A program made the position numbers and the translations under genes. A DNA stretch of 39,494 bases from Ruminococcus sp. (GTDB lineage Bacteria > Bacillota > Clostridia > Oscillospirales > Ruminococcaceae), in contig JAFQHO010000058.1 in assembly GCA_017397925.1 (NCBI GenBank), positions 1 to 39,494 of the forward strand. Direction: 5' to 3'. The notes under the pieces are model-generated. The model did not search any database. It was given only the letters and a program-made list of their open reading frames with translations, and had not been told where the DNA came from. This document shows positions 1-39,494 of this stretch, piece after piece. Numbering within the stretch: position 1 is the first letter of the stretch; the number at the start of each line of letters is the position of its first letter.

Positions 1-123
1 TAGACAAAGATGATGAGCAGAAATGATGTATATCAAGGCGGACGACGAAAGCATACTGCCGTATGGTGAGGAGGACAACGACGATATACAGCATTTATGC
101 CATTAGATTTGTCTACTGTTGTT
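1..123. other. Window edge, no assignable gene
   Basis: No complete gene is visible between the window edge and the sbcC stop. A plus-strand frame covering 3-26 ends in TGA and would read DKDDEQK, which is plausible as a hydrophilic C-terminus of a convergent gene that starts outside the window. A 27-codon ATG frame at 23-106 has no Shine-Dalgarno site. Neither can be supported further from this sequence. Confidence 0.2.
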
Positions 124-2901
124 TCAGGGATTGGTATAAGTTCTGCTTCCGCCTGTGCGACTTTTTCTGACAATTATCTGCTTGTCTATACGGTTTCTAA
201 GCTCTCCTACGTGAGATATTATACCTACAAGTCTGTTTCCCTCTGCAAGCCCCTGAATAGAATTAAGAGCAAGATTTAGGGTTTCATCATCAAGAGAGCC
301 GAATCCCTCATCAACAAACATCGTATCAAGGCATATTCCGCCTGCACTGCTCTGTATTTCCTCGGACAAACCGAGAGCAAGAGCAAGAGATGCAAGAAAA
401 GATTCACCTCCGGAAAGGGTTCGCACGCTTCTTTCAGAGCCGTTGTAGTGATCTATAACATCAAGCTCAAGGCCGCTTTTACTTCTGTTATCAAGAGCAG
501 TCCAGCGTCGTTTAAGCTCATACCTGCCGTCAGTCATAACAGTAAATCGACTGTTTGCACGGGCAATAACTCTGTCAAAATAGCTCATCTGAACATATGT
601 TTCAAGCATAATTTTTTCTTGACCCGATATGCTTCCATTAGCAGTGTCAGACAAGTCTTTCAGCATAATCAGGCGTTTTTCCGTCCTTATCATTGCTTCT
701 GATTCCTTGATTATACCTGTTAAGGCGTACCTATCAGCGGCCATTCTTGCCTCAACAGCTTTAACAGCTTCATTTATACTTCGTAGCTTTACGCTGTATT
801 CAGCCTTTCTGTTGTTTGCAGCCTCCGCTTTTTCTATAATATCTTCGGGAATATGGTCATTGAGATATTTTATCCGTATTTCAAGCTTGTTCAGCTTATC
901 AACAGCTGAATTAAGATTTTTTTCAGCAGTTTCACGCATTTTTTTTAGTTCATTGTTTTTATATCTGAGATTTTTACAGTGGCTTTCAGCTTCCCCTGCA
1001 GATTTAAATCTGAGATAAGATTCAGCAGATTTAAGATTTTTCGCTGCCTCCTCTTTTCGGGTTATAAGTATAGACAGCTTTTTTTCTGCCTCTCTGAGGA
1101 AAATATCAGCATTTCTGAATTCCTCCTCAGTCTGCGGAATAAGCTTATCAAGCTGATTTTTACGGCTGATACGCTTTTCCTCATCTAAAAGTCTTTTGCG
1201 AAGCTCACTGTCCTTTTTAGAAACTGTTTTCATTTCCTGCTTTACAAGTGATGATAGCAATGTCATATCTTCACTATCAAAACCATTTTCAAAGAAATCG
1301 TCAGCAAAAGATTTTACCTTTTCAATCAGCCCTTTAACCTCAGTATTAAGTTCAGCCGCCTTCGTGTTAAGACAAGTTACACGATTACGAATTTCCTTAA
1401 GCTGTGCCTCGGTTTCTTGGAGTTTCTCCTCAGTAGGCGGATTACCTACAAGCTGTGCAGGCTCAGGATGATTTAAAGAACCGCATACAGGACAAGGCTG
1501 CCCCTCTGCAAGCATTGAAGCAATTATACCTGCCTGACAATCAAGAAATCTACGATTCATCTCCTCGTATTTACGGCTCATTTCTTCAAGCCTGTCCGCT
1601 GCGTCCGAATAATCTGCCTGATGCTTCACAAGGAGAGAAGATTTTTCCGTCAGCAAATCAATATTTTCAATAAGACTGCTTCCGACGTTCATTCTGATCT
1701 CATTCTGTTTTAAATCATACTCTGTTTTCTGCTTATCCTTTTCAGCTGTTTCAAGTGTTTTATACTCTGCCTTATATTTATCAAGAGAATTTTTTAATTC
1801 AGCTAAAACATCCTCAGCCTTTTCATTTCCTGAAACTGCCTTATTGCAGGATTTTTCAGCTGTTTCAAGCTCTGTTTTCATCTCAGCAAGCCGCCTGTAG
1901 GCATCCATTTCTGATTCAATAACAGCTATCTCACGTTCATTTTTTTCTATTTCAGGCTTATCTGCAATTGCTTTTTCATAGACAGCTTTTATTTTCTTCT
2001 GTTCCAGTTCAGCATCTGCAAAATCTATTTTACACTGTTTCAGCTCATCATAATCTTTTAACGCAGATTCATATTTGCCAAGCTCATTGTTAACAGTTTC
2101 AAGTTCCGCCGATATTATTTCAGATTGCTTATTATATTCAGCGGCAGCAGCTTCATCTTCTGCAAGAATACTGCCTATAAGTGAGGATATAGCGTCATTT
2201 GCAAGTTCTCCTGATGCAGCCTTTTCAAGCATTTCATTATATGCAGAATTTTCAGCACATCTTACACCGCTTACAAACTGAGAAATTCTTGAAGCTGAAT
2301 TTTTATATTCGCCATCAGTCGTTCTAACTTCAGCTTTCAGCTTCTCCTGCAGTCTCATAAAATATTCAGTTTTGAAAAGCCGTCTGAATATTTCCTGACG
2401 TTCAGCTGCCTCAGACAGCAGCAGCTTCATAAACTCGCCCTGTGCCAGCATAGCTATCTGTGTAAACTGCTCCCTGTCAAGTCCCAGAAGCTTTTTTATG
2501 TAGTTTGTAACCTCCATTGATTTGGTTACAACATAGCCATTAGGACAAATAAGTTCTGCATCGGCAGTAACAGTAACCATCCCCTCTCCCCTTCTGGCTT
2601 TACGCTCATAGTTGGGTTTGCGGCTTAGTTTATAGATTTCACCGTTATATTCAAACTCCAGTACAACTTCTGTATCAGCCTCGGGAGCCGCGTACTTTGA
2701 ACGGAACATATTTGAATTACGGGAGTTTCCGCTTGCTCTGCCGTATAAAGCAAAGGTTACAGCGTCAAATATGGTTGTTTTGCCTGCTCCCGTATCACCT
2801 GTAATGAGATATACTCCCCTGTCTCCAAGCGTTGTAAAATCAATTTCTTCTGTCCCTGCGTATGGGCCGAATGCAGTCATTTTTAAATTAAGAGGTCTCA
2901 T
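124..2901 (-). CDS. sbcC: SbcC, ATPase subunit of the SbcCD nuclease
   Basis: SbcC is the SMC/Rad50-like ATPase that works with SbcD to cut hairpins and DNA ends during repair. The 925-residue product has a Walker A site (GDTGAGKTT, near residue 35), long Lys/Glu-rich coiled-coil arms, a central zinc hook CPVCG near residue 471, the ABC signature LSGGES and a Walker B segment FVDEGFGSLD near residue 855. The frame is open to 2919, but the ATG at 2901 is preferred. It gives the canonical MRPLNL start, lies 6 nt after GGAGGA, and overlaps the sbcD stop in an ATGA, so translation of the two genes is probably coupled. Length and motif order fit the family. Confidence 0.96.
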   Translation of the reverse strand: MRPLNLKMTAFGPYAGTEEIDFTTLGDRGVYLITGDTGAGKTTIFDAVTFALYGRASGNSRNSNMFRSKYAAPEADTEVVLEFEYNGEIYKLSRKPNYERKARRGEGMVTVTADAELICPNGYVVTKSMEVTNYIKKLLGLDREQFTQIAMLAQGEFMKLLLSEAAERQEIFRRLFKTEYFMRLQEKLKAEVRTTDGEYKNSASRISQFVSGVRCAENSAYNEMLEKAASGELANDAISSLIGSILAEDEAAAAEYNKQSEIISAELETVNNELGKYESALKDYDELKQCKIDFADAELEQKKIKAVYEKAIADKPEIEKNEREIAVIESEMDAYRRLAEMKTELETAEKSCNKAVSGNEKAEDVLAELKNSLDKYKAEYKTLETAEKDKQKTEYDLKQNEIRMNVGSSLIENIDLLTEKSSLLVKHQADYSDAADRLEEMSRKYEEMNRRFLDCQAGIIASMLAEGQPCPVCGSLNHPEPAQLVGNPPTEEKLQETEAQLKEIRNRVTCLNTKAAELNTEVKGLIEKVKSFADDFFENGFDSEDMTLLSSLVKQEMKTVSKKDSELRKRLLDEEKRISRKNQLDKLIPQTEEEFRNADIFLREAEKKLSILITRKEEAAKNLKSAESYLRFKSAGEAESHCKNLRYKNNELKKMRETAEKNLNSAVDKLNKLEIRIKYLNDHIPEDIIEKAEAANNRKAEYSVKLRSINEAVKAVEARMAADRYALTGIIKESEAMIRTEKRLIMLKDLSDTANGSISGQEKIMLETYVQMSYFDRVIARANSRFTVMTDGRYELKRRWTALDNRSKSGLELDVIDHYNGSERSVRTLSGGESFLASLALALGLSEEIQSSAGGICLDTMFVDEGFGSLDDETLNLALNSIQGLAEGNRLVGIISHVGELRNRIDKQIIVRKSRTGGSRTYTNP

Positions 2902-4037
2902 AGAATTTCCTCCTCCCATACCGATTTTATAAGGCTTTCCATATATTTCTGCTGTTCATCTGTCATTTTACGTGAGCATCTCAGTTCGAAAAACTCTGAA
3001 AATATATCAATTGGCGGCAGTTTTTCATTCCGAACCTCGCTATGAACAATATTTTTCGTTCTTGTGCGGCTGTTGTCGTAAAATAATTGTAGCATATTGG
3101 GATAAATCTTTTTCAGCTTACGGGCAGCGTCGGGAATGTCTGCTTCATCTGTAAGGGTTATGTAAATATAATCCTCAGTATTTACATTATCATAAAAGCT
3201 CTTATCTGTGAGTTTATCATAAAATCCCTTGTAAGCCTTGATTTGCCTCCGTGGTATTACCGGATATTCCGTTATTTCAAGCACATCTTTTTCACGGAGT
3301 TCTGCAACTGTATAGGTTTTCTCCTGCTCAGTTTCATCAAAGTGATATTTCAGCTGACTTCCGCAGTATCGGATTTTTTTACTGCCAATGTACTGAGGAC
3401 GATGAATATGACCTAATGCAACATAATCAAAATCTTCAAAAAGTCCGCCGTCAACATTTTCAGTTCCGCCAATGAAAAATTCCTCTGATTTGCTAAGCTG
3501 TGAACCTGTTACAAATTGATGAGTTACAAGAACATTTCTTTTTGATTTATCAAGGGAAATATTGCCTATTATAGCAGATATTGCATCAGTATAGCTTTCA
3601 ATTTTCCTGTCGGGGTAATACTGCCTTACATGAGCAGGCTTCACAAATGGCAGAAGATAGAAATTCACCTCCCCGAATTCATCGCTAAGAACAACAGGCT
3701 CAATTCTGCCGTTATATACAGGGGCGATATATACTCCCCCAGCTGCCATAACTCGTCCGCCGAATGATATGCGTTCAGGGGAATCGTGATTTCCGCTAAT
3801 TACAAGCACAGGCATTTTTTTCATAGACACCCTGTACAGAAAATCATCAAAAACCTGCACAGCTTCCGCAGGAGGTACGGTTTTATCGTAAATATCCCCT
3901 GCAATAACCATACAATCAATTTTATCCCTGTCACAGATACTGAGGATATCTTCCAAGATATATTTCTGATCCTCCAGCATAGAGTATTCCTTTAATCTTT
4001 TTCCGATGTGCAAATCGGACAAATGAAAAATTTTCAT
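2898..4037 (-). CDS. sbcD: SbcD, exonuclease subunit of SbcCD
   Basis: SbcD is the Mn-dependent calcineurin-like phosphoesterase of the SbcCD (Mre11-Rad50-like) complex. The 379-residue protein shows the metal-binding motifs in order: D8 and H10 in SDLHIGK, GDIYD, GNHDSPER, an LVTHQ histidine and GHIHRPQ. The ATG at 4052 opens a longer frame, but the AAGGTGA ribosome site lies inside that extension and 5-6 nt before the ATG at 4037, so 4037 is chosen. The gene sits directly upstream of sbcC and overlaps it by 4 nt. A terminator-like hairpin lies only about 25 nt upstream and no promoter is visible in that gap. Confidence 0.96.
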   Translation of the reverse strand: MKIFHLSDLHIGKRLKEYSMLEDQKYILEDILSICDRDKIDCMVIAGDIYDKTVPPAEAVQVFDDFLYRVSMKKMPVLVISGNHDSPERISFGGRVMAAGGVYIAPVYNGRIEPVVLSDEFGEVNFYLLPFVKPAHVRQYYPDRKIESYTDAISAIIGNISLDKSKRNVLVTHQFVTGSQLSKSEEFFIGGTENVDGGLFEDFDYVALGHIHRPQYIGSKKIRYCGSQLKYHFDETEQEKTYTVAELREKDVLEITEYPVIPRRQIKAYKGFYDKLTDKSFYDNVNTEDYIYITLTDEADIPDAARKLKKIYPNMLQLFYDNSRTRTKNIVHSEVRNEKLPPIDIFSEFFELRCSRKMTDEQQKYMESLIKSVWEEEIL

Positions 4038-4059
4038 ACAAATCACCTTCATTCAGAAG

Positions 4060-4095
4060 TTCAATAAAAATACCGCACAGGGATATCCCGTGCGG
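4060..4095 (-). terminator. Hairpin between the YesL-like gene and sbcD
   Basis: The arms CCGCAC (4073-4078) and GTGCGG (4090-4095) are extended by GGG/CCC around an ATAT loop, with one bulged base. On the minus strand the stem is followed by TATTTTTATTG. It is placed to end transcripts of the YesL/SpoIIM-like pair and so to separate them from sbcDC, unless there is readthrough. Confidence 0.7.
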
Positions 4096-4103
4096 CAGAA
4101 ATA

Positions 4104-5024
4104 TCAGGATATTCTCTTTCCCTTTGTCTTTTTACGTTTCTCAATGGGCTTTTCTTTACCGCCCATATCCTCGAACAAGGTTTCTTCTTCAATTTTTTCT
4201 GTACCATCTGTAAGCTCAGGATTAATTTCTCCCATATTTTCATAAAATGGGTTAATAACATATTTCTGAATTACAGGGTAGCAGGTGAAACAAACGATAA
4301 ACCAGGTAACAGCCATAGGAAAGAATGGCAGAATCATCATTACAAATGGCGGTGCAATAAGAAAAAGCACTATCATCATTAATGTGAAAAATACCACAAA
4401 TACAGTAGAAATCAAATTCTGTTTCAATGCTGCAAAAGCAAGGGCAAATGAATTCTTGAACAGATTTTTCATTGACAAGTCTGTTGCTGTCATCATTAAG
4501 AAGATATAATAATTCATCAACAGCACAACAAAAGCAACACTCATTGTTATGATAAGAGGAATATAAAACAGCTTATTATCATACAGAATTGCCCAGCCCA
4601 TATAAATCTGATAGGCTGAAAAAGCCGACAGTGCTACGATTACATCTAACACACCTACCACAAGGGCTTTTTTAAAATTCTCCTTAAATCCCCTGAAGAA
4701 ATCTCTTACTACAAAGGTATGCTTTTCAATGACAAACAGCCTCAGAACCTTCGTCAGACCTGCCATAGCAGGGCCGATAAATATTGTGAATAACACAAAC
4801 ATTGCAATCAGCACAACAAGCATCAATACATAATCTTTCATAAATCCAAAAGCAAAAAATGCTGCATAAAGAGGCAGAGTGAATATGGAAAACATCATAT
4901 TCAACCCTAAAAGCTGCCACATTTTTCTGAAATATATATCCCAGAATAACGCAATTCCTTTTTTCTTCGGTGTATATTTAGATATACCGGGGCCTGAACT
5001 TTCGTAATTTTTGAAAAAACCCAC
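4104..5024 (-). CDS. YesL-like (DUF624) integral membrane protein
   Basis: The 306-residue protein has about five or six hydrophobic helices and a charged Lys/Arg-rich C-terminal tail. The N-terminal layout (MGFFKNYESSGPGI, then a basic stretch, then FWDIYFRKMWQLLGLNMMFSI) is typical of the YesL/DUF624 family. In other Firmicutes this family often sits near sugar-uptake genes, but its function is not established. The start is a GTG at 5024 placed 8-9 nt after GGAGGAAG. It lies 18 nt downstream of the SpoIIM-like gene and probably shares its transcript. The neighbours do not suggest a sugar role here. Confidence 0.8.
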   Translation of the reverse strand: MGFFKNYESSGPGISKYTPKKKGIALFWDIYFRKMWQLLGLNMMFSIFTLPLYAAFFAFGFMKDYVLMLVVLIAMFVLFTIFIGPAMAGLTKVLRLFVIEKHTFVVRDFFRGFKENFKKALVVGVLDVIVALSAFSAYQIYMGWAILYDNKLFYIPLIITMSVAFVVLLMNYYIFLMMTATDLSMKNLFKNSFALAFAALKQNLISTVFVVFFTLMMIVLFLIAPPFVMMILPFFPMAVTWFIVCFTCYPVIQKYVINPFYENMGEINPELTDGTEKIEEETLFEDMGGKEKPIEKRKKTKGKRIS

Positions 5025-5042
5025 TTTTAACTTCCTCCATTA

Positions 5043-5606
5043 CTAAACCATATAATTAACCAGTGCATCAGCGGCAGAAAGCATAAGGACTGCCACAGCT
5101 AATACAAGATATCTGATACAGTATTTTCTCAGACAGGGCGGCTCTGCTGAAGATGTCATACTTCTGAATAATTCTGTCGAAGTACGTATACCCTCTCTTG
5201 CGGATAAAATCCCGACAGCTGTTAATATAGCCGTTTTCGGCAGATGCATTATAAGAATATCAGTTATGCCCGATACCCCCTGTTCCGCATATATCAATGA
5301 CGCAGAACAGCCGCATTCGACTCCGAGACATACAAGCAGAATAAGACTGAGAGGTTGTCCGAATACTGATAATCCACTGAAAAATGAAACAACAAGGAAT
5401 ACAATTGCTGTAATCAGCGTGCCGCAAAATACTTCACCAGCCGTACCGCCAAAAATTTCGGGACATATGTATTTCTGCATTATTTCACTGTCGCGAAAAT
5501 GCAATGCCATAAAAGAGCCTGCAATAATGCCTGTCAGCTCTGTAATCAGCAGAAGTATTATCCAACTGCCGCTGCTTTCTTTTGAAAAATAAATCTTACT
5601 TTTCAG
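5043..5606 (-). CDS. SpoIIM-like membrane protein with unclear 5' end
   Basis: This is a polytopic membrane protein of about 187 residues with roughly five hydrophobic segments. Its size and layout, and a segment reading GVSGITDILIMHLPKTAIL, resemble stage II sporulation protein M, but the match is by eye and only moderate. The first ATG (5510) would begin inside the first membrane helix. The open frame continues upstream through a basic stretch and LLLITELTGIIAGSF to a stop at 5613-5615 and contains no ATG or GTG. A CTG at 5606 lies just after GAGG. Alternatively the ATG at 5616 (AAAGGAATGAGG), one frame off, is the original start and one base has been gained or lost. Listed from the CTG. 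Confidence 0.5.
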   Translation of the reverse strand: MKSKIYFSKESSGSWIILLLITELTGIIAGSFMALHFRDSEIMQKYICPEIFGGTAGEVFCGTLITAIVFLVVSFFSGLSVFGQPLSLILLVCLGVECGCSASLIYAEQGVSGITDILIMHLPKTAILTAVGILSAREGIRTSTELFRSMTSSAEPPCLRKYCIRYLVLAVAVLMLSAADALVNYMV

Positions 5607-5704
5607 ACTGCCTCATTCCTTTCATATCCCTATACTGAATGATATGCGGAAAGGAAAGGTTTTATGACTGAAAATCATATTTATTTTAAGGCGACCTTAG
5701 GGCT

Positions 5705-6511
5705 TTACTTTGATAATTCGTATGCTCTCTTTGTACAGCTTTCACAGCAGTTCTTTACTACCTCTGTAAGCTTTCCTTCGTAAAGTCTGTCAAGACCTGC
5801 AAGTGTTGTACCGCCTGGGGATGATACCATTTTAATAAGCTCATCAATGCTATATCCCGAATCTGTCAGCATTTTTGCGGAACCTATAAGGCTTTGGCTG
5901 AACAGCTCCAATGCCGCTTCCGGTGATATTCCAACAGTATCAGCATACTCAACAAAGCCCTTGGCAAAGAGATATATGAATGCAGGGCTGCTGCCGTTTA
6001 CTGCTATAATCTCTTTCATCTTGTCCTTTGGAACAACTGCCGCTTTTCCGCAGGCACGGAATACATTGAGAATAATTTCAAATTCTTCCTCTGTTACATT
6101 GTCATTTCTTGAAAGTGCAGATGCACCCTCACCTAAAAGCAATGGAGTATTGGGCATTACAAGTATTACCTTTGCGTCAGAAATTGTCTTTGACGCTATA
6201 AATTCATCGGAAATTCCTGCGGCAATTGATACAAGCACCTTATCAGCTGTTACAGCGGGCGCAATTGTTTCAAGTACACCCTCGATAACCTGTGGCTTAA
6301 CTGCAAGAAATACATATCCGCACTTTTCTGTAACTTCAACTGCGTCGGAGCAGGCTTTTACGCCATATTCTGCCAGAGCTTCAAGTTTTGCAGCGTCAGG
6401 GTCAGCAGCGTAAAGCTCGATATTCTTTCCTGCTTCACTTGCGTAGATGCCCTTCATTATTGCGGCGCCCATATTTCCTGCGCCGATAAATCCTATTTTG
6501 ATTTTTTCCAT
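5705..6511 (-). CDS. proC: Pyrroline-5-carboxylate reductase
   Basis: ProC reduces 1-pyrroline-5-carboxylate to proline with NAD(P)H, the last step of proline synthesis in the cytosol. The 268-residue protein starts with the Rossmann motif GFIGAGNMG (residues 7-15), has the VKPQ segment, and carries the C-terminal family signature around SSPGGTTLAGL. The ATG at 6511 is chosen because CAGGTGA lies 5-6 nt upstream, whereas the in-frame GTG at 6520 lies inside that site. The gene follows two CobW GTPase genes after 15 nt and probably shares their transcript. No link between proline synthesis and metal handling is evident. Confidence 0.95.
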   Translation of the reverse strand: MEKIKIGFIGAGNMGAAIMKGIYASEAGKNIELYAADPDAAKLEALAEYGVKACSDAVEVTEKCGYVFLAVKPQVIEGVLETIAPAVTADKVLVSIAAGISDEFIASKTISDAKVILVMPNTPLLLGEGASALSRNDNVTEEEFEIILNVFRACGKAAVVPKDKMKEIIAVNGSSPAFIYLFAKGFVEYADTVGISPEAALELFSQSLIGSAKMLTDSGYSIDELIKMVSSPGGTTLAGLDRLYEGKLTEVVKNCCESCTKRAYELSK

Positions 6512-6526
6512 TTTTATCACCTGTTT

Positions 6527-7492
6527 TTAATAGAATGTAGCTACTTCCTGTACAGGAGCTTCTGCGGCTTCAAGGGATGTAACGTAGAGAACAGGTCCTG
6601 CTCCTTTGTATACCTTATGCTTCTGTACCTTTATATCTGCTGTTATAATCTGCCATTTTTTCGGGTCAAAGTCCACAGGCTTATCCCACACGGCTGCTGC
6701 CCAGCAATACTGTATATCGTCTACACAGCAGGTCATAACGTGTCTGCCAAATGCAAATGAACCCTCCGGGAATTTCTTGTTAATAGCCGCGAGTCCCTTG
6801 AATGTAATACGCTTTCCGTCGTATTTTTCAGGTTCGTCCATAATATCTCTGTACCATATAGCGTAATCGCGGTCGTCAATTACTATGTGATCAGCTTCAA
6901 GGTCAAATGGAAGCGGATCCTCTATATCGTCATAAGCAACCTGTCCGTCGGTGTACTCGTAGCATATCTCACTTCTGCGGCTTACACCTCTTACTATTTT
7001 GTGGAATTCCTGTACGTCGTAGGACTTGTCAAAGCGGTTGAATACTGTAAGCTCCGCGAAATTAAGCTTATCCACAACAAGACTTCTCATATTTGCGTTG
7101 TAGTTGAGGAATGTTGAGCCGTCAGCAAAGAACATAACCTGATATACGCCCCAGTTATCGGGCATATTTGCAAGAAGCTCCGTTACCTGCCACATACCGT
7201 TATACTCTATAACGATTTTTTCTGCTCTTGATTCGTAGGCAATTCGTGCAAGATTTGGAATGTTCATTTCCTCTTTGTCCTCGATTGTCTTGATTGTTAC
7301 ATTCTTGCCCTTGCCAGGGAAGCGTGACATATCAAGCTCTTCGATACCCTCCTCAAAGGAGAGTATAAGAGTCTTTTCGCCCGAATTGAAGCGCTTATCT
7401 TCCATTGTTTCCTGTATAAAACGAGTTTTTCCTGCTTCCAGAAATCCTAAGAATAAAAATACGGGAATTGGTTCCTGATTGAAATTAGGCAT
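6527..7492 (-). CDS. CobW-family GTPase fused to a YcgQ/DUF1980-like domain
   Basis: Residues 1 to about 190 are a CobW/G3E-type GTPase with Walker A GFLEAGKT (16-23). The C-terminal part, about residues 210-315, resembles the soluble domain of YcgQ (TIGR03943/DUF1980): a KYDGKRITFKG segment, then FGRHVMTCCVDD, a WQIITADIKV strand and VTSLEAAEAP. In other Firmicutes YcgQ and YcgR are membrane proteins often encoded beside CobW GTPases in zinc-linked loci, so a fusion here fits a metal role. The CxCC motif of CobW metallochaperones is absent from the first domain. Two adjacent cysteines in the second domain could bind metal. It starts 14 nt after the His-rich CobW gene with AAGGAGA as ribosome site. 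Confidence 0.72.
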   Translation of the reverse strand: MPNFNQEPIPVFLFLGFLEAGKTRFIQETMEDKRFNSGEKTLILSFEEGIEELDMSRFPGKGKNVTIKTIEDKEEMNIPNLARIAYESRAEKIVIEYNGMWQVTELLANMPDNWGVYQVMFFADGSTFLNYNANMRSLVVDKLNFAELTVFNRFDKSYDVQEFHKIVRGVSRRSEICYEYTDGQVAYDDIEDPLPFDLEADHIVIDDRDYAIWYRDIMDEPEKYDGKRITFKGLAAINKKFPEGSFAFGRHVMTCCVDDIQYCWAAAVWDKPVDFDPKKWQIITADIKVQKHKVYKGAGPVLYVTSLEAAEAPVQEVATFY

Positions 7493-7506
7493 AATCTATC
7501 TCCTTA

Positions 7507-8733
7507 TCAAAGGCAGAAAAGCTTTGCAACAGCTTCTTCATTGAGCTTTGAGCCGATTACACAAAGTCTGCCTGTAGTTTCTGCTGTTCCGTAGCGAACA
7601 TCGGGAGTTCCGGGAATATAGTCGAAATGAATCCACTTTCCGTCCTCTGCTGCTACAATTCCCTTTGCTCTGAGGACAATTCCGAATTTCTCCTCGTCTG
7701 CAAGTGACTCTAAAGCCGCTGTGATGGCCTCAACTGTATAAGGTCTTGGAGTTTCAGCGCCCCAGCTTGTGAATACTTCGTCTGCGTGGTGGTGATGATG
7801 CTCGTGGTCGTGATCGTGTCCGCAGCAGCAATGGCCGTCCTCGTGGTCGTGGTGGTGATGCTCGTGGTCGTGATCGTGTCCGCAGCAGCAGTGACCTTCT
7901 TCGTGGTCGTGGTGATGATGCTCGTGGTCGTGATCGTGTCCGCAGCAGCAGTTACCGTCCTCGTGGTCGTGGTGGTGATGCTCGTGGTCGTGATCGTGTC
8001 CGCAGCAGCAATGGCCGTCCTCGTGGTCGTGGTGGTGATGCTCGTGGTCGTGATCGTGTCCGCAGCAGCAATGGCCGTCCTCGTGGTCGTGGTGGTGATG
8101 CTGATGCTCCATCATTTCCTTCAACTCATTTTCAAGAGTATTTTTCTGTGTCATTGCAGCAACTATCTGCTTTCCGTCCAGTTCATCCCAGTCAGTTGTA
8201 ACAATGGGTGCTGTTTCGTTGAATTTGCGGACAATTTCAATTGCCTCGCCTATTTTTTCCTGTGAAAGTCCTGCTGTATGGCTGAGAATTACACAGCTTG
8301 CGTGTTCAATCTGGTTATTGAAGAATTCGCCGAAATTTTTCTGATACATCTTACACTTCTTAGCGTCAACAACTGTTGTAAATCCGTCAAGGTCAACATC
8401 GTGACTGTCGATTTTGCGTACAGCGGAGATAACATCGCTGAGCTTGCCAACGCCGGAAGGTTCGATAATAATACGGTCAGGTTTATATTCTTCAAGCACC
8501 TGTACAAGTGCCTTGCCGAAATCGCCCACAAGACTGCAGCAGATGCATCCCTGGTTCATTTCGGTAATCTCAATTCCTGCATCCTTGAGAAATCCGCCGT
8601 CAATACCTATCTGTCCGAATTCGTTTTCGATAAGTACAAGCTTTTCACCGTTATAGCCTTCTTTGATGAGCTTTTTTATAAGGGTCGTTTTTCCTGCTCC
8701 CAGAAAACCCGAGAAAATTGTTATTTTTGTCAT
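7507..8733 (-). CDS. CobW-family GTPase (putative zinc chaperone) with His/Cys-rich repeats
   Basis: G3E GTPases of the COG0523/CobW group hydrolyse GTP to insert or deliver metals. The 408-residue protein has Walker A GFLGAGKT (9-16), the metal-binding CxCC motif at C63, C65 and C66, and a C-terminal CobW_C domain (about 315-408). Between them, residues 212-311 are five copies of a 20-residue unit rich in His (8-9 per copy) with a CCC triplet. This suggests metal storage or buffering, most likely zinc or possibly nickel or cobalt; the exact metal cannot be read from sequence. It is first in a unit with the CobW-DUF1980 fusion and proC. A consensus promoter and an upstream palindrome could provide metal control. 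Confidence 0.9.
   Translation of the reverse strand: MTKITIFSGFLGAGKTTLIKKLIKEGYNGEKLVLIENEFGQIGIDGGFLKDAGIEITEMNQGCICCSLVGDFGKALVQVLEEYKPDRIIIEPSGVGKLSDVISAVRKIDSHDVDLDGFTTVVDAKKCKMYQKNFGEFFNNQIEHASCVILSHTAGLSQEKIGEAIEIVRKFNETAPIVTTDWDELDGKQIVAAMTQKNTLENELKEMMEHQHHHHDHEDGHCCCGHDHDHEHHHHDHEDGHCCCGHDHDHEHHHHDHEDGNCCCGHDHDHEHHHHDHEEGHCCCGHDHDHEHHHHDHEDGHCCCGHDHDHEHHHHHADEVFTSWGAETPRPYTVEAITAALESLADEEKFGIVLRAKGIVAAEDGKWIHFDYIPGTPDVRYGTAETTGRLCVIGSKLNEEAVAKLFCL
7801..8100 (-). repeat. Five 60-bp tandem repeats encoding a His/Cys-rich metal-binding tract
   Basis: Five units of exactly 60 bp lie head to tail inside the CobW gene. They differ at only a few positions; copy 3 has Asn for His and copy 4 has Glu for Asp. 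Each unit encodes HHHH, DHE(D/E)G, HCCCG and HDHDHE in order. The near identity suggests recent expansion by slippage or unequal recombination, so copy number may vary between strains. Confidence 0.97.
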
Positions 8734-8772
8734 TCAAGACCACTTCTTTCTGAAAATTTAATATCAAATTAT

Positions 8773-8801
8773 ATTATAACACTTTTTAATATTTATTGCA
8801 A
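8773..8801 (-). promoter_or_regulatory. Sigma-A-type promoter of the CobW-CobW-proC unit
   Basis: On the minus strand TTGCAA (8796-8801) is separated by 17 nt from TATAAT (8773-8778). The predicted start of transcription is about 35 nt upstream of the CobW ATG. Confidence 0.8.
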
Positions 8802-8810
8802 TAGCTGCCA

Positions 8811-8833
8811 ATGAAATTTCTGCAAAATTTCAT
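8811..8833. promoter_or_regulatory. Perfect palindrome upstream of the CobW promoter (possible operator)
   Basis: ATGAAATTT and AAATTTCAT flank a 5-nt spacer, giving a perfect 9-bp inverted repeat whose edge lies 10 bp upstream of the -35 box. It has no T-run, so it is more like a protein-binding site than a terminator. It does not match the Zur, Fur or PerR box consensus that I know. Confidence 0.45.
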
Positions 8834-9127
8834 TTTCCATATCATTATTTTTGATTTCTGACTATGTCACATTTTTCTTATTCACAACAACACCCCCTCA
8901 CTAAAGGGCAAAAATGGGCCTTTTTTCAACCAAAAATGGTTGATTATTGAAAAATAATTTTTATTTTCTACGTTTTAGATAATTATCAACATCGTATTTT
9001 ATGAATATTCTACAGATTTTATTGCTATATTTTTTATTGTAGTTTTGCGTTATTTTTATCTTTTTTCATCTGCATAAACAATGGATAACTGATAATTTTG
9101 GTGGTTGGTATAAAATTATAACATAAA
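8834..9127. other. AT-rich intergenic region without a recognised gene
   Basis: About 290 bp between the CobW promoter region and the end of the diguanylate cyclase gene. It holds a 7-bp hairpin (TCAACCA, AAAA loop, TGGTTGA, near 8926-8943) and a weak hairpin followed by TTTTTT near 8900-8926. No open frame with a ribosome site was seen. Confidence 0.5.
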
Positions 9128-9151
9128 GAGGGCGGAAATCACTCCGCCCTC
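9128..9151 (-). terminator. Probable terminator of the CBM-diguanylate cyclase gene
   Basis: A perfect 9-bp stem, GAGGGCGGA (9128-9136) and TCCGCCCTC (9143-9151), lies 8 nt after the stop codon at 9159. The T-tract on the minus strand is short (TTTATG), so termination may be partial. The plus-strand side carries a better T-run. Confidence 0.6.
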
Positions 9152-9158
9152 AGATTTT

Positions 9159-10820
9159 TTATTTACGTGAAAATTGTTCATTTTCAGCTTTGATTTTCTG
9201 CTTGTGTGCATACATTTCTTTGTCGCATTGAGCTATTATTTCAGTAATTGACGGATATTTTTCTTCGTCGTACTGCGCAAATCCACTGGCTACCATAAAC
9301 GGATAGCCCTTGTCAATTTTGCTTTCATTTTCCATTGCTTCAAGTATCTTTTCAGATATAGGATTTTCAGCCATACATACGAATTCATCTCCGCCTATTC
9401 TATATACCTTACCTGATTTTCCAACTATTTCTTTCAGAATATCAGCACAGCGGATAATCGCTGCATCTCCTGTTTTATGGCCGTGATTATCATTCAGATA
9501 TTTAAGGAAATTCACATCACAAAGTGCATAATACAGCTTTTTACACTGTTCTGTATCAGCATTGAGCTCTTTTATCCGCTGCTCATATGCGTTTCTGTTG
9601 TATGACCCGGTCATTGCATCCTTAGAAACAAGCTCCAATGCTTCATTCTTCTTTTTGACACGCTTGTAAATAACTCTGATTATTACTATAAGAAAAATAG
9701 CAATTACAATGCTGCAAAGTGCTATTATTATATTTCTGATATTTTGTTCTTTTTTCATCACTGCAGCTTTGGCTACAGTAACATTATCAACATAATAGGA
9801 CATTGTATCATTCTTTGTAAGCTGCTTTCCTTCTTCAACGTTATCAGTCTGTATATAAAGACATACATTCTGCGCATCTTCGGGAATTGTATAATATCCC
9901 TCGATTTTTGTCCATTTGCCCTTTTTTACAGATTTAGAAGAAATCAGATTGTATACTCCCACTCCATTTTCGCTGTACTGCAGTTCCATTCTGAAAATGT
10001 GCGAATCTTCATATTCAGCTCCGTTATACATAACATATGCCGAATAATAATAGCTTTCACCCTTAGCCACCCTGTTGGAAATATTTACCATAGGTCCGTT
10101 CCAGGCTTTTGTTCTGTTGGTTGCATAAATGGAGTGTGTACCTGTTTTACTGTACTCATCAGTATGAGCCACTGTCATATCGCCTCTTGCACTCCAGCCG
10201 TCAAAATCGCCTTCAAAATCCATTACAAATTTATCTTCGGTTTTCGCAGGCTCAGTATCTGCCGCATTATTGCTTTCACCAAGAATATAAAAATCATCAA
10301 TTGAAAAATTTACATTATCAGTGCTGCACTCTATATAAACCAGTGATGACAGCGCATCTTCCGGTATCGGTATTGTACCTGAAAGATTAACCCAGTTATT
10401 CGGTTCTATTTCAGCTGTTGCAATCTGAGTAAAGCTGTCAACACCGTAACTGTCCTGCGTTTTAAGTGTAAAGGATATACTCTGCGCGCCACTGCTCTCA
10501 TGATAAACCCAGCCATTGAATGTGTATTCCTGTCCGGGCTGAATTAAATCACTGCAATTGTAAGAAGGCCCCTCATATGCCATCTTACGATTGGCTGTTT
10601 TAAGACTTGTTTCGCTCAAATGGCCGTTAGAGTTGTCAATATGCAGTTCACAATTGCCAAACGGCATCCACTTGCCGGCTTTTCCATCTTCGAAATCACT
10701 ACCTACAATAATTGCCGGTTCCTGCGTTGAGACATCGTCTGAAAATGCAGTAAATGGAAGTGATGAATTGATAAATGCCAAAAATGTAATAGCGGAAATC
10801 AATAGTTTTTTAACTTTCAT
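9159..10820 (-). CDS. Membrane diguanylate cyclase with two extracellular CBM-like domains
   Basis: The 553-residue protein has a signal peptide or N-terminal membrane anchor (residues 1-27) and two beta-sandwich modules resembling CBM4/9/22 carbohydrate-binding domains (about 35-190 and 205-360). The modules show the pattern DFE.G..W, long polar strands, then (V)DNV/IDDF. A membrane helix (about 362-387) and a C-terminal GGDEF domain (about 400-553) follow. The GGDEF domain looks active: DAMTGSYNR, CDVNFLKYLND and GGDEF at 476-480. No RxxD inhibitory site precedes the motif. The product should make c-di-GMP in the cytosol in response to a ligand outside, probably a polysaccharide. The ATG at 10820 follows GGGTGAG, which lies inside the longer GTG frame. 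It is divergent from an EAL gene. The CBM family is judged by eye. Confidence 0.85.
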   Translation of the reverse strand: MKVKKLLISAITFLAFINSSLPFTAFSDDVSTQEPAIIVGSDFEDGKAGKWMPFGNCELHIDNSNGHLSETSLKTANRKMAYEGPSYNCSDLIQPGQEYTFNGWVYHESSGAQSISFTLKTQDSYGVDSFTQIATAEIEPNNWVNLSGTIPIPEDALSSLVYIECSTDNVNFSIDDFYILGESNNAADTEPAKTEDKFVMDFEGDFDGWSARGDMTVAHTDEYSKTGTHSIYATNRTKAWNGPMVNISNRVAKGESYYYSAYVMYNGAEYEDSHIFRMELQYSENGVGVYNLISSKSVKKGKWTKIEGYYTIPEDAQNVCLYIQTDNVEEGKQLTKNDTMSYYVDNVTVAKAAVMKKEQNIRNIIIALCSIVIAIFLIVIIRVIYKRVKKKNEALELVSKDAMTGSYNRNAYEQRIKELNADTEQCKKLYYALCDVNFLKYLNDNHGHKTGDAAIIRCADILKEIVGKSGKVYRIGGDEFVCMAENPISEKILEAMENESKIDKGYPFMVASGFAQYDEEKYPSITEIIAQCDKEMYAHKQKIKAENEQFSRK

Positions 10821-10835
10821 TTTTCTCACCCGAAT

Positions 10836-10913
10836 CTTAAAGCATTGTCATACAAAGCACGTATTAGCTTTGTACATTGTGATTAGTACCTTTAAACCTG
10901 CTCTTCACAGAGC
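10836..10913 (-). promoter_or_regulatory. Structured leader element of the diguanylate cyclase mRNA
   Basis: Between the promoter and start codon the RNA can form a closing stem (10890-10895 with 10837-10842), an internal loop with ACAATG on both sides, and a perfect 8-bp stem TACAAAGC/GCTTTGTA (10867-10874 with 10851-10858). A further 5-bp hairpin lies at 10900-10913. The closing stem ends a few bases before the ribosome site. This is riboswitch-like, but it does not show the conserved c-di-GMP-I or c-di-GMP-II motifs I know. Confidence 0.4.
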
Positions 10914-10943
10914 TGCATTAAGTGTATTTTATTAAAGTCCCTT

Positions 10944-10965
10944 AAAAAAATTGCTACTTCAGCAA
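10944..10965 (-). terminator. Terminator-like hairpin early in the diguanylate cyclase leader
   Basis: On the minus strand a 5-bp stem TTGCT/AGCAA with a 5-nt loop is followed directly by TTTTTTT. It sits about 25-45 nt after the predicted transcription start, so it could attenuate the transcript. The stem is short. Confidence 0.4.
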
Positions 10966-10996
10966 CATATTCTTACCCATTTTTATAATTATATAT

Positions 10997-11025
10997 ATTA
11001 TAACACATTTTTCAGTAATTGTCTA
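10997..11025 (-). promoter_or_regulatory. Promoter of the CBM-diguanylate cyclase gene
   Basis: TAGACA (11020-11025) and TATAAT (10997-11002) on the minus strand have a 17-nt spacer. This predicts a leader of about 170 nt. The rest of the intergenic region, 11026-11208, is AT-rich and holds no recognised gene. Confidence 0.75.
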
Positions 11026-11208
11026 TATAAAATCATAAAAAATATCAAATATTTTGTAAATTTATATCATATATGTATAATATTTTTCCTTATTTACACT
11101 CCATTGAATTTTGATAAAAAAGTTAATTCAATATGCTGAAAAAAACATCATTTTAATTGTATATTTTGCACCATTTTTTAACATTTTGTAACGTTTTTTC
11201 AGAATATC

Positions 11209-11237
11209 TTGAAAAAAAATTTAGACTATGGTATAAT
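11209..11237 (+). promoter_or_regulatory. Extended -10 promoter of the EAL gene
   Basis: TTGAAA (11209-11214), a 17-nt spacer and TATAAT (11232-11237) preceded by TGG. The leader is about 80 nt and contains a small nested inverted repeat (TTCAAG at 11285-11290, CTTGAA at 11306-11311) just upstream of the ribosome site AAGGTG. Confidence 0.8.
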
Positions 11238-11325
11238 ATTAATAGTATAAAAATACTGAATTATATTTCCGAAAAAATAAACGCTTCAAGGTTGATAACC
11301 CTAAGCTTGAAATGAAGGTGAAAAA

Positions 11326-13023
11326 ATGAATTGCTATGACTACGATACGCACTTTACAAAACTATTTTCGGATTTTATATATGATATGGAGAAAATTCCA
11401 CCTAATATCGAACACCCCGAGGTTTTCAGATCTGTTGCAAAAATCTGCAAGTTTCTAAGAATTTCTGAATTTACGGCTTCTCTTATGGAAAGTCCGGAGG
11501 TTTCTGATAACAATCCGCAGTATCATGAAACGACTTTTTTCTCCGAAGGTGAATCTGACAATGATTTATCAATTACAATTATAAAAGATACTCCCGGTGG
11601 TTTAGCAAAATTTATTGCTTCTCCTTACAAAAATTCTGATGTCTGGAATGATGCTGAAAAAGAAAAAATCCATATGTTTCTTACTACTTTCTTTATTTTC
11701 AGCAGCAGGGCAAGAAACTTTTCAGTTTCTAATTATCTGATGTATCACGATGAAGCACTGGGTATTTACAATGTAAAATTTCTTGCCAGAAAGATATCAG
11801 AGCTTCTTGCTGAGAACAAGGCTGTTGGAAATGTCTGTTGTCGCTTTAATCTGAGAAAATTTTCTCTTGTCAATAAGATTCTTGGAAGAAAAACAGGAAC
11901 TGTTGTTATGAAAAGATTTGTTTTAAGATTAAAGGAAATTGCAGGAGATGACAGTTATTTGTGCCGACTCGGAGGAGATAACTTCCTTATGCTTCTCCCT
12001 GAAAACAAAATCCACGATGTAATCAATTTTCTTTCAGGCTCAGATGTCGAAACAGGTAAAGAGGGCAATGAATATATCAGAGTTTCTGCAAGAGCAAGTT
12101 TTCTTCATATTACTGAGGATTGTCACACTACATCTGATATTATCGACAGAACAACTCTTGCACTTAATATGCTCAGAGAAACTCCTGGCAGTCTGCATTT
12201 CATATATGATGAAAAAGCAAGAAAAAAAGAAGAAAATATGCGTATGGTTGAGGAAAACTTCCTTAATGCAATAAGAAATGAAGAATTCCTTGTATATTAT
12301 CAGCCAAAAGCTGAGCTCCACGATTATTCTCTTTGCGGCGCCGAAGCTTTATGCCGCTGGAAACACAACGGTGAAATCATTCCTCCCGGAGCATTTATCC
12401 CAGTCCTTGAACAAAGCAGTCATATCTGCACTCTCGATATGTATATGCTTGAGCATGTATGTCGCGATATCAGAAGATGGCTTGACATTGGATTAGACGT
12501 TGTAAGAGTATCTGTAAACCTTTCAAGAGTAAATCTGGGCAATCAAAAGTTAGCAGAACAAATTATAAGCACAATCAGAAAATATGACGTACCATTCAAG
12601 TATATTGAAATTGAAGTTACAGAAACAACATCAGAAGTAGATCTTCACGAGCTTATAAAAGTTGTAAAGAAACTGCATGAAGTTGGAATATGCACATCAA
12701 TTGATGACTTTGGTGTAGGATATTCTTCATTGAACCTCATACGTGATCTGCCTTGGGATACTATGAAAATCGATAAGAGTTTCCTCCCTCTCGCAGGTGA
12801 AATGTACAACGATCAGAAAAAAACTATGCTTAAGTATGTTATTGCTATGGCTCAGGATCTCGGTCTTGAGTGTATGATGGAGGGTGTTGAAACAACCGAG
12901 CATATAGCTATTCTCAAAGAAAACGACTGCTACTACGCACAAGGATTTTGTTTTGATATGCCCCTTCCTGTTAACATTTTTGAAAACAGGCTGAGAGACA
13001 AAGTACTTACTTTAAAACAATAA
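11326..13023 (+). CDS. Cytosolic GGDEF(degenerate)-EAL c-di-GMP phosphodiesterase
   Basis: The 565-residue protein has no membrane segment. Residues 1 to about 140 form an unassigned, possibly GAF-like, sensor region. A degenerate GGDEF domain follows, with GGDNF at 216-220 and LGIYN in place of LTGxxNR, and is probably inactive or regulatory. An EAL domain (about 310-560) then keeps the key residues: E340 in GAEAL, NLSR, the Glu of EVTE, DDFG, KIDKSF, EGVET and QGF. This predicts hydrolysis of c-di-GMP to pGpG. The ATG follows AAGGTG by 6 nt. It is divergent from the CBM-diguanylate cyclase, so the two may set c-di-GMP level jointly. Confidence 0.92.
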   Translation: MNCYDYDTHFTKLFSDFIYDMEKIPPNIEHPEVFRSVAKICKFLRISEFTASLMESPEVSDNNPQYHETTFFSEGESDNDLSITIIKDTPGGLAKFIASPYKNSDVWNDAEKEKIHMFLTTFFIFSSRARNFSVSNYLMYHDEALGIYNVKFLARKISELLAENKAVGNVCCRFNLRKFSLVNKILGRKTGTVVMKRFVLRLKEIAGDDSYLCRLGGDNFLMLLPENKIHDVINFLSGSDVETGKEGNEYIRVSARASFLHITEDCHTTSDIIDRTTLALNMLRETPGSLHFIYDEKARKKEENMRMVEENFLNAIRNEEFLVYYQPKAELHDYSLCGAEALCRWKHNGEIIPPGAFIPVLEQSSHICTLDMYMLEHVCRDIRRWLDIGLDVVRVSVNLSRVNLGNQKLAEQIISTIRKYDVPFKYIEIEVTETTSEVDLHELIKVVKKLHEVGICTSIDDFGVGYSSLNLIRDLPWDTMKIDKSFLPLAGEMYNDQKKTMLKYVIAMAQDLGLECMMEGVETTEHIAILKENDCYYAQGFCFDMPLPVNIFENRLRDKVLTLKQ

Positions 13024-13027
13024 ATTC

Positions 13028-13066
13028 AAAAGGGTACCGCTGATTGAAATGCGATGCCCTTTTTTA
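13028..13066 (+). terminator. Terminator of the EAL gene
   Basis: An imperfect hairpin (AAAGGG...CCGC with GCG...CCCTTT) followed by TTTTTT, starting 5 nt after the stop. Confidence 0.7.
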
Positions 13067-13072
13067 TGGCTC

Positions 13073-13101
13073 TTGAAATATTTTCATTTATATGATATAA
13101 T
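13073..13101 (+). promoter_or_regulatory. Promoter of the GT-C-like membrane protein gene
   Basis: TTGAAA (13073-13078), a 17-nt spacer and TATAAT (13096-13101) with an upstream TGA extended -10. The leader of about 100 nt contains two copies of the palindrome TTGATCAA (13142-13149 and 13160-13167). Confidence 0.75.
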
Positions 13102-13141
13102 AATACTGCTTCCTACTTACGGGATACACATCAAAATACTG

Positions 13142-13167
13142 TTGATCAAGAAAATGTAATTGATCAA
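13142..13167. repeat. Paired TTGATCAA palindromes in a leader
   Basis: Two identical 8-bp palindromes lie 18 bp apart centre to centre, between the promoter and the membrane-protein start. They could pair into an 8-bp hairpin or bind a dimeric regulator. Confidence 0.4.
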
Positions 13168-13206
13168 ACAAGAGATTAAGACAGACTGAAAGGAAAAATC
13201 AGATAG

Positions 13207-15024
13207 ATGAATAAAAATAACAACCGAATTGAAAAAGATACTAAATTTATGTCATTGGCACGTGTAATTGCTGCTATAATTACGCTTTTTCCCATTGGAA
13301 CACTTACTTTAGCCAGTTTTACAGGTACTACGGGAATGGAAATTATTCAGGCAGAGGGCGTTGTTGACAGCATCCTTTTACGTATTCGTGAGGGATGGGA
13401 AACCGTTATATATTACAGCGATAATGTATTTGCCAATTTCATTATGCTGATTGCAGGATTTATCGCCATTTTCCTGATATTACCGCTAATGAAAAAAATA
13501 CCGCTCTGGGCGGAAATTACAATTGTTGCAACCTGGACTATAACACTTGGTGTTGTATGGATTTACTCCTCTAACCTCTCCCCTACCGAAGATTCATACA
13601 GAGTTACAGATGCTGCAATTTGCTTTGCAAAAGAAAACTATGGCCCTCTCGCTGAAGGTCAGCGATATTTCAGAGATTACTCATATCAATTAGGTTATGT
13701 TCTGTTCAATGAGATAATAATACGCTTTGCTATGATGTTCGGAGAGGTTAAAGACCTTCTTTTCCTTGAAGTTCTGAACGTTATTTTCCTTGCAGTGTCA
13801 TATACATCAATAATCCTTATAAATAAACTTATATTCAAAGATGACAAAATACGCCACATAACTTCAATTCTTCTTATGTTTGCAGCTCAGCCAATTATTT
13901 TCACCTCATTCCTTTATGGAATAATCCCGGGCTTTGCCTTTGCGTCACTTGCTCTGTTGTTTATGATACTGTATCTGAAAAAGAGTAAAATAATATACGG
14001 TATTCTTTCTGTTATATCTGTAGTTCTTGCCGTTATGATAAAAACAAATAACTACATTGTACTTGTTGCAATTTGTTGTATTGTCTTTGTTATGATGTTC
14101 CGACGCAAAAAATTCATACGTGATATCCTTTATATCATTACTGCAGTTGTTCTTTCTGTTTCTGTAACTCCTGCTGTAAAAACTTATTATGAACATCGTT
14201 CTGGTATGGATTTAGGCGAATCCCTGCCATTTTCAGCCTGGTTTGTAATGGGACTCAACGAAGCAACCAATGGACCCGGTTGGTATAATCCGAACTTCAC
14301 CGTTCATATGTATGCTGGCGCTAATTTCAATCCTGATGCTATAAATATACGGTCATCCCAGCTTATTAAGGAAAGATTTGACTACTTCAAAGAAAATCCG
14401 CAATATAGAAAAGAATTCTTCTACAAGAAATTCATATCACAATGGAATGAAACAAGTTACCAAAGTATATGGAATAATCAAATAAGAAGACACTACTATC
14501 CAAGAAAAGAAATTGCAGAATGGGTATGCAATAAAGGAGCAACTAAAACAAAGCAATATATGGACTATTATGCACAATTAATATTTGCCGCTTGTTTAAT
14601 CGGACTTCTTGCCTGTCTGAAAAATAAAAACTTTCTTAGCATTACTTTCCCTATTGTTATACTTGGCGGTATAATTTATCATATCCTTGCTGAGGCTAAA
14701 TCTCAGTATTCTATGCCTTATTTTATACTTATGATAGGATTTGCCGCCTATGGCGTTATGGTCATATATGATTACCTGTACAGTAAATCCAATGATAATA
14801 AGCTTTTGGGACTTATTTTCTGTACCGAAAAACTTGTTTCCGGAAAAAAAGCAGCTGCAGAAAATACTGTAATTTCTCATGACGAAACTAATAATGCATC
14901 TGTTGCTGATACAGCTACAGCATTGATCAGCGAAGCGACAGAAGATACTCCTGCTCCCGAAGATATACCTGTGAATGAACAAGAATTATTCGAAAATTCA
15001 GCAGATATATCTGAAACAGAATAA
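13207..15024 (+). CDS. Polytopic membrane protein, GT-C-like glycosyltransferase
   Basis: The 605-residue protein has about 11 hydrophobic helices and an acidic, Ala/Thr/Glu-rich cytosolic-looking tail (about 555-605). After the third helix an extracytoplasmic loop reads SPTEDSYRV and then RYFRDYSYQLGYVLF. This fits the GT-C/GT39 (PMT/ArnT-like) pattern of an acidic catalytic residue in the first loop, and such enzymes move sugars from lipid-linked donors to proteins or envelope polymers. The acceptor is unknown. The ribosome site is weak: AAAGGA lies about 12 nt upstream of the ATG. It has its own promoter and ends at a strong bidirectional terminator. A transporter-like protein is the alternative reading. 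Confidence 0.6.
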   Translation: MNKNNNRIEKDTKFMSLARVIAAIITLFPIGTLTLASFTGTTGMEIIQAEGVVDSILLRIREGWETVIYYSDNVFANFIMLIAGFIAIFLILPLMKKIPLWAEITIVATWTITLGVVWIYSSNLSPTEDSYRVTDAAICFAKENYGPLAEGQRYFRDYSYQLGYVLFNEIIIRFAMMFGEVKDLLFLEVLNVIFLAVSYTSIILINKLIFKDDKIRHITSILLMFAAQPIIFTSFLYGIIPGFAFASLALLFMILYLKKSKIIYGILSVISVVLAVMIKTNNYIVLVAICCIVFVMMFRRKKFIRDILYIITAVVLSVSVTPAVKTYYEHRSGMDLGESLPFSAWFVMGLNEATNGPGWYNPNFTVHMYAGANFNPDAINIRSSQLIKERFDYFKENPQYRKEFFYKKFISQWNETSYQSIWNNQIRRHYYPRKEIAEWVCNKGATKTKQYMDYYAQLIFAACLIGLLACLKNKNFLSITFPIVILGGIIYHILAEAKSQYSMPYFILMIGFAAYGVMVIYDYLYSKSNDNKLLGLIFCTEKLVSGKKAAAENTVISHDETNNASVADTATALISEATEDTPAPEDIPVNEQELFENSADISETE

Positions 15025-15032
15025 ACAAAAAC

Positions 15033-15068
15033 AGCGTACCGAAATATAAAAATCGGTACGCTTAATTT
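15033..15068. terminator. Bidirectional terminator between convergent genes
   Basis: A perfect 10-bp stem (15033-15042 with 15053-15062) has an AT-rich loop, TTAATTTTTT on the plus side and TTTTTG on the minus side. It can serve both the membrane-protein gene and the end of the riboflavin operon. Confidence 0.9.
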
Positions 15069-15069
15069 T

Positions 15070-15726
15070 TTATGAAAGAAGTTTTTTTACAGCATCAGGA
15101 ATTTCCGTAATATCACTGACAATTATATCAGCCGCCGACAATTCCTCGGAGCTGCCGTATCCATAACCGCAGCCTATTGATTTCAAGCCGTTTTTTTCAG
15201 CTGTTTCAATATCGTGAAATCTATCGCCTATTACTATGAATTCCCCTTTGTGCTGTAAACTGAACAGACGGAAAATCTGATATTTGGGAATAAAATCAAA
15301 TTCCTCACAGCAGTAGAAATAATCAAAATAGCGATTAAGTTCGAATACTTTCGAATGTCGCTCCATATACTGCACACGACAGTTGCTCAGAAATATCAGA
15401 GTATGCCCTTGTAATTTCAGCTCTGTAAGGATTTTCTCAGCGTTGGGATACAACGCTCCCTCGCCGTTTTCAATACGTTTTCCCATATCCTGCCCTAAAA
15501 ATATACGAGCCTTTTCCTTAATATCAGCAGGCACATCGGGGAGGAATTTATTCCACATATCAGTTGAATTAAAGCCAAGCCAGTAGCTTATTTCATCGTC
15601 AGTGTACTCTTTTTCAGGCATATACCCCATATCAGCAAGCATTTTACAGGTTGCACGGAATGCAGGGGCATATGTCAGCATCGACTGGTGAAGGGTACCG
15701 TCATAGTCAAAAATAAGATTTGCCAT
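15070..15726 (-). CDS. HAD-family phosphatase at the end of the riboflavin operon
   Basis: The 218-residue HAD hydrolase has the nucleophile and acid in DYDGT (D7, D9), motif II FLSNCR, a lysine-containing cap end, and motif IV VIGDRFHDIETA, with a helical cap between. It resembles phosphoglycolate-phosphatase-type HADs. Its ATG overlaps the ribH stop (TAATG), so it is translationally coupled and FMN-controlled. Dephosphorylation of 5-amino-6-ribitylamino-uracil phosphate is done by HAD enzymes in E. coli and B. subtilis, so this gene is a candidate for that step. The role is inferred from context only. Confidence 0.85.
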   Translation of the reverse strand: MANLIFDYDGTLHQSMLTYAPAFRATCKMLADMGYMPEKEYTDDEISYWLGFNSTDMWNKFLPDVPADIKEKARIFLGQDMGKRIENGEGALYPNAEKILTELKLQGHTLIFLSNCRVQYMERHSKVFELNRYFDYFYCCEEFDFIPKYQIFRLFSLQHKGEFIVIGDRFHDIETAEKNGLKSIGCGYGYGSSEELSAADIIVSDITEIPDAVKKLLS

Positions 15727-16193
15727 TAGTCCTCAATCTCTCTGATAAGGTTAATCATTTCGATTGCCCCCTCAGCGCACTCGCTGCCCTTATTGCCAGC
15801 CTTAGAGCCTGCACGCTCAATAGCCTGCTCAATGTTTTCAGTTGTGATAACACCGAACATTACAGGAATATCGCTGTTGAGTGATACGTGAGCAATTCCC
15901 TTTGCAGCCTCGTTGCATACAAGGTCATAGTGGGATGTGCTGCCTCTGATAATTGCGCCAAGACAGATGATAGCGTCATATTTGCCGCTGTCAGCCATTT
16001 TCTTTGCAATAAGAGGGATTTCAAATGCACCGGGAACCCACGCAATATCAATGGAGTCCTCAGATACATTGTGTCTTTTGAGAGTATCAACAGCGCCGCC
16101 TAAAAGCTTGCTTGTGATAAACTCGTTGAATCGTGCAACTACGATTCCTATTCTTACGTCCTTTGGAATAAGATTGCCTTCGTAAATGTTCAT
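15726..16193 (-). CDS. ribH: 6,7-dimethyl-8-ribityllumazine synthase
   Basis: RibH condenses 5-amino-6-ribitylamino-uracil with 3,4-dihydroxy-2-butanone 4-phosphate to form the riboflavin precursor lumazine. The 155-residue protein shows VARFNEFIT near the N-terminus, [23 protein letters not shown] with the catalytic His region, and [20 protein letters not shown]. These are family signatures and the length is typical. It lies 18 nt after the small membrane-protein gene and overlaps the HAD gene by one base. Confidence 0.97.
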
Positions 16194-16211
16194 TTTATAA
16201 TACTCCTTTAA

Positions 16212-16736
16212 TCAGTTTTCAGAGCAATACTGCTCATAATTATCTTTTAATATCAACGCCAAGCGTTCTTTATCTTCAATTATTTTATATCTTAACGGAA
16301 TATCATTATTTTTATAATACAATTCAAGTATTTCGCCATTTTTCGAAATCAGATATTTATAATTGGATTTCTGGCACATCTTTTTAAAATTGCCGAATAC
16401 TATTACAGAATTATCTGTTAGGTAAATATACCTTACAAATAAAAGTCTGAAAAGATAGCAGAACAAGCATATACTCCAGACTATTAGAACAACCAGATTC
16501 CATTCTGCTTCATTCCTATCGCCGCATATACGAGCCTCTTTATATCGTGAACTTGATATTAATATCCAGCCGATACTCAACGCACACCATAGTATACTCG
16601 TTTTATAATTGGTACCCTTTAGCTTTACTTTATTTTCAGCATATTTTACCCGTTTGAGATAAACAAAATAATCACAAAAACATAATACAAATATAATTGC
16701 CATTATCGATAAAATAATAATCGACAAAACTTTCAT
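16212..16736 (-). CDS. Unknown membrane protein inside the riboflavin operon
   Basis: I do not recognise a named family with confidence. The 174-residue protein has a hydrophobic N-terminal helix (about 3-23), a second near 48-60 and a third near 82-104. A soluble C-terminal part (about 105-174) follows, with a strand pattern (YIYLTDNSVIVFG, YKYLISKNGEILELYY) like small bacterial PH-type domains. It is separated from ribBA by 16 nt and from ribH by 18 nt, with GGCGGTGAG as ribosome site. This makes it a true operon member. It is not one of the known riboflavin enzymes, and it does not look like RibU or another known riboflavin carrier. Confidence 0.75.
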   Translation of the reverse strand: MKVLSIIILSIMAIIFVLCFCDYFVYLKRVKYAENKVKLKGTNYKTSILWCALSIGWILISSSRYKEARICGDRNEAEWNLVVLIVWSICLFCYLFRLLFVRYIYLTDNSVIVFGNFKKMCQKSNYKYLISKNGEILELYYKNNDIPLRYKIIEDKERLALILKDNYEQYCSEN

Positions 16737-16752
16737 AATTACTCACCGCCAA

Positions 16753-17952
16753 TCAGTAATCAAGAATATGCCCCATTCTGTCACGCTTAGTCTTGAGATA
16801 GAACAGGTCATAAGCCGTGGCGTCCATTTGAATAGCCACACGTTCCTTGATTTCAAGCCCAAATCCGCTTAAACCGTAAATCTTTTCGGGATTGTTCGTC
16901 AGCAGTCGGAGGGTTTTACAGCCAAGCTCACGGAGAATCTGTGCGCCGATGTAATACTCACGCATATCCCCCGGAAATCCAAGAGCAAGATTAGCGTCAA
17001 GTGTATCCATTCCGCCGTCCTGTAACTCATAGGCACGTAGCTTGTTTACAAGACCGATTCCTCTGCCCTCCTGACGCATATAGAGCAGAATTCCCCTGCC
17101 CTCTTTTTCAATCTGTGTCATAGCGGCGGCAAACTGCTGTCCGCAATCGCATTTGAGTGAGCCGAAAGCGTCGCCCGTCAAACACTCTGAATGTACACGA
17201 CAGAGAATATCCTCGCCGTTTCCGATATCGCCCTTAACAAGGGCAACGTGATGCTCACCGTTAAGCTTATTAACAAAACATACAGCACGAAATTCGCCGT
17301 ATTTCGTGGGAAGTTTCGTATCTGCGGCAAGCTCCACAAGAGTTTCATTTACCTTGCGATACTCTTTCAGAGCCTTAATGGTAATGAACTTCATTCCCCA
17401 TTCCACAGCCTTTTTCTGCAATTCCTCCGCACGCATCATTGTGCCGTCATCACGCATAATCTCGCAGCAAAGACCGCATTCTTTCAAGCCTGCAAGGCGC
17501 ATAAGGTCAACGGTAGCTTCTGTATGCCCCTCACGTTCAAGAACGCCGTTTTTCTTCGCCATAAGAGGGAACATATGTCCGGGACGACGGAAATCCTCAG
17601 GCTTTGCGTTGTCATCAACAGCCATACGAGCTGTGAAACCGCGCTCCTCCGCGGAAATTCCCGTTGTTGTATTTACGTGGTCAATTGATACGGTAAATGC
17701 TGTACTGTGGTTATCTGTGTTATAATCAACCATTTGACCTAAATGAAGCTTATGGCACAGCTCAATGCTCATAGGCATACAGATAAGCCCCTTTGCCTGT
17801 GCTGCCATAAAATTGACATTTTCCGTTGTGGCAAATTCAGCGGCACATATCATATCGCCTTCGTTTTCCCTGTCCTCGTCATCGGTGACAAGAATAATTT
17901 CGCCGTTTCTCAAAGCTTCAAGAGCTTCCTCTACGGTATTGTACTGAAACAT
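16753..17952 (-). CDS. ribBA: Bifunctional DHBP synthase / GTP cyclohydrolase II
   Basis: RibBA supplies both precursors of riboflavin: 3,4-dihydroxy-2-butanone 4-phosphate from ribulose 5-phosphate (N-terminal RibB) and the pyrimidine precursor from GTP (C-terminal RibA). RibB residues include [10 protein letters not shown] near residue 25 and [11 protein letters not shown]. The RibA half shows [10 protein letters not shown] and LKCDCGQQ with the zinc cysteines, RQEGRGIGL, and LLTNNPEKI. The 399-residue length is typical of the fusion. AAGGAGA precedes the ATG. The gene follows the second DUF4097 lipoprotein after 12 nt. Confidence 0.97.
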
Positions 17953-17964
17953 TCAGATTTCTCC

Positions 17965-18918
17965 TTACTCTATGGTAATATTTCCTGTATTTACAGAAGC
18001 TTCAATATTACAGCTGTTCACTTCAAGCTTCTTGCTGTCTTTTTCATCCTCAGTAATGTTATACGGCTCATTCCCTTTAAATTTCACATCACCTGTTTCA
18101 ACGGAAATTTTTATATTTCCGTCCTCGGATTTACTGTCAGGCAGAGCAATTACTATATTGCCTGCTACTGCGGATATTTCAGTGTCTGCGTTGTATATAT
18201 TCGCATCTGTCATTGCAATATTTCCTGTGTTGGCTTTAATTTCAGATGAAGCTGTAAACTCAACTGCTGTACAGGTAATATTTCCTACATTAACATAGCC
18301 GTTTACGCTTCCGCTGATATTGCTGAAAGTAATATTTGAAACATCACAGTCGGCGGTGAACTTCTCTACAAAATCGGGAACTGTTACATTGGCGGTATAC
18401 TCCACACGACATTCAGGAATATTTTTTTCAAGCCAATGGTTAATTTCCTCTCCCGAATTCTTTTCCACAAGCTTCAATGTCATTGTATCTCCGCTTACTT
18501 CCGATTCAGCAGAAACAATTCCTTCAACCTGCTCACAAACTGCATCAGTTTCAGCAAAAATAGTATACTCAAGATCAAGGGTTGTTTTATCGCTGTCAGA
18601 GGGTTCAATAATAACATTGCCCACAGACAGATTAATTTCAAACGCTTTTATACTTTTATCGGTGTCAAAAGAAAAATCAGCTTTGGCTTTATGACTTTTA
18701 TCATATTTTAAAATATCATCTATATTTACCGATAAATCGCCTATTTTTATATCTCCAGTATCAGCGTCAACTGTCACATTCCCTGTATCCACATCAACAT
18801 CTGCATTTACCTTGATATCGCCTGTGTCAACTTTTATACCAGTATTTGAATTACTACAACCTGTAGCTGAAATTGCAGCTATAAATGATAAAACTGTTAT
18901 TATTTTTAATGCTTTCAT
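17965..18918 (-). CDS. DUF4097-type beta-repeat lipoprotein B
   Basis: The 317-residue protein has a lipoprotein signal peptide with lipobox ISATGC, lipid Cys at C21. The mature part is made of short beta-strand repeats, many reading DTGDI/TGNV/TGNI. This is the DUF4097 pattern, predicted to form a right-handed beta-helix or stacked sheet on the outer face of the membrane. Function of the family is not established. It is 11 nt after the related lipoprotein A and 12 nt before ribBA, with AAGGGG as ribosome site, so it lies inside the FMN-controlled operon. The two lipoproteins have different repeats but the same design and may be old duplicates. Confidence 0.8.
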   Translation of the reverse strand: MKALKIITVLSFIAAISATGCSNSNTGIKVDTGDIKVNADVDVDTGNVTVDADTGDIKIGDLSVNIDDILKYDKSHKAKADFSFDTDKSIKAFEINLSVGNVIIEPSDSDKTTLDLEYTIFAETDAVCEQVEGIVSAESEVSGDTMTLKLVEKNSGEEINHWLEKNIPECRVEYTANVTVPDFVEKFTADCDVSNITFSNISGSVNGYVNVGNITCTAVEFTASSEIKANTGNIAMTDANIYNADTEISAVAGNIVIALPDSKSEDGNIKISVETGDVKFKGNEPYNITEDEKDSKKLEVNSCNIEASVNTGNITIE

Positions 18919-18929
18919 ATATATACCCC

Positions 18930-19739
18930 TTATTTTGTAACCTTTACTGTTCCCACATCTGCTTTAAGTGTAACTGTACATTTATCATCAATTAATACTT
19001 CCTTTTTCTTGCCCACGTAATCCTTTGACTGTGCTTTTTCTGTGAAAGCAAGTCCTTGTGTATCAACATCAGCATCGCCTACATTAGCGGAAATCTCAAC
19101 ATTGCATTCAGCTACGCTTTCGACGGAAACATCGATATTTCCTACGTTTGTCGTTATTTCTGAATCATCCTTTATAGTCAGATTGTCACAATCAATATTT
19201 CCCACATCGGCATTAATTTTAAACGCGCCTACAAGGCTGTCAAGCTTTACATTGCCCACATCAGCTGAAATATCAAATGAACCCTTCAGCCTATCAAGCC
19301 TTACATCGCCAACGTCAGATTCAATTACAAAGTCGGAAAATTCGCTTGGCAGAGTAATATCAAGGTCCGCAGTAAGATTTACAAAACGGTTATCAAAATC
19401 CTTTTCAGAGGATTTGATATACACGGTTTTATCCTTTACCTTTGCTGTAATTTCAGCATTTTCAAGTGCCGCACTTACTTTTTCTTCGCTTATGCCGTTG
19501 CCTGTATATTTAATTTCAATATCAACATTTTTTGTATCGCCGTAGACAATTTCAATTTTACCCACTTCAAGTTCAATATCAAGCTTTGAAGCATTTTCAG
19601 GGTCGATATTCAAGGTTTCTGTTCTGGTTTTCTTGTAATCAAAATCACCGTTTACTACTTCTTTACCGTTGATTGAAACCGAACAAGAGCTTAATGCCAT
19701 TGCGCCTAAAACTGTTGACGCTAAAATAAATTTTTTCAT
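18930..19739 (-). CDS. DUF4097-type beta-repeat lipoprotein A
   Basis: The 269-residue protein begins MKKFILASTVLG and has lipobox LSSC, lipid Cys at C19. The rest is regular short beta-strand repeats (DVGDVRLD, DVGNVKLD, DVGNIDCD, NVGNIDVS), typical of DUF4097 proteins. The open frame extends to 19790 into ribE, but the start at 19739 is chosen because it gives the signal peptide and follows AGGGGA. It lies 13 nt after ribE and 11 nt before lipoprotein B. It is expected to be anchored outside the cell. No enzyme motif or flavin-binding motif (such as an FMN-transfer Thr motif) was seen. Confidence 0.82.
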   Translation of the reverse strand: MKKFILASTVLGAMALSSCSVSINGKEVVNGDFDYKKTRTETLNIDPENASKLDIELEVGKIEIVYGDTKNVDIEIKYTGNGISEEKVSAALENAEITAKVKDKTVYIKSSEKDFDNRFVNLTADLDITLPSEFSDFVIESDVGDVRLDRLKGSFDISADVGNVKLDSLVGAFKINADVGNIDCDNLTIKDDSEITTNVGNIDVSVESVAECNVEISANVGDADVDTQGLAFTEKAQSKDYVGKKKEVLIDDKCTVTLKADVGTVKVTK

Positions 19740-19752
19740 AATATAATCCCCT

Positions 19753-20400
19753 TTAAATAAATCCGTTTGATGAAAGAAAAGACATATCAATTCCGCTGTT
19801 TTTCGAGTTTTCAGCAGGCTTCATAAGCTTTTCCACATATTTTCCTATAATATCATTTTCAAGATTAACTGTCTGTCCCTTTGTTTTTGTCGAAAGAATT
19901 GTCATTTCAGCTGTATGCGGTATAACAGACACGCTGAAATCTCTGTCAGTAACTTTTGCGACAGTAAGACTTATGCCGTCAATGGCAATCGAACCTTTTT
20001 CTACGATATACCGCATAATATGAGCATCCGCGGAGATAGTATACCATACAGCAATGCCGTCGTTTATTATATCTGTTATAACTCCCGTACCGTCAATATG
20101 TCCTGACACGATATGACCGCCAAAGCGCCCATTTGCCGCCATAGCACGTTCAAGATTTACCTTACTCCCCTGCCGCAATTCGCCCAGGGATGAACGGCTG
20201 AGGGTTTCATTCATAACATCAGCCTGAAATATTTTACCATCAGTTTTCGTTACTGTAAGGCATACACCGTTTACAGCGATACTGTCACCGAGGTGAACAT
20301 CTTCAAGAACTTTTCGCGCCTCAATCACTATGAAAGAATTACTGCCATTTCGCTGTATATTCTTTACTGTACCAATTTCTTCAATTATCCCTGTGAACAT
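19753..20400 (-). CDS. ribE: Riboflavin synthase, alpha subunit
   Basis: Riboflavin synthase dismutates two lumazine molecules to riboflavin plus the pyrimidine precursor. The 215-residue protein has the canonical start MFTGIIEEIG and two lumazine-binding repeats: the first has VNGVCLTV and a GGHIVSGHIDG junction, the second has IDGISLTVAKV and VIPHT. Its start overlaps the end of ribD by 20 nt, which suggests coupled translation. Confidence 0.96.
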   Translation of the reverse strand: MFTGIIEEIGTVKNIQRNGSNSFIVIEARKVLEDVHLGDSIAVNGVCLTVTKTDGKIFQADVMNETLSRSSLGELRQGSKVNLERAMAANGRFGGHIVSGHIDGTGVITDIINDGIAVWYTISADAHIMRYIVEKGSIAIDGISLTVAKVTDRDFSVSVIPHTAEMTILSTKTKGQTVNLENDIIGKYVEKLMKPAENSKNSGIDMSFLSSNGFI

Positions 20401-21487
20401 TCTTCACCCTGCTTTCTATGAGAATATCGCCGCCAATGGTCTTAATCTGCCTGTCGTACAGCATAACACATTCATCGGGAGATGCCGCACCAATTCCCGA
20501 AACTGCTGTGGGAGCATCTTTTCCGCCGAATATTTTCGGAGCAATATATGCCTGCACTTTATTGACGATGCCCGATTTCAAAGCCGACCAGTTAAGCTGT
20601 CCGCCGCCCTCTAATAAAATGCTGTCGATTTTATAATCTCTGCCAAGAACAATCATAAGCTGTTTTAAATCAATATGACCATCCTTTTCAGGTACCCTCA
20701 CAATCTGACAGCCCATTGCTTCAAATTCCGATGTATCGCCATTTGAGCAGACGATAATTGTAGGTATCTCTTTAGCAGTGCGGACAATATTACTGTCAGG
20801 AGGTGTTCTCAGATTTGTATCGCATATGATACGGACAGGATTTTTTCCACCCTCAATATGACAGGTGAGCATTGGATTATCAGCAAGAACTGTTCCCACT
20901 CCCACCATAATTGCCATATGCTTCAAACGGTCGCGATGAACGTTTTCACGTGCCGCCTCCCCTGTTATCCATTGAGATTTTCCTGTATAACAGGCAATTT
21001 TACCATCCATTGTCATTGCGTATTTCATTGTTACAAAAGGCGTTTTTTCAGTAATATAATGGAAAAAAATCTCATTCAAACTGTCACATTCAGCTTTTAA
21101 AATACCCTCTGTGACTTCAATTCCATTTTCACGGAGAATTCTTGCGCCTTTTCCTGCTACAAGAGGATTAGGATCGGAGGAGCCTATAAATACGCGGCTT
21201 ATTTTATGCTCGATTATAGCCTCTGTGCAAGGAGGAGTTTTGCCATAGTGACAGCAGGGTTCAAGAGTAACATAAATATCTGCACCCGTACAGTCAATTC
21301 CACGGCTGTCGCAGTCTGCGAAAGCGTTTCTTTCAGCGTGAAGCTCACCGCATTTACGATGATAACCTTGTCCGATTATCTCACCGTTTCTGACGATTAC
21401 AGCTCCCACCATAGGATTTGGATTGACATATCCTACACCCTTTGCGGCAAGTTCAAGTGCCTTTGTCATAAATATTTCGTGGGACAT
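20381..21487 (-). CDS. ribD: Bifunctional deaminase/reductase of riboflavin synthesis
   Basis: RibD performs the second and third steps of the GTP branch. The deaminase half (about 1-145) has H50 and E52 in HAERNAF and the zinc cysteines in TLEPCCHYGKTPPC. The reductase half (about 146-368) starts at FVTMKYAMTMDGKIA and has ILLEGGGQLNWS. The 368-residue length is normal. It is the first gene after the FMN riboswitch terminator, with AGGAGG 5-6 nt before the ATG at 21487. Confidence 0.97.
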   Translation of the reverse strand: MSHEIFMTKALELAAKGVGYVNPNPMVGAVIVRNGEIIGQGYHRKCGELHAERNAFADCDSRGIDCTGADIYVTLEPCCHYGKTPPCTEAIIEHKISRVFIGSSDPNPLVAGKGARILRENGIEVTEGILKAECDSLNEIFFHYITEKTPFVTMKYAMTMDGKIACYTGKSQWITGEAARENVHRDRLKHMAIMVGVGTVLADNPMLTCHIEGGKNPVRIICDTNLRTPPDSNIVRTAKEIPTIIVCSNGDTSEFEAMGCQIVRVPEKDGHIDLKQLMIVLGRDYKIDSILLEGGGQLNWSALKSGIVNKVQAYIAPKIFGGKDAPTAVSGIGAASPDECVMLYDRQIKTIGGDILIESRVKNVHRDN

Positions 21488-21514
21488 ACATACCTCCTTT
21501 TAGCGGCTGCTAAC

Positions 21515-21538
21515 AAAAAATCCCCGAAAATTCGGGGA
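21515..21538 (-). terminator. Riboswitch expression-platform terminator
   Basis: On the minus strand the stem TCCCCGAA/TTCGGGGA is followed by TTTTTTG, between the FMN aptamer and ribD. The 5' aptamer strand CTTCGGGG (near 21685-21692) matches the terminator arm and could form the alternative antiterminator pairing. This is a classic transcription-attenuation design. Confidence 0.92.
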
Positions 21539-21562
21539 TACAATCTGTCTTATCAGCAGATA

Positions 21563-21694
21563 ATCCTCTCACATCCGGACTTATGCAGAATATCCGCACT
21601 CACCGTCGGCCTCGGAATTTCACCGAGTCAACCGCTGAAATAAGCGGCTCACAGGCTTTACTGTCGGTAGGGAATTTCACCCTGCCCCGAAGAT
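21563..21694 (-). ncRNA. FMN riboswitch (RFN element)
   Basis: The minus strand reads the conserved RFN pieces in order: ATCTTCGGGGCAGGGTGAAA, TTCCCTACCGACAGT, AAAGCC-GTGAGCC, a variable hairpin (CCGCTTATTTCAGCGG), GGTTGACTCGGTGAAATTCC, GAGGCCGACGGTGA, then AGTCCGGATGTGAGAGGAT. These form the six-helix FMN aptamer. With FMN bound, the downstream terminator should form and shut off the riboflavin operon. The predicted transcription start lies right at the aptamer 5' end. Confidence 0.98.
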
Positions 21695-21703
21695 TACACT
21701 CCT

Positions 21704-21732
21704 ATTATATCACACCGTTATTTTTTTGTCAA
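21704..21732 (-). promoter_or_regulatory. Consensus promoter of the riboflavin operon
   Basis: Perfect TTGACA (21727-21732), a 17-nt spacer and perfect TATAAT (21704-21709) on the minus strand, placing the start about 7 nt further on, at the beginning of the FMN aptamer. Confidence 0.92.
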
Positions 21733-21822
21733 TATTATTCTTATACTTAAGATATCATTTTTGTATTAACCAATTTATATAATATATACATATTCAATAT
21801 CACAAATTTGTAGGATTAAATA

Positions 21823-21851
21823 TTGACAAAATTCTACAACTGTGGTATAAT
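21823..21851 (+). promoter_or_regulatory. Consensus promoter of the TM2 gene pair
   Basis: TTGACA (21823-21828), a 17-nt spacer and TATAAT (21846-21851) preceded by TGG. It is divergent from the riboflavin promoter about 90 bp away. Confidence 0.88.
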
Positions 21852-21922
21852 AATCGCAAGGGTTTAGTAAATGGGGATTTTTTCTAACCTGAATTTATTT
21901 TTAACATATATGGAGGTATATT

Positions 21923-22333
21923 ATGTATTGTAAAAATTGTGGTAGTGCAGTCGATCCTCAGGCAGCTGTATGCGTAAAGTGCGGAACACCTGTAGGACAG
22001 GGCGGAAAGTTCTGCGGAAATTGCGGTAACGAACTTGCACCCGGTGCTGCTGTATGTATGTCCTGCGGCTTCGCTGTAAATAACAAGCCTGTTGCTGCTC
22101 CCGGAGCTAAGTCTAAAATGGCTGCCGGTCTTCTCGGTATTTTCCTTGGAGCATTTGGCGTTCACAATTTCTATCTTGGATTTAAGGGCAAGGCTATCGC
22201 TCAGCTTCTTATCTCAGTTCTCAGCTGCTTTACACTTGCTGTTGTAAGTGAAGTATGGGGACTTATAGAGGGTATTATGATTCTTTGCGGCAATATCAAC
22301 ACTGACGCAGACGGCAATGCTCTCGCAGACTAA
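21923..22333 (+). CDS. Double zinc-ribbon TM2-domain protein
   Basis: The 136-residue protein has two zinc ribbons (C3, C6, C17, C20 and C31, C34, C45, C48), a short linker, and a C-terminal TM2 domain of two membrane helices. That domain is recognisable from GLLGIFLGAFGVHNFYLG and the WGLIEGIMIL segment. Such proteins are common in Firmicutes and their role is not established. A ribosome site (ATGGAGGT) precedes the ATG. It shares a transcript with the next, ribbon-less TM2 gene 30 nt downstream. Confidence 0.88.
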   Translation: MYCKNCGSAVDPQAAVCVKCGTPVGQGGKFCGNCGNELAPGAAVCMSCGFAVNNKPVAAPGAKSKMAAGLLGIFLGAFGVHNFYLGFKGKAIAQLLISVLSCFTLAVVSEVWGLIEGIMILCGNINTDADGNALAD

Positions 22334-22363
22334 TTTTATATATTTATATTGGAGGATTTAATT

Positions 22364-22579
22364 ATGAAACAGAAAATGGTTGCAGGTCTTTTAGGTATTT
22401 TCCTTGGTGGATTCGGTGTTCACAACTTCTACCTCGGTTACACAAAGAAAGCTGTTATTCAGATCATCGTAACACTCGTTACTTGTGGCATTGGTTCTTG
22501 GTGGGGCCTTATCGAAGGAATTTTAATTCTCTGCGGTAAGACAATCACAACTGATGCTCAGGGCAATGAGCTCGTATAA
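22364..22579 (+). CDS. Minimal TM2-domain protein
   Basis: The 71-residue protein is only a TM2 domain: a first helix with GLLGIFLGGFGVHNFYLGY and a second running into WWGLIEGILILCG. It closely parallels the C-terminal half of the preceding gene, so the pair probably arose by duplication. The ATG at 22364 lies 8 nt after GGAGGA, whereas the longer frame from a TTG includes the ribosome site. Confidence 0.88.
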   Translation: MKQKMVAGLLGIFLGGFGVHNFYLGYTKKAVIQIIVTLVTCGIGSWWGLIEGILILCGKTITTDAQGNELV

Positions 22580-22591
22580 TTGAATTTCACA

Positions 22592-22622
22592 CAGGCTGCC
22601 TTTCGGGGCAGCTTGTTTTTTG
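22592..22622 (+). terminator. Terminator of the TM2 gene pair
   Basis: The arms GGCTGCC and GGCAGC around a short TTTCGG loop are followed by TTGTTTTTTG, about 13 nt after the stop. Confidence 0.85.
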
Positions 22623-22787
22623 CCTAAGTATCATAATTTATTTTAGCTAATATATATTATATTCACATTTACCTTAAAATAGCCTTAAACTAACCTTAAA
22701 CCTATGTAATTCTGCACATAATTACGCAACACCATTTGTTTATTACCACGTTTTTTTATTTTTGGTAGAATAAGAGCATTTTTTGAA

Positions 22788-22816
22788 TTGATTTTTCATT
22801 TTTATAAGATTATAAT
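22788..22816 (+). promoter_or_regulatory. Promoter of the CotH-dockerin gene
   Basis: TTGATT (22788-22793), a 17-nt spacer and TATAAT (22811-22816). The rest of the intergenic region is AT-rich with no recognised gene. Confidence 0.65.
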
Positions 22817-22879
22817 AAATATATATAAAGAAAACATTTCCGGGGATTATCCAAATATTATTGTATGGAGTGATTTTTT

Positions 22880-25594
22880 ATGAAATTCAAGAAAAGAAAG
22901 GCTCTTTCTGCCATCTCACTGGCAATTGCGGCGACATTGACAATCCCCTATACGCCTTTGTCGTCTTTTAACGCATCCGCAGTTGGCGAAGGACTCTACA
23001 TCAACGAAATATGTGCAAAAAACAGCACTCATACCGCCCCTGACGGAAACTGCTACGACTGGATTGAAATTTACAATGGCAGTTCATCATCTATTGATTT
23101 AAGCGGCTATGGATTATCAGACAAGGAAACCGAACTTTTCAAGTTCACTTTCCCTGCAGGTGCTTCAATCGGCGCCGGTCAGCGACTTGTCATTTATTGC
23201 GATTCTGTTATGCCCGAAATAAACGGTACATATACTGCATCCTTCGGACTTTCCACAAGCGGCGAAACTGTCTACCTTACAGCTCCTGATTCAACTGTAT
23301 GCGATACTGTCGAATTTCCTGCCCTTGCAAGTGATCAGTCTTTCGGCAGATACCCTGACGGCTCTGATTCATTTGCTACAATGAATATGTCGCCAAATCA
23401 GGCAAACAGCGAAAGCGGCGTGCTGAAAAAAGATGTTGCAGAGCCTGTTTTCTCACAGGAGGGCGGATTCTATGACAGCGGTTTCAATCTTAACATAACC
23501 GTCCCCGACGGCACAACTGTCTATTATACAACTGACGGCAGCGTTCCCGACAGCAGTTCACAGCGTTACAGCTCCCCTATTGCTATTTCCGATATTACAT
23601 CGCAGCCTAACTATCTCAGTGCAAGAACTGACATAAGAGGCGGTACAGTAACTGCTCCTACTGACCCTGTTGATAAGGCTATGGTTATTAATGCCGTTGC
23701 CATTGACCAGAACGGCAATGTCAGCGACACTGTTTCTGCGGCTTATTTCATCGGCTACGGCAACCGCGCTTCTTACTATCAGAATGTAAAGGTTATTTCC
23801 CTTACAACTGATGAGGACAACCTTTTTGACCACGATAAAGGAATTTATGTCCTCGGCGCTACATATGACGAGTGGAAAAACTCCAACGGCGGCGGTGCAT
23901 TTGCTCAGGATTGGCAAATTCCGGGAAACTTCTCCAATAAAGGCAGAGAATGGGAACGTCCTGCAATTATGCAGATTTACGAGGACGGACAGGTAAAGCA
24001 CACTCAGAGCATAGGTATACGTATTCACGGCGGCGCTTCAAGAAGCCATATGCAGAAAAGCTTTAACATCTATGCACGTGCTGACTATGGCGTATCAAAG
24101 TTTGATTTCAACCTCTTTGACGGCGATTTAAGAAGCGAATATACAGGCAAGAAAATCAAGGAATTCGATAGCTTTATGATAAGAAACGGCGGAAATGATG
24201 CAAGTGCTACCCGTTTCCGTGATAAGCTCAATCAGGCACTTGTATCTGACCGTGATATGCTTCAACAGGCTATGAAGCCCTGCATTGTATTTATCAACGG
24301 CGAATACTGGGGACACTATGAGATTACCGAAAAGCTCAGCGATGACTACGTTGAAGCTCATTACGGCATTGACAAGAACGATGTTTGCTTAATCAAAAAT
24401 GGCGAGCTGGAAGAAGGTACTGAATCTGATTTTGCAGAGTGGGAAAGCCTTAATAACTGGTTCAAATCCAACGATTTATCACAGGAAGCTAATTATAATC
24501 AGCTTTGCGAAAAGATAGATATGCAGTCGTTTATAGACTATATGTGTGCTGAAATCTACTACGCAAATATGGACTTCTCCCCCAATAATACAGCTATGTG
24601 GAAGTCTACTTCAATTTACCCCGATAACGAATGGGGCGACGGAAAATGGCGTTTTATCCTCTTTGATACAGAGTACAGTACAGGTCTTTACGGAGCTATG
24701 GGTGCCTCTGCCAACCATAACACATTCAATATGGTTATGCAAAATCAGGGATTTATTTCAGAGCTTTTCAAAAATTCACTGAAAAATGATACATTTAAGC
24801 GACAGTTTGCTACCACATTTATGGATATGGCAAACGAGAACTTTAACAATGATAAGATTCAGGCTATGATTGAGGAGCTTACAAATGAATACCGCGAAAT
24901 GACTATTGATACCCTCGACCGTTTTGAGCCAAAGAATGTCACTCAGACACCCGAAACTCCTCAGAACCCTCAAAATCCCGGCGGATTCCCTAACTGGGGT
25001 GGAAACTGGGGCGGCGGTAACTGGGGCGGAAATACTACACAGCAGGATAACCCCACAATTTTCAACAACGAGGTTGACGCAGTTAAGTCCTTCTACCGTG
25101 ACAGAAATCAGAATGTTACACAGCAGCTTCGCAATTCCTGCAGTTTAAAAGGAAATAAGGTAAATCTTACTCTCAGCAATGATTCATCAAAGGGTACTGT
25201 TATCCTCAACACAATTACACCTACATTCAAGGATAACAAGTGGACTGGCGCATACTACACCGATTATCCTGTTACAGTTACCGCAAAGCCTCAGGCCGGA
25301 TTTGCTTTCTCTCACTGGGAAACATCTGACGGTAAGACATTCAACTCCCCTACCGCTGAAATTTCACTTACTGCTGATATGACCGTTACAGCTGTATACA
25401 CTCAGTCACAGGGCGGAATTATTGGCGATATCAACTCAGACGGTACTGTATCTGCCGCTGACCTCGTGCTTCTTTCAAAGTATCTCCTCGGTACTGAGAA
25501 GAATATCAACGGCACTCAGGCTGATGTTTACACCGACAACAGAATTGACGTTTACGATATGATTAAGCTGAGAAAAATTGTTTCCGGTATTTAA
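22880..25594 (+). CDS. Secreted CotH-kinase protein with lamin-tail, chitobiase-C-like and dockerin domains
   Basis: The 904-residue protein has a signal peptide (about 1-34), a lamin-tail domain (about 37-150, INEICAKN and YDWIEIYN), and a chitobiase C-terminal-like fold (about 190-280, VYYTTDGSVPD). A CotH kinase-like domain (about 310-640) follows, with GIRIHGGASR, KSFNIYAR, FMIRNGGND, FINGEYWGHYEITEK and FDTEYSTG. Then come a Gly/Trp/Asn linker, an InlB-type bacterial repeat (about 795-845) and a C-terminal type I dockerin (about 848-904). CotH in Bacillus spore coat is an atypical protein kinase. CotH-dockerin proteins are reported from Ruminococcus cellulosomes, but their substrates are unknown. 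The dockerin differs from those of the two GH9 enzymes here. GGAGTG lies 8 nt before the ATG. Confidence 0.9.
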   Translation: MKFKKRKALSAISLAIAATLTIPYTPLSSFNASAVGEGLYINEICAKNSTHTAPDGNCYDWIEIYNGSSSSIDLSGYGLSDKETELFKFTFPAGASIGAGQRLVIYCDSVMPEINGTYTASFGLSTSGETVYLTAPDSTVCDTVEFPALASDQSFGRYPDGSDSFATMNMSPNQANSESGVLKKDVAEPVFSQEGGFYDSGFNLNITVPDGTTVYYTTDGSVPDSSSQRYSSPIAISDITSQPNYLSARTDIRGGTVTAPTDPVDKAMVINAVAIDQNGNVSDTVSAAYFIGYGNRASYYQNVKVISLTTDEDNLFDHDKGIYVLGATYDEWKNSNGGGAFAQDWQIPGNFSNKGREWERPAIMQIYEDGQVKHTQSIGIRIHGGASRSHMQKSFNIYARADYGVSKFDFNLFDGDLRSEYTGKKIKEFDSFMIRNGGNDASATRFRDKLNQALVSDRDMLQQAMKPCIVFINGEYWGHYEITEKLSDDYVEAHYGIDKNDVCLIKNGELEEGTESDFAEWESLNNWFKSNDLSQEANYNQLCEKIDMQSFIDYMCAEIYYANMDFSPNNTAMWKSTSIYPDNEWGDGKWRFILFDTEYSTGLYGAMGASANHNTFNMVMQNQGFISELFKNSLKNDTFKRQFATTFMDMANENFNNDKIQAMIEELTNEYREMTIDTLDRFEPKNVTQTPETPQNPQNPGGFPNWGGNWGGGNWGGNTTQQDNPTIFNNEVDAVKSFYRDRNQNVTQQLRNSCSLKGNKVNLTLSNDSSKGTVILNTITPTFKDNKWTGAYYTDYPVTVTAKPQAGFAFSHWETSDGKTFNSPTAEISLTADMTVTAVYTQSQGGIIGDINSDGTVSAADLVLLSKYLLGTEKNINGTQADVYTDNRIDVYDMIKLRKIVSGI

Positions 25595-25710
25595 CTACTA
25601 TCTATCATTTATTTACCCCCTCACTTAATACATTCGAGTAAAGTCGGAAAAAAAGGACATAAAAATCGTAAAAATTGATATATTTTTATTATTTAACATT
25701 TAAAACTCCC

Positions 25711-25747
25711 AAAATGGCTGTGTATCGTAGTTATGCACAGCCATTTT
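25711..25747. terminator. Long hairpin after the CotH gene
   Basis: A perfect 12-bp inverted repeat AAAATGGCTGTG / CACAGCCATTTT with a 13-nt loop (25723-25735). It can terminate in either direction. The GGCTGTG/CACAGCC core recurs in a hairpin at 36597-36621. Confidence 0.7.
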
Positions 25748-25750
25748 CTG

Positions 25751-25780
25751 TTGACATCTGCATTTTCAATATGTTATAAT
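25751..25780 (+). promoter_or_regulatory. Promoter of the GNAT gene
   Basis: TTGACA (25751-25756), an 18-nt spacer and TATAAT (25775-25780), directly after the hairpin. The leader is only about 15 nt if the GTG at 25801 is the start. Confidence 0.8.
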
Positions 25781-25800
25781 TACTTTAAATCATTAAGAAG

Positions 25801-26241
25801 GTGATATTTATAAAACTGAACTATAAAACATTTAAGGGTATGGACTCCCCCGAATTTTCTGCCGCTTCTGAAGTGAGAAAAATCGTTTTTATTGATGAAC
25901 AGGAGTTTTCATATGACCTTGATGATACCGACAAAACTGCCTTTCACGTCCTTATATGCGACGATGATAAACCAATTGCTGCCGGACGCTTTTTCTTTGA
26001 CGAGAACAACCAGCCGCACATTGGAAGGGTTGCTGTTCTTAAAGAATACCGCCGTTCAGGAGTTGGGCGCTATCTTATGGAAATCCTCGAAAAAACAGCC
26101 TCTGAACAAGGTGCAGATTATGTCACTCTGGGAGCTCAGATGCGTGCTGCTGAATTTTACAGCCGCGTCGGTTATGTTCCCTATGGCGAACCATACTTCG
26201 AAGAATACTGCGAGCATATCAATATGAAAAAATCTTTGTGA
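25801..26241 (+). CDS. GNAT-family N-acetyltransferase
   Basis: The 146-residue protein has the GNAT core: a beta strand with AAGRFFFD, the acetyl-CoA loop EYRRSGVGRYLM, and a C-terminal AAEFYSRVGYVPYG. Such small enzymes acetylate amines of metabolites or proteins, and the substrate cannot be told. The start is uncertain. GTG at 25801 is the most upstream allowed codon, but the best ribosome site (AAGGTGA) overlaps it, and no ATG occurs before codon 14. It lies alone between the CotH and GH9 genes and has its own promoter, so a cellulosomal role is not implied. Confidence 0.88.
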   Translation: MIFIKLNYKTFKGMDSPEFSAASEVRKIVFIDEQEFSYDLDDTDKTAFHVLICDDDKPIAAGRFFFDENNQPHIGRVAVLKEYRRSGVGRYLMEILEKTASEQGADYVTLGAQMRAAEFYSRVGYVPYGEPYFEEYCEHINMKKSL

Positions 26242-26268
26242 AAATTATCTGATATCGCAGATTTTGAC

Positions 26269-26297
26269 TTGACGTTCCGTTAATAATATGTTAAAAT
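26269..26297 (+). promoter_or_regulatory. Promoter of the GH9-CBM3c gene
   Basis: TTGACG (26269-26274), a 17-nt spacer and TAAAAT (26292-26297). A weak ATCTG/CAGAT hairpin from the preceding gene lies just upstream. Confidence 0.65.
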
Positions 26298-26351
26298 TAG
26301 ATGATAGTAAAATTAGGAGATGTATCCAAAATTTATGAGAGGAGTTTTACT

Positions 26352-28715
26352 ATGTTAAAGAAATTTATTTCCGGAGCTGTTTCGGCTGCAATGCTGGCTG
26401 CTTCAATCGGTGGTACTGTAATTCCCACAGCTACAGCTGCCGAAAATCCAAACTATGCTGAGGCTTTACAGAAATCACTTTTCTTCTATGAGTGTCAGCA
26501 GGCTGGTCCGCTTCCTGAGTGGAACCGCGTTGAATGGCGTTCAGATTCAACTATGATTGACGAAATCAAGGGCGGTTGGTACGATGCCGGTGACCACGTT
26601 AAATTCAATATGCCTATGGCTTATACCGCTTCTGTCCTTGCCTGGGGACTTTATCAGTATCCCGATGGTATTGAAAGCTGCGGTGAAATGCAGAACTATG
26701 TCAATAACCTTGAATTTGTTATGGATTACTTTGTAGACTGCGACCTCGGTGACGAAATTGTTTTCCAGGTTGGTAACGGTACAATTGACCATACATGGTG
26801 GGGACCTGTTGAAATGTACCAGTACGGTATGGAGGATTCAGGCACTTCCTATGAGGAGGCTCGTCAGACATATAAGGCTTCTGAAGGATGTTCCGCTGTA
26901 TTCGGCGGTATGGCTGCTGCTCTTGCTTCCGGTTACTGCGCTCTTGACGGTAGAATTGATGAAGGTAAACGCGCTGAATACCTTGAACACGCTGAAAATA
27001 TCTTCAAGATTGCAGCTACAAATCCCGGAAATGATACATATAACGACAGTAACGCATCAGGCTTCTATCGTTCCAGCCACTTCTACGATGAGCTTTTCTA
27101 TGCTGCAAACTGGCTCTATATCGCTACAGGCGATAAGGCGTACCTCGACAAGGCTGCAAGCTATATCCCTAACCTTGATAAGGAGCTTGGTCAGGATGTT
27201 CTCAAATACACCTGGTGTATGTGCTGGGATGACGTAATGCAGGGCGCTATGCTCCTTTATGCTATCAACAGCGGCGATCAGACTTATGTTAACCACGTTA
27301 AAAAACACGTTGAATATCTCACTAACGATACAGAAAAGGTAAACGGCAAGCTGGCATATATCAGCAACTGGGGTTGTGCAAGATATGCAACTGCTGCTGG
27401 ATTTATTGCTGCTGTTGCTTGTGATACAATTCTTGCTGATACAGATACATCTTCATATGAACAGTTCTACGAGGATCAGATCAACTACGTTCTCGGTGAT
27501 AACCCCGATGGTCAGAGCTTTGTTGTAGGCTATGGTGACAAGCCTGCTCATAATGCTCACCACAGAACAGCTCACGGCTCATGGAAGAATGATATCTATA
27601 TGCCTGAGCAGAACAGACACATCCTCTATGGAGCACTTGCCGGAGGTCCTAATCAGGACGGTTCTTACGAGGATGACAGAAACAACTACATCAACAACGA
27701 GGTTGCTACTGACTATAACGCAGGCTTTACAGGTCTTCTCTGTAAAATGATTGACAAATACGGCGGTAAGGGTGATCCTACATTCCCTCAGCCTGAACAG
27801 CACGACGGCCCCGAGTTCTTCATCGAGTGTCTTTCAAAGGGCGGCGATTCCTCAGGTGTTACAATCAGCTTCAAGTTTGTAAACCATTCAGCTTGGCCTG
27901 CAAGAATTCAGGATAACCTTTCATTCAGATACTATATGGACCTCAGCGAGGTAATTGCAGCAGGTCATAACCCTGAAAATCTCGTTATCCGCTGCGATCG
28001 CGACCAGTCTGCTATGTACGCTTCAAGAGGCGTAAAGGCTGCTGAAATCTCCAAGCCAATCCAGTATGACGGCAATATCTACTACATTGAAGTAACTCTC
28101 CCCGACGGACGTGCAGTTATGCCTGTTTCCGAGGGTATGCAGAAGTGTGAAATCCTTCTTGCTCTTGTAATGCCCGACTACGCAAGCGGCTGGGATTCTT
28201 CAAACGATTTCTCTTACGAAGAAATTGCAAATGCTAAGGGTACAACCGATGCAGCAGGAACTGTAAACGGAATTGTTTCTAAGTATGTTCCTGTATATAT
28301 CAACGGCGAACTTTACTACGGTGAAGAACCCGACGGTACATCCGCTGACGGTAATTCTTCACAGGTTACAAAACCTGTTGCTCCCGTTGTAACTACAACT
28401 CAGAAGCCCGATGTTACTACAAAGCCCACAACAACTGCTACAACTCCTGTTACAGAAAAGCCAACTGAGAACACTCCTTCCGGCGGTACAGCTGTTACTC
28501 TCTACGGTGACGCTAACGTTGACGGTGTTGTAACTATGGCTGACGCTGCTTCTATTTATCAGTCACTGGGTAATCCCGATAAATACGGTCTTTCAGAGCA
28601 GGGTGCTGCTAACGCTGACTGTAATAAGCCGGGAAATGGTATTACTGCTGCTGACGCTCTTGCTGTTCAGAAGTTAACTGCAAGTATTATTTCAGAGCTT
28701 CCTGAAATGGCATAA
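26352..28715 (+). CDS. Cellulosomal GH9 cellulase with CBM3c and dockerin
   Basis: The 787-residue precursor has a signal peptide (about 1-33), a GH9 catalytic domain (about 34-470), a CBM3 module (about 485-645, ending YVPVYINGELYYGEEP), a Thr/Pro linker (about 660-705) and a dockerin (about 712-787). Catalytic residues are visible: D78 and D81 in YDAGDH, HHRTAHG, and acid E450 in NNEVATDYNAG. The GH9-CBM3c order is that of processive endoglucanases (theme B), which cut cellulose chains stepwise. The ATG at 26352 follows GAGGAG by 8 nt and gives the signal peptide, so the longer frame from 26301 is rejected. It acts outside the cell, docked to scaffoldin cohesins. Confidence 0.95.
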   Translation: MLKKFISGAVSAAMLAASIGGTVIPTATAAENPNYAEALQKSLFFYECQQAGPLPEWNRVEWRSDSTMIDEIKGGWYDAGDHVKFNMPMAYTASVLAWGLYQYPDGIESCGEMQNYVNNLEFVMDYFVDCDLGDEIVFQVGNGTIDHTWWGPVEMYQYGMEDSGTSYEEARQTYKASEGCSAVFGGMAAALASGYCALDGRIDEGKRAEYLEHAENIFKIAATNPGNDTYNDSNASGFYRSSHFYDELFYAANWLYIATGDKAYLDKAASYIPNLDKELGQDVLKYTWCMCWDDVMQGAMLLYAINSGDQTYVNHVKKHVEYLTNDTEKVNGKLAYISNWGCARYATAAGFIAAVACDTILADTDTSSYEQFYEDQINYVLGDNPDGQSFVVGYGDKPAHNAHHRTAHGSWKNDIYMPEQNRHILYGALAGGPNQDGSYEDDRNNYINNEVATDYNAGFTGLLCKMIDKYGGKGDPTFPQPEQHDGPEFFIECLSKGGDSSGVTISFKFVNHSAWPARIQDNLSFRYYMDLSEVIAAGHNPENLVIRCDRDQSAMYASRGVKAAEISKPIQYDGNIYYIEVTLPDGRAVMPVSEGMQKCEILLALVMPDYASGWDSSNDFSYEEIANAKGTTDAAGTVNGIVSKYVPVYINGELYYGEEPDGTSADGNSSQVTKPVAPVVTTTQKPDVTTKPTTTATTPVTEKPTENTPSGGTAVTLYGDANVDGVVTMADAASIYQSLGNPDKYGLSEQGAANADCNKPGNGITAADALAVQKLTASIISELPEMA

Positions 28716-28723
28716 ATATACTC

Positions 28724-28762
28724 AATACCGTGTAAGATTATTTCTTATGCGGTATTTTTTTG
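28724..28762 (+). terminator. Terminator of the GH9-CBM3c gene
   Basis: AATACCG (28724-28730) pairs with CGGTATT (28750-28756), with an inner TAAGA/TTCTTA pairing, followed by TTTTTTT. Confidence 0.88.
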
Positions 28763-28844
28763 TTACTGCATATTGCAGGATGTAATTTTTTCATTTATTA
28801 TATTACAATTGATTTACATATTTGTTAAGATATACCATTTTGTA

Positions 28845-28873
28845 TTGACTTATGCGTTGTATTATGTTAATAT
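28845..28873 (+). promoter_or_regulatory. Promoter of the DUF4349 lipoprotein gene
   Basis: TTGACT (28845-28850), a 17-nt spacer and TAATAT (28868-28873). Confidence 0.65.
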
Positions 28874-28911
28874 ATACTTAACAAAATACATTCCATAAGG
28901 AGGAATTATTA

Positions 28912-29994
28912 ATGAAAAACAAATCAAGAATATTTATACCCGTACTTTTAAGTGCAATGCTGTTTACAGGCTGCGGTGCAAGAAATAAAGAAGAAACCGC
29001 AGTATACAACGACATTTCATACGAGGATAACTATGATACACCTGCTGAAGCAGCACCTGAACAGGACGTAAATGCGGAAAACTCGGGCGGTGATACCGAT
29101 GTATCCGATATGGAAAATAATACTTCACAGAAAGTAATACGCAAGGAAATGCTTGTCTACTCCTGCAATATGAGCGTGGATGTACTCGAATTCGACAATG
29201 CCCTTGAATCATTAAAACAGAGCCTTGATACATATGGTGCTTTTCCTGAAAAGGAAAACTATCACGACGGTAAATCGGCCGGAAAATGGGTTTATGAGGA
29301 CGATGAAAGCTGGAAATCTTACAATGCGACTATCCGTGTTCCAAGCAAGAATTATGAGGAGTTCTGCGAATTTATCGCCAATCTCGGTGATCTCAGAAAA
29401 AAGGACGCTAATGTAGATAATCTTACCAGTGAATACTATGACCTTTCAACTACACTTGAAATTTATGAGGCTAAAGAAAAAAGATATATCGAGCTTCTCT
29501 CCACTATCGATGACGAACAGACAGCTATAGCTATTGAAAAAGAACTGACAGATATTCAAATCCAGATTTCAAAGCTTGTTACACGTATGAATGAAATTCA
29601 AACCGATGTTGCTTATTCCTATGTCTATGTAACCATAAATGAAGTCCGTGAATACGTTGAGGATGAGCCTGAGGATATTAAAGAAGATACATTCGGACAG
29701 CGTCTTAAGGAAACTGTCAGCGGTTCGTTCTCTGTTTTCCTTACATTGATGGAAAAACTGCTATTCATATTCATCTACCTCCTGCCGCATATCATTACAC
29801 TCGGAATTTTTGCATTCATTATTCTGCTTATAATCAAAGCTGTCAATAAGTTTAAGAAACCTAAGTTTTCAAACAATATCCCCCCTGTTTCTACTTTACA
29901 GACTCCTGCAGCTAAGCCTGCAACAACTTCTGAGATACAGAATAATAAATCGGAAACGACTGTAAATGATACCTCTGATAATAAACAATCTTAA
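28912..29994 (+). CDS. DUF4349 membrane-anchored lipoprotein
   Basis: The 360-residue protein has a lipobox FTGC (lipid C21), an acidic linker and the DUF4349 domain (about 75-250). The domain shows paired strands around a YNATIRVPS motif, then a coiled-coil segment (SEYYDLSTTLEIYEAKEKRY, KELTDIQIQISKL). A C-terminal membrane helix (about 275-305) and a Thr/Ser/Lys tail follow. In this family the domain sits outside the membrane and the helix anchors it; function is unknown. GGAGGA lies 8 nt upstream of the ATG. It is monocistronic by its promoter and surrounding terminators. Confidence 0.88.
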   Translation: MKNKSRIFIPVLLSAMLFTGCGARNKEETAVYNDISYEDNYDTPAEAAPEQDVNAENSGGDTDVSDMENNTSQKVIRKEMLVYSCNMSVDVLEFDNALESLKQSLDTYGAFPEKENYHDGKSAGKWVYEDDESWKSYNATIRVPSKNYEEFCEFIANLGDLRKKDANVDNLTSEYYDLSTTLEIYEAKEKRYIELLSTIDDEQTAIAIEKELTDIQIQISKLVTRMNEIQTDVAYSYVYVTINEVREYVEDEPEDIKEDTFGQRLKETVSGSFSVFLTLMEKLLFIFIYLLPHIITLGIFAFIILLIIKAVNKFKKPKFSNNIPPVSTLQTPAAKPATTSEIQNNKSETTVNDTSDNKQS

Positions 29995-30087
29995 TTTACT
30001 ATTCTTCCCTCTATATATATAACGCACGAGAGGGGCAAAAGGTCACATTTTTCAGGCAAGTTTTTCTATATTTATTTTTAATACATT

Positions 30088-30117
30088 GTATATGATGTGT
30101 ATATGATGTGTATATGT
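30088..30117. repeat. Short 11-bp tandem repeat
   Basis: GTATATGATGT occurs twice head to tail (30088-30098, 30099-30109) and is followed by a partial third copy. It lies in the intergenic space between the DUF4349 and pyk genes. Confidence 0.7.
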
Positions 30118-30126
30118 ATCTAATAA

Positions 30127-30162
30127 TGCAAAAGACGCTCCGTCAGTGGAGCGTCTTTTGCA
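30127..30162. terminator. Strong terminator at the end of pyk
   Basis: A perfect 15-bp stem (30127-30141 with 30148-30162) with a 6-nt GTCAGT loop and TTTT/AAAA within both arms. It directly follows the pyk stop on the minus strand and can also stop plus-strand transcription from the DUF4349 gene. Confidence 0.9.
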
Positions 30163-30163
30163 T

Positions 30164-31594
30164 TTATATCTGGTTTCCTATTCTTTCAACCTTCATAAGG
30201 TTTGTTGTTCCCGATACGCCGAGAGGTACGCCTGCGGTTATTGCCACAAGGTCGCCGTCTTCAACAAGTCGGTGTTCCTCTGCTGCTTCAACTGCGGCTG
30301 TAAATAAATCATCGGTACTGTTCTTTTCGTCAATAATATAAGGAATTACTCCCCAGCTCATATTCATCTGACGACATACTACCTCGCTCATTGTACAGCT
30401 GATAATGGGACAGCAGGGACGATATTTAGATATCAGACGTGCTGTCTGTCCGCCAAGTGATACTGTAATAATGGCTCTTGCATCAAGGTCGTGGGCTGTT
30501 GTAACTGTTGCGTGGGCAATTGCCTCTGCTATGCTGCCCTCCGGATTTGAACGACGTTCTGCAAAGCGTCCCTTATAGTCAATGTGATTTTCTGTATTTT
30601 CTGCGATAAGTGCCATTGTTTTGACTGCCTCAACAGGATATGCGCCTGCTGCTGTTTCCCCTGAAAGCATAATTGCACTTGTACCGTCGTAAATTGCGTT
30701 TGCAACGTCTGTTATCTCAGCTCGGGTAGGACGGGGATTAGTAATCATAGACTCAAGCATCTGTGTTGCTGTTACTACCTGTTTTCCTGCATTGTAGCCT
30801 TTTTTAATAAGTATTTTCTGAATTGCAGGTATCTGCTCAAATGGTATTTCTACACCCATATCACCACGGGCTACCATTATTCCGTCTGCTGCTTCAAGGA
30901 TTTCGTCAATATTCTCAACGCCGTCGCTGTTCTCGATTTTAGCTATAATACGCACATCAAACCAGCCAAGACTCTGGGTGAACTTACGAAGATAATTTAT
31001 ATCTGCTGCCGTTCTTACAAAGCTTGCCGCTATAAAATCAAAGCCCATTTTGGAACCGAATTCGAGGTCGTCCATATCACGCTCGTTGAGGTAAGGCATT
31101 GAAAGCTTTACTCCAGGTACGTTGATACCCTTATTATTTGAAAGTATTCCGCCGTGAATTACGCGGCATACAATATCAGTCTTTGTTACCTTTTCAGCCA
31201 CAAGCTCAACTACGCCATCATTAATAAGGATTTTTGTGCCGATGCTTACATCCCTCGGAAGCTTCTTGAAGCTTACGCTGCCTACTTCTGCTGTACAAGG
31301 AACATCCTCTGTAGTAAGAGTATAAGTGTCACCATCAAATATCTCAACAGGCTTATTATCTACAAATTTGCCAAGGCGGACTTCAGGTCCCTTTGTATCA
31401 AGAAGTGTTGCTATAGGCAAATCAAGCTCCTTACGAAGTCTTTCTATCTGGCGGAAACGCTTTTCGTGAGTTTCATAATCGCCGTGAGAAAAATTAAATC
31501 TTGCAACATTCATACCTGCAAGCATAAGCTCGCGCATAATGTTTTCATCATCTGTTGCGGGCCCTATTGTACATACAATTTTTGTTTTTCTCAT
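30164..31594 (-). CDS. pyk: Pyruvate kinase
   Basis: Pyruvate kinase turns phosphoenolpyruvate and ADP into pyruvate and ATP. The 476-residue protein shows R32, N34 and S36 in ARFNFSHG, LDTKGPEVRLG, the metal and active-site segment KIENSDGVENIDEI, MVARGDMGVEIP, and MLESMITNPRPTRAEI. It has the A, B and C domains and lacks the extra C-terminal PEP-utiliser domain found in some Bacillus enzymes. GGAGGA precedes the ATG. It lies 11 nt after the helicase gene and shares its transcript. Confidence 0.97.
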   Translation of the reverse strand: MRKTKIVCTIGPATDDENIMRELMLAGMNVARFNFSHGDYETHEKRFRQIERLRKELDLPIATLLDTKGPEVRLGKFVDNKPVEIFDGDTYTLTTEDVPCTAEVGSVSFKKLPRDVSIGTKILINDGVVELVAEKVTKTDIVCRVIHGGILSNNKGINVPGVKLSMPYLNERDMDDLEFGSKMGFDFIAASFVRTAADINYLRKFTQSLGWFDVRIIAKIENSDGVENIDEILEAADGIMVARGDMGVEIPFEQIPAIQKILIKKGYNAGKQVVTATQMLESMITNPRPTRAEITDVANAIYDGTSAIMLSGETAAGAYPVEAVKTMALIAENTENHIDYKGRFAERRSNPEGSIAEAIAHATVTTAHDLDARAIITVSLGGQTARLISKYRPCCPIISCTMSEVVCRQMNMSWGVIPYIIDEKNSTDDLFTAAVEAAEEHRLVEDGDLVAITAGVPLGVSGTTNLMKVERIGNQI

Positions 31595-31605
31595 ATTGTC
31601 CTCCG

Positions 31606-33957
31606 TTAGTTAAGCTTTGATATCTTGGCAAAGTTTGCCATTATCTTCTTTGTACCAACCTTATCAAATGCTACCTCAAGCATATAATCATTAGCAACAG
31701 GGGTTGCCGAAATTACGGTACCTTCGCCAAAAATCTTGTGTGCAACTCTCTCCCCTGCTTCATACGTAACATTTGACACTTTCACTGCTGACTGTCTTTT
31801 ATCTCTTGCAATCTGCTGCTGTAAACTCAATGACTGTACCTCTGTTACAGCATTGTCGTGTACGTCTTTATTCTTGGTATAGTTATCCTGCTTGATATAA
31901 TGCTCCTTGCCCATTTCACGGATAAAGCGTGATGTAACATTGTGCTGAGTTTGTCCAAATATCATTCTTCTGCCTGCACTTGTTACATAAAGCTGCTTTT
32001 TTGCACGGGTAATTGCTACGTATGCAAGGCGGCGTTCTTCCTCCATATCATCTTCACTGTCCAATGAACGTGAGCCCGGGAATATGCCGTCCTCCATACC
32101 AATAAGGAACACATTATCAAATTCAAGTCCCTTTGCTGAATGGATAGTCATAAGGAGAACCTTGTCATCTGCTCCGCTATCATCATCAGCATCGGTAAAC
32201 AGGGCAGTTTCTTCGAGAAATCCGCTTAAAGTCGGCTCCTCTGCTTCATCCATATAACGGATAATTGAGGTGCGAAGCTCCTCTACGTTTTCAGTCTTGC
32301 TTTCGCCGTTTTCCTGGTTTTTAAGGTAATTCAGATAACCCGTCTTTGTAAGAACGGCATCAAGCAGCTCGTCAAGGGGAGTATCATCAACCATTTCAAT
32401 CAGCTCACCGAACATTTCGGCTGCTGCTTTAAGGGCTGTAATCTTCTTGGAAAGCGGTGCATATTGTTCGCAATCACGCATAACCTCATATGGTGATATT
32501 TTAAGGTCACGGCTGATATCGTCAATCAATGCAACTGTTGAATCTCCTATTCCCCTTTTGGGTTCACCGATTATTCGTCTGAAACGAAGCATATCATTTG
32601 GATTATTAATAAATGCAAGATATGAAGTTACATCCTTGATTTCTTTACGATCAAAAAATCTCATACCGCCATAAACTCTGTATGGAATATCAGCCTTTAC
32701 CAGAGCGCGCTCAACAATGTTTGACTGGGCATTCATACGGTAAAGCACTGCATTTCTGATGTAACTGCCGTTTTTCTCATAATCTGCCTTTATTGTGTTT
32801 ACTATGAAATTAGCTTCATCGTTTTCATCGGCAGCCTTATACCATACAATTTTTTCTCCCTTTTCACCATTGGTCCACAGAGATTTTTCTTTACGTCCGT
32901 AATTGTTGGAAATTACAGAATTTGCAGCATCGAGAACAGTCTGAGTTGAACGATAATTTTGTTCAAGGCGGATAACCACAGCACCCTCAAACTGCTCCTC
33001 AAATCCAAGGATATTCTCAATATTGGCACCTCTGAAACGGTATATACTCTGATCGTCGTCACCAACTACGCAGAGATTTTTATGTCCTGCTGAGAGAAGT
33101 GATACAAGTCTGAACTGGACGTGGTTTGTATCCTGATACTCGTCTACCATTATGTATTTGTAACGGTTACGGTATTTTTCAAGAATATCAGGGAAAGCCT
33201 CAAAAAGCTCTACTGTCTTGCAGAGAATATCGTCAAAATCCAGTGCATTTGCAGCTCTGAGACGTTCCATATAAACCTTGTAAATACGAGCAATTACCTT
33301 TTTACGATAATCTACTCCTGCTTCGTCAAGAAGCATTTCGGGAGAAATCATCTTATCTTTTGCAAAGCTGATTTCACCGAGAACTGATTTTGGTACAAAC
33401 TGTTTCTCACTGACATCAAGCTCTGCTATTACATTTTTTATAAGACGCTGACTGTCAGAAGAATCATATATTGTAAAGTCCTTGCCAAAGCCGATGTTTT
33501 CAATTTCACTTCGCAGTATTCTTATACAAGCAGAGTGAAATGTTGAGGCGTTCACTCCGCCGCCTTCCTCGCCAAGCATTGAGGAAAGACGTTCTTTAAG
33601 CTCACCTGCTGCTTTATTTGTAAAAGTGATTGCAAGGATATTCCAGGGCTTTACAGGATTGACTGCAACGATATCACGCAGAGTATCAAAATCTTCCACT
33701 CTGCCTTCGGCATAATCTGTCAGGAATTTTATTTCATCCTCTGAACCATCATAACTATTGTCAAAATATCCGTTGCCAAAATTGATAAGATTGGCAATAC
33801 GATTAACTATAACAGTTGTTTTACCGCTTCCTGCGCCTGCAAGTACAAGTACCGGACCGTTAACAGTAAAAACAGCCTGCTGCTGCATATCATTCATTCG
33901 GCTGAAGTAACGTTTCATAGCAGCCTGTTTAGCAGCAATAAAAGAATTATTAGCCAT
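31606..33957 (-). CDS. pcrA: UvrD/PcrA-type DNA helicase
   Basis: A superfamily 1A 3'-5' helicase that unwinds DNA in repair and replication restart. The 783-residue protein has the Q motif (NDMQQQAV, 22-29), Walker A AGAGSGKT (40-47), TFTNKAA, the DEYQDTN Walker B, GDDDQSIYRFRGA, LEQNYRST, TIHSAKGLEFDNVF and VAITRAKK. It ends in a Tudor-like domain (GERVAHKIFGEGTVI), which PcrA uses to bind RNA polymerase. Length and C-terminus favour PcrA over Rep. GGAG lies about 11 nt upstream of the ATG. It is the first gene of a pcrA-pyk transcript. Confidence 0.95.
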   Translation of the reverse strand: MANNSFIAAKQAAMKRYFSRMNDMQQQAVFTVNGPVLVLAGAGSGKTTVIVNRIANLINFGNGYFDNSYDGSEDEIKFLTDYAEGRVEDFDTLRDIVAVNPVKPWNILAITFTNKAAGELKERLSSMLGEEGGGVNASTFHSACIRILRSEIENIGFGKDFTIYDSSDSQRLIKNVIAELDVSEKQFVPKSVLGEISFAKDKMISPEMLLDEAGVDYRKKVIARIYKVYMERLRAANALDFDDILCKTVELFEAFPDILEKYRNRYKYIMVDEYQDTNHVQFRLVSLLSAGHKNLCVVGDDDQSIYRFRGANIENILGFEEQFEGAVVIRLEQNYRSTQTVLDAANSVISNNYGRKEKSLWTNGEKGEKIVWYKAADENDEANFIVNTIKADYEKNGSYIRNAVLYRMNAQSNIVERALVKADIPYRVYGGMRFFDRKEIKDVTSYLAFINNPNDMLRFRRIIGEPKRGIGDSTVALIDDISRDLKISPYEVMRDCEQYAPLSKKITALKAAAEMFGELIEMVDDTPLDELLDAVLTKTGYLNYLKNQENGESKTENVEELRTSIIRYMDEAEEPTLSGFLEETALFTDADDDSGADDKVLLMTIHSAKGLEFDNVFLIGMEDGIFPGSRSLDSEDDMEEERRLAYVAITRAKKQLYVTSAGRRMIFGQTQHNVTSRFIREMGKEHYIKQDNYTKNKDVHDNAVTEVQSLSLQQQIARDKRQSAVKVSNVTYEAGERVAHKIFGEGTVISATPVANDYMLEVAFDKVGTKKIMANFAKISKLN

Positions 33958-34019
33958 AAATAATCTACTCCGTATAATAATATTCTTTATATAATGACCT
34001 ATCTGTATTGACTACTTAT

Positions 34020-34048
34020 ATTATACCATACTTTTCTATTTTTGAAAA
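34020..34048 (-). promoter_or_regulatory. Promoter of pcrA-pyk
   Basis: TATAAT (34020-34025) with an upstream TATGG extended -10. The -35 is a poor TTTTCA (34043-34048) at 17-nt spacing. Confidence 0.65.
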
Positions 34049-34096
34049 GTCCTAAATCAAGAAAAGAAAAATTTGTTGAAATTTAATATTTTTCTC

Positions 34097-34125
34097 TTGA
34101 CTAAAGCTAAGTTTTGGTGTATAAT
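34097..34125 (+). promoter_or_regulatory. Promoter of the glgA operon
   Basis: TTGACT (34097-34102), a 17-nt spacer and TATAAT (34120-34125). The longer open frame from 34114 overlaps this -10 box, which supports the downstream glgA start. Confidence 0.85.
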
Positions 34126-34164
34126 AATAACATAACACAAAATTCAAACAAGGAGTTTACCAAT

Positions 34165-35619
34165 ATGAAAAACATTTTATTTGCAGCATCAGAATGCGTA
34201 CCATTTATAAAAACAGGCGGTCTTGCTGATGTTTGCGGCGCACTTCCCTCTTATATCAACAAGGATGAATTCGATGTAAGAGTAATTCTCCCCTACTATA
34301 CTTGCATTCCTGCAAAATTCAGAGATAATTTTAAATATATTACTCATTTCTATATGGATTACGGTATGCATAATGAAAGCGTTCACGTAGGTATTATGGA
34401 ATACGAGTACAATGGTATTAAATTCTATTTTGTAGATAATGAATTCTATTTTAAATGCGACGCACCTTATTCCTCTGATCTTAAATGGGATATCGAACGT
34501 TTTACATTCTTCTGTAAGGCTGTTCTTGCAATTATGCCTGTTTTAGGCTTCCGTCCGGATATTATTCATTGTCACGACTGGCAGGCTTCACTTATCCCTG
34601 TATTCCTCCACTCAACTTTTGCAACAAATCCATTTTATAGCGGTACCAAGTCAATTATGACAATCCACAATCTTAAATTCCAGGGTGTATGGGATATAAA
34701 AACATTCCAGCAAAACACTGCTTTGCCTGATTATATGTTCACTCCTGATAAACTGGAATTCAAAAAAGATGCAAATATGCTCAAGGGCGGTCTTGTTTAC
34801 GCTGATTATATTACAACTGTATCTGAAACTTATGCTGAGGAGATTAAATATCCTTTCTACGGTGAACAGCTTGATGGGCTTCTTCGTGCAAGATCCGCTT
34901 CTCTGCGCGGTATTGTAAACGGTATCGATTACGCTGTATATAATCCTGCTGATGATAACCAGATTTTTGCTAAATATACAACAAAGAACTTCAAAAGACA
35001 GAAAGCTGTCAATAAAAAGAAATTACAAGCAGAACTCGGATTACCAGTTGATGAAAATAAATATATGATTGCTATCATCTCACGTCTTACAGATCAGAAG
35101 GGTCTCGACCTTGTAAATTATGCAATCGAACGTATCTGCGACGAAAATACACAATTTGTTATTATCGGTACAGGTGATCCGCAGTACGAGAATATGTTCA
35201 GACATTATCAGTGGAAGTATCCTGAAAGAGTTTCAGCTAATATACTGTACTCCGATCAGCTCGCTCACAAGCTGTATGCCGCTGCTGATACAATGCTTAT
35301 GCCTTCTCTCTTTGAACCCTGCGGCCTTACACAGCTTATTGCCCTCCGTTATGGTACAATTCCGATTGTACGCGAAACAGGCGGTCTTAAAGATACTGTC
35401 GTTCCATATAACGAGTTTGACGGAACAGGTACAGGTTTCTCTTTTGCAAATTATAACGGTGAAGAAATGCTCGGCGTTATTAACTATTCCAAGAATATCT
35501 ACTTCGACCACCGTAAAGAATGGGATGCTATGGTTAAACGTGGTATGGAAGCAGACTTCTCATGGAACAGTTCTGCACGTCAGTATGAGGGTATGTATTC
35601 CTGGATGATTAACTGGTAA
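34165..35619 (+). CDS. glgA: Glycogen (starch) synthase, GT5
   Basis: GlgA adds glucose from ADP-glucose to growing alpha-1,4-glucan. The 484-residue protein has the ADP-glucose-binding KTGGLADV (K16 on), HCHDWQA, the IMTIHNLKFQG segment, TVSETYAEEI, ISRLTDQKGLDL, and PSLFEPCGLTQL with ETGGLKDTV near the C-terminus. The ATG at 34165 follows AGGAG by 9 nt and gives the canonical MKNILFAASE start. It leads a three-gene operon with a HAD hydrolase 9 nt downstream and a small unknown gene. Intracellular glycogen storage is common in Ruminococcus. Confidence 0.97.
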   Translation: MKNILFAASECVPFIKTGGLADVCGALPSYINKDEFDVRVILPYYTCIPAKFRDNFKYITHFYMDYGMHNESVHVGIMEYEYNGIKFYFVDNEFYFKCDAPYSSDLKWDIERFTFFCKAVLAIMPVLGFRPDIIHCHDWQASLIPVFLHSTFATNPFYSGTKSIMTIHNLKFQGVWDIKTFQQNTALPDYMFTPDKLEFKKDANMLKGGLVYADYITTVSETYAEEIKYPFYGEQLDGLLRARSASLRGIVNGIDYAVYNPADDNQIFAKYTTKNFKRQKAVNKKKLQAELGLPVDENKYMIAIISRLTDQKGLDLVNYAIERICDENTQFVIIGTGDPQYENMFRHYQWKYPERVSANILYSDQLAHKLYAAADTMLMPSLFEPCGLTQLIALRYGTIPIVRETGGLKDTVVPYNEFDGTGTGFSFANYNGEEMLGVINYSKNIYFDHRKEWDAMVKRGMEADFSWNSSARQYEGMYSWMINW

Positions 35620-35628
35620 GCCGCTGAT

Positions 35629-36291
35629 ATGGATAAAATTATTAAAGGTGCCATTTTTGATATGGACGGGCTGATGATTGATACCGAAAAGCTCTATCTC
35701 CGCTACTGGAAACAGGCTGCCGCCGATTTTGGCTATATAATGGAAGATAAGCACGTTTTTTCTATCAGAAGCCTTGCACGTAAATTTTCAAATCCCCTGT
35801 TGAAAAGTTTTTTCGGGGAAGAATTTCCTGTTGATGATGTTCGGCAGAGAAGAACTGAGCTTATAAATGCTCACATTGAAGAAAATGGCATTGTTACAAA
35901 AAACGGTCTCTTTAAGCTTTTTGACTTTCTTAAAGAAAACAATATTAAAATCGCTGTTGCAACTGCAACACCAAGAGAAAGAACGTTGCTTTATCTCAAC
36001 AAAATCAACGTACTTGATTATATCGATGCAATAGTCTGCGGTGATATGGTCACAACCGGAAAACCAGATCCCGAAATATATCTTACAGCTGCAAAACAGC
36101 TCCAGTTACTACCTTGCGAATGTGTTGCCTTTGAGGATTCACCAAACGGCATTAAATCAGCGCATTCAGCAGGCTGTCAAGCAATAATGATTCCTGATAT
36201 GACTCCGCCTGACGATGAATTAATGCCTATATTAAGCGGTGTATACGATAATCTTAATGATGCTGTAAATTATTTTGACGGGAGGATATGA
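35629..36291 (+). CDS. HAD-family hydrolase, beta-phosphoglucomutase-like
   Basis: The 220-residue protein shows DMDGLMIDTE (nucleophile D11, acid D13), a helical cap, VATATPRER as motif II, GKPDPEIY with the motif III lysine, and FEDSPNGIKSAHSAG as motif IV. This is the subfamily that includes beta-phosphoglucomutase and sugar-phosphate phosphatases. Substrate is not certain. Its position 9 nt after glgA suggests a sugar phosphate. No clear ribosome site is seen, so translation may depend on coupling to glgA. Confidence 0.85.
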   Translation: MDKIIKGAIFDMDGLMIDTEKLYLRYWKQAAADFGYIMEDKHVFSIRSLARKFSNPLLKSFFGEEFPVDDVRQRRTELINAHIEENGIVTKNGLFKLFDFLKENNIKIAVATATPRERTLLYLNKINVLDYIDAIVCGDMVTTGKPDPEIYLTAAKQLQLLPCECVAFEDSPNGIKSAHSAGCQAIMIPDMTPPDDELMPILSGVYDNLNDAVNYFDGRI

Positions 36292-36292
36292 T

Positions 36293-36550
36293 ATGTCATC
36301 TGCTACAAGTTCATCTAAGCTTCTGGATATTCCCAAATACTACTATTTCAGCAGTGGTAACGATTATTCCGGAAGTCTTGGCGAATTTTCCTATAAAATA
36401 AAAAATGGTGATAGTCTTAAAGCTCTTACCTGGCACGGCAAGTTGTGTTCTGATAAAGCAGAAATCGAAAATGAAATGGATTTCGAAAAATCAGAAAGTG
36501 GATTTGAAGAAATGATAAAATGGCTTGAAGAAAAGCTTGAACAAAATTAG
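36293..36550 (+). CDS. Small acidic protein of unknown function
   Basis: I do not recognise this 85-residue protein. It has a Ser-rich start, a Tyr-rich strand (KYYYFSSGNDYSGSLGEF), a likely central beta region and a Glu/Lys-rich C-terminal helix (SGFEEMIKWLEEKLEQN). It has no signal peptide or membrane segment. The ATG at 36293 lies 7 nt after GGAGG and 1 nt after the HAD stop, so it is a real and tightly coupled third gene of the glgA operon. A strong terminator follows immediately. Confidence 0.8.
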   Translation: MSSATSSSKLLDIPKYYYFSSGNDYSGSLGEFSYKIKNGDSLKALTWHGKLCSDKAEIENEMDFEKSESGFEEMIKWLEEKLEQN

Positions 36551-36588
36551 CAATAACGCCTCCGATACAAATCGGAGGCGTTATTGCT
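36549..36588. terminator. Strong terminator of the glgA operon
   Basis: A perfect 18-bp stem (36549-36566 with 36571-36588) around an ACAA loop, overlapping the last bases of the small gene. No long T-run follows on the plus side, but the stem is very stable. Confidence 0.85.
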
Positions 36589-36596
36589 ATAAAAAT

Positions 36597-36621
36597 AGGC
36601 TGTGCATTATCTGCACAGCCT
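36597..36621. terminator. Second hairpin between glgA operon and GH9 gene
   Basis: AGGCTGTGCA (36597-36606) and TGCACAGCCT (36612-36621) form a perfect 10-bp stem with a 5-nt loop. On the minus strand it is followed by ATTTTTAT, so it may terminate the GH9 gene that ends at 36702. Confidence 0.65.
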
Positions 36622-36701
36622 TTAATATCACATCATTACACTTTCATATTATAGTTATACGTTTTGCTTAAAGAGGTATAGATGAGAAAGCTAAACGTAA
36701 A

Positions 36702-39191
36702 TTACTTTGCAGCAAACTCTGTAATAATCTTAGCAGCAAACTTCTGAATTTCAATTGCATCAGCTGCAGTAATTCCAACCTTACCGTCAACATCTGCATT
36801 AGCTGCACCCTGCTCGGATAAACCGTACTTGTCGTAGTTTCCGAGGTGCTGGTAAATAGAAGCTGCGTCTGCCATAGTTACAACGCCATCATTATTAGCA
36901 TCACCAAGGAGTGTAACAGGAACAGAAGGAACTACAGGAGGATCTGTAGGCTCTACAGGATTTGTTGGCTCTGTTGTAGGAGGCTCTGTAGGCTGCTGAA
37001 TATCTCCACCCTGCTCACCTGCTGTTTCAGTAAGTGAAAGCAGATATGTAAGTGGTGAGTTCCAGTAAATTGTAATTTCGTTTGTAGAATAGCTCTCAGC
37101 ATTATCAACCCAGCACTTTGCAGGTGCAGAATCAATACAATATGCAAGTGCTGCGTTATCCTCAAGATTCTGGTTTACACCGCCAACGAGCATACCCTTC
37201 ATACACTCGCCTACAGCCATTGAAGGTCTGTGGTGAGGAGCAACAGGAGTTGCTGTACCATAACCGGTTACGAAACAAGTACCAAGTGGGTTTGTTCCAA
37301 GGAGGTAGTTGAGCTGTGCCTGTGCAGCATCAATATATTTCTGCTCACCTGTGATATCATATGCCTGAGCAAGAATGATACCATAGTTAGCAATTGTCAT
37401 ATTGCTTCCCCAGTGATATGATTCAGTTGCAACACCATATGCCTGTTCAGCTGAAATTTCAGCAAAATCATCTGCCTGTGCAATAACATTGCTCTTAGCA
37501 TTGCCATATGCAACAGATTCCTTATCTACGCCCTTCATTGTAAGGAGTGCGATATTACCGTAATCACCTACTGTAGACCAGTCAAGACCCTTTTTGATCT
37601 TAGTGGAAGCAGCATCTGCGTCTGCAAGATAGCTTTCTTCACCTGTAGCACGGTACATCTGTGCAGCTGCCCAGTAAAGCTCATCCTTAGGATTTCTATC
37701 ACCGTATTCGCCTGTTACTACATCGTCAGGATTGCTGTATGTAACTTCGGGATTAGCCTTAGCCCATTCATAAGCCTTCTTAGCAGCAGCAAGACACTTA
37801 TCTGCAAATGCAGAATCAATATCCTTATAGAACTCGTAAGCCATAGCCATTGAAGCAGCAAAATCAGCTGTTGCAGTTGTAGACTTAGGCATTACAATAA
37901 GTGGCTTTGTTTCCTTTTCAGGCATTACATATCCTGGGAATGTATCACAAGTTACTTTATGGTACACACCGCCGTCTGTAGAATCCTGCATCTTAAGCAT
38001 CCACTCAAGCTCATAACGTACTTCATCAAGTACATCAGGAGTGCCATTTCCACTTTCAGGAATTCCAATATTGTCGCTGTAAGCTGAAGGATCAGCCTGG
38101 TAAGCGTAAAGAACGTCAGCAACAGCCTTAGCAGCAGCTACAATGTATCTTCCGTAGTCACCAGCATCGTGCCAGCCGCCTGAAACTTCAATCTTGTTGC
38201 TTGTTCCATAGATTGTAGCCTCAGTGTTGTGACAAGCTACGTGACCGAATTTATCGTCTTTAACTTCTGTTCCGCATCTCTGGAGATAAAGCATTCTTAC
38301 TGAATCATCAAGGAGATTTTTATATACATTTTCACCGATTTCAAATGCATAGGAATCATCAAGGCCCTCTGATTGGATTATATATTTACCCGGAGCTGTA
38401 ACAGATGAGAAATCGCCTATATAGTTTGTTTCCTCAGCGGATGAATTCTCAATGGGGCCAGACATTTCGCCTGTGTAAACTACTTCTTTTGTATCAGCAT
38501 TTACTACAGAGAAGCTTCCACCCTCAGTTTTTCTGAATACAGCTGTCTTCTTTGCGTCAGGTCTGTATCCAACCTGGTTGATGTTAATTGGAATTTCATA
38601 TGCTTCTGTAGCGCTGTAATCAACGTTGCTATCATCAATAAGCTCAAGTGTTACATTATCAAAATAAAGTGTATGTTCAGGAAGATCCTCAGGATCCTGC
38701 GTTTCTACACCACAATTGAAGCAGAGCTTGGACATAATATCTGTTTCTTCTTCCATTACAAACTCTTTCTTAAAAGTCTGCATTTCTGATGTAACATCAC
38801 AACCCATCCATACATATGAACGATAATCACCGCCGTCCATCTGGATCATACCTTCGATGTAACGATCAACTGTTGATTTAACATCAAAGCTGAAACGGTA
38901 AACACCGCCCTGATAAAGCTTTACTGTAGGCTGATTAAGCTGTACGGAATATGAAACCTGACCACGGTTAAAAACTGTAAGTGCAAGCATTCCGTCCTCA
39001 CCTTTAAGTGTATATTTACCGCCTGATACATTATAAACACCCCAGTTCTTTACACCAGTTTCAAAATCAGGGTTTCTGATAATGTTTTCAGCAGCCATAA
39101 CAGGAGCAGCTGTAACTACAGGCATAGCTGAACCCATAACAACTGCAGCTGCAATAGCAGCTAAACAACGCTTGAAATTGCTCTTCTTCAT
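36702..39191 (-). CDS. Cellulosomal GH9 glucanase with N-terminal CBM, Ig-like domain and dockerin
   Basis: The 829-residue precursor has a signal peptide (about 1-34) and a CBM4/9-like module (about 35-190, NPDFETGVKNW to LYFDNVTLEL). Next come a CelD_N Ig-like domain (about 198-290, INQVGYRPDAKKTAVF), a GH9 catalytic domain (about 295-735), a Pro/Thr linker and a dockerin (about 765-829). Catalytic residues are D342 and D345 in WHDAGDYG, HHRPS, and acid E705 in YSTNEITIYWNSPL. CBM4-Ig-GH9 is the cellobiohydrolase/endoglucanase layout (CbhA/CelK type). The ATG at 39191 gives the signal peptide and follows GAGGA; starts at 39209 and 39224 place that site inside the frame. Confidence 0.95.
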   Translation of the reverse strand: MKKSNFKRCLAAIAAAVVMGSAMPVVTAAPVMAAENIIRNPDFETGVKNWGVYNVSGGKYTLKGEDGMLALTVFNRGQVSYSVQLNQPTVKLYQGGVYRFSFDVKSTVDRYIEGMIQMDGGDYRSYVWMGCDVTSEMQTFKKEFVMEEETDIMSKLCFNCGVETQDPEDLPEHTLYFDNVTLELIDDSNVDYSATEAYEIPININQVGYRPDAKKTAVFRKTEGGSFSVVNADTKEVVYTGEMSGPIENSSAEETNYIGDFSSVTAPGKYIIQSEGLDDSYAFEIGENVYKNLLDDSVRMLYLQRCGTEVKDDKFGHVACHNTEATIYGTSNKIEVSGGWHDAGDYGRYIVAAAKAVADVLYAYQADPSAYSDNIGIPESGNGTPDVLDEVRYELEWMLKMQDSTDGGVYHKVTCDTFPGYVMPEKETKPLIVMPKSTTATADFAASMAMAYEFYKDIDSAFADKCLAAAKKAYEWAKANPEVTYSNPDDVVTGEYGDRNPKDELYWAAAQMYRATGEESYLADADAASTKIKKGLDWSTVGDYGNIALLTMKGVDKESVAYGNAKSNVIAQADDFAEISAEQAYGVATESYHWGSNMTIANYGIILAQAYDITGEQKYIDAAQAQLNYLLGTNPLGTCFVTGYGTATPVAPHHRPSMAVGECMKGMLVGGVNQNLEDNAALAYCIDSAPAKCWVDNAESYSTNEITIYWNSPLTYLLSLTETAGEQGGDIQQPTEPPTTEPTNPVEPTDPPVVPSVPVTLLGDANNDGVVTMADAASIYQHLGNYDKYGLSEQGAANADVDGKVGITAADAIEIQKFAAKIITEFAAK

Positions 39192-39231
39192 AATAATCGG
39201 TCCTCTCATTTTTATTTTTTTCATTTTATTT

Positions 39232-39265
39232 AAGATGATAAATCAGTGCAGAACCTTATCATCTT
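39232..39265. repeat. Inverted repeat in the GH9 leader
   Basis: AAGATGATAA (39232-39241) and TTATCATCTT (39256-39265) form a perfect 10-bp inverted repeat with a 14-nt spacer, 40-75 nt upstream of the GH9 start. It may be an operator or an mRNA leader hairpin. I see no strong promoter for this gene; a weak candidate lies upstream of the repeat. Confidence 0.6.
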
Positions 39266-39332
39266 TAATACTTTCATTTTATATTATTTCAAAATTTATG
39301 TATATTATTTTAATGACAAAAATGGTAAAATA

Positions 39333-39428
39333 ATGACATTCTTTAAAAAACTGTTAAAAGGCGCTGTAAAAAAAGTGAAACCAAAAGTCCGAGTGAGCCA
39401 TGGAAATGGTCCACTCGGACTTTTTTAA
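39333..39428 (+). CDS. Possible 31-residue basic amphipathic peptide
   Basis: An ATG frame encodes a short peptide starting MTFFKKLLKGAVKKVKPKV and ending with a Gly-rich, uncharged tail (HGNGPLGLF). The first half is strongly cationic and could form an amphipathic helix. The last 14 codons lie within the hairpin at 39383-39424, so stem and coding overlap. No clear Shine-Dalgarno site precedes the ATG. It may be only a chance frame through a terminator. Confidence 0.25.
   Translation: MTFFKKLLKGAVKKVKPKVRVSHGNGPLGLF
39383..39426. terminator. Strong hairpin with T-run near the window end
   Basis: AAAAGTCCGAGTG (39383-39395) and CACTCGGACTTTT (39412-39424) form a perfect 13-bp stem, with a small inner CCAT/ATGG stem, and TTTTTT on the plus side. 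On the minus strand it also ends in TTTT, so it may terminate a gene from beyond the window edge. The sequence from 39429 to the end shows no feature. Confidence 0.8.
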
Positions 39429-39494
39429 AATGTAAAAAGTGAAAAAGTACAAAATTGTTGAAAACAGGGTATAACGAACACACCGGCAGAAAAA

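Follow-up and report, generated by a model that had tools for sequence, protein, structure and literature searches.

How do fibre-degrading gut bacteria recognise a given plant polymer, and how does that recognition set attachment? The available text of a study of Fibrobacter succinogenes reports roughly 2.5-fold higher c-di-GMP on cellulose than on glucose and describes the stimuli of its GGDEF regulators as not known (PMC6851124). A review of c-di-GMP sensory domains attributes sugar sensing to the phosphotransferase system and to predicted DISMED2 or periplasmic-binding-protein domains, and the consulted portion of that review names no CBM in this role (PMC8846402). The locus considered here lies at 9159..13023 of a 39,494-nt stretch of Ruminococcus sp. 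DNA (the window; assembly GCA_017397925.1, contig JAFQHO010000058.1). One of its proteins appears to combine a xylan-gripping exterior like that of a xylanase with an interior that should make c-di-GMP, by which the cell may convert the presence of plant xylan to a signal for attachment or lifestyle. The original prediction called the fusion of a CBM to a cyclase unusual, and we share that judgement. The open-licence library searched contained no paper pairing GGDEF with CBM22, and the related papers, judged mostly by title and the start of the abstract, show no such protein. Because the fusion unites both functions in one protein and points to a specific candidate ligand, it makes a link between polysaccharide and c-di-GMP testable.

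A divergent pair of c-di-GMP genes

The locus consists of two divergent open reading frames, as originally predicted, of 556 amino acids (counted from a GTG at 10829) and 565 amino acids (Table 1). The first, cyclase A, more probably starts at an ATG at 10820, behind GGGTGAG, judging from the sequence. A weak N-terminal hydrophobic stretch is followed by one strong membrane helix in the hydropathy scan (windows starting at 362–374), in agreement with the earlier description, and the predicted structure places this helix within a continuous helix spanning residues 355–401. The GGDEF domain (Pfam E 1.5e-21) is intact, its motif and the residues that we take to bind metal and substrate being invariant in the window protein and 22 relatives (35–68% identity to it). 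The reported lack of an RxxD feedback site likewise extends to these relatives, with none at the inhibitory-site spacing in any of these 23 aligned full-length proteins. From its sequence, cyclase A is thus a predicted transmembrane diguanylate cyclase and should synthesise c-di-GMP. The 173-base leader of the gene showed no conserved RNA (folding z -0.62; no Rfam match), while its promoter-like site is also found upstream of the gene in three orthologs. The hairpin at 9128..9151 has an alternative 9-pair reading on the plus strand.

The second protein carries an EAL domain (Pfam E 1e-56) and a partial GGDEF domain (E 5.4e-10). Hydropathy gives no membrane helix, in keeping with the predicted cytosolic location. 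The EAL residues E340, N398, E430, D460, D461, K481, E519, E522 and Q539, presumably catalytic, are invariant in 5/5 orthologs including that of the window, as is the degenerate GGDNF, so both earlier domain assignments hold. No match to the N-terminal domain was found in Pfam, in PHROGs or, credibly, among solved structures, and a relative likewise has no known family. The domain is common to paralogous EAL proteins of the genus. It looks GAF-like, but only by eye.

Table 1. Positions of features at the locus (window coordinates)
Feature	Position	Strand
Terminator-like hairpin directly 3' of the cyclase gene, 10-pair stem	9128..9151	-
Cyclase A: signal-peptide-like N-terminus, CBM22-1, CBM22-2, one membrane helix, GGDEF	9159..10829	-
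GGDEF domain, residues 404–547	9189..9620	-
GGDEF motif of cyclase A	9381-9395	-
Single predicted membrane helix, about residues 366–388	9666..9734	-
CBM22-2, membrane-proximal, residues 199–355	9765..10235	-
CBM22-1, membrane-distal, residues 37–187	10269..10721	-
Promoter-like site of cyclase A, TAGACA-17-TATAAT with TG	10997..11025	-
Promoter-like site of the EAL gene, TTGAAA-17-TATAAT with TG	11209..11237	+
Predicted phosphodiesterase: N-terminal domain, degenerate GGDEF, complete EAL; cytosolic	11326..13023	+
N-terminal domain of the phosphodiesterase, about 135 aa, no known family	11326..11730	+
Degenerate GGDNF motif	11971..11985	+
EAL domain, residues 310–545, catalytic residues complete	12253..12960	+

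Distribution and genomic context

Of 125 genomes from the genus, only 13 carry the CBM22-cyclase fusion, although CBM22 enzymes are present in further ones. A contig scan fits the assignment to Ruminococcus: among the matches listed, 10 of 80 loci cover nearly the whole query, all 10 being named Ruminococcus records, and the remaining 70 cover only residues 305 onward. The scan used peptides of this cyclase family, and a fusion that arose independently could escape it. Draws from the order (394 genomes) and the phylum (398 genomes) each returned the fusion in the source genome only; both are samples with at most three candidates scored per genome, which leaves absence unproven. The order draw gave one further row (G028, model positions 4–349) and the phylum draw two (9–362 and 10–364, both GH10 xylanases), all ending before the cyclase. 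Among 1074 plasmid records with a match, none reached 80% coverage. A paralogous cyclase, B, adjoins a xylanase in 3/13 cases. Some species also have a third protein, in which the same ectodomain is combined with a disordered-looking tail.

The two genes had been expected to be conserved as neighbours. This is true of five genomes, where each of the 5 close EAL orthologs adjoins cyclase A, even though the flanking genes differ in G084, G065 and G167. However, 7 of the 12 genus genomes carrying cyclase A have no EAL neighbour. Each gene also has its own promoter-like site, and the phosphodiesterase belongs to a family with some match at E 1e-40 in 120/125 genomes. In 4 of the 5 paired loci the EAL gene lies downstream of a PocR-domain gene; the window itself holds no credible remnant of such a gene (best tblastn E 0.073, elsewhere in the window). 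It is therefore a serious possibility, though short of an even chance, that cyclase and phosphodiesterase act independently and that their adjacency is inherited synteny, an explanation compatible with the reading of the cyclase developed below. The proposed role of the phosphodiesterase as a brake on the cyclase is accordingly possible but not obligatory. Downstream of the EAL gene, 3/5 loci encode a protein that shows 11 hydrophobic windows and weakly resembles a putative glycosyltransferase family (E 0.0037, well short of the family cut-off).

The CBM22 ectodomain and its candidate ligand

The two modules described earlier as CBM-like are true carbohydrate-binding modules, refined here by sequence and fold to family CBM22, a xylan family. 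Pfam CBM_4_9, which spans CBM4, 9, 16 and 22, matches cyclase A twice (E 7.9e-44), and at E 0.001 a sequence search of solved structures with the ectodomain returns CBM22 xylanase chains exclusively. Cellulose-type CBMs (CBM3, CBM4) were ruled out on the latter result and on the different behaviour of a CBM_4_9 control taken from this window. When Foldseek's candidates were compared by VIA-align 2, the predicted ectodomain structure showed the CBM22 beta-sandwich fold; the rmsd to the tandem 4xup was 24.6, so the mutual arrangement of the modules is not confirmed. Cellulose is an unlikely ligand because CBM22 is xylan-directed.

The xylan cleft, which we take to be Arg25, Trp53, Tyr103, Tyr136 and Glu138 in C. 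thermocellum numbering, was located by alignment. In CBM22-1 of the window protein Arg25 is replaced by Phe and Trp53 by Tyr, and Glu138 is retained. The arginine is lost from this module in 23/23 proteins (Phe in 22, Leu in 1), and the tryptophan in the A cyclases (Tyr in 9/10, Phe in 1/10). CBM22-2 retains the equivalents of Arg25, Trp53, Tyr103 and Tyr136, each in at least 22 of the 23 proteins. Its Glu138 is replaced in all 23, by Gln in 17; the B cyclases have Arg in 5/13 and Gly in 1/13. Gln also occupies this position in 6/6 second modules of GH10 xylanases from the genus. The losses in CBM22-1 and the replacement of Glu138 would fit a structural or vestigial tandem that folds and dimerises but reads no ligand, leaving the cyclase constitutive or sensitive to wall stress or proteolysis; CBM22 modules were, moreover, originally characterised as xylanase domains that confer thermostability. 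However, the other four cleft residues of CBM22-2 are kept despite 35–68% identity and rank within the most conserved 12–18% of the module (the Glu138 column lies at 30%), making this explanation unlikely.

In all 23 aligned full-length proteins CBM22-2 abuts the membrane helix with zero gap and an invariant linker length. Direct sensing of attached polysaccharide, as first proposed, is doubtful because CBM22-2 thus sits on the membrane helix, probably within the Gram-positive wall. Soluble xylan fragments would be the likelier ligand. A sensor seated directly at the membrane could alternatively bind an endogenous glycan, from the envelope or biofilm, and report envelope state rather than plant fibre, and the weak glycosyltransferase match points the same way; with xylanase modules as the nearest solved relatives of the ectodomain and a xylanase beside some B cyclases, this is quite improbable. 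An anchoring role, in which the modules tether cells to pieces of fibre and the cyclase responds to the force of attachment rather than to a ligand, is very unlikely: insoluble xylan is bound by CBM22.2 of a Caldicellulosiruptor enzyme, according to the accessible part of that report (PMC8280721), but the ectodomain has no long spacer for crossing the wall and its linker length is fixed.

Signal output, proposed mechanism and known systems

Among four kinds of c-di-GMP receptor searched for, the sole candidate in this genome is the pilus ATPase PilB, which shares MshEN and T2SSE domains with MshEN-type pilus and secretion ATPases but misses the strict c-di-GMP motif (two 24-residue motifs with a 5-residue spacer). 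The relaxed form is found twice: the first motif has RIG, the second starts with KFG and has K as its last residue, and the spacer is 7 residues. The Pfam MshEN match (residues 62–147) lies outside this stretch. No PilZ protein was found in the genome, and no c-di-GMP-I riboswitch (90% completeness, strict filters). The latter absence carries some weight because c-di-GMP-I was detected in 13/125 genus genomes; the 14 control genomes were negative for either riboswitch class. The lack of a c-di-GMP-II match in this genome is uninformative, since the controls gave none. With an MshEN-type pilus ATPase as the only candidate, the suggested control of cellulosome output is not supported.

On balance we moderately favour a tandem-CBM22 xylan-fragment sensor that switches c-di-GMP synthesis, with EAL hydrolysis and a pilus output. 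The sensor of the transmembrane cyclase would be a tandem of the xylanase type. Xylan fragments or xylo-oligosaccharides that the cell liberates with its xylanases would diffuse into the wall and bind chiefly CBM22-2, altering the geometry of a putative dimer. The continuous helix from the last CBM22-2 strand through the membrane would set the register of two GGDEF domains, and a change of register would switch synthesis in a direction that is presumed. Because the RxxD product-inhibition site is absent, c-di-GMP would be limited by hydrolysis, for which the divergent EAL protein may be one local source. It would most plausibly act on the type IV pilus via PilB, tuning attachment to fibre. We put forward more tentatively that the CBM22 tandem serves as an exchangeable cassette for polysaccharide sensing within a small family of receptors in gut Ruminococcus, with A, B and, in some species, the third protein jointly reading xylan and setting c-di-GMP against a PocR-guided phosphodiesterase arm. 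If so, it would constitute a direct receptor from plant polysaccharide to c-di-GMP for fibre attachment.

The second protein most closely matches DibA, DosP and a solved structure, the 'Motility regulator' 4rnh, which likewise combine GGDEF and EAL, the NCBIfam matches falling below curated cut-offs, but it has its own N-terminal domain. The 7TMR-DISMED2 cyclases, such as NicD of Pseudomonas aeruginosa, resemble cyclase A in joining an extracytoplasmic jelly-roll sensor linked to carbohydrates to an inner GGDEF, as far as the available texts describe them (PMC8544897, PMC8846402). However, they have seven membrane helices, another domain family and no polysaccharide-binding module; cyclase A has one helix, and Pfam at E 0.1 finds CBM_4_9 in place of DISMED2. 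The RsgI anti-sigma factors of Clostridium thermocellum also have extracellular polysaccharide-sensing modules, including CBM3 according to a cited title, which a membrane domain connects with a regulator inside the cell (PMC6056542, consulted in part). Their output is a sigma factor rather than a second messenger and their CBM family is not CBM22; Pfam finds no cytoplasmic anti-sigma domain in cyclase A, which has GGDEF in that place. Xyn10C of Paenibacillus barcinonensis (4xup) and the Ruminococcus GH10 xylanases share with cyclase A two successive CBM22 modules, their fold and the second-module cleft residues; the enzymes join the tandem to a GH10 catalytic domain, whereas cyclase A joins it to a membrane helix and a GGDEF domain.

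The divergent gene pair and its surroundings

The original prediction of two divergent reading frames, one for a cyclase with two CBM-like modules, a membrane helix and a GGDEF domain (cyclase A) and the other for a protein with a degenerate GGDEF and a complete EAL domain, agrees with the Pfam and hydropathy results (see table). The signal peptide proposed for the cyclase corresponds to a weak hydrophobic stretch compatible with one. All expected EAL residues are present, and are invariant in 5/5 orthologs. The N-terminal domain of the EAL protein matches no known family; it is common to other EAL proteins of the genus (~560-610 aa, 19 aligned), often several per genome. The cyclase more likely starts at the ATG at 10820, which is preceded by GGGTGAG, than at the GTG at 10829. 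Consensus matching places a separate TG-extended promoter-like site before each gene (29 promoter-like sites found vs 19.6 in shuffles) and a strong terminator-like hairpin 3' of the cyclase gene. The promoter-like sequence TATAGACA...TGNTATAAT precedes the cyclase gene in the window and in three orthologs.

Features of the window and of related loci
Feature	Location	Strand	Remarks
60-base repeat, 5.2 copies	7789-8102		inside CobW-type GTPase gene; encodes a His/Cys-rich stretch, probably metal-binding
Cyclase A gene	9159-10829	-	weak hydrophobic N-terminus, CBM_4_9 x2, one membrane helix, GGDEF
EAL gene	11326-13023	+	no membrane helix; ~135-residue N-terminal domain, degenerate GGDNF domain, EAL domain
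N-terminal domain of EAL protein	11326-11730
ribD-like gene	20381-21487		riboflavin genes from here onwards
FMN riboswitch	21559-21698	-	ahead of riboflavin genes
Dockerin-bearing gene	22880-25594		CotH type
Dockerin-bearing gene	26301-28715		GH9-CBM3
Dockerin-bearing gene	36702-39224		GH9 with a CBM_4_9
A-type cyclase gene, G167	L076:4695-6368		a single TGA in frame, from a sequencing error or marking a pseudogene
Third paralog	L095:7138-8703; L097:7087-8760		LacI-type regulator gene divergent, upstream
Type IV pilus cluster, own genome	L176:1-14000 (G000:C15)		PilB; PilT-, PilD- and several pilin-like genes
Riboswitch and fn3/M60-peptidase gene	L183:2120-7452		orthologs L182:3-2276, L180:1501-3085; marginal dockerin match in one ortholog

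Proteins 55-60% identical to the EAL protein, its near orthologs, are encoded in 5 of 125 genus genomes (the window's own, G169, G084, G065 and G167), each gene lying divergent to an A cyclase. In the last four, a PocR-domain gene (PF10114, 4/4) lies between the two genes, in line with the EAL gene; no trace of it was found in the window. The 7 of 12 A cyclases without such a neighbour speak against a fixed pair. Adjacent genes are not identical across the loci: in G084 other genes occupy both flanks before shared genes resume, in G065 the cyclase flank differs, and in G167 both flanks differ past the gene after EAL. Gene order therefore points to a cyclase-EAL group retained while surrounding genes were inserted or exchanged. 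Because the window holds three dockerin-bearing genes, its genome is equipped with cellulosome-type enzymes.

Distribution and xylan clefts of the CBM22 tandem

Full-length fusion matches were found in 13 of the 125 genomes, the window's included, many carrier assemblies being incomplete. There are 12 copies of A and 13 of B, a paralogous cyclase of the same layout; 12 genomes have both, adjacent on the same strand in five (G063, G171, G064, G048 and G157). In the window's genome the two share 37% identity. The gene downstream of B, on its strand, is of GH11-CBM22-dockerin-esterase type in 3/13 cases (own genome, G084 and G065; gaps of 95, 260 and 180 bases). Draws of 394 genomes from the order and 398 from the phylum, with at most three candidates scored per genome, yielded no fusion beyond the window's own genome. 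Among the matches listed, the 10 near-full-length named loci (9 genomes, judged by title) are all Ruminococcus records; where the title gives a source, it is the colon of water buffalo, the rectum of goat, the cecum of water deer or, by the label Lapin, rabbit.

In the module tree all A modules group with all B modules at each position, so the tandem predates the A/B duplication. The membrane-proximal module (CBM22-2) adjoins the second modules of GH10 xylanases with moderate support (89/76). Residues were read from the alignment at the cleft positions in C. thermocellum CBM22-2 numbering, the letters there having been checked. Among 23 full-length A and B proteins, CBM22-2 keeps Arg25 (22), Trp53 (23), Tyr103 (23) and Tyr136 (22). 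At position 138, Glu gives way to Gln in 17 proteins, to Arg in 5 and to Gly in 1; this Gln alone is no argument against binding, because it also occurs in 6/6 GH10 second modules of the genus. In the membrane-distal module (CBM22-1), Arg25 is replaced by Phe or Leu in all 23, Trp53 is Tyr or Phe in A (10/10) and retained in B (13/13), and Glu138 is retained in 18. Since cleft residues are mostly kept in CBM22-2 and Arg25 is gone from CBM22-1, the former is the likelier binder. This resembles a Caldicellulosiruptor enzyme in which CBM22.2 bound xylan and CBM22.1 was too unstable for testing (PMC8280721).

Proposed signal transmission and possible outputs

No gap falls within residues 356-403 in any of the 23 proteins, even though juxtamembrane and membrane positions vary in sequence; the inter-module linker has gaps in 6/19 columns. 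The predicted structure shows a single helix (355-401) running on from where the final strand of CBM22-2 ends to the GGDEF domain. A continuous helix of fixed length would suit signal transmission through the membrane in a dimer. It would also position the sensor at the membrane surface; under a Gram-positive wall, its contact would then be with soluble fragments and not with the fibre. As predicted for the window's cyclase, no RxxD site precedes GGDEF, nor does one in any of the other proteins (0/23).

The named relatives UBA1780 and SIG544 have, immediately before their A cyclase gene, a further gene whose product shares this layout, with two CBM_4_9 matches (E 7.1e-36 and 1.3e-40) and one membrane-helix-like stretch near residue 365. 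Its tail is charged, low-complexity and disordered-looking, ends in PFDGF and lacks GGDEF. A receptor-like cassette with exchangeable inside halves is the simplest reading of these two loci.

The window's genome has 15 GGDEF matches. Four of its cyclases (L001, L002, L003 and L005) carry LacI-like sugar-binding domains (Peripla_BP_3), and in L014 such a domain occurs together with an AraC DNA-binding domain and a GGDEF match below threshold. Neither a PilZ protein nor a c-di-GMP-I riboswitch was found in this genome. Its one MshEN protein is PilB, named by domain search, in a cluster whose PilT-, PilD- and pilin-like labels come from reading the sequences by eye; both PilB motif copies match the relaxed pattern used in PMC5013675 and neither the strict one. 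Cellulose-binding type IV pili are described in R. albus, and R. flavefaciens expresses such pili (PMC13234629). On these grounds the type IV pilus is the best candidate for the c-di-GMP output. Elsewhere in the genus, c-di-GMP-I riboswitches lie ahead of a large secreted fn3 gene, of M60-peptidase type where complete (4 of 16 matches examined; three with an fn3-type next gene, the fourth at a contig end). The large gene is present in 4/13 fusion carriers and 6/15 genomes searched overall, two of the 15 being non-carriers; it was not found in the window's assembly.

Relation to known sensors

On balance, we lean towards a cyclase that responds to xylan or xylan fragments. Within the open-licence literature no paper was found on CBM22 joined to GGDEF, and what is new here is a cyclase that crosses the membrane once and bears a true CBM22 tandem of xylanase type. 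Its parts have precedents: extracellular modules act as polysaccharide sensors in RsgI factors (PMC6056542), and NicD is a GGDEF protein with a jelly-roll sensor (PMC8544897).
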